Below, piece after piece: positions 1-37,325 of a DNA stretch of 37,325 bases. Position numbers and translations under genes: made by a program. Every line of letters begins with the position of its first letter. Within the stretch, counting starts at the first letter, position 1. Origin of the DNA: Acidobacteriota bacterium. GTDB taxonomy: Bacteria > Acidobacteriota > Terriglobia > Bryobacterales > Bryobacteraceae. The notes below the pieces were generated by a model. That model did no database searches and was not told the DNA's origin. It saw nothing but the letters and a program-made list of their open reading frames with translations. The stretch spans positions 1 to 37,325 of the forward strand of contig JAPKZB010000021.1 in the NCBI GenBank assembly GCA_026393985.1, given 5' to 3'.

Positions 1-64
1 CCCGTGGATCCGGATAGAACCACCGCAGACAATTCCGGCAGGGGCGCTTCCGCAGTCGGGGCAT
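1..64 (-). CDS. N-terminal fragment of a small zinc-ribbon-like ORF, probably IS21-associated
   Basis: Reading the minus strand from the ATG at 64-62 gives 21 residues before the window edge: MPRLRKRPCRNCLRWFYPDPR. The CxxC followed by F-x-PDPR resembles the small cysteine-rich proteins often found next to IS21-type transposase genes (recalled family pattern, not searched). A GGGG stretch just upstream of the ATG could serve as ribosome binding site. The rest of the gene lies outside the window. The IS-like direct repeats that follow at 92-130 support an element end here. The function is unknown, and with so few residues the call is tentative. Confidence 0.4.
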   Translation of the reverse strand, partial: MPRLRKRPCRNCLRWFYPDPR

Positions 65-89
65 CCCCTTTTTATCGGCTTGCTATCGG

Positions 90-152
90 GTGGTCAACTT
101 TTCGTTGGTAGGGGCGGTCAACTTTTCGTTAGCGCCGAAGGTCGTTGACCAC
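90..152. repeat. Direct and inverted repeats typical of an IS21-family element end
   Basis: The 15-mer GGTCAACTTTTCGTT occurs at 92-106 and again at 116-130, a 24-bp period. The outer copy begins GTGGTCAAC (90-98) and its inverse GTTGACCAC sits at 144-152. IS21-family ends carry several such internal repeats close to the terminal inverted repeat, with a GTCAAC-type core (established for the family). The matching other end and the istA/istB genes are not in the window, so whether this is a complete or a decayed element cannot be said. Confidence 0.5.
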
Positions 153-304
153 ACGTTCAAGAATTTTGTGATCATAGAATCAATCACTTACAGTCGATGG
201 TCCGCTGAGCCGCCCGGTCGGGCCTGATACGTTTGGGTTATCTCCTGTGGTGGCAAAGCATGGATTCAGCCAAACACGATTTGGTCGAAACACACTTTGG
301 GTTC

Positions 305-346
305 GGAACGCTCCGGTCAGCAATGCTCTGGGGCGTTCCTTCTTTT
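305..346 (+). terminator. Intrinsic terminator-like hairpin upstream of pdxR
   Basis: GGAACGCTCC (305-314) pairs with GGGGCGTTCC (330-339) through ten base pairs including one G-U, with a 15-nt loop, and is followed by TTCTTTT. It lies upstream of the pdxR extended -10 box, so it would end a transcript arriving from the left. No convincing gene occupies 153-304, so that transcript would be non-coding or would come from the IS-like end. I see nothing else defined between 153 and 380. Confidence 0.45.
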
Positions 347-379
347 GCCGTGCCAATTGGATCGCCTTGGCTGGTTATG

Positions 380-388
380 TGGTATGCT
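380..388 (+). promoter_or_regulatory. Extended -10 promoter of pdxR
   Basis: TGGTATGCT is a perfect TGn extension plus a TATGCT hexamer. It ends 7 nt before the GTG at 396, which places the expected transcription start at or next to that codon. No good -35 hexamer is present at 17 bp, as is common for extended -10 promoters. Confidence 0.45.
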
Positions 389-395
389 TTGGGTG

Positions 396-1832
396 GTGCT
401 GGACGCTCTCCCCAAGCTGGAACTCGACGCCAATTCCACCGAGCCGCTATACCGGCAGCTTGCCGCGTGGCTCCGGCACGGTATAGCCTCCGGACGTCTC
501 AAGTCCGGCGAACGCCTACCGGCTACCCGTGAACTCGCCCACCATCTCGGCCTCAATCGCGCTACGATCTCCGCCGCCTACGCCCTCCTCGACGAAGACC
601 AGCTCCTGTCCGGCCACGTCGGTAAAGGCAGCTTCGTCCGCGCCGATCGCACCGAATCTAGCCAAGCCGAGCCAAGCCAGGCCAATCCCGGCATCTACCC
701 CGCCGCCGCCATCAGCTTCACCACCTCCCGCCCCGCCGCCGACCTCTTCCCCGTCGACGCCTTCCGCCGCTCCTGCCTCGAAGTCCTCGATTCCCCCCAA
801 GTCTCCCAGATCCTCCAGCTCGGCTCCCCGCAAGGCTACACCCCGCTCCGCCAGTATCTCCTCGAACAGGCCCGCCTCACCGGCATGGCCGCCCCCACCG
901 ACGACATTCTCATCACCTCCGGCTGCCAGCAGGCCCTCGACCTCCTCCAGCGCCTCCTTGCCGCCGACCGCCCCGGCCCCGTCGCCATCGAACACCCCCT
1001 CTACGCCGGCATCCGGAACGTCTTCCCGCAACCCTCCCTCTCGGTCCCGGTCACCGATACCGGCCTCGATCTCGACGCCCTCGAACGCCTGCTCGCCGCC
1101 CGCCGCCCCCGCGCCCTCGTCCTCACCCCCTCCTTCCAGAACCCCACCGGCACTACCCTCCCCCTCGCCGCCCGCCGCCGCGTCGTCGAACTCGCCCGCC
1201 AAGCCGACTGCCTCCTGATTGAGAACGATATCTACTCGGACCTCCGCTACACCGGCGAGCCCCTCCCGGCGCTCAAACTGCTCGACCCCCACGGCAACGT
1301 CGTCGTCCTCAAAAGCTTTTCCAAGGCCGCCTTCCCCGGCCTCCGCGTCGGCTGGATCATCGCCCCCCGCCCCCTCATCGCCCGTCTCATTGAGATCCGC
1401 CAGTGGTGCGACCTCCACACCGATCAGCTCTCCCAGGCCGTTCTCCTCCGCTTCGCCGAGTCCGGTCGCCTCGACGCCCATCGCCAACTCATCTGCGCCT
1501 CCGGCGCCGACCGCCTCGCCGCCGTCCTGCGTGGCTGCGCGGCCCACCTGCCCCCAGGCTCCCGCTTCACCCGCCCGGAAGGCGGCATGAACCTCTGGGT
1601 CGAACTGCCCGCCCCGCTCGACGCCGCCGCCCTGCTCGACGAATCCGTCCGCCGCGGTGTCAGCTACCTGCCCGGCAACGTCTTCGCCGTCAATACCCCG
1701 GCGCCCCACTCGCTCCGCCTCAGCTTCGCCGGTCTCGAACCCCGCGATATTGAAGAGGGCCTGCGCCTGCTCGGCCGCGTCTGCGCCGAACCCCGAATTC
1801 CCATTTTCGAGCCGGAAACGGCCCTAGTATAA
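396..1832 (+). CDS. pdxR: MocR-family PLP-dependent transcription regulator (PdxR-like)
   Basis: About 478 residues: an N-terminal GntR-type winged helix (PLYRQL, then GERLPATRELA and LNRATISAAY) and a C-terminal fold-type I aminotransferase-like domain with NPTGT, the PLP aspartate region ENDIYSD, and the Schiff-base lysine in KSFSK. MocR proteins of this layout sense pyridoxal phosphate and control pdxST; the gene lies 15 bp upstream of pdxS in the same direction, which fits. The start is uncertain. I prefer GTG 396, directly after an extended -10 box. ATG 384 lies inside that box, and a longer frame opens at 297 with residues that do not look conserved. It is probably an activator of pdxST at low PLP and possibly autoregulated; that part is inference. 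Confidence 0.85.
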   Translation: MLDALPKLELDANSTEPLYRQLAAWLRHGIASGRLKSGERLPATRELAHHLGLNRATISAAYALLDEDQLLSGHVGKGSFVRADRTESSQAEPSQANPGIYPAAAISFTTSRPAADLFPVDAFRRSCLEVLDSPQVSQILQLGSPQGYTPLRQYLLEQARLTGMAAPTDDILITSGCQQALDLLQRLLAADRPGPVAIEHPLYAGIRNVFPQPSLSVPVTDTGLDLDALERLLAARRPRALVLTPSFQNPTGTTLPLAARRRVVELARQADCLLIENDIYSDLRYTGEPLPALKLLDPHGNVVVLKSFSKAAFPGLRVGWIIAPRPLIARLIEIRQWCDLHTDQLSQAVLLRFAESGRLDAHRQLICASGADRLAAVLRGCAAHLPPGSRFTRPEGGMNLWVELPAPLDAAALLDESVRRGVSYLPGNVFAVNTPAPHSLRLSFAGLEPRDIEEGLRLLGRVCAEPRIPIFEPETALV

Positions 1833-1847
1833 AAGGAGTTACCATCC

Positions 1848-2738
1848 ATGATCCTGAACGAAGAGTACCGCCTCAAAGTAGGCTTGGCCGAGATGTTGAA
1901 AGGCGGCGTCATCATGGACGTCGTCACCCCGGAACAGGCCGTCATCGCCGAACGCGCCGGCGCCTGTGCCGTCATGGCCCTCGAACGCGTCCCCAGCGAT
2001 ATCCGCCGCGATGGCGGCGTTGCCCGCATGTCCCACATCAGCCTCATCCGCGGCATCATGGATGCCGTCTCCATCCCCGTGATGGCCAAGGCCCGCATCG
2101 GCCACTTCGTCGAAGCCCGCGTGCTCGAAGCCCTCGCCGTCGACTATATCGATGAGTCCGAAGTCCTCACCCCGGCCGATGAAGAAAACCACATCGACAA
2201 GCGCGACTTCAAAGTCCCCTTCGTCTGCGGCGCCCGCAACCTCGGCGAAGCCCTCCGCCGCATCGGCGAAGGTGCCGCAATGATCCGTACCAAAGGCGAA
2301 GCCGGCTCCGGCAACATCGTCGAAGCCGTCCGCCACATGCGCACCATCGTCAAAGAGATGCGCCAGCTCACCGTCCTCGGCCCCGAAGAGCTCATGGCCG
2401 AAGCCAAGAAGCACCAGGCCCCCTTTGAACTCATCGAGTGGGTCGCCAAGCACGGCAAACTCCCCGTGCCGAACTTCTCGGCCGGCGGCGTCGCCACCCC
2501 CGCCGACGCCGCCCTCGTCATGCAGCTCGGCGCCGAGGCCGTCTTCGTCGGCTCCGGCATCTTCAAGTCCGAAAACCCGGAACTCTTCGCCAAGGCCGTC
2601 GTCAAAGCCACGACCTACTACAGGGATCCCGTCAAGGTCATGGAAGCCTGCGAAGAGATCGGCGAATCGAGAGCCATGGTCGGTCTTGAGATCTCCAAAA
2701 TCGCCGAAGGCGAACTGATGCAGACCCGTGGCTGGTAA
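1848..2738 (+). CDS. pdxS: Pyridoxal 5'-phosphate synthase, PdxS subunit
   Basis: 296 residues, the normal length for PdxS/Pdx1/SnzA. This TIM-barrel enzyme builds PLP from ribose 5-phosphate, glyceraldehyde 3-phosphate and ammonia supplied by PdxT. The catalytic residues fall at the canonical numbers: Asp24 (VIMD), Lys81 ([10 protein letters not shown]) and Lys149 ([11 protein letters not shown]). A strong AAAGGAG precedes the ATG. The gene overlaps pdxT by 11 bp, so the two are translationally coupled and made in step for the 12+12 complex. Nothing odd was seen. The annotation is secure. Confidence 0.97.
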
Positions 2739-3288
2739 AACCGTCGGTGTATTGGCCCTCCAGGGCGATTACGAACGGCATCTGCGCGCCCTCCAATCGG
2801 CGGGCGCGCACGCCGTCGAGGTTCGTACGGCCGCCGAAATGGCGGCCGTGGACGGTCTCGTGCTGCCGGGCGGGGAAAGCACCACCATGCTCAAACTGCT
2901 CCATCGCGAAGGCCTGTTTGAGCCGCTAGCCGCCTTCGGTCACGAAAAACCCATCTTCGGCACCTGCGCCGGAGCCATCCTCCTGGCGACCACCGTCACC
3001 TCCCCGGAGCAGGAGTCGCTCGGCCTCGTCGACATCGCCGTGCAGCGCAACGCCTACGGCCGCCAACTCGATTCGCGCGTCGTCACCCTTCCCTCCTCGC
3101 TCGGGGACCTCGAGGCCGTCTTCATCCGCGCCCCCATCATCCGCGCCGCCGGACCAGCCGTCACGGTCCTCGCCACCTACAACAACGACCCCGTCCTCGT
3201 CGAACAGGGCCGCCATCTGGTCGCCACCTTCCACCCGGAACTCACTGCCGACTCGCGGGTGCACGCCTACTTCCTCACCAAACTCTAG
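2728..3288 (+). CDS. pdxT: Pyridoxal 5'-phosphate synthase glutaminase, PdxT subunit
   Basis: 186 residues, class I glutamine amidotransferase fold. It hydrolyses glutamine and channels ammonia to PdxS. The nucleophile is Cys80 in FGTCAGA and the His/Glu pair is His169 and Glu171 in FHPE; LPGGES near residue 47 is the oxyanion region. The start is GTG 2728 inside the end of pdxS, giving [12 protein letters not shown] as the first conserved strand. It is the last gene of the pdx block: a 58-bp gap with its own promoter-like box separates it from gdhA. Confidence 0.96.
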
Positions 3289-3320
3289 GCTTCTCGGTCG
3301 GGAGCCCACAAGACCAGTGC

Positions 3321-3326
3321 GATAAT
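3321..3326 (+). promoter_or_regulatory. Possible extended -10 box of gdhA
   Basis: GATAAT preceded by TGC (TGn extension) lies 20 bp before the gdhA ATG in the short pdxT-gdhA spacer. The -35 region is poor. This suggests gdhA has its own promoter in addition to read-through from pdxT. Confidence 0.35.
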
Positions 3327-3346
3327 GAAAAGCGGAAGCCCTCAGC

Positions 3347-4630
3347 ATGTCCAACCGAGGTCCTATGCTCCCCGACCACTCCTCCGACGAGTTCAACCCG
3401 TGGCGTAACGCCGAGATCCGTTTCAACGATGCCGCTGAGCGCCTCGCGCTCGACACCGGTCTTCGCAAGATCCTCAAGACCCCCGCCAAAGAGCTCACCG
3501 TCGCCATCCCCGTCATGCTTGACGATGGCCAGATCGAGGTCTTCACCGGCTACCGCGTCCAGCACTCCATCGCCCGCGGCCCCGCCAAAGGCGGCATCCG
3601 CTACGCGCCCGACGTTACCCTCGACGAGGTCCGCGCCCTCGCCTCCTGGATGACCTGGAAGTGCGCAGTCGTCAATCTCCCCTACGGCGGCGGCAAAGGC
3701 GGCGTCATCTGTAACCCCGCCATCATGTCCGAGATCGAACTCGAACGTGTCACCCGCCGCTACACCTCGGCCATCATCGACATCATCGGACCGGAGAAAG
3801 ACGTCCCGGCGCCCGACATGAACACCAACGAACGCACCATGGCCTGGATAATGGACACCTACTCCATGCACCGCCGCGAAACCACCACCGCCGTCGTCAC
3901 CGGCAAGCCCCTCAACCTCGGCGGCAGCCGCGGCCGCACCGAGGCCACCGGCCGCGGCTGCCTGTTCGTCACCAAGGAAGCTCTCAAGAAGTTTCAGATC
4001 CCGCCCACCAAAGCCCGCGTCGTCATCCAGGGCTTCGGCAACGTCGGCGGCATGGCCGCCCGCCTCATGGCCAAAGAGGGCATCAAAGTCATCGCCATCA
4101 TCGAAACCGACGGCGCCGTCTACAACGAAAACGGTCTCGATATCGAAGGCCTGCTCCAGCACCGCCGCTCCACCGGCTCCATCCTCGACTTCCCGGAAGC
4201 CACCAACCTAACCAACACCGAGGCGCTCTACCTCGATTGCGACGTCCTCCTCCCCGCCGCCAAAGAGAACGTTATCACCCAGGAATCCGCCCCCCGCATC
4301 AACTGCAAAATTCTCTGCGAAGGCGCCAACGGCCCCACCACCGCCCTCGCCGATGCCATCCTCCGCTCCCGCGATATCTTCGTCATCCCCGACATCCTCG
4401 CCAACGCCGGCGGCGTCACCGTCTCGTACTTTGAATGGGTCCAGGACCGCCAGGGCTACTTCTGGAACGAGCAACTCGTCAACGACCGCCTGGCCGAAAT
4501 CATGGTCGAAAGCTTCCGCGATGTCTCCCAGTACGCCCGCGAACACAACGTCGATAATCGCACCGCCGCCTACATGCTGGCGCTCGACCGCGTCGCCTTC
4601 GCCATCAAACTCCGCGGTGTCTACGCCTGA
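3347..4630 (+). CDS. gdhA: Glutamate dehydrogenase
   Basis: 427 residues of the Glu/Leu/Phe/Val dehydrogenase family, the length of hexameric GDH. It interconverts glutamate with 2-oxoglutarate and ammonium. Substrate-site lysines are Lys81 (GPAKGGIRY) and Lys105 (WMTWK), the catalytic lysine is Lys117 (GGGKGG) and the catalytic aspartate lies in PAPDMNT. The Rossmann loop is GFGNVGG at about 229-235. An acidic residue (Glu253, in IIETDG) ends the second Rossmann strand, which leans towards NAD(H) rather than NADP(H); that is inference. The gene ends 2 bp before mutS. A second ATG at codon 7 is an alternative start. Confidence 0.93.
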
Positions 4631-4632
4631 GC

Positions 4633-7161
4633 ATGGCAGCGGAAACCACGCCGCTCATGCGGCAATACCACAGCGTGAAGGAGCAGGTCCCCGGCGCCCT
4701 GCTCTTCTTCCGCATGGGCGACTTCTACGAGCTCTTCATGGACGACGCCGTCATCGCCGCCCGCGAACTCGAAATCACCCTCACCTCCCGCAATAAGGAC
4801 GCCGAACAACCCATCCCCATGGCCGGCGTCCCCTACCACGCCGCCGATGGCTACCTCGCCCGCCTCATCGCCAAAGGCTACCGCGTCGCCATCTGCGAGC
4901 AGATGGAAGCCCCCAGCCCCGGCAAAAAGATCGTCCGCCGCGAGATCACCCGCATCGTCACCCCCGGCACCGCCACCGATGCCCACATGCTGCGCAGCCG
5001 GGAAAACAACTACCTCGCCGCCATCGTCAGGAAAGCCAACCGCACCGGCCTCGCCTACGTCGACGTCTCCACCGGCGAGTTCCGGTCCACCGAACTGCCC
5101 CTCGAAGAGGTCGGCCCTCAACTCGAAAGCCTCAACGTCCGCGAAGTCCTCGTCCCGTCCGGCTTCGAATGGCCCGGCCTCCGCGGCCGCACCGATCTCG
5201 ACGCCTGGGTCTTCGACGCCGACTACGCCACCCGCACCCTCCGCGAACACTTCGGCCTGCTCTCGCTCGATGGCTGCGGCCTCGCCGAAAAACCCCTCGC
5301 CACCGGCGCCGCCGGCGCCATCCTCCACTACCTCCGCGATACCCAGCGCGCCGCCCTCAACCACCTCGACCGCCCCGCCTTCTTCGATCGAAACGAAAGC
5401 ATGGTGCTCGACGCCGTCACCGTCCGCAACCTCGAACTCGTCGAACCCCTCTTCGCCGGCGAAAACAAAGAATCCACCCTCGTCCATGTCCTCGACGAAA
5501 CCATGACCGGCATGGGCGGCCGCCTCCTCCGCCGCCGTCTCCTCCGGCCCTCCGTGCAACTCGTCGAAATCGAAGAGCGCCTCAACGCCGTCGAAACGCT
5601 GCTGCGGGATACGATCCTCCGCACCAGCCTCCGCCAGGTCCTCGGCACCATTCTCGATCTCGAACGCCTCCTCGCCAAAGTCACCCTCGGCACGGCCAGC
5701 CCGCGCGAGATGTTCGCCCTCGGCTCTTCGCTTGCTAAAATCCCCGCCCTGAACCAGCTCCTCGGCGATGCCCGCTTCGACGAAGTCGCTGACGTCCGCG
5801 ACCGCATCCTTTCGACCATCGCCGAAGAGCCGCCGCCCAACCTCACCGACGGCGGTACCATCCGCGACGGCGTCTCGGCCGACCTCGACCAGCTCCGCGA
5901 CATCAGCCGCAACTCCAAGCAATACATCGCCGGCATTGAAACCCGAGAACGCGCCCGCACCGGCATCGCCTCGCTCAAAGTCCGCTTCAACAACGTCTTC
6001 GGCTACTACATCGAAATCTCGAAGGCGAACATGGATCGCGTCCCGGCCGACTACGACCGCAAGCAGACCCTCGTCAACGCCGAGCGCTTCACCACGCCCG
6101 AGTTGAAGGAGCTCGAAAGCAAGATCCTCGACGCCGAAGACAAGATCCTGTCTATCGAGCGCGAACTGTTCACCGCCCTCCGCACCTTCGCCGCCACGCA
6201 CGCCGAACGTATCCGCCTGGCCGCAAACGCCATCGCCGAGCTCGACCTCACGGCCGGTCTCGCGCAGGTGGCCGCCCAGAACCGCTACGTGCGGCCCGTT
6301 TTCAGCTCGAGCGGCGAACTCCGCATCGTCGGCGGACGCCACCCCGTCATCGAGAAACTCGCCGAACGGGAAGCCCAGCGCTTCATCCCCAACGACGTCT
6401 CGCTGCACACCGAAACCCAGTTCCTCGGCATCATCACCGGCCCCAACATGGGCGGCAAATCCACCTACCTCCGCCAGACCGCGCTCATCTCCATCCTCGC
6501 CCAACTGGGTTCGTTCGTTCCGGCGCAGTCCGCCACCCTCCCCGTCGTCGACCGCGTCTTCACCCGCATCGGCGCCGCCGACAACCTCGCCCGCGGCCGC
6601 AGCACCTTCATGGTCGAGATGACCGAAACGGCCGTTATCCTCAATACCGCCACCCGCAACAGCCTCATCATCCTCGACGAAATCGGCCGCGGCACGGCCA
6701 CCTACGATGGCCTCGCCCTCGCCTGGGCCGTCGTCGAACACGTCCACGAACGCATCGGCGCCCGCACCCTCTTCGCCACTCACTACCACGAACTCACTGT
6801 CCTCGCCGAACGCCTCCGCGGCGTCGCCAACCTGCACGTCTCGGTCAAGGAAGCCGGCGACCAGATCATCTTCCTCCGCCGCGTCGAACCCGGCGCCGCC
6901 GACAAAAGCTACGGCATCGAGGTCGCCCGCCTCGCCGCCCTGCCGGCTTCGGTCATTGAACGCGCCCGCGAAATCCTCGCCCTGCACGAACAGACCGAAC
7001 AGACCGTCGTCGCCCCGCCGCGCCAGGCCCCCCTCCAGATTCGCCTCTTTGAGCCGGTCACCGGCGATCTCGCCGCCCGCATCCGCGCCCTCAAACTCGA
7101 TGAGCTCCGCCCCATCGAAGCGCTGCAAATCCTCGCCACGCTGCAAAAGGAGTTGGGCTAA
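4633..7161 (+). CDS. mutS: DNA mismatch repair protein MutS
   Basis: 842 residues, close to the roughly 850 usual for MutS1. It recognises mispairs and small loops and recruits MutL. The mismatch-wedge motif FYE is at 31-33 (GDFYELF), so this is a true MutS1, not MutS2. Walker A GPNMGGKST is at 603-611, Walker B ends in Asp682-Glu683 (LIILDEIGRGT), and the ABC signature region and ATHYHEL follow. The start ATG is 2 bp after the gdhA stop, and the stop TAA shares its last base with the anmK ATG, so gdhA-mutS-anmK is probably one transcript. No Smr domain is seen. Confidence 0.97.
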   Translation: MAAETTPLMRQYHSVKEQVPGALLFFRMGDFYELFMDDAVIAARELEITLTSRNKDAEQPIPMAGVPYHAADGYLARLIAKGYRVAICEQMEAPSPGKKIVRREITRIVTPGTATDAHMLRSRENNYLAAIVRKANRTGLAYVDVSTGEFRSTELPLEEVGPQLESLNVREVLVPSGFEWPGLRGRTDLDAWVFDADYATRTLREHFGLLSLDGCGLAEKPLATGAAGAILHYLRDTQRAALNHLDRPAFFDRNESMVLDAVTVRNLELVEPLFAGENKESTLVHVLDETMTGMGGRLLRRRLLRPSVQLVEIEERLNAVETLLRDTILRTSLRQVLGTILDLERLLAKVTLGTASPREMFALGSSLAKIPALNQLLGDARFDEVADVRDRILSTIAEEPPPNLTDGGTIRDGVSADLDQLRDISRNSKQYIAGIETRERARTGIASLKVRFNNVFGYYIEISKANMDRVPADYDRKQTLVNAERFTTPELKELESKILDAEDKILSIERELFTALRTFAATHAERIRLAANAIAELDLTAGLAQVAAQNRYVRPVFSSSGELRIVGGRHPVIEKLAEREAQRFIPNDVSLHTETQFLGIITGPNMGGKSTYLRQTALISILAQLGSFVPAQSATLPVVDRVFTRIGAADNLARGRSTFMVEMTETAVILNTATRNSLIILDEIGRGTATYDGLALAWAVVEHVHERIGARTLFATHYHELTVLAERLRGVANLHVSVKEAGDQIIFLRRVEPGAADKSYGIEVARLAALPASVIERAREILALHEQTEQTVVAPPRQAPLQIRLFEPVTGDLAARIRALKLDELRPIEALQILATLQKELG

Positions 7162-8210
7162 TGCGCGTCTGCGGCATCATGAGCGGCACCTCGCTCGACG
7201 GCATCAGCCTCGCCGTCGTCGAGTTCCACAAGGGCGGCTGGACGCTGCGCGAACATCGCGACGTGCCCTACTCGAAGGCCACCCGCGAAGGCCTCCTGGC
7301 CATCTCGAACGCCCCCACCCACACCGCCGAAATCGCCCGCTGGAACTTCCGCCTCGCCGAACTCTACGCCAAGGCGGTGGCGAAACTCTCTACGCCCCTC
7401 GACCTCCTCGGCTGCCACGGCCAGACCGTCTTCCACGAGCCTGGCTGCACCCTCCAGTTGGGCGAAGCGCAGGTCCTCGCCGAACGCACGGGCGTCCCTG
7501 TTGTCTCCAATTTCCGGCCCCGCGACATCGCCGCCGGCGGCCAGGGCGCCCCCCTCGTCCCCTTCGTCGATGATCTGCTCTTCCGCCACAACAAGCTCAC
7601 CCGCGTCGCGCTCAACATCGGCGGCATCGCCAACGTCACCATCCTCGCGCCCGGCGCCGCAACCATCGCCTTCGACACCGGCCCCGGCAACATGATCCTC
7701 GATCAACTCGCCTGGGTCATCTCGCGCGGCAAGCTCACCTACGACCGCGGCGCCAAACTCGCCCGCCGGGGCCAGGTGCACCGGGGCCTGCTGGCCGATC
7801 TGCTCAAAGCCCCCTACTTCGCCCAAAAGCCCCCGAAAAGCTGCGGCCGCGAACAGTACGGCCGCGAGTTTATCGCCACCCTGCTCGCCACCCAGCTGCC
7901 CCTCGCCGACCTGTTCGCCACCGCCACCGTCTTCACTGCCGCTTCGATCGCTCTAGCCGTGCCCGCCCAGACCGACGAACTCATCGCCGCCGGCGGCGGC
8001 ACGCTCAATCCCATGATCATGTCCCATCTGGCGGCCCTCCTTCCCCGCACCCGCGTCACGACCACCGCCGCATGCGGTATCCCCGTCATGGCGAAAGAGG
8101 CCGTCGCCTTCGCCATGCTCGCTCGCCAGACCTGGCTGCGCAAGCCCGGCAACCTGCCCTCGGCCACTGGCGCCCGCCGCGCCGTCGTCCTCGGCCAAAT
8201 CACGCCATAA
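7161..8210 (+). CDS. anmK: Anhydro-N-acetylmuramic acid kinase
   Basis: 349 residues, slightly shorter than the 360-370 common in the family. It phosphorylates and opens 1,6-anhydro-MurNAc from peptidoglycan turnover to give MurNAc-6-phosphate. Family signatures are present in order: GIMSGTSLDGIS at 5-16, the GCHGQTVFH block, NIGGIANVT, and FDTGPGNMILD. It starts on the last base of the mutS stop codon (TAATG). No recycling partner such as MurQ is next to it in this window. Confidence 0.94.
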   Translation: MRVCGIMSGTSLDGISLAVVEFHKGGWTLREHRDVPYSKATREGLLAISNAPTHTAEIARWNFRLAELYAKAVAKLSTPLDLLGCHGQTVFHEPGCTLQLGEAQVLAERTGVPVVSNFRPRDIAAGGQGAPLVPFVDDLLFRHNKLTRVALNIGGIANVTILAPGAATIAFDTGPGNMILDQLAWVISRGKLTYDRGAKLARRGQVHRGLLADLLKAPYFAQKPPKSCGREQYGREFIATLLATQLPLADLFATATVFTAASIALAVPAQTDELIAAGGGTLNPMIMSHLAALLPRTRVTTTAACGIPVMAKEAVAFAMLARQTWLRKPGNLPSATGARRAVVLGQITP

Positions 8211-8217
8211 TGCCTGT

Positions 8218-8634
8218 ATGCGAATTTTTCTAGCTACGTTGCTGCTGGCCGCCTCCGCCCTGGCCGGCGTCGAAGACGATGTCAAAAAGGCCGAGATGGA
8301 CTTCGGCGCCGGCATCACCAAAAACGACTTTGCCCTCCTCGGCAAGGTGCTGGCCGACGATCTCCACTATCTGCACTCCACCGGCCTCGTTGAAAACAAA
8401 GCCGGCTATCTCGAGTCCCTCCGCAGCGGCCGCCAGAAGTACAACAAGTTCCAGTACGGCAACGTCAAAGTCCGTGTCTACGGCTCGGCCGCCGTCGTCA
8501 ACGCCGATGCCCACGTCGAGTTCGTCACCGCCGGCAAGCCCGGCAAGGCGCATCTGGCCTTCACGCACGTCTTCGCCAAGAAGGGCGCGCAGTGGCAGCT
8601 CGTGAGCCACCAGTCGCTCAAGCTGCCCGAGTAA
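8218..8634 (+). CDS. Secreted SnoaL/DUF4440-like small protein (NTF2 fold)
   Basis: 138 residues. The first 16 (MRIFLATLLLAASALA) form a signal peptide, so the mature protein is periplasmic. The rest looks like a DUF4440/SnoaL cone-shaped domain: an N-terminal helix (VEDDVKKAEMDFGAGI), the LADDLHYLHSTG block, and a C-terminal HVFAKKGAQWQLVSHQS strand pair. Family members have diverse or unknown roles, and no catalytic function can be assigned. It starts 7 bp after anmK. A CATAAT box at 8206-8211 lies 6 nt before the ATG, so the mRNA may be leaderless, but its -35 is weak. Confidence 0.75.
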   Translation: MRIFLATLLLAASALAGVEDDVKKAEMDFGAGITKNDFALLGKVLADDLHYLHSTGLVENKAGYLESLRSGRQKYNKFQYGNVKVRVYGSAAVVNADAHVEFVTAGKPGKAHLAFTHVFAKKGAQWQLVSHQSLKLPE

Positions 8635-8926
8635 ATCCGGCTTCATCCCCCCGCCGCGCCGGCGTTCATCGTCGTCGTAAGCCGTTCTACCCGGAACCGG
8701 GTCGGCGCTTCGTGGTAGCCCGCCGCGTCATTGTTCTCCACGCCGCAAGCCTCATTGGAGCGGCGGAGGTTGACGCGCCGCCCCTCCAGCGTGTCTTCTG
8801 GGAGCGCCCGCAGAGAGCCATCGAGCGCCGATTCAGAAACAAGGGCCGACCGCATCCCCGGAGGATGCCACGGCCGTCGCAAAAAAGAGAGCATTCACCG
8901 CCTGCCGCCCGGCATCAGAGTATCGA
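8635..8926. other. Intergenic stretch without a recognisable gene
   Basis: This 292-bp spacer separates the secreted DUF4440-like gene from the PepSY pair. A minus-strand frame of 83 codons (8643-8894) is open, but it resembles no family I know and has no convincing ribosome site. No clear promoter, riboswitch or terminator was identified. A decayed gene is possible. Confidence 0.4.
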
Positions 8927-9514
8927 ATGCGATCGCTGATCCAACAGGTGCACATCTACCTGAGCCTTCTGAGCTTCTCAAGCCTCTGCGTCTTCGGCGT
9001 CATCGGCGTCTACGCCACGATGGCGCCCAAATGGGAGGACCGTCCGCAGTCCCCCGCCAAACGCTGGGAGGTGTCCTTCGCCGCCCCGAAAGACCTCGAC
9101 GACGAAGCCCTCGCCGAACGCGTGCGTCGCCAGTTCGGCCCGCCACTGTCGAGCCCCGTCGCCAAACAGTTTCTTCGCCACACCCCCGCCGGCCAGCTGC
9201 AACTCGATCTGTTCCATGTCAACGGCCTTACCCGCATCATCGTCCACGATGACCACCTGCAGCTCGAAGAATCCCGCGCCGGCGCCCTCGAGTATCTCAA
9301 CCGCATCCACGCCACCACCATCCGCAATCCCTCCTCCGATTGGCGTCTCCGCGCCTGGGTCTGGTACAACGAACTCGCCGTCTGGAGCCTCCTCGGCATG
9401 GCGCTCACCGGCATCCTCCTCTGGCTCACTCTGCGTCTCACTCACAAGGGCGCCTTCGTCGCGTCCGTCCTCGGCGCGTTCGTCTTTCTGCTCATCTATT
9501 GGAGGCTTCAGTGA
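8927..9514 (+). CDS. PepSY-associated TM-type membrane protein (first of a pair)
   Basis: 195 residues. An N-terminal membrane helix (LSLLSFSSLCVFGVIGVYA, about 13-31) is followed by a periplasmic region of about 110 residues and two C-terminal helices (WSLLGMALTGILLWLTL, about 142-158, and VASVLGAFVFLLIYW). The helix with His near residue 9 and the WSLLGMALTGILLW helix match the PepSY_TM pattern. Relatives often act in iron uptake as periplasmic or cytoplasmic-membrane ferrisiderophore reductases, but no substrate is evident here. The stop overlaps the next start (GTGA), so the two halves are coupled. Confidence 0.65.
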   Translation: MRSLIQQVHIYLSLLSFSSLCVFGVIGVYATMAPKWEDRPQSPAKRWEVSFAAPKDLDDEALAERVRRQFGPPLSSPVAKQFLRHTPAGQLQLDLFHVNGLTRIIVHDDHLQLEESRAGALEYLNRIHATTIRNPSSDWRLRAWVWYNELAVWSLLGMALTGILLWLTLRLTHKGAFVASVLGAFVFLLIYWRLQ

Positions 9515-10092
9515 AACGGAAACTCTACCCCGTCCTCCGCGACGTCCACCTCACGGCCGGCCTGTTTTCGATGCTCTTTGTCCTGATGTACGGCTGGAGT
9601 TCGCTGCAGTTCTCTCATCCCGCGTGGGCCGACACGAAGCCGATCTCGGTGGAGTGGCAGACCCAGCTCGCCCCCGGTCTCGCCCCGCGCGCCGCCGCGC
9701 AGACCCTGCGGACCGGCCTGGGGCTGCAGGGCGACCTCGCCCAGATTCGCCAGCAGAACGGCTTTACGCAGTTCCGGCTCGTCAAGCCCGGTATCGTGCA
9801 CGAGGTCCGCTACGAGACCGCCTCCGGCGCCGCCCAACTCAAAACCAACCGCTGGGGCTGGGCCGGCATGATGAACCGCCTCCACACCGCCGCCGGCCTC
9901 TGGCATGAAGACGGTTGGGTGAACCTCTATGGCTGGCTCGTCGGCCTTGTCTCCTTCGGTCTCCTGCTGCTCGGCGCCACGGGACTCTATCTCTGGTTCG
10001 TCCGCAAGCGCGAGCGCAAACTCGGCATCGTCATGCTGGCGATCAGTTTGCTCTGGGGACTTGGCACGATGGTGGCGATGCGTGTAGCGTAA
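9511..10092 (+). CDS. PepSY-associated TM-type membrane protein (second of a pair)
   Basis: 193 residues from GTG 9511, which overlaps the previous stop by 4 bp and has TGGAGG 7 nt upstream. It shows an N-terminal helix (VHLTAGLFSMLFVLMYGW, 12-29), a periplasmic part with a PepSY-like region (ARIR/LVKPGIVHEVRY), then MMNRLHTAAGLW and two helices (GWLVGLVSFGLLLLGATGLYLW and IVMLAISLLWGLGTMVAM). The invariant-looking His in NRLHTAAG is typical of PepSY_TM proteins. It is likely a split partner of the upstream gene, together resembling one larger PepSY_TM protein. The role in iron or redox transport is inferred. Confidence 0.65.
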   Translation: MKRKLYPVLRDVHLTAGLFSMLFVLMYGWSSLQFSHPAWADTKPISVEWQTQLAPGLAPRAAAQTLRTGLGLQGDLAQIRQQNGFTQFRLVKPGIVHEVRYETASGAAQLKTNRWGWAGMMNRLHTAAGLWHEDGWVNLYGWLVGLVSFGLLLLGATGLYLWFVRKRERKLGIVMLAISLLWGLGTMVAMRVA

Positions 10093-10096
10093 CTGC

Positions 10097-11875
10097 ATGC
10101 GCTTCTTCGCATCGCTTGTTTTCGTCTGCGGGCTGGCCGCCCAGCCCTATCCCGGTACGGTCCCGCTCGAACGCAGCGGCGATCTGAGCCTCGCGATGCT
10201 GGCCGGCATCGATGCCTATCTCGACCGCGCCGCCCTGGGCCGCGAGGCCGCTCCTCCGGCCCGCCTGCGCGAGCTCATCGGCGTCGTCGATCCGCGCCGC
10301 CCCTTTGACGCCCCCTCGCTCGGCCCCGCGAAGACCGTCGGTGTCCACCGCGTCGCGCCGGCCGCTTGGCCCGTGCTCGCGGGCCTGGACGCCGAAGGCA
10401 TCGTCTGGCAGCCCCAAGCCAAGGCGGCCCGCTGCCGCATCGCCCTCGACGACGCGCCCAATCCCGCCCCGGACGAAATGATCTGGCAGCCTGCCCTGCT
10501 CGGCCTCGAACCCGTCGGCAAAGGGCGCCACGCCCGGCGCGAGTACGTCTACCGCATGGCCTACCCGCTCGGCCGCCACATCCTCGGCTTCGAAGTGCAG
10601 ATGGTGCTCGCCGTTGTCGACTACTGCGCGGCGCGCCAACTGCCGGTCACCGTCACCGGCCAGGGCGAAGGCGCCGTCGTAGCGCTCTATAGCACTTATC
10701 TCGACGAGCGCATCGCCGAGGGCCGCCTCGGTCCGCTGCCCGCGCCCACCCCGCTCTGGCGCAACATCTGGAAGGGCGCCGGCGAAATCACCTCGCCCCG
10801 CCTCCGCCGCATCGCCGCCGCCGCCCCCAGCCCCATCGCCGCCTCCGAGGCCCACTTCGAGCAGATGGTCGAATACTGCCAGCGTCTCCTCCGCGGCGCC
10901 GAGGCCCGGCGGCGCGCCTGGTGGGCCAAGGCCGACCTCTCCTCGCCCGCCGCCTGGGAGAAGACCCGCGCCCCCTACCTCCGCCACTACGTCGAAGAGG
11001 GCATCGGCGCCATCGCCGCCAACCCCGTTGGCCCCATCGCCTCCCGCCGCCTCTACGACACCGTCGATTACACCGGCTGGGAGGTCACCCTGCCCGTCGC
11101 CGGCGACGTCTTCGCCTACGGCATCCTCCTCGTCCCCAAGTCGCTCAAACCCGGCGAACGCCGCCCGCTCGTCATCGCCCAGCACGGTCTCGAAGGCCGC
11201 CCGCAGGACCTCATTCAACCGCCCGATGCCAAGGCCGCCCAGGTCTACGGCCGCTTCGCCGCCCGCCTCGTCGAACGCGGCTTTATCGTCTACGCTCCCC
11301 AAAACCCCTACATCCACGGCGACCGCTTCCGCCCGCTGCAGCGCAAGGCCAACCCGCTCGGCCTCACCCTCTACTCCTTCATCGTCGCCCAACACAAAGC
11401 CACCCTCGACTGGCTCGAAAAACTTCCCATCGTCGATCCCGACCGCATCGGCTTTTACGGCCTCAGCTATGGCGGCCGTACCGCCATGCTCGTCCCGCCG
11501 GTCGAGCCCCGCTACAAAGTCGTCATCTGCTCGGGCAACTTCAACGAATGGACCTGGAAGATCGCCTCGAACGAAGCGCCCTTCACCTATCTCTTCACCC
11601 AGGAGTACGAGATGTTTGACTTCAACCAGGGCAACACCTTCGGCCACTTCGAACTCGCCGCGCTCATGGGCCCCCGCGCTTTCATGGTCGAACGCGGCCA
11701 CGCCGACGGCGTCGGCATCGACGAGTGGGTCAGCTACGAATACGCCAAGGTCCGCCGACTCTACGCCAACTGGAATGTCGGAGAAAAGACTACGATTGAA
11801 TACTTTCAGGGCCCCCACCAGATCTGGGGCGTCGGCACGTTCGCCTTCCTGCACCAGCAGTTGCGGTGGCCTTAG
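10097..11875 (+). CDS. Secreted alpha/beta hydrolase (dienelactone hydrolase/acetyl xylan esterase-like)
   Basis: 592 residues with a signal peptide (MRFFASLVFVCGLAAQ). The N-terminal ~330 residues are a family-specific helical/beta region without a name I can give. The C-terminal part is an alpha/beta hydrolase: strand GILLVPKSL, oxyanion region IAQHGLEG, nucleophile elbow GLSYGG with Ser457, a likely acid in the VERGHADGVG region, and a likely catalytic His in GPHQIWG near the end. The substrate is unknown; an ester or acylated carbohydrate is a guess from the family. It starts 4 bp after the PepSY pair and overlaps the convergent downstream gene by 4 bp. Confidence 0.75.
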   Translation: MRFFASLVFVCGLAAQPYPGTVPLERSGDLSLAMLAGIDAYLDRAALGREAAPPARLRELIGVVDPRRPFDAPSLGPAKTVGVHRVAPAAWPVLAGLDAEGIVWQPQAKAARCRIALDDAPNPAPDEMIWQPALLGLEPVGKGRHARREYVYRMAYPLGRHILGFEVQMVLAVVDYCAARQLPVTVTGQGEGAVVALYSTYLDERIAEGRLGPLPAPTPLWRNIWKGAGEITSPRLRRIAAAAPSPIAASEAHFEQMVEYCQRLLRGAEARRRAWWAKADLSSPAAWEKTRAPYLRHYVEEGIGAIAANPVGPIASRRLYDTVDYTGWEVTLPVAGDVFAYGILLVPKSLKPGERRPLVIAQHGLEGRPQDLIQPPDAKAAQVYGRFAARLVERGFIVYAPQNPYIHGDRFRPLQRKANPLGLTLYSFIVAQHKATLDWLEKLPIVDPDRIGFYGLSYGGRTAMLVPPVEPRYKVVICSGNFNEWTWKIASNEAPFTYLFTQEYEMFDFNQGNTFGHFELAALMGPRAFMVERGHADGVGIDEWVSYEYAKVRRLYANWNVGEKTTIEYFQGPHQIWGVGTFAFLHQQLRWP

Positions 11876-12324
11876 GCCTCCATCGAGAATTGCGACGCCC
11901 GCATGTCGGTCTCTACACGCCGCCGGTAGGCAAACTCAAAGCTCTGCAGGGTGTCAAACGACGATGCAGCCCGGGCCTGACCGCTCGGCTGGCCGATGCC
12001 CCCTTTATCCGTTTGTCCCGCCTGCGTCAGCTCACCAATCAACGCCGTTATATCTTCCAGCTCCGCATCGGAGATGTCGCCCTCGACGCTCACCGAAACC
12101 TCGGTCCGCTGCGTCACCCCCGCCCGGGCACCCACGGCGCGCCCCGACGGTCCGTATGCGGCGCCGGCGGAGAAACTGGCCCGGGTATCCTGCTTGAACG
12201 AGAGCGTCACTTTGTCCCCTTCCGCGGTGGTGACGCTCAGTTTGGCGGCCGTCGACTCGCGACTGCGAACCGAAAACTGGCTCCCTCCGCACGAGGAACA
12301 CGAAGTGCTGGATATCGGTGACAT
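11872..12324 (-). CDS. Uncharacterised 150-aa protein
   Basis: I do not recognise a family. The N-terminus has SCSSCGGSQ, then an apparently extended region (KLSVTTAEGDKVTLSFKQD), a Gly/Ala-rich turn section, a second beta-rich segment (TEVSVSVEGDISDAELEDIT) and a helical C-terminus (FDTLQSFEFAYRRR). There is no signal peptide or membrane helix. A GAGGG lies about 7 nt before the ATG. The stop codon overlaps that of the convergent hydrolase in TTAG. It points away from the HEAT-repeat gene's promoter side and may be cotranscribed with it. Confidence 0.6.
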   Translation of the reverse strand: MSPISSTSCSSCGGSQFSVRSRESTAAKLSVTTAEGDKVTLSFKQDTRASFSAGAAYGPSGRAVGARAGVTQRTEVSVSVEGDISDAELEDITALIGELTQAGQTDKGGIGQPSGQARAASSFDTLQSFEFAYRRRVETDMRASQFSMEA

Positions 12325-12408
12325 GCTCTAACCCTCACTGCCCATATCGGACTTGCCCCGCGGAAGTTAGAGCTTTTGTTGGAGCGCCCGGGCCAGCCTC
12401 CGGCCCCC

Positions 12409-13116
12409 TCAGCGGGGTAGCAGCGACGAAGACGGAGTGCCCGCTCCTGCCAGCCCCTGCAAACGCCGGACGGCCTGCAAGGCGTCGCGCTGCACCTTGG
12501 GATTGGGATCCTTCGTCATCTCGAGCGCCACATCCATTCCCTCAATCCACCCAACCGCCCCAATCACCCACGCCGCCGAAGCGCGCACGTTCGGCGCCTG
12601 GTCCCGGCACAGCCGCCGGAGCACATCGGCCGCCCCTGCCTCGCCCAACTGGAACAGCCCGATCACCGCATTGCCCGCCACGCGCCCGTTCGGACTCGCC
12701 GCCGCGGCCCAAAAAAACTCCTTCAGTTCGGGCGTCGACCTCGCCCCGCCCAACGCCTCCACCACGTTCGCCGTCACGCGCGGATCATCGTTGCCGAGAA
12801 ACTGCGTCGCCCACTGTGCGTCGCCCGTGACGTAGGCATAGAGCTTCGAAGCCTTCGAACGCACCCGCGGGTCTTCCGATTCCACGTACGGTTTCAACAC
12901 ATCCTGCACCCGCTCGGCCGGCGTCACCGCACCGAGCAGCTCAAGCAGCCGGTCGACGACGAAAGGCTCCGCCTCCACCCGTAGCCGCGCCAGCAAGACA
13001 TCCACCACCTCCGGACTGCAACGGGCCACCTCCAAAGCCTGCTTGACGGCCTCCCCCAGCGTCGTTTCGACCGGGTCACAGAGCCGGTTCAGCCAGCTAC
13101 CAGTTAGAGAATGCAT
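12409..13116 (-). CDS. HEAT-repeat protein
   Basis: 235 residues from ATG 13116, chosen because GAGGAGGAACG sits directly upstream; a start 36 bp earlier is possible but lacks such a site. At least four helical repeats are visible, for example EPFVVDRLLELLG, DPRVRSKASKLYAY, SPNGRVAGNAVIGLF, APNVRASAAWVIGAVG and NPKVQRDALQAVRRL. HEAT repeats are protein-binding scaffolds, and no enzyme motif is seen. No signal peptide, so it is probably cytoplasmic. It is divergent from secA; the shared 110-bp spacer must hold both promoters. Confidence 0.7.
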   Translation of the reverse strand: MHSLTGSWLNRLCDPVETTLGEAVKQALEVARCSPEVVDVLLARLRVEAEPFVVDRLLELLGAVTPAERVQDVLKPYVESEDPRVRSKASKLYAYVTGDAQWATQFLGNDDPRVTANVVEALGGARSTPELKEFFWAAAASPNGRVAGNAVIGLFQLGEAGAADVLRRLCRDQAPNVRASAAWVIGAVGWIEGMDVALEMTKDPNPKVQRDALQAVRRLQGLAGAGTPSSSLLPR

Positions 13117-13152
13117 CGTTCCTCCTCTTCGTTGTGCCGTATCGGCCCGCAT

Positions 13153-13180
13153 TTGCTTTTCTTGAGCGGTAAACTAGAAG
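13153..13180 (+). promoter_or_regulatory. Possible secA promoter
   Basis: TTGCTT (13153-13158), a 16-bp spacer and TAGAAG (13175-13180) lie 47 bp before the secA ATG in the divergent spacer. Both hexamers are moderate matches. Confidence 0.3.
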
Positions 13181-13226
13181 ATAGGCCCAAGTCTCCGGGC
13201 GCGCCCTGTCTCTACCTGTCTCTCCT

Positions 13227-16108
<2,882 letters not shown>

Positions 16109-16130
<22 letters not shown>

Positions 16131-17164
16131 CCTGCCTTGCCGGTTGGGCCCTGCTGGGCCTCGCCGGGACCTTGTCCGCCGCCCTCCTGCCGGAGGGGCT
16201 CGAACTCCACGCCCGCAAATCAGCCACCCCCCTCACGGCCCCGGACCCCGCCCTCTGGCGCGAGTACGGCTTCCAGGAAGGCGAATCAGCGATCTATGAA
16301 GGCCGCGGCCGCCCCAACGAAAAGGGCGTCACCGGCCCCGTCAAAAGCTTCACCGTTTCCGCCTGGCGCCTCCGCGACTCCACTGCCGCTCTCGCCGTCT
16401 GGCAGATCCTCCGCCCGGCCGACGCCCAACCCGCCCCCGATGCCGCCACCAAAGTAGCCGCCCGCGCCGGCGCCCAAACCCTCCTCGCCTACGGCAACTA
16501 CGTCCTCCGCTTCGACGGCTACCAACCTGAACACGACACCATCCACCAGGTAATCCTCAGCCTGCCCCGCTTTGAAAACGCCGCCCTCCCGGCCCTCACG
16601 CGCTTTCTCCCCGCCGAGGCCCGCGCCCGCAACTCGGAGCGCTACATCACTGGGCCAGTCAGTCTTGAAAAGTTTGCCCCCCGCGTCCCCCCCTCCGTCG
16701 TCGCCTTTCAGTTTGATACCGAGGGCATCACCGGCCGCTTCACCGACCGCGACGGCGCCGTCGATCTCGTCGTCTTCTCCTATCCGAATCACCAGATCGC
16801 CCAAATGCAGATCGCCGCCTTCCAGGCCCTCCCCGGTCTCACCGCCTCCCGCAGCGGACCCCTCATCGCCGTCGTCACCCAGGCCCCCAACCCCGACGCC
16901 GCCCAGCGCGTTCTCTCGCAGGTGCAGTACGAAGCCACCGTTACCCTCAATGCCAACGCCGCCCCGCCCCCGCAGCAGAACGTCGGCGAACTCATCATCG
17001 CCATCGTCAAGCTGGCCGGCATCCTCATCGGCCTTGCCACCCTCGCCGGACTCGTCTTTGCCGGCATCCGCGTGGCCACCGGAGGCGGCTTCGGCAACAT
17101 CCGGCCCCGCGAGGACGCCGTACTCACCCTTTCGCTCGACGAAGACGGTAAAAAAAGACCCTAA
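16109..17164 (+). CDS. Uncharacterised exported protein with a C-terminal membrane anchor
   Basis: 351 residues. The signal-like N-terminus ([22 protein letters not shown]) precedes a predicted periplasmic domain beginning with a [17 protein letters not shown] block, which faintly resembles DUF6599-type proteins. A second domain with [15 protein letters not shown] follows. A Pro/Gln linker (about 287-293) leads to a membrane helix ([25 protein letters not shown], about 296-320) and a short cytoplasmic tail. It starts inside secA, so it is probably cotranscribed. No function can be named; a role near the Sec machinery is only suggested by position. Confidence 0.6.
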
Positions 17165-17314
17165 CTGGTCCTGCTTTCTTCACTTTGGCGGCATCCCAGA
17201 CGTTGTTCCACTGGTTTTCCACAGAAAATCAACAGTATTTCGCCCGTTCGAGATGGCCTGTAAGATATTGATAAAAAAGCACTAATTTCTCTGTAAAAAC
17301 CAGGGATTTTTTAC

Positions 17315-17343
17315 TTGACTCTCGCCCCGTGCCGCCGTAACAT
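17315..17343 (+). promoter_or_regulatory. Strong sigma70-type promoter
   Basis: TTGACT (17315-17320), an exact 17-bp spacer and TAACAT (17338-17343). The 100 bp upstream are unusually AT-rich for this genome and include an inverted repeat GTAAAAA/TTTTTAC (17293-17314) abutting the -35, which may act as an UP element. It is the best promoter match in the window. Confidence 0.65.
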
Positions 17344-17404
17344 CCAATCAAACACAGGATTCGCGGCATTGCGTTGCCATCGAGCCTGATTCTCCCAAAA
17401 CATC

Positions 17405-17427
17405 CCGGCGGCAACGCCGCCGGTTTT
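17405..17427 (+). terminator. Hairpin 1 with T-run
   Basis: CCGGCGGC (17405-17412), loop AAC, GCCGCCGG (17416-17423), then TTTT. Eight perfect G/C pairs. Confidence 0.55.
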
Positions 17428-17429
17428 GT

Positions 17430-17465
17430 CCAACGGCCCCGGGTGATAGCGGGGCCGTTGGTTTT
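17430..17465 (+). terminator. Hairpin 2 with T-run
   Basis: CCAACGGCCCCG (17430-17441), an 8-nt loop, CGGGGCCGTTGG (17450-17461), then TTTT. Twelve perfect pairs make this a strong intrinsic terminator. Its arms also read symmetrically on the minus strand, but there no T-run follows. Confidence 0.65.
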
Positions 17466-17505
17466 GGCGCCCTTCGCCCCCCGGCGATACGATAGGGAGG
17501 AGCCT

Positions 17506-18042
17506 ATGCAACGTCGATGCTTTTTCCTGGCCGCGGTTGGAGCCTTAGCCGGTTGCGGCCCCAAGTGGACCCCCGTTCCGGCCAGCGACGACCCGGCGCC
17601 CCCCCGCAAGATCCACGTCCCTCGCGCCGTAACTCCCGCCCCGCCCTCCGACGCCCCGGCCGCCGCCGGCGACAAAGGCTTCGCCGAGATCACCTGGGCC
17701 ATGCTCCGCGGTCTCGATACCCGCACCGGCCAGGCCAGCCCCCTCCTCGAACTCGCCGCCGGCACCGACGTCAAAATCGCCGGCTACATGGTCCCCTTCG
17801 ACGACGGCTTCGAGGAGGCCATCGAATTCCTCGTCGTCCCCACCGCCGGCGCCTGCGTCCACACCCCGGCCCCGCCCGCCAACCAGATCGTCTACGCCTC
17901 CATGGTCACCGGACGGCCCGCCAAAGTCGAACTCCTCTACAGCGTCTGGGTCTGCGGCCGCCTCGAAATCGGCTCCACCGACAGCCCCTACGGCCAGGCC
18001 GGCTTCAAACTCGCTGCCGTCAAGGTCGAACGCCGCAGTTAG
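17506..18042 (+). CDS. DUF3299 lipoprotein
   Basis: 178 residues from ATG 17506, which has GGGAGGAG 3-4 nt upstream; an upstream in-frame ATG at 17374 would run through the two hairpins and is unlikely. The N-terminus is a lipoprotein signal ending LAGC (Cys17), so the protein should be lipid-anchored. Residues about 60-175 match the DUF3299 pattern: ITWAML, KIAGYMVPFDDG, EFLVVPTAGACVHTPAPPANQIVYA and YSVWVCGRLEIG. The HTP-PPANQ motif with nearby Cys is the family hallmark; its role is not established. The stop overlaps the convergent hydrolase by TTAG. Confidence 0.85.
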   Translation: MQRRCFFLAAVGALAGCGPKWTPVPASDDPAPPRKIHVPRAVTPAPPSDAPAAAGDKGFAEITWAMLRGLDTRTGQASPLLELAAGTDVKIAGYMVPFDDGFEEAIEFLVVPTAGACVHTPAPPANQIVYASMVTGRPAKVELLYSVWVCGRLEIGSTDSPYGQAGFKLAAVKVERRS

Positions 18043-19190
18043 CTCTTCAGCCAGCGGTCAAACCACGCGAAGGCGTCCTTCTGCATCTCGAGGTCAAACT
18101 TGTGCGGACCCGGATAAAAGTTCGCCTTGTACCGGTCCGCCGCCCCGGCTTTCCCGTACACCTCGGCCAAAATCCGGTCGGCCCGCTGCATCTCCGGCAG
18201 CGTAAATAGCGCATCGTCGCTGTTATTCAGCACCAGCACCGGGTTCGGCGCCGCCAGCCCCAGGATCTCCGGGTAATCGAGGTCCTTCGGCAGACCCGGA
18301 ACGTAGCACATCCACGTATGCGTGTAGCACTTATTCAGCAGGTAGTCCCGCCACGTCGTCATCATCCCGGCGCAGCAGGCGCAGCGGATGCGCTCATCGG
18401 CCCCCGCCAGCATCACCGTCCGCAGCCCCCCGCCCGACAGCCCGGCGCAGCCCAGCCGCGTCGCGTCCACGTCCGGTCGCGACGCCAGATAGTCCAGCGC
18501 CCGCTGGTCGTCGTGCACAAACACCCCGGGCCAGGTCAGCCCGGCCGAAAACAGGCTCTTCGCCACTAAGTGCTCATGCCCGCCCGCCCAGGTGTTGTAT
18601 TTCGCAATCTCCTCTTCCGACTCCGGGTTACTCTCCACCATGTTATTCCGGATGTTACCCGGCACATCGCCCCACCGCACCCGCCGCGAGCCAAACGTGA
18701 ACGTATCATGGATCACCACCACATAACCCCGCCGCGCCAGCTCGTTCGCCCACGCCACGCCCCCGTAGTAGCGCTCCTGATGCCGGATCATCAGCGGATG
18801 CGGATCTTTTGAAATCCGCGTGATCTTTCGCACGCCAAAATACTTATTGCCGCCGTGGTCGTGCAGCCCCACAATTCCCGGCAACTTTCCCGTCGCCTTG
18901 GCCGGCTTCAGCACCAGCGCCTCGGTCGGCGGGCCGTACGGCAGCTGCCATTTCAGGTGCTCAATGTGCAGCCCGTCAAACTCGAGCCGGTGCTCCACCA
19001 CCGGCCGCGGCGCCAAGGGCGGGGCAGGGGAGACCAGCGCCTCGTGCAGGCGCACCCGCGCCGCCGGCCGCCACGCGTGCACGTCCTGAAACACGGGCTG
19101 CCGAAAAGAAAGTCGGGGCGGGTCGGGAACGCTCGCGGCGGCCCATTCGCCGTAAGCGCCGAGCATATTCAAGGCCATGGCTTGGATCAT
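18039..19190 (-). CDS. Alpha/beta hydrolase (acetyl xylan esterase/dienelactone hydrolase-like)
   Basis: 383 residues without a classic signal peptide. It has the alpha/beta hydrolase order: strand and oxyanion region GIVGLHDHGGNKYFG, a cap segment, nucleophile elbow GLSGGG, a probable acid in LVLNNSDDALF, and a probable His in PGPHKFD near the end. Large families of this type in Acidobacteria and Planctomycetes act on plant polysaccharide esters, but the substrate is not visible here. Starts at M5 or M9 are possible alternatives. It is divergent from the DsbD-type gene across 44 bp. Confidence 0.75.
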   Translation of the reverse strand: MIQAMALNMLGAYGEWAAASVPDPPRLSFRQPVFQDVHAWRPAARVRLHEALVSPAPPLAPRPVVEHRLEFDGLHIEHLKWQLPYGPPTEALVLKPAKATGKLPGIVGLHDHGGNKYFGVRKITRISKDPHPLMIRHQERYYGGVAWANELARRGYVVVIHDTFTFGSRRVRWGDVPGNIRNNMVESNPESEEEIAKYNTWAGGHEHLVAKSLFSAGLTWPGVFVHDDQRALDYLASRPDVDATRLGCAGLSGGGLRTVMLAGADERIRCACCAGMMTTWRDYLLNKCYTHTWMCYVPGLPKDLDYPEILGLAAPNPVLVLNNSDDALFTLPEMQRADRILAEVYGKAGAADRYKANFYPGPHKFDLEMQKDAFAWFDRWLKS

Positions 19191-19234
19191 ATCGTAACTG
19201 GGCTCCGGAGATGAGACAATGACGAAAAACCAAC

Positions 19235-21045
19235 ATGCGCGCTCTCTGGCTCTCTCTGCTCGCTGCCTCGCTCTGGGGCCAATCTCCGACTCCCGTGCAA
19301 TGGACGGTTACCGCCACCGCCGCCAAAGCCGAAGCGGGCGCTCCCGTCCGCCTGCAGGCCAAGGCCGTCATCGAGCCCGGCTGGCATCTTTACTCCGTCA
19401 CCTCCCCGGTCACCGCCACCGCCACGAAATTCACCCCGCCCTTCTCCCTCGCGCGAACCCTCCAGCAAAAGGTGGAAGCCAAGTTCGACCCCGTCGCCGC
19501 CGCCACCACCGAAAGCTACGAAGGCTCGGCGATCTTCTATCTCGACGGCGTCCTCGGCGAACAGACCAAGGACCTCGAACTCGTCATCCGCGCCAGCGCC
19601 TGTAACGATAAGCTGTGCCTGCCGCCGCGCCGCCGCTCCTTCCCGGTCACGCTCACCGTCGGCGCCGTCGAAACTGCCATCCCCGATGGCTTCGTCGTCG
19701 CCGCCCCCTCCACGCCCGCTCCCGCTACCCCCGCCCCGCCCCCCGCCGCCGCGCCCGCCGCCCAGCCCCTGGCCAGCTTCCTCCTCATCGCCTTCGGCCT
19801 CGGCCTCGCCGCCGTTTTCACCCCCTGCGTCTTTCCGATGATCCCCTTCACCCTCTCCTACTTCATCGGCCAGGGCGACCGGAAGGGCTCCTTCGGCCAG
19901 GCCGTCGTCTTCTGTCTCGGCATCATCGTCCTGTTCACCAGTCTTGGCTTCGTTTTGTCCGCCGCGCTCGGCCCCTTCGCCGTCGTGCAGTTGAGCGCCA
20001 ACCCCTACGTCAATCTCGGCATCGCGGCTGTCTTCTTCGCCTTCGCCCTCTCTATGCTCGGCGCCTTTGAAATCATGCTGCCGTCCAGCCTCCTCACCCG
20101 GCTCAACCAGGCCTCCGAGGGCGGCGGCTACCTCGGCTCCCTGCTCATGGGCCTCACCTTCTCGCTCACCTCGTTCGCCTGCGTCGGACCCTTCGTCGGC
20201 ACGCTCCTCGCCGCTTCCGTGCAGGGCGACAAACTCCAGCCGGTCCTCGGCATGGCCTTTTTCGCCTCCGGACTCGCCGCCCCGTTCTTTCTGCTCGCCC
20301 TCTTCCCCTCTTATCTCAAGAAACTGCCCCGCAGCGGCGTCTGGATGATGCGCGTCAAAGTCGTGATGGCCTTTCTCATCCTGGCCGCCATGCTGAAGTA
20401 CCTCGCCAACGTCGACGCCGTCTGGCAGCTCGATCTGCTCACCCGCGAACGCTTCCTCGCCGCCTGGATGATCCTGTTCGCCGCCCCGGCCGCCTACCTG
20501 CTCGGCTGGCTCCGCCTCGAAGGCGTCCAGCCGGACCAGGACGTCACCATCCCGCGCCTCCTCCTCGGCCTGCTCCTGCTCAGCTTCTCGCTCAGCCTCT
20601 GGCCCGGCATGACCGGCGCGCCGCTCGGGGAACTCGATGCCTACGTCCCGCTCGCCAAACGGTCCACCGCCTCCTCCGGCAGCGGCGGTTACGCCGCCCT
20701 CCCCTGGAAGAAGAACGACCTCGCCGGCGCTCTCGCCCAAGCCAAAGCCGAAGGCAAGCAGGTCTTCGTCAACTTCACGGGCTACGCCTGCACCAACTGC
20801 CACTGGATGAAGGCCAACATGTTCCCGCTGCCCGAAATCGCCGCGGCGCTCGGCAAATACATCCTGGTCGAACTCTACACCGACGGCACCGACGCGGCCT
20901 CGGAACAGAATCAGAAGCTCCAGGAGGCCCGCTTCGCCACCGTCGCCATCCCCTACTACGTCATCCTCGACGCGGACGAAAAGACGGTCCGCTCCTTCCC
21001 CGGTCTCACCAAAAATCCCAAGGAATTCCTCCAATTTCTGGCGCC

Positions 21046-21049
<4 letters not shown>
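19235..21049 (+). CDS. dsbD: DsbD-type thiol:disulfide interchange protein
   Basis: 604 residues: signal peptide (MRALWLSLLAASLWG), an N-terminal DsbD-alpha-like domain with a Cys pair in ACNDKLCLPP, a Pro/Ala linker, a multi-helix CcdA-like membrane domain with the redox cysteines Cys198 (FTPCVFPMIP) and Cys316 (SFACVGPF), and a C-terminal thioredoxin-like domain with Cys519-T-N-Cys522 (GYACTNCHWMK). It carries electrons from cytoplasmic thioredoxin to periplasmic disulfides. All three cysteine pairs are present, so it should be active. The ATGA overlap couples it to the M28 peptidase. The symbol is by domain architecture. Confidence 0.88.
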
Positions 21050-23072
<2,023 letters not shown>

Positions 23073-23076
<4 letters not shown>

Positions 23077-24377
23077 CCAAGCAGCGCCGCAATCGCGTCC
23101 GCGTCGTTCGGAACCACCGTGGGTTTGTTGCCAAACGTGGACGTGAGCGGCTCGCCGTGCGGACCCTTCAAAACGCCGGTGTGATAGTGGTAAATGTAAT
23201 CCGGGTCCTTCAGCACGTTGCCCGTCAACACCGCCACCACATCGGCATCCGCCCGCATCACCCCGGCGGCTACCAGTTTCTTAATGCCGGCCAGCGTCGC
23301 CGCCGAAGCCGGTTCGCAGCCGATGCCGCAGGCGCCAATCACCGCCTTGGCGTCGGCAATCTCCTGCTCGCTCGCCCGTTCCACCACCCCGCCCGAGGTT
23401 TCGATCTCCAGCAGCGCCTTCGGATAACTCACCGGATCGCCAATCTTAATCGCCGTCGCCAGCGTCTCCGGCTTCTTCACCGTCGGAAAGTGGTCCTTAT
23501 CCGCCTGCCGGACATAATCATAGAACGGCGCCGACCCGGCCGCCTGCACCACCGCCAGCCGCGGCAGCTTATCAATCAGCCCTAAGTCGAGTAACTCCCG
23601 CAGCCCCTTGCCAAACGCGCTGACGTTGCCTAAGTTTCCGCCCGGCAGCACCACCCAGTCCGGCACCTGCCAATCGCGCTGATCAAGCATCTCAATCACA
23701 ATCGACTTCTGGCCCTCAATCCGGAACGGATTCACCGAATTCAGCAGATAAATCCCCAGCCGGTCGGCCAGCACCCGCACCAGCGCCAGAATCTGGTCAA
23801 AGTTTGCTTCCACCTGTAGCGTCCGCGCCCCGTAATCAAGCGCCTGCGACAGTTTCCCAAAGGCGATGTTGCCGTTGGGGATGAAGATAATCGGATCCAG
23901 CCCCGACGTGGCCGCATAAGCGGCCATCGACGCCGACGTATTGCCCGTCGACACGCACGCCACCCGCCGCATCCCCAGCCGCTTGGCCTGCGTCGCCCCG
24001 CAAGTCATGCCGTTGTCTTTGAAGCTGCCCGTCGGGTTGAAGCCCTGATGCTTGAAGACGACGTTGTCGAGCCCGGCGTATGCCGCCGCCTTGGCGCCGG
24101 CGAGCAGCGGCGTGTTGCCCTCGCGCAGCGTTACCACGTGCTCAAAACCGTCAAAGAGGTCGAGCATCTCCCGGTAGCGCCACACGCCGGAAACATCGAG
24201 CGGCGCGTTCGATAGCCGGCGCTGCCGCCACAACTGCTTCCAGCCGGCAGCGGCGGTGCGGTCGTAGTCGATTTTGGCTTCGAGCAGCCCGTCGCAGCGG
24301 GTGCAGGCGTAGAGCACTTCGGTCGAAGCATATTCGGCCCGGCAGGAGGGGTTGAAACAGACAAGACGCGAGGACAT
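23073..24377 (-). CDS. thrC: Threonine synthase
   Basis: 434 residues from ATG 24377, which has AGGAAC upstream; the longer frame to 24455 runs into hisA. It converts O-phosphohomoserine to threonine with PLP. An N-terminal zinc ribbon (Cys7, Cys12, Cys25, Cys28) precedes the PLP domain with Lys120 in NPTGSFKDNGM, the VSTGNTSASMAAY phosphate/substrate loop and a C-terminal GNLGN-type loop (PGGNLGNVSAF). The gene begins 10 bp after hisA, so it is the distal gene of the his operon and should share its attenuation control. Confidence 0.94.
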
Positions 24378-24387
24378 GAAGAAGTTC

Positions 24388-25089
24388 CTATAACATTTTC
24401 CGGAGGTCGTCGAGCGAAAGACGGCCCGTGTAGATCGCCATGCCGAGCGCGGCATGGACGTTCATCGCCTGTAGCGCCCGCACATCGTCGAGCGTGGTCA
24501 CCCCGCCCGCCGCCGTCAGTTCGTGCTCGGGGCTCATGGCGGCCCGCAGCCGCCGGAACCAGTCGAGGTCCGTGCCCTGCATCATGCCCTCTTTGTCCAC
24601 ATAAGTGCACAGAAAGCCGCTGCAGTAAGGTTCGAGCTGACTCACTAACTCCTCCGCCGTAAAGTTCAGCGATTCAGTCCAGCCCTTTACGGTAATCCGG
24701 CCGCCCTTCGAGTCCATGGCGATCAGTAGCTTGTCCTGCCCCACGGCCGCCACCATCTCCGACAGCAGCGCATGGTTGGGCCCGTCCGCCCGGAAGGCCG
24801 ACGTGCCGACAATCACGCGGTGGGCGCCTTGTTCCACCAGCTTTTCCGCCCGCTCCGGCGTCCGCACCCCGCCGCCCACCCGGCACCGGGCCTTGGCGCA
24901 CAGCGCTTCGACAATCGCATCGTTCTCCCCGCGGCCTAGCGCCGCGTCGAGATCGATGACCTGAATCTCGGGAAACCCAGCAAACTTCTGGAGCATCACC
25001 TCCGGCGCATCGCCCTCGAGCGCCTTCTCTTTTCCTTGCACAAGCTGGACGACTTTGCCGTCCATTAGATCAATACAGGGTAGAATCAC
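24388..25089 (-). CDS. hisA: ProFAR isomerase HisA
   Basis: 233 residues from GTG 25089, which overlaps the hisF stop (GTGA). This TIM barrel isomerises the aminoaldose ProFAR to PRFAR in step 4 of histidine synthesis. The catalytic aspartates are Asp7 ([11 protein letters not shown]) and Asp126 (IAMDSKGG). Phosphate-binding loops VGGGVRTPE and [10 protein letters not shown] are present. The longer open frame to 25383 is spurious because it lies inside hisF. Confidence 0.95.
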
Positions 25090-25853
25090 TGGGTTCTCCG
25101 GACGACAATGCCGCGTTTGTCGAGAAACTCTTTGAGGTCGTCGACGCTGTAAGTGCCGAAGTGGAAGATACTGGCCGCCAGCGCCGCGTCGGCCTCGCCC
25201 TCGGTCAGGACTTTGAGGAAGTGTTCGGGCTTGCCCGCGCCCCCGCTCGCGATCACCGGAATGCGCGTCGCCCGCGAAACGGCCGCCGTCAGTTCGCAGT
25301 CGAAGCCGTCTTGCACCCCGTCGGTATCCATCGACGTCAGCAGGATCTCTCCGGCGCCCAACTCCATGCCCCGGGCCGCCCACGCCACCGCGTCCATGCC
25401 TTCGTCTACCCGTCCGCCCTTGGTGAAGACGTTCCAGCCGCCACCACCGGCGCGCCGCCGCGCGTCGATGGCCAGCACCACGGCCTGCGCCCCGAACTCG
25501 TTCGACAGCAGCGTAATCAAATGCGGGTCGCGCACCGCCGCCGTGTTTACGCTCACCTTATCTGCCCCGGCCATCAGAATCTTGCGAGCATCAACTACCG
25601 ACCGGATGCCGCCACCCACCGTCAGCGGAATAAACACCTTCTGCGCCGTCCGCGCCACCACATCCACCATCGTGTTCCGCTCGTCCGAAGAGGCTGTAAT
25701 GTCGAGAAATACAAGCTCATCGGCCCCCTGCGCGTTGTAGCGCTCAGAGAGTTCCACCGGGTCGCCCGCGTCTTTCAAGTTGACGAAGTTAATGCCCTTG
25801 ACCACCCGGCCGGCGGTGACGTCAAGGCAGGGAATAATGCGTTTTGCCAGCAT
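25086..25853 (-). CDS. hisF: Imidazole glycerol phosphate synthase, cyclase subunit HisF
   Basis: 255 residues. The catalytic Asp11 (IPCLDV) and Asp130 (LAIDARR) occupy the canonical positions. It joins PRFAR with ammonia from HisH to give imidazole glycerol phosphate and AICAR. The ATG at 25853 is the conserved start ([11 protein letters not shown]) and lies 4 bp after the hisH stop. The GTGA overlap couples it to hisA. Confidence 0.97.
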
Positions 25854-25857
25854 GGTG

Positions 25858-26457
25858 TCAAAGGTCCACGAAGTTTTTAACAATTTGTAACCCCAACGCG
25901 CCCGACTTCTCCGGGTGGAACTGAACCCCGTAGACGTTCTCGTGCTCGAGCACGGCGGTAAACGGCTCGGAGTAGATACAGGTCGCCGCGGCGTATTCGT
26001 GCGCCGGAACGTAGTAACTATGAGCGAAGTAGAGATAGGGCCGCGGCGGCAAGTTCCGCAGCAGGCGCGAACCGGCCCGGACCTCCAACTCGTTCCAACC
26101 CATGTGCGGCACCCGCGCATCGTCGGGAAAACGCCTCACCTTGCCCGCGAACAGCCCTAGGCCCTCGAGGTCCGGCGCCTCTTCGCTCGCCTCGAACATC
26201 GCCTGCAGCCCCAGGCAGATCCCCAGAAAAGGCACGCCCTGCGCAATCCGCATCAGCAGCGGCTTCCGGACCCGCATCGCATCGAGCGAACGCACCATCT
26301 GCCCGAAGTGCCCCACGCCCGGCAGAATAATCTTTTCGGCCGCCAGCAGCCCTTCGGCGTCGTCCACCAGTTCGTACTGCGCTCCGATCGCCCCCAGCGT
26401 ATTCAGCACGCTGCGCAGGTTGCCGGCGCCGTAATCGAAGACCACCACCTTGCTCAT
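25858..26457 (-). CDS. hisH: Imidazole glycerol phosphate synthase, glutaminase subunit HisH
   Basis: 199 residues, a class I glutamine amidotransferase. The nucleophile is Cys81 (LGICLGLQ), with His181 and Glu183 in FHPEKSG. The conserved start is [16 protein letters not shown] 26457 overlaps the hisB stop (ATGA), so hisB and hisH are coupled. It feeds ammonia to HisF, encoded next. Confidence 0.97.
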
Positions 26458-27056
26458 GCCTTGGTGCCCTCGAGCAGCCCCTTGGTGGAGGGCAGCTGAT
26501 CCTTCAGACGGGCGTCTTTCGAGGTAGCAAACTTCATCGCCCGCGCAAAGCACTTGAAGATACTTTCGAGCTTGTGATGGTTGCTGCGCCCGTACAGTAC
26601 CTTACAGTGCACATTGGCCCCGGCGTGCACGGCAAAACCGTCAAAAAAATCGTGCACTAACTCGGTCTGTAAGTCGCCCACCAGCCGGACCTTGACTAAG
26701 TCTGCGTAAACCAGTGCCGGCCGCCCGCCCAGATCCACCGCCACCACCGACAGCGTCTCATCCATCGGCATCACAAAGTAACCGGCCCGGTTGATCCCCT
26801 TACGGTCGCCGAGCGCCTGCGCAAACAGCTGCCCGAGCGCGATGCCCACGTCTTCCACGGTATGGTGCTGATCCACATCGAGATCGCCCGTGGCGGTCAG
26901 TTCAAGGTCGAACCCGCCGTGCTTGGTGAACAGCTCGAGCATGTGATCGAAGAAGCGAATGCCGGTAGAGATCTGATACCGGCCCTTGCCTTCGATCTTC
27001 AGTTTGCCGCGGATCTGCGTCTCTTTGGTAATCCGTTCGACGGTTGCGGTTCTCAT
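26454..27056 (-). CDS. hisB: Imidazoleglycerol-phosphate dehydratase
   Basis: 200 residues, the monofunctional form without the fused N-terminal phosphatase of E. coli. The manganese-binding motifs are visible: [20 protein letters not shown], and the later [21 protein letters not shown]. It dehydrates IGP to imidazole acetol phosphate. ATGA overlaps at both ends link it to the upstream HAD phosphatase and to hisH downstream. Confidence 0.97.
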
Positions 27057-27706
27057 AAGCTTTCGAGTGCTCCAGCGAGGTCGTTAATGCTCGGGATCAA
27101 TGCCTGGGCCCCTTCGGCCAGCAGCAGGGCGCCCGTATCCCCGTGGCCAATCCCGATAAACGGTACCCCGGCCAATTTCGCGCTGCGCGCATCGTCTACC
27201 GTGTCGCCAATGTAATAGAAGCGTTCGCCCGGAAACTCGGACATAATCCGCAGCATCCCCTCCGGATCCGGCTTGCCGTACTGGACATCATCGGCGCCGA
27301 CGACGGGTGCAAACTTCAGGCCCGCGGCGAAACGGTCGAGCGTCATCTGCGCCTCGGCCCGTTCTCGGCCGGTGAAGATGGAAAAGGCGTATCGTTCGGC
27401 CAGGCTTTCAAGCACCCCGGGCCGCGCAATCCACTGCTCCCGCTGCATCAGCCCTCCGGCTCCGTCCCCAAAGAAGATCTTCTGGAAGTATTCGACTACC
27501 ACGGGATAGTCCACTTCGACGCCCAGGTCCCGCGCAATCTTCTGCGATAACTGCCAGTCGTTATTCCAGCCGCCGGCGTTCTTATAGTCCTGAATCCGGC
27601 TCCGGGCGATGGTTTGCCCCGTGAAATGCTGCACCGTGCGGACAATGGTTTCGCGATAGGACTCGGTGACGTCAACCAGCACGCCGTCCATATCGAAGAT
27701 GATCAT
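27053..27706 (-). CDS. HAD-superfamily phosphatase, probable histidinol-phosphate phosphatase
   Basis: 217 residues from ATG 27706, which makes an ATGA overlap with the hisC stop; GTG 27718 is the alternative. HAD motifs: Asp5 and Asp7 in [10 protein letters not shown], Thr in IFTGRE, Lys in YGKPDPEGM and the acidic pair in YIGDTVDDA, with a helical cap between motifs I and II, hence subfamily IA. Relatives of the TIGR01548 type are known from histidine gene contexts. The step from histidinol phosphate to histidinol has no other candidate here, and the gene sits between hisC (step before) and hisB. The assignment is by context and is not proven. Confidence 0.8.
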
Positions 27707-28773
27707 TTCTTGCGCCACAGCTCTTCCAACTCCTTGAGTAAGATGCGCATCTGCTGCCGCGTGCCCACCGTGATCCGGACGCAGCCGGCAATCTCGTAAC
27801 TGCGGTCGCGCACTAGCACGCCGCGCTCGCGCAGACCATCGCGGATGGCGATGGCCCGGTCTCCCATTTGGGTCAGCACGAAGTTACCCTGGCTCTTGAT
27901 GTAGGGTATATTCAGCTTCTCGAGACCCACATACAGTAATTCTCGCGCCGCGAGCACCTCGCCCACATAACGCTCAACAAATTGCGGGTCCCGGATGGCC
28001 GCCCGCGCCGCCAGCACCGCGAGCGAATTCACTGAGTACGGGCTCTGCGCCTTGCGGAGCCAGTCGACGTTGGCCGCCTGCGTGAACAGGCAGCCGATCC
28101 GCAGCGCCGCCATGCCATAAACCTTCGAAAACGTGCGCGAGACAAACAGATTCGGGAAGTCTTTCAACATCCCGAGCGCCGTCACGCCCGAGAACTCGTA
28201 GTAGGCTTCGTCAATCAGCACCGCCGCGTGCGGCGCGCGCTTGACAATCCGGACGATGCCGTCAAGATCAACGCCCGTGCCCGTGGGGTTGTTCGGGTTC
28301 GAGATCAAAATGGCCTTCGTGGTAGGTTGAATCGCCCCGAGTAACTCCTGCAGCGGAAAGCTCAGCGTCCCGGCGCGGTAGGCGATCTCGCGCACCTGCG
28401 CCCCGGCCACTTCGGCGTAGAACCGGTACATGGCGTAGGCCGGCTTCAGAATCAGTACCTCATCCTCGTCATCGACGTAAGTGTTGATGAGGATCTGAAT
28501 CGCCTCGTCCGTCCCGTTGGTCAAGGCGAATTCATTCTCGGCGACTTTGAAGTAGGCGGCGAGTTCGCGCCGCGCGTCGTTGTATTCCGGGTAAACGGCC
28601 AGGTCGTTCTCAACCAAGTGTTCGACGAGAAACTGCGTAACTTTGGGCGAACAGCCGACTGTGTTTTCGTTAAAGTCCAGTCGGAGTTTTTCGCCGCGGC
28701 CACCCGTGGGCGGATGGTAGGGCGCCATCCGTTCGACGGCTGGGCGGGGACGGAGCTTGGAACTATTTGGCAC
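27703..28773 (-). CDS. hisC: Histidinol-phosphate aminotransferase
   Basis: 356 residues from GTG 28773, which has GGAGG 7 nt upstream; the start overlaps the hisD end by 11 bp. Fold-type I aminotransferase with LDFNENTVG at the N-terminus, the NPNNPTGT motif at about 159-166, the PLP aspartate in LIDEAYYEF, and Lys217 in RTFSK as Schiff base. The arginine near the end (GCVRITVGT) binds the substrate carboxylate or phosphate. It converts imidazole acetol phosphate to histidinol phosphate. Confidence 0.95.
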   Translation of the reverse strand: MPNSSKLRPRPAVERMAPYHPPTGGRGEKLRLDFNENTVGCSPKVTQFLVEHLVENDLAVYPEYNDARRELAAYFKVAENEFALTNGTDEAIQILINTYVDDEDEVLILKPAYAMYRFYAEVAGAQVREIAYRAGTLSFPLQELLGAIQPTTKAILISNPNNPTGTGVDLDGIVRIVKRAPHAAVLIDEAYYEFSGVTALGMLKDFPNLFVSRTFSKVYGMAALRIGCLFTQAANVDWLRKAQSPYSVNSLAVLAARAAIRDPQFVERYVGEVLAARELLYVGLEKLNIPYIKSQGNFVLTQMGDRAIAIRDGLRERGVLVRDRSYEIAGCVRITVGTRQQMRILLKELEELWRKK

Positions 28774-30007
28774 GGCGCGCCTCCACCGAACGGGCGTGGG
28801 CTTCAAGGCCCTCGGCGCGGGCGAGCGTGGTGACGGCGGGCGTGAGCTTGGCCAGCGCCGCGGCGCTCAACTCCTGCGTCGAGATCACTTTCACGTAATC
28901 GGCCGCCGAAAGGCCCCCGCGCAGCCGGGCGGCGCCGCTCGTGGGCAACACATGGTTCGGTCCGCTGGCGTAGTCGCCAGCTGCCTCCGGGCTGTGCGGG
29001 CCAATGAAAACGCTACCGGCGTGGCGGATCTTTTTGAGCCACGCCGCCGAGGGGATCGAAAGATGTTCCGGGGCGAAGCGGTTGGCCACTTCAATCGCCT
29101 CGTCGACCGAGTCCATCAGAATGATGGCTGAGTTCTTCTCAATGGCGACGCGCGCCGTCTTGGCCGTGGTCAGCGTGCTGAGTTGCTTGTCGATTTCGCT
29201 CTGCACGGCCAGGGCGAGCTGCTTCGAGGTGGTCAGCAGCACGGCCGAAGCATCGGTATCGTGCTCCGCCTGCGCCAGCATGTCCGCCGCGATCCAGGCC
29301 GGGTTGCCGTCCTCGGCGATCATGAGAATCTCCGTCGGGCCGGCAATAAAGTCGATGCCAACCTCGCCCGCCAGCAGCTTCTTCGCCGCCGCGACATAGA
29401 TATTCCCCGGTCCGACAATGCGGTCCGCCCGTGGCACCGTCTTGGTCCCGTAGGCGAACGCGGCGATGGCCTGCGCGCCGCCGATTTGAAACACGTTCGG
29501 AACTTGCAACAGAGACGCCGTGCCGTAGATCTCCGGCACCACGCGCGGCGAGGTGACGCAAATGTTCGCGACGCCGGCCACCTGCGCCGGAATGACGGTC
29601 ATCAGCAAGGTCGACGGCAGCGGGTAGCGGCCGGCCGGAATGTAGGCCGCCACGGTGTCGAGCGGACGGACGATCTGCCCCAGTTTCAGGCCCGGCGAAA
29701 CGGTGACCGACTTCGGCGTAGGCAGTTGGAGTTTCGCGTAGGCACGGATGTTGGCCGCCGCGGTCTTCACCGCTGCTTTGAAGGCGGGGGAGAGGCCTTG
29801 GGCGGCCGCGGCCAATTCGCTCTCGGGCACCCGCACCGTCTTCCGTTCGAGCCCGTCAAACTGCCGGGCATATTCGAGCACCGCCGCATCGCCCCGTTTC
29901 TTCACGGCCTCGAGCATGGGTTTCACCACCGCCTCGGCCTCGCCCAGCCGGGCGGCCTTCCGCGACAGAATCTTTGTAACCTGACCGGCGTCGACTATCT
30001 TGATCAT
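28763..30007 (-). CDS. hisD: Histidinol dehydrogenase
   Basis: 414 residues. It oxidises histidinol to histidine in two NAD-dependent steps. Probable zinc ligands are Gln246, His249 (AQAEHD), Asp345 (GDYASGPNH) and His404; catalytic Glu314-His315 lie in FAPEHLS. The NAD region contains GPGNIYV and AGPTEI. It starts 12 bp after the hisG stop. The hisC start lies within its last codons. Confidence 0.97.
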   Translation of the reverse strand: MIKIVDAGQVTKILSRKAARLGEAEAVVKPMLEAVKKRGDAAVLEYARQFDGLERKTVRVPESELAAAAQGLSPAFKAAVKTAAANIRAYAKLQLPTPKSVTVSPGLKLGQIVRPLDTVAAYIPAGRYPLPSTLLMTVIPAQVAGVANICVTSPRVVPEIYGTASLLQVPNVFQIGGAQAIAAFAYGTKTVPRADRIVGPGNIYVAAAKKLLAGEVGIDFIAGPTEILMIAEDGNPAWIAADMLAQAEHDTDASAVLLTTSKQLALAVQSEIDKQLSTLTTAKTARVAIEKNSAIILMDSVDEAIEVANRFAPEHLSIPSAAWLKKIRHAGSVFIGPHSPEAAGDYASGPNHVLPTSGAARLRGGLSAADYVKVISTQELSAAALAKLTPAVTTLARAEGLEAHARSVEARRAK

Positions 30008-30019
30008 AGGCCCCCCGCC

Positions 30020-30898
30020 TTACATCACAATCTTATTCAGCGGATACTCGACAATCCCCTGCGCCCCGGCGGCCTTGAGCCGCGGAATCAGGTTCCGCAC
30101 GGTGATCTCGTCCAGGATCGTGTTCACTGCCACCCACTCCGAGTCGCTCAGCTGCGAAACGGTGGGGTTCTTCAGCGCCGGCAGCGTAGCCAGCACCTTT
30201 TCCAGGTCGGCCCGCCGCACGTTCAGCATCAGGCCCACCTTGCCGAGCGCGGCGATGGCGCCATCGAGCAGCAGGCGGACGTCGCTCAACTTCTGTTGCT
30301 TCCAGGCATCGGCCCAGGAGGTCTTATTGGCGATCAACTGCGTATTCGAGCTCATCAACTCCTCGACGATCCGCAGCTTATTGGCCCGCAGCGAGGAGCC
30401 GGTTTCGGTCACCTCGACAATCGCATCGGCCAGCACCGGCGGCTTCACCTCGGTCGCGCCCCAGGAGAACTCAACTTTTGCCGTCACCCCGTTGGCCTTC
30501 AAATAGTTCTTCGTGAATTGCACCAGTTCGGTGGCGATGATCTTGCCTTCGAGGTCCTTGACGCTCTGCACGGGCGAAGATTCGGGTACCGCCAGCACCC
30601 AGCGCACCTTGCCGAAGCTGGCCTTCGAGTAGACGAGATCCGCTACCGTCTCCACTTCGGCCTCAGACTCTTTCACCCAGTCAAGACCCGTCAAACCCGC
30701 GTCCAGAATGCCGTCTTCGACATAGCGGGCCATCTCCTGCGCCCGGATGAGCATGCACTCAATCTCCGGATCATCAATCGAAGGAAAGTAACTGCGGCTC
30801 GACACCGAGATATTAAATCCGGCGCGGCGGAACAGATCAATCGTCGCGTTTTCGAGACTGCCCTTCGGAATACCGAGCTTTAACTTCTTATTTGTCAT
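30020..30898 (-). CDS. hisG: ATP phosphoribosyltransferase, long form HisG
   Basis: 292 residues, the long HisG with a C-terminal ACT-like regulatory domain (about 215-290), so no HisZ is needed and histidine feedback is expected. It commits ATP and PRPP to the pathway. The start motif [18 protein letters not shown] and the [10 protein letters not shown] block are typical. The PRPP loop region appears as [13 protein letters not shown]. It overlaps hisI by 11 bp. Confidence 0.96.
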
Positions 30899-31262
30899 AT
30901 ACCGCCTTCGGATCGTAAGTTGGCGTCTCGGAGACCTGCCACTCCCCGTCCGTCAGCGTCCGGAAGAAGCAGCTTTCGTAACCTTCGTGGCAGACGCCCG
31001 GTCCCACCGGATCCACCTGCACCAGCACCGCATCCCGGTCGCAGTCGGTTTCTATCGACTTGACCAACAGTTTATGGCCGGAGGATTCGCCCTTGAGCCA
31101 CAGTTTCTGGCGGCTGCGCGAGAAGAAGATCGCGTAGCCCCGCTCGACAGTCAGCCGGAACGACTCCTCGTTCATGTACCCGACCATGAGAATCCGCTTG
31201 GTTTCGTAGTGCTGAATGACGGCGGTTACCAGGCCGTCCGATTTTTTGAAGTCTAGATCCAT
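30888..31262 (-). CDS. hisI: Phosphoribosyl-AMP cyclohydrolase HisI
   Basis: 124 residues, the cyclohydrolase alone; the HisE pyrophosphatase domain often fused to it is absent. Metal ligands: Asp73, Asp75 and Asp77 (TDCDRDA) and Cys74, Cys91 and Cys98 (CHEGYESC). It opens the adenine ring of PR-AMP. It is the first structural gene of the operon and starts 5 nt after the T-run of the leader terminator. The only Shine-Dalgarno-like stretch (GGCGGG) lies inside the terminator's 3' arm, so initiation may also depend on leader folding. Confidence 0.95.
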
Positions 31263-31266
31263 AAAT

Positions 31267-31292
31267 GAAAAACCCGCCGTTTTCGCGGCGGG
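31267..31292 (-). terminator. Attenuator terminator of the histidine operon
   Basis: On the minus strand CCCGCCG (31292-31286), loop CGAAAA, CGGCGGG (31279-31273), then TTTTT. Seven G/C pairs plus a U-run ending 5 nt before the hisI ATG. A terminator between promoter and first gene makes sense only as a conditional one. Confidence 0.8.
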
Positions 31293-31349
31293 CTGGTGAG
31301 GAAGTCATCGAAGCTTGCGAGGAGACAATCGCGAAGCTACAGTCCAGCC
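31291..31349 (-). promoter_or_regulatory. Alternative leader RNA pairings: antiterminator and post-leader hairpin
   Basis: GGCTGG at 31349-31344, in the last codons of the leader ORF, is complementary to CCAGCC at 31296-31291, which overlaps the first bases of the terminator's 5' arm; forming this pair would hinder the terminator. Between them AGCTT-C-GCGA (31338-31329) pairs with TCGCAAGCT (31320-31312), nine pairs with one bulge, beginning at the leader stop codon. A ribosome stalled at the His codons would leave GGCTGG free, whereas one at the stop codon would cover it. The model is inferred from the sequence. Confidence 0.6.
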
Positions 31350-31405
31350 TGCCCGTTCGCCGTATGGCGATGGTGAGAGTGCAGGCGATGGTGCGTGAAC
31401 CGCAT
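31337..31405 (-). CDS. hisL: Histidine-rich leader peptide of the his operon
   Basis: A 22-codon ORF, ATG 31405-31403 to TAG 31339-31337, beginning MRFTHHRLHSHHRH. Six of the ten residues 5-14 are His (5, 6, 9, 11, 12, 14), encoded by CAC and CAT. It lies between a promoter and the intrinsic terminator in front of hisI. This is the arrangement of ribosome-mediated histidine attenuation known from enterobacteria, with a different peptide (E. coli hisL has seven consecutive His). No Shine-Dalgarno precedes the ATG; the -10 box ends 8 nt upstream, so the leader is probably translated from a leaderless mRNA. The peptide itself need have no function. Confidence 0.85.
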   Translation of the reverse strand: MRFTHHRLHSHHRHTANGQAGL

Positions 31406-31413
31406 GAATCAAT

Positions 31414-31442
31414 AGAATAGCAAACTTCGCTAAGGCTGTCTC
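31414..31442 (-). promoter_or_regulatory. Promoter of the histidine operon
   Basis: On the minus strand GAGACA (31442-31437), a 17-bp spacer and TATTCT (31419-31414) with a TGC extension. The -35 lies within the last codons of the caspase-like gene. The expected start is within a few nucleotides of the hisL ATG. Confidence 0.55.
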
Positions 31443-32866
31443 GTCTGATTCAAAATTGCGGCGATGGCCTGCACGAACCTTGCGGCACGCGGCGGGCTGA
31501 TCAGCAGGGGCAAGCCGTTCGGGTTGTCGCGCACCTCCGTTGTCGGGTCGACGAAGTTGAAGTTCTGGGTCTTGCCGTTCTCGTCATTAATTTTCAGACT
31601 GAGAAACGGAACGCCCTGAGTATTGCTGGTGGCCCGCGCCGCGACGAGGTTGGCGAGCGGCAGCGAAAAGTTTTTGCCCGTGCAGTTGCCACCCGTGATC
31701 TGGTATTGGATCAGGTCGCGGGAGACCGTCAGGCTGGCGGCATGCGCGCCGGTCAGGGTGTGATGGTGGCCGACGCTGAACGGCAGCGTGGCTCCGGCCC
31801 GGAGCGCCTGAACCGCGGTGGCCGCAAACAGCTCCCACTGCTGCTCGCGGAAATGCACATAGGCGAGCAGCAGCAGGGCCTCGCGATGGTTCGGCTCGCC
31901 GCGCAGAATCTCCTGCGCGATGCGGGCGGCCTGCTGGGTATCGCCGCGCTGGTAGGCCGCGTTGCCCGCGGCGAGATCCGGCACCGGGTCCTGCGGCCGC
32001 TCCACCGGCGCCACGGAATTGGTCATGATGCGGGCCAGCGGATTCTGCACGGGCGGCCGGGCAACGGCCACGGTTTCGGACGCCGGTGGCGGCGGCAGCG
32101 CGGGCGCCGTACCCCCCGGGCCGGGCCGCAAGTAGACATCGCCTATTACGCTCGATACCGTCCAGGGCACCTGCCGGCCGCCCGAGGCGTTATGGACCCG
32201 CTCGCGGACGCGGTTGAACACCTGGTCGAGCGTCAGACCGGGCTCTTTGAGCGCGGTCACCAGATGCGAGGTAAACAGGCCATTATTGCCGTTCGGGTTA
32301 TCATCGGCCGTCTTGCCCGGCGCGGTGGCGAACGCAATCAGCGTGCCTTTGCCCGAACCCATGGCCGCCAGGCCGCCGTTAGCCGATCGCGTGGCCGCAA
32401 ACGGGTTGTTGCGGCAGGCGTCGAGGACGACCAGCGTCACCCGCGCCCCCGCCTTTTCGATGCGCTCCTGCACCCGCGAGGCGGCATAGGCCGCATACTT
32501 GGCGTCTGCTTCGTCTTTGGCGTCGAAATCAACCGGTACCAGGTAGTTTTCGCCTTCGAGTTGAATGCCGTGGCCCGCGTAGTAAAAGGCGACGACATCG
32601 CCCGGGCGGATCCGGCTCACGAGCGCCGAAACGGCACGGTCGAGATTCTGCAGCGTGACATCCACCGCCGTCGTCGTGGCAAAGCCGATCTCGCTGAGGG
32701 CCTGCGATACGGCCCGGGCGTCATTGGCCGGATTACGCAGTGGCCATTTCGGGTAGTTGCCGTTGCCGATGACAAGAGCGACCTTCCGAGGGGCCTCCAA
32801 CTTGATGTCGCGCTGCGGTGGCTGGGCACAGAGGGGCAGAGTCAGCAGAAGAGCCAGGAGTTTCAT
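31430..32866 (-). CDS. Secreted caspase-like (peptidase C14) protein
   Basis: 478 residues: signal peptide (MKLLALLLTLPLCAQ), a caspase-like p20 domain (about 28-250) with the dyad His99 (YYAGHGIQ) and Cys151 (LDACRNNPF), a Pro-rich linker, a TPR-like helical segment (AAYQRGDTQQAARIAQEILRG and following), and a C-terminal domain that I cannot name. Both catalytic residues are present, so it may be a working orthocaspase/metacaspase-like protease in the periplasm; substrates are unknown. It is the last gene of a three-gene minus-strand set, and its end carries the his promoter. Confidence 0.88.
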   Translation of the reverse strand: MKLLALLLTLPLCAQPPQRDIKLEAPRKVALVIGNGNYPKWPLRNPANDARAVSQALSEIGFATTTAVDVTLQNLDRAVSALVSRIRPGDVVAFYYAGHGIQLEGENYLVPVDFDAKDEADAKYAAYAASRVQERIEKAGARVTLVVLDACRNNPFAATRSANGGLAAMGSGKGTLIAFATAPGKTADDNPNGNNGLFTSHLVTALKEPGLTLDQVFNRVRERVHNASGGRQVPWTVSSVIGDVYLRPGPGGTAPALPPPPASETVAVARPPVQNPLARIMTNSVAPVERPQDPVPDLAAGNAAYQRGDTQQAARIAQEILRGEPNHREALLLLAYVHFREQQWELFAATAVQALRAGATLPFSVGHHHTLTGAHAASLTVSRDLIQYQITGGNCTGKNFSLPLANLVAARATSNTQGVPFLSLKINDENGKTQNFNFVDPTTEVRDNPNGLPLLISPPRAARFVQAIAAILNQTRQP

Positions 32867-32869
32867 GGT

Positions 32870-33976
32870 TTACGGATCGACGGCGAAGGCCTTTTCGCCA
32901 TTGAGATACCAGTTGGTCGAGTCCTGGGTGATGGCGAACAGCCGGGAATCTCCATTCGTATAGATTACCTGCAGATAGGGGGCGCCGGCGCGTTCAATCA
33001 CGCTCCAGCGGCCTCGCAAATTGTCCTTGCCGTAGCTGCCGCCGCTGGCGCCCGCCACATCGACGCTCACCATGCTGCTGCTCGAAAACGCGTACGAACC
33101 ATCAGCGTTCAGAAAGTGTTTCTTATCGGTGGACATCCCTTGGCTGGCCCAGAACTGCCGCACCACCTTGCCGCGGAGTTTTTGATCCCACGCCCGCGTC
33201 ACACTCGAAAGAACCCCCGGCGGCGGCGGGACGTAGCGAATCGACTGCACTACCGGCACCAGCATCGCCTGCCGGGCGCGCACCCGCTCCACCGGTCCGG
33301 CCGCCACCAGCAGATGAGCGCGGCTTCCGCTCGCGATGACGTAGATGGACAGCGCGGCGAACTGCCGGGTCTGCGGATTCAGCACCTCCCAGTGATAAGC
33401 CGCCCCGCCGGCGATCGCCTCCCGGTCGCCCGCCCGCCGCACCGCGCCGGCATTAGCCAGAAACGCCTGGCTCAACTGCTGCACCGCGGCCCTCTCTTCC
33501 GCCGGGCTGTAGCCCTCCTGCAGCAGCGCGAAATAGACCTCGTCGGCGGCCGCGTCCGGAGGCTGCAGCACAATCCCCTGGTCTTTGTCGGCCGCCGTCC
33601 ATCCGGCCGGCGGCTCGACGGAGAAGCCGCTTGCGTGGCGATGCCCGCGGCCGGCCGGGCGCGCGGCCGCTTGCCGGGAGAGCAGGTACTCATGACCCTC
33701 ACTGACGAGTCGCAACTGCCCGCCGGCCTCGCTGGCCGTAAATGGAAACCACTGGCCGCCGGCTTCGAACGATCCCTGCAGCCGCACGCCTTCTGCCGTC
33801 GCCTTCACCGGCAGCTGCTGGCCCTTGATCTCTATCGTGCCGGTGAACGTTCCGCCCGCGGCGCGGCGCAGTTGGAGCCGCATCTCGCTGCTGGCGTAGG
33901 CGCCGGCGAATTCGGCGTCCTGCGCCAGGATCAGGCCGGCCAAAGCCAACCATACAGCGGGGATTCTTATCGCCAT
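32870..33976 (-). CDS. Uncharacterised secreted protein
   Basis: 368 residues with a signal peptide (MAIRIPAVWLALAGLILAQ). An N-terminal beta-rich part (about 20-105, FTGTIEIKGQQLPVKA) looks like a small barrel or sandwich. A middle part (about 115-245, FSVEPPAGWTAADKDQG and later) faintly resembles DcrB/PsbP-type folds. The C-terminal part (about 265-368) has repeated aromatic beta strands (HFLNADGSYAFSSSS, LRGRWSVIE). No catalytic motif is seen. AGGAGG lies about 10 nt before the ATG. It ends 3 bp before the caspase-like gene, so the two are likely cotranslated and functionally linked. Confidence 0.7.
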   Translation of the reverse strand: MAIRIPAVWLALAGLILAQDAEFAGAYASSEMRLQLRRAAGGTFTGTIEIKGQQLPVKATAEGVRLQGSFEAGGQWFPFTASEAGGQLRLVSEGHEYLLSRQAAARPAGRGHRHASGFSVEPPAGWTAADKDQGIVLQPPDAAADEVYFALLQEGYSPAEERAAVQQLSQAFLANAGAVRRAGDREAIAGGAAYHWEVLNPQTRQFAALSIYVIASGSRAHLLVAAGPVERVRARQAMLVPVVQSIRYVPPPPGVLSSVTRAWDQKLRGKVVRQFWASQGMSTDKKHFLNADGSYAFSSSSMVSVDVAGASGGSYGKDNLRGRWSVIERAGAPYLQVIYTNGDSRLFAITQDSTNWYLNGEKAFAVDP

Positions 33977-34025
33977 TCCTTACCGTCCTCCTGCGTCTTA
34001 GTGCGGAAAACCGTTCCATCCTCCA

Positions 34026-35135
34026 TCAAACGGCCCGCACGACGGCCTGCACCGGTCGCGAGCCCACCGGAATCATCGTGAACAGCGGTGCCGTTTTGTT
34101 GCGGTTCGGGACGATGGACTTAATGCGCAGCACCGCCATGTCGCCGCTCAAGCGGTTCAGTACCAGTACGTACTGGTTGTCGGGCGTGACGGTGAGAAAC
34201 CCCGGGTCCTGCCCGACGCTGACGACGGCAATTGTTTTGTGGGTGACGATATCGAGGATGCTGACGTCGTTGCGGCTCGGGCTGGCGACAAACAGAAAGT
34301 CGACATCGGGCGTCGAGGCCGCCGTCATCGCCCCCGGCGCCCGGCCCGCCAGCACGGTTTCGGCCACCTCGCCGCGGTAGGGATAGACCACCACAACGGC
34401 ATCGAGGCCTCGGCCGGTGATGAACAACTGCCCGCCGTCGGGCTTGAAGCAGAACTGTTCGGGCTGCAGCGCCAGCGGCAGATGCGTGAGGTGCCGCAGG
34501 CTGGGCAGTTCGTACAGCGAGAGCAGTTGCGCCTCGCGTCCGGCGAAAATGACGGCCCGGCCGTTGCTCAGAAAGGCGGCCAGGGTGGGCGGGTACGGCA
34601 GCGAGAATTGGGCCGAGATCCGGCTCTCCGTCCGGTGGATGAGCGTGGGCGGATGCTTCTCGTAGCTCACCAGCGCCCACGGTTCGCGCGGTGCGAGACA
34701 CAGCGAGACCGGTTCGGCGGGCAAGGCCACCTGGCGCGTGGGGCGCAGCGTGGCCGCATCGAGCAGCAGCAGCCGTTGGGGCTCCCGGCTGAGGGCCCAG
34801 AGATCGCCGGTGTCGCTGAGTTGCAGATCGACCAGATCGGCCCCCAGGGTCACTTTGCGGCGGAAGGCAAGTTGCGCCGGGTCGATCTCGTACAAAGCGC
34901 CGTTGCCGGTACCGAGCGCGTAGATGGCCTCGCGGGTCGGATGGGCGAGCACGGCTTTCGGGCGCCCGTCGATGCGGATGTGCTTGGCGACAGCAAAAGC
35001 GGTCAGATCGACGGCGGCAATGGCCTGGCCCTCCTGATTGGCGACGAAGGCATAGCCGTCAAAGCCATTGGCCTTCTCCTTGCGGCAGGCGGCGAGGGCG
35101 AGCGGGGAAGCCAGGAGGTGTCGACGCGAGAGCAA
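34026..35135 (-). CDS. YVTN-type beta-propeller lipoprotein
   Basis: 369 residues from a TTG start. The N-terminus SRRHLLASPLALAAC is a lipoprotein signal with Cys17; its twin arginine also hints at Tat export. The rest is built of about seven propeller blades with the typical pattern of YAFVANQEGQAIAAVDL, YALGTGNGALYEID, LFITGRGLDAVVVV and FLFVASPSRNDVSILDI. Such propellers bind proteins or ligands, and no enzyme residues are seen. An extended -10 box 6 nt before the TTG suggests a leaderless transcript. It is the first gene of the set that leads to the caspase-like protein. Confidence 0.75.
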   Translation of the reverse strand: MLSRRHLLASPLALAACRKEKANGFDGYAFVANQEGQAIAAVDLTAFAVAKHIRIDGRPKAVLAHPTREAIYALGTGNGALYEIDPAQLAFRRKVTLGADLVDLQLSDTGDLWALSREPQRLLLLDAATLRPTRQVALPAEPVSLCLAPREPWALVSYEKHPPTLIHRTESRISAQFSLPYPPTLAAFLSNGRAVIFAGREAQLLSLYELPSLRHLTHLPLALQPEQFCFKPDGGQLFITGRGLDAVVVVYPYRGEVAETVLAGRAPGAMTAASTPDVDFLFVASPSRNDVSILDIVTHKTIAVVSVGQDPGFLTVTPDNQYVLVLNRLSGDMAVLRIKSIVPNRNKTAPLFTMIPVGSRPVQAVVRAV

Positions 35136-35141
35136 CCCCTG

Positions 35142-35150
35142 ATTGTATCA
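35142..35150 (-). promoter_or_regulatory. Extended -10 promoter of the beta-propeller gene
   Basis: On the minus strand TGATACAAT (35150-35142) ends 6 nt before the TTG start, so transcription should begin at or beside the start codon. A TTGATA lies further upstream at only 13 bp and is too close for a standard -35. Confidence 0.45.
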
Positions 35151-35204
35151 AGATGTACTTTATCAAGAGGGTCTTCGAATCCACAGGAGGACGGGAAACC
35201 ACGG

Positions 35205-35999
35205 ATGGTTTGGGCAATGTTTCTGATTTGCGGGGTGACGCTTCCGCCGGCCCTGCTGGACTGGCAGCGGGAGATCGAGCAGGTGGGCAAGATCACCGTT
35301 GTCCTGTTGCGATTGCCCGCCAACGGCCAGACGACGGCGTTGAACCTGCCGCCGGAGACGCCGCGGCGGGAGTTGCTGGAGCCCTACACCAGCCAGATTG
35401 GCTTCGTTTCGCAATATAGGGGAGCGCAGGCGATGACCGTCAACGCCCTGAGCGCCGAGGGGCGGGCCAGTTTCGTGTTGATCAACCCGCTGCTGGCCGG
35501 CTCCGGCGAGGCCGAAGAGGCCGTTATCGCCCACGAGTTCGGCCACATCTGGCTCAAGGCCAAGCGCTATCCGGCCCCCGTCTACCAGGGCGGGGAAGCG
35601 GCCTGCCTCAGCGTTCACTCGCTCGACGCCGTGCAGCACATCCTCATCCGGGAGGAGATGGAGCGGCGGGGCGTGGCCTGGAAGCGGCCCTGGTTTACCG
35701 GACTCGCCGCCGCGCTCGAGCAGATGGATCGGTCGCCCGGCGCGGCTGCGGGTGTCGGCCGTTGCCAGACGCTCAGCCAGGCGGCCATGTGGGTGGATGT
35801 CGCCCTCGGGGCGGGCGATTGGCCGGGCCAGGGATCGTTTCTGACCGCCATGCGGCGCCGCTTCCCGGTGGTCGTTCCGGCGGCCGAAGAGATCTCCACC
35901 TACCTGCGCAGGCAGAACGTGGCGGACCCGGCGCGGCACCGGGCGGCGCTCGAGTTCGTCTTTGCACGATTGAAGCGGCTGGCCCTCGCCGTTCCTTAA
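35205..35999 (+). CDS. Secreted HEFGH-motif metallopeptidase-like protein
   Basis: 264 residues from ATG 35205; AGGAGG lies 14 nt upstream, slightly far, and M5 is the alternative. The N-terminus (MVWAMFLICGVTLPPA) looks like a short signal peptide. The zinc-binding motif HEFGH is at 110-114 in AVIAHEFGHIWLKAKRYP, so it is a gluzincin-type or related peptidase fold; the third ligand is not certain. The downstream part is helical (VQHILIREEMERRG, GLAAALEQMD). I do not recognise the exact family. It is divergent from the beta-propeller gene and precedes mreB by 66 bp. Confidence 0.7.
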   Translation: MVWAMFLICGVTLPPALLDWQREIEQVGKITVVLLRLPANGQTTALNLPPETPRRELLEPYTSQIGFVSQYRGAQAMTVNALSAEGRASFVLINPLLAGSGEAEEAVIAHEFGHIWLKAKRYPAPVYQGGEAACLSVHSLDAVQHILIREEMERRGVAWKRPWFTGLAAALEQMDRSPGAAAGVGRCQTLSQAAMWVDVALGAGDWPGQGSFLTAMRRRFPVVVPAAEEISTYLRRQNVADPARHRAALEFVFARLKRLALAVP

Positions 36000-36015
36000 G
36001 CGAATACGCGTGTAA

Positions 36016-36044
36016 TTTACTGAAAAGAAAGAGTCCACTATGTT
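36016..36044 (+). promoter_or_regulatory. Promoter of the mreBC operon
   Basis: TTTACT (36016-36021), a 17-bp spacer and TATGTT (36039-36044), 21 bp before the mreB ATG. Confidence 0.5.
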
Positions 36045-36065
36045 ACCCTGAGCTAAGCGGTCCCC

Positions 36066-37091
36066 ATGAATCTGCGTTCCCTGTTCAGCCTTTTTTCCTC
36101 CGACCTTGCCATCGATCTTGGAACGGCCAACACGTTGGTCTTCGCCAAAGGCAAGGGGATCGTTGTCAATGAACCTTCGATCGTGGCGATCAACAAGGGC
36201 AACGGCGAGGTGGAAGCTGTGGGTAAGGAGGCCAAGGAGATGCTTGGCCGGACGCCCGGCAACATCGTTTCCATTCGTCCCATGAAGGATGGTGTCATCG
36301 CCGACTTCAAAGTGACCGAGCGGATGCTCAACTACTTCATCCAAAAGGCTCATGGCCGCAAGATGCTCGTGCATCCGCGGATCGTCATCGGCGTGCCGAG
36401 CGAAATCACGCAGGTGGAAAAGCGCGCCGTCATCGACAGCGCCTACCGTGCCAAGGCCTCCGAGGTCTTCCTCGTCGAACAGGCCATGGTGGCGGCGATC
36501 GGCGCAGGGCTGCCCATCACCGAACCCTCCGGCAACATGGTCGTTGACATCGGCGGCGGCACCACCGACGTGGCCGTTATCTCCCTGTCTGGTATCGTCT
36601 ACTCGCGGTCGGTGCGCGTGGCGGGCAACGAGATGGACGACGCCATCATGCAATATCTGAAGCGGAAGTACAACCTGCTGATCGGCGAGCGCACCGCCGA
36701 ACAGATCAAAATGACGGTCGGTTCGGCCTATCCGCTCGAAAAGCCGCTCACCATGGAAATCAAGGGACGGAACCTGATTGAGGGCGTGCCCAAGACGATC
36801 ACCATCGACGACACCGAGATTCGCGAGAGCCTGTCGGAGTGTGTGGCGACGATCATGAACGCCATTCGCGTGGCGCTCGAACGCACCCCGCCGGAGCTTT
36901 CAGCCGACATCAGCGACCGCGGTATCGTCCTTTCGGGCGGTGGCGCGATGTTGAAGAACCTGGACAAGCGCATTCGGGAAGAGACTGGCCTGCCGGTCTC
37001 GATTGCCGAGGATCCGCTGGCCAGCGTCGTACTCGGCACCGGCAAGATGCTCACCGACTTCAAGCTGCTCCGCCGTATCGCAATCGAATAA
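36066..37091 (+). CDS. mreB: Rod shape-determining protein MreB
   Basis: 341 residues, the usual length. This actin-like ATPase forms membrane-associated filaments that guide lateral wall synthesis. The amphipathic N-terminus (MNLRSLFSLFSSD) is followed by phosphate-1 motif AIDLGTANT (about 15-23), phosphate-2 DIGGGTTDVAV and the adenosine motif VLSGGGAML. Wobble positions here are richer in G than in the pdx-mutS part of the window. It is followed 18 bp later by mreC, the standard mreBCD order. Confidence 0.98.
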   Translation: MNLRSLFSLFSSDLAIDLGTANTLVFAKGKGIVVNEPSIVAINKGNGEVEAVGKEAKEMLGRTPGNIVSIRPMKDGVIADFKVTERMLNYFIQKAHGRKMLVHPRIVIGVPSEITQVEKRAVIDSAYRAKASEVFLVEQAMVAAIGAGLPITEPSGNMVVDIGGGTTDVAVISLSGIVYSRSVRVAGNEMDDAIMQYLKRKYNLLIGERTAEQIKMTVGSAYPLEKPLTMEIKGRNLIEGVPKTITIDDTEIRESLSECVATIMNAIRVALERTPPELSADISDRGIVLSGGGAMLKNLDKRIREETGLPVSIAEDPLASVVLGTGKMLTDFKLLRRIAIE

Positions 37092-37109
37092 GGTGGCTGC
37101 CGGGATTTT

Positions 37110-37325
37110 ATGTTCAGCCGGTACCGCAATTTGGCCGTGCTTGTCGTGGTGGTTGCCGCGCAGCTCGTTTTGGTGGCCTTTCAAGTGCGGACCAATCAGG
37201 ACGTAACGCTGTTGCGAGTCTGGACGGTGACGGCGGTCTCGCCGCTGGCTAAAGGCCTTGAGGCGGTACGCTCCGGCACGGTTGGGTTGATTGAAAGCTA
37301 CTTCGTCCTGTTCGGTGTCAAGCAG
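37110..37325 (+). CDS. mreC: Rod shape-determining protein MreC (N-terminal part, cut by window edge)
   Basis: 72 codons are visible from ATG 37110. A short basic start (MFSRYRN) precedes a membrane helix (LAVLVVVVAAQLVLVAF), then the typical start of the periplasmic coiled-coil region (TLLRVWTVTAVSPLAKGLEAV). MreC bridges MreB filaments with the wall synthesis enzymes. Position directly after mreB supports the call. The coiled coil and beta domains lie outside the window. Confidence 0.88.
   Translation, partial: MFSRYRNLAVLVVVVAAQLVLVAFQVRTNQDVTLLRVWTVTAVSPLAKGLEAVRSGTVGLIESYFVLFGVKQ

Follow-up and report, generated by a model that had tools for sequence, protein, structure and literature searches.

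The window, the whole 37,325-nucleotide stretch of DNA that was analyzed, carries a histidine biosynthesis operon on its minus strand. The first structural gene is hisI (phosphoribosyl-AMP cyclohydrolase, 30888–31262, NCBIfam NF000768), followed by hisG (ATP phosphoribosyltransferase, 30020–30898, TIGR00070 and TIGR03455), hisD (histidinol dehydrogenase, 28763–30007, TIGR00069), hisC (histidinol-phosphate transaminase, 27703–28806, TIGR01141), a HAD-family hydrolase (27053–27718), hisB (imidazoleglycerol-phosphate dehydratase, 26454–27056, NF002111), hisH (25858–26553, TIGR01855), hisF (25086–26120, TIGR00735), hisA (24388–25383), and thrC (threonine synthase, 23073–24455, TIGR00260), the last gene of the run. 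Coordinates for hisH, hisF, and hisA are those of the ORFs as listed, in which the domains begin at residues 36, 90, and 100, respectively. All genes pass the curated cut-off of at least one NCBIfam model except hisA (TIGR00007, E = 1.1e-52) and the HAD gene (TIGR01548, E = 5.9e-36; above cut-off for PF13419), which fall below the cut-offs of their best NCBIfam models. These matches bear out the gene order hisIGDC-HAD-BHFA-thrC given in a first-pass annotation made from the sequence alone. The HAD hydrolase between hisC and hisB is perhaps a candidate histidinol-phosphate phosphatase, because hisB appears to be monofunctional.

A leader of ~140 bases separates hisI from a caspase-domain gene upstream on the same (minus) strand (31430–32866, PF00656). 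It contains an ORF of 22 codons, MRFTHHRLHSHHRHTANGQAGL, plus a stop codon (31337–31405, minus strand), with its ATG at 31405 and a TAG stop at 31339–31337. Direct reading confirms the six His codons that had been annotated among codons 5–14, at codons 5, 6, 9, 11, 12, and 14. Three helices are possible in this leader (1:2, 2:3, and 3:4). Segment 1, GCCTGC (31381–31386), lies within the His codons and can pair with segment 2 as a preemptor helix; segment 2, GGCAGGCTGG (31344–31353), can pair with segment 1 or segment 3; and segment 3, CCAGCCCGCC (31287–31296), is the antiterminator partner and overlaps the 5' arm of the terminator. Segment 1 was placed using the minimum free energy (MFE) fold, duplex calculation, and coevolution, and segments 2 and 3 using direct reading, duplex calculation, and coevolution. 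Helix 3:4 is the intrinsic terminator identified by the terminator scan, a stem-loop of nine pairs with a six-base CGAAAA loop (31271–31294) and a T-run at 31272–31268. The hisI ATG, at 31262, is five bases past the end of the T-run, so the G/C hairpin and T-run lie where the first-pass annotation had placed them. The pairing of GGCTGG (31349–31344) with CCAGCC (31296–31291), which it had also described, is present and extends to a duplex of GGCAGGCTGG with CCAGCCCGCC (31353–31344 with 31296–31287) with one mismatch. In the full-length MFE fold, a CCUG stretch among the His codons is paired with a CAGG close to the ORF's 3' end, and duplex calculation gives GCCTGC with GCAGGC as helix 1:2. Folding of the window also predicts a further hairpin, said to begin at the stop codon; it sits in a stretch that varies among relatives, and we do not retain it as a conserved element.

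Several of these features were compared with shuffled sequences. The window has one ATG-initiated ORF of 10–40 amino acids with at least six His in 12 codons, and 60 dinucleotide shuffles have none. The fold energy of the leader RNA was equalled by 1 of 200 shuffles. Terminator-like sites show no excess in the scanned region (nine, against a shuffle mean of 8.2), and the his terminator has the longest stem of the nine. Taken alone, neither the 2:3 complementarity nor the 1:2 duplex of the window is significant (reached by 17 and 53 of 200 shuffles, respectively); both are convincing only because relatives support them.

The promoter proposed for the leader, GAGACA (31442–31437) and TATTCT (31419–31414) separated by 17 nt, has the letters and spacing claimed for it and overlaps the 3' end of the caspase-domain gene. 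It matches the consensus at 8 of 12 positions by hand count and falls below the threshold of the promoter scan, whose two promoter-like sites are others. Most relatives have TATACT-like boxes with the same spacing, and the leader start codon is 8 nt after the −10 element in the window. In 41 of 57 family leaders, 8 or 9 nt separate the best TATACT-like box from the ATG, and five have no such box, when a wider range of spacers is allowed. Across 96 leaders (57 from the window's family and 39 from other families of the class), the −10 element is 8 or 9 nt from the ATG in 67, and seven have no box within the 5–11 nt spacers searched. Of the 89 leaders with a −10 element, 70 have a pyrimidine immediately before the ATG, and TTGACA-like −35 elements are common outside the window's family. 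Transcription usually starts ~7 nt past the −10 element; at this spacing, the mRNA should therefore begin at or next to the AUG. The leader mRNA is thus probably leaderless, with the ORF beginning at the predicted transcription start. Shine-Dalgarno-like 4-mers are rare before the leader ORF (7/96), which says little because they are also rare before hisI (10/57 family members). Some leaders may not be leaderless, for example L037, L047, and L048, in which the ATG is 12–18 nt from the box.

Conservation of the leader was examined in 61 genomes of the window's family, 59 of which have hisI, and all 59 upstream regions were read. A leader ORF with at least three His codons, ending 45–130 nt before hisI, is present in 56 of the 59; the exceptions are L007, with two His codons, and L010 and L032, with none. 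A second, named set consisted of the 80 loci best by hisI similarity and shares species with the family sample. At least three His in 12 codons precede hisI in 75 of these 80 loci, with L171, L185, L192, L200, and L224 lacking them (L224 is truncated by a contig end). The best named relatives are metagenome-assembled genomes (MAGs) titled Bryobacteraceae, Acidobacteria, and Candidatus Sulfopaludibacter, in agreement with the acidobacterial host suggested by the first-pass annotation. That annotation had also proposed aligning the regions upstream of hisI in relatives; in this alignment, the His-rich ORF and the terminator with its U-run are kept, and the pairing partners vary together.

Among eight close relatives, two of which have identical leaders, His is found at codons 9, 11, 12, and 14 in all eight, with CAT and CAC exchanging and other codons varying. 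The pN/pS of the leader ORF over all pairs of these relatives is a modest 0.62, and 28 of 68 pairwise changes at His positions are nonsynonymous. The terminator core of seven pairs is nearly invariant in 42 family leaders, and RNAalifold found covariation in none of the seven pairs in this set because the core hardly varies inside the family. All 57 family members have at least four T in the nine bases after the terminator arm. The motif GGAAAGGAC recurs in many family leaders (e.g., L003, L011, L012, L015, and L017), immediately ahead of the terminator arm and upstream of segment 3; it may be Shine-Dalgarno-like or pause-like.

The leader has been lost or shortened in L007, L010, and L032 of the family and in L171 and L192 of the named set. 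In L010 and L192, the leader ORF is deleted upstream of hisI, and the TATACT box and terminator are kept. The 69 bases before hisI in L171 (CAMDKT010000371.1) have no His codons, and the leader ATG is in frame through the terminator hairpin into hisI. This arrangement is a possible natural escape from attenuation.

Since RNAalifold gave no terminator covariation, coevolution of the pairing segments was evaluated in the 96 leaders using a partner-permutation test, in which the best duplex of each genome's own segments was compared to that of permuted partners. The mean for own partners was 21.66 for 2:3, compared to 18.85 for permuted partners, and 20.14 for 1:2, compared to 16.84; in both cases, none of 10,000 permutations reached the own-partner mean. 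When partners were permuted only within families, 0 of 5,000 permutations reached the own score for either helix. In single families, 2:3 scores were reached by 11 (the window's family), 65 (f6), and 172 (f10) of 10,000 permutations, and the signal was absent within f5 (5,639/10,000). The corresponding counts for 1:2 were 0 (the window's family), 4 (f6), 321 (f10), and 214 (f5). Individual duplexes reached the 5% level against shuffles in 19 (2:3) and 10 (1:2) of the 57 family leaders. Linked changes are visible between families: many leaders of the window's family have GCGACGGGC/GCCCGCCGC, members of f5 and f10 have GTGTCAGCGG/CCGCTGGCAC, and L099 (f11) and L101 (f3) have GCCGGG(C or T) with GCCCGGC and GCCGGGC. 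Judged from the sequences, the predicted antiterminator helix would be exclusive with the terminator, and the predicted 1:2 preemptor helix would lie inside the leader ORF, as in classical attenuators.

Folding calculations were used to compare leaders with a stalled ribosome, a ribosome at the stop codon, and no ribosome. For the full-length RNA of the window, equilibrium folding yields the terminator whichever of the three states is modeled, with an antiterminator probability of 0.00. The median of the 96 leaders is also the terminator, and a few (e.g., L005) prefer the antiterminator when the ribosome is stalled. The mean probability that freshly emerged segment 3 is paired upstream was 0.88 for stalled ribosomes, 0.30 for ribosomes at the stop codon, and 0.64 with no ribosome across the 96 leaders. 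The values for the window are 0.75, 0.44, and 0.72, so that its stalled and ribosome-free states hardly differ when segment 3 emerges. The stalled value exceeds the stop value in 95 of 96 leaders, a contrast that is partly trivial because the stop state leaves less RNA to pair. Shuffling segment 2 lowered the stalled value from 0.89 to 0.73, and the own value was above the shuffle mean in 81 of 95 leaders. Because equilibrium favors the terminator, the modeled switch would have to be kinetic and co-transcriptional, and it is plausible only in this form, as attenuators are thought to be.

The his leader very probably acts as a ribosome-mediated transcription attenuator that responds to histidine and whose leader-peptide mRNA is probably leaderless. 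Its anatomy, conservation, and the coevolution of its pairing segments were established here and support the ribosome-mediated histidine attenuation put forward in the first-pass annotation. We infer from the same sequences its start site, translation, stalling, premature termination, and response to charged tRNA-His. The transcript would begin at the leader AUG or no more than two bases from it, and a ribosome would load onto its 5' end with no need of a Shine-Dalgarno site. If charged tRNA-His is in short supply, the ribosome would stall in the His codons and cover segment 1, leaving segment 2 free to capture segment 3 as it leaves RNA polymerase; no terminator would form, and hisIGDC-HAD-BHFA-thrC would be transcribed. 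When charged tRNA-His is plentiful, the ribosome would reach the stop codon and cover segment 2, segment 3 would pair with segment 4, and transcription would end before hisI. With no ribosome, segment 1 would pair with segment 2, and the terminator would be expected to form as well.

Other explanations for the hairpin and ORF were considered. The hairpin might act mainly at translation, hiding the hisI start so that the leader ribosome controls translation of hisI and not termination. The hisI AUG is 10 nt after the GGCGGG arm in the window and 10–55 nt after it in the family (at most 20 nt in 28/57), few family members (10/57) have a Shine-Dalgarno-like 4-mer before hisI, and some attenuators do hide a ribosome-binding site instead of terminating (PMC9413887). 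A translational device would not need the T-rich stretch past the arm, however, which is present in 57 of 57 family members, and hisI is further from the hairpin in several other families. A translational effect could also add to termination, not replace it, and as the main mode of action it is unlikely. It is still harder to credit that the stem-loop is an ordinary terminator of the caspase-domain gene, combined with a chance His-rich ORF and with the his operon promoter below it. In its favor, the caspase-domain gene, encoded on the same strand, ends at 31430, and the scanned region has as many terminator-like sites as its shuffles. The T-run ends 5 nt before hisI and therefore leaves no room for a promoter, however, and all three elements (leader, terminator, and pairing) are found again in other families and classes. 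The absence of such an ORF in 60 shuffles (0/60) and the presence of the leader in 56 of 59 family genomes lead us to reject chance or a terminator of the upstream gene.

The terminated leader RNA or the His-rich peptide might also act in trans, like rnTrpL/peTrpL of Sinorhizobium meliloti (PMC7298713). This precedent is the argument in its favor, but the peptide varies freely apart from its His codons, so a conserved peptide function is unlikely, and we regard trans action as quite improbable. Transcription attenuation by the leader ribosome is the explanation that we prefer.

We searched for the leader outside the window's family using covariance models. A model of the window's family (R1) was run on 151 class genomes and had matches in 140 (E ≤ 0.1), many of them partial or terminator-only, so that this is not a count of leaders. 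Regions of the class outside the family were chosen by full-length R1 matches, and 39 of 40 have a His leader, all 39 of which encode hisI. The R1 match L125 was rejected as a his leader and is another leader, before hisS. A class-wide model (R2) matched 38 of 159 phylum genomes (E ≤ 0.001), a mixture of which 22 are outside the class, and 16 of these were read. His leaders are present in 14 of these 16 R2-chosen regions, before hisI (n = 5), hisG (n = 5; four named by NCBIfam and L154 by tblastn), hisD (n = 2), and hisZ (n = 2). On reading, the model matches L156, L160, and L159 (G000:C63) are not his leaders.

A harder test used 24 class genomes with no R1 matches or with weak or partial ones, including 9 of the 11 class genomes without any R1 match; two have no hisI, and L349 and L351 were left out. 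A His leader precedes hisI in 7 of the 21 loci of these genomes (f5, f6, f7, and f10), and no leader was found before hisI in the other 14 (one in f2, five in f4, five in f8, and three in f9). L334 (f4) is 269 bases from a contig end; in all other leader-less loci of f4 and f8, hisI follows an apparent hisF end when the DNA is read. With 14 of 21 such loci lacking it, the leader is wide but not universal, and within the class it goes with operons in which no his gene precedes hisI.

Twelve of the 80 named loci are labeled as belonging outside Acidobacteriota, and all 12 have a His leader before hisI. Seven are labeled Ferrithrix, Acidimicrobium, Acidimicrobiaceae, or Actinobacteria, two Fimbriimonadaceae, and three Chthoniobacterales. 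R2 matches span the whole model in all 12 and are weak in two (L203, 8e-5; L228, 2e-4), and hisG is next after hisI in all five that were checked (L203, L211, L228, L231, and L233). A rough, midpoint-rooted tree of hisI and hisG was constructed from 143 loci, 86 of which have a long hisG. The three other-phylum groups fall inside a Bryobacterales branch whose other members all come from the window's family or the named set, with supports along the way from 0.0 to 0.935. The loci had been selected for the similarity of their hisI to that of the window, and the tree contains no leader-less outgroup from those phyla. Transfer between phyla, in one direction or the other, is likely. One Fimbriimonadaceae record is titled chromosome (CP075366.1), which disfavors mis-binning for that locus; mis-binning is possible for the loci from Chthoniobacterales MAGs.

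A broader history is conceivable, which we put forward tentatively and with doubts that slightly outweigh our confidence. The leaderless His attenuator may be an old default regulator of histidine synthesis in Acidobacteriota that was kept as the first gene changed (hisI, hisG, hisD, or hisZ), and that moved with hisI-hisG from Bryobacterales into Armatimonadota (Fimbriimonadaceae), Actinomycetota (Acidimicrobiaceae), and perhaps Verrucomicrobiota. Coupling would then be set by leaderless initiation and not by a Shine-Dalgarno site, because the leader mRNA would begin with its own AUG and the first ribosome would load once the 5' end appears.

Leaders for other amino acids were also looked for or encountered. 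An ORF rich in Ile, Leu, and Val precedes ilvB in all seven family genomes examined, including the window's own (L307, L309, L310, and L311–L314; L310 is on G000:C63, upstream of ilvB at 142260–143942, minus strand). This ORF ends in VPA or GPA in six of the seven, and a hairpin with a T-run follows it, identified by script for L309, L310, L312, and L314 and by eye for L307, L311, and L313. In the window's genus, it has a GTG start 6 nt past a −10-like box. These features suggest a second attenuator of the branched-chain amino acid (BCAA) type, and that leader-peptide attenuation there is not confined to histidine. No clear His leader was found before hisS in the 16 upstream regions that were read, out of 22 hisS loci. 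A script that considered only regions with a terminator-like hairpin found no convincing leader before trpE or leuA (22 loci each; in nine trpE-like loci, the match begins inside the gene), and L277 from this survey has an ORF with two Trp codons. L125 (G082:C1:109254-110253) has a leader-like, Asn-rich ORF with two His, MSMNRHNHANEDANRNASLRCRSC, and a terminator before hisS, identified from the best match of the partial protein (TIGR00442). L156 (G259:C46:7540-8537) has a short ORF, MRFDLRTYAYTVTHPGRVSVRPSS, directly past a −10-like box and followed by a terminator, before phenylalanine 4-monooxygenase; this is possibly an aromatic amino-acid leader.

Comparative studies report His leaders from Proteobacteria and Firmicutes (PMC9413887, PMC2965389) and leaders of other kinds from Actinobacteria (PMC1262725). 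One survey counts leader genes in Acidobacteria by distance only and names histidyl-tRNA control for gamma-proteobacteria (PMC4833913). In a 2010 study, nearly all attenuators predicted in Acidobacteria lacked an associated function (PMC2965389). A literature search on attenuation and leader peptides in Acidobacteria gave no his case among the matches listed, with most subscription journals outside its coverage. The mechanism is already known. As far as the literature was searched, the leader family is new, and so are its spread and its probable leaderless start. Acidobacteriota are common in soil and difficult to study genetically; the leader gives them an amino-acid regulator supported by sequence evidence, together with the concrete prediction that a sensing device operates through leaderless translation. 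Because one switch is found before different first genes and under the labels of other phyla, the evolution of an attenuator, and its transfer, can be traced.

No Rfam model, the T-box model included, matched the window at its gathering score. At E values up to 10, the region 31200–31500 matched only RF02278 (19.7 bits; gathering score, 50) and RF01379 (14.8 bits; gathering score, 45), with no match to RF00514 (His_leader), and the window leader is therefore not a member of that Rfam family. It shares with the enterobacterial and proteobacterial his attenuator (RF00514) a His-rich ORF, exclusive helices, an intrinsic terminator, and a his operon downstream. It differs in that it is probably leaderless, in that its His codons are interrupted in the window's genus, and in that hisI is first in the operon, whereas hisG is first in the his operon of Escherichia coli. 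The principle of coupling his attenuation to charged tRNA-His has been summarized previously (PMC9413887). Candidate His leaders in Firmicutes are described for the Bacillus cereus group, Eubacteriales, and Erysipelotrichales (PMC9413887), and hisS/hisZ leaders for bacilli (PMC2965389). Like the leader in the window, these have a short His-rich ORF and a terminator before his genes, with an antiterminator as well in one account (PMC9413887). They differ in belonging to another phylum. Leaderless polycysteine attenuator ORFs in mycobacteria were reportedly described by Canestrari in 2020. The trpL attenuator ORF of S. meliloti is also leaderless and encodes 14 residues (PMC7298713). In both of these systems, as is probable here, the leader ORF begins at the 5' end of the transcript. 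They concern tryptophan and cysteine, whereas the leader in Acidobacteriota is directed at histidine and recurs in several classes of one phylum.
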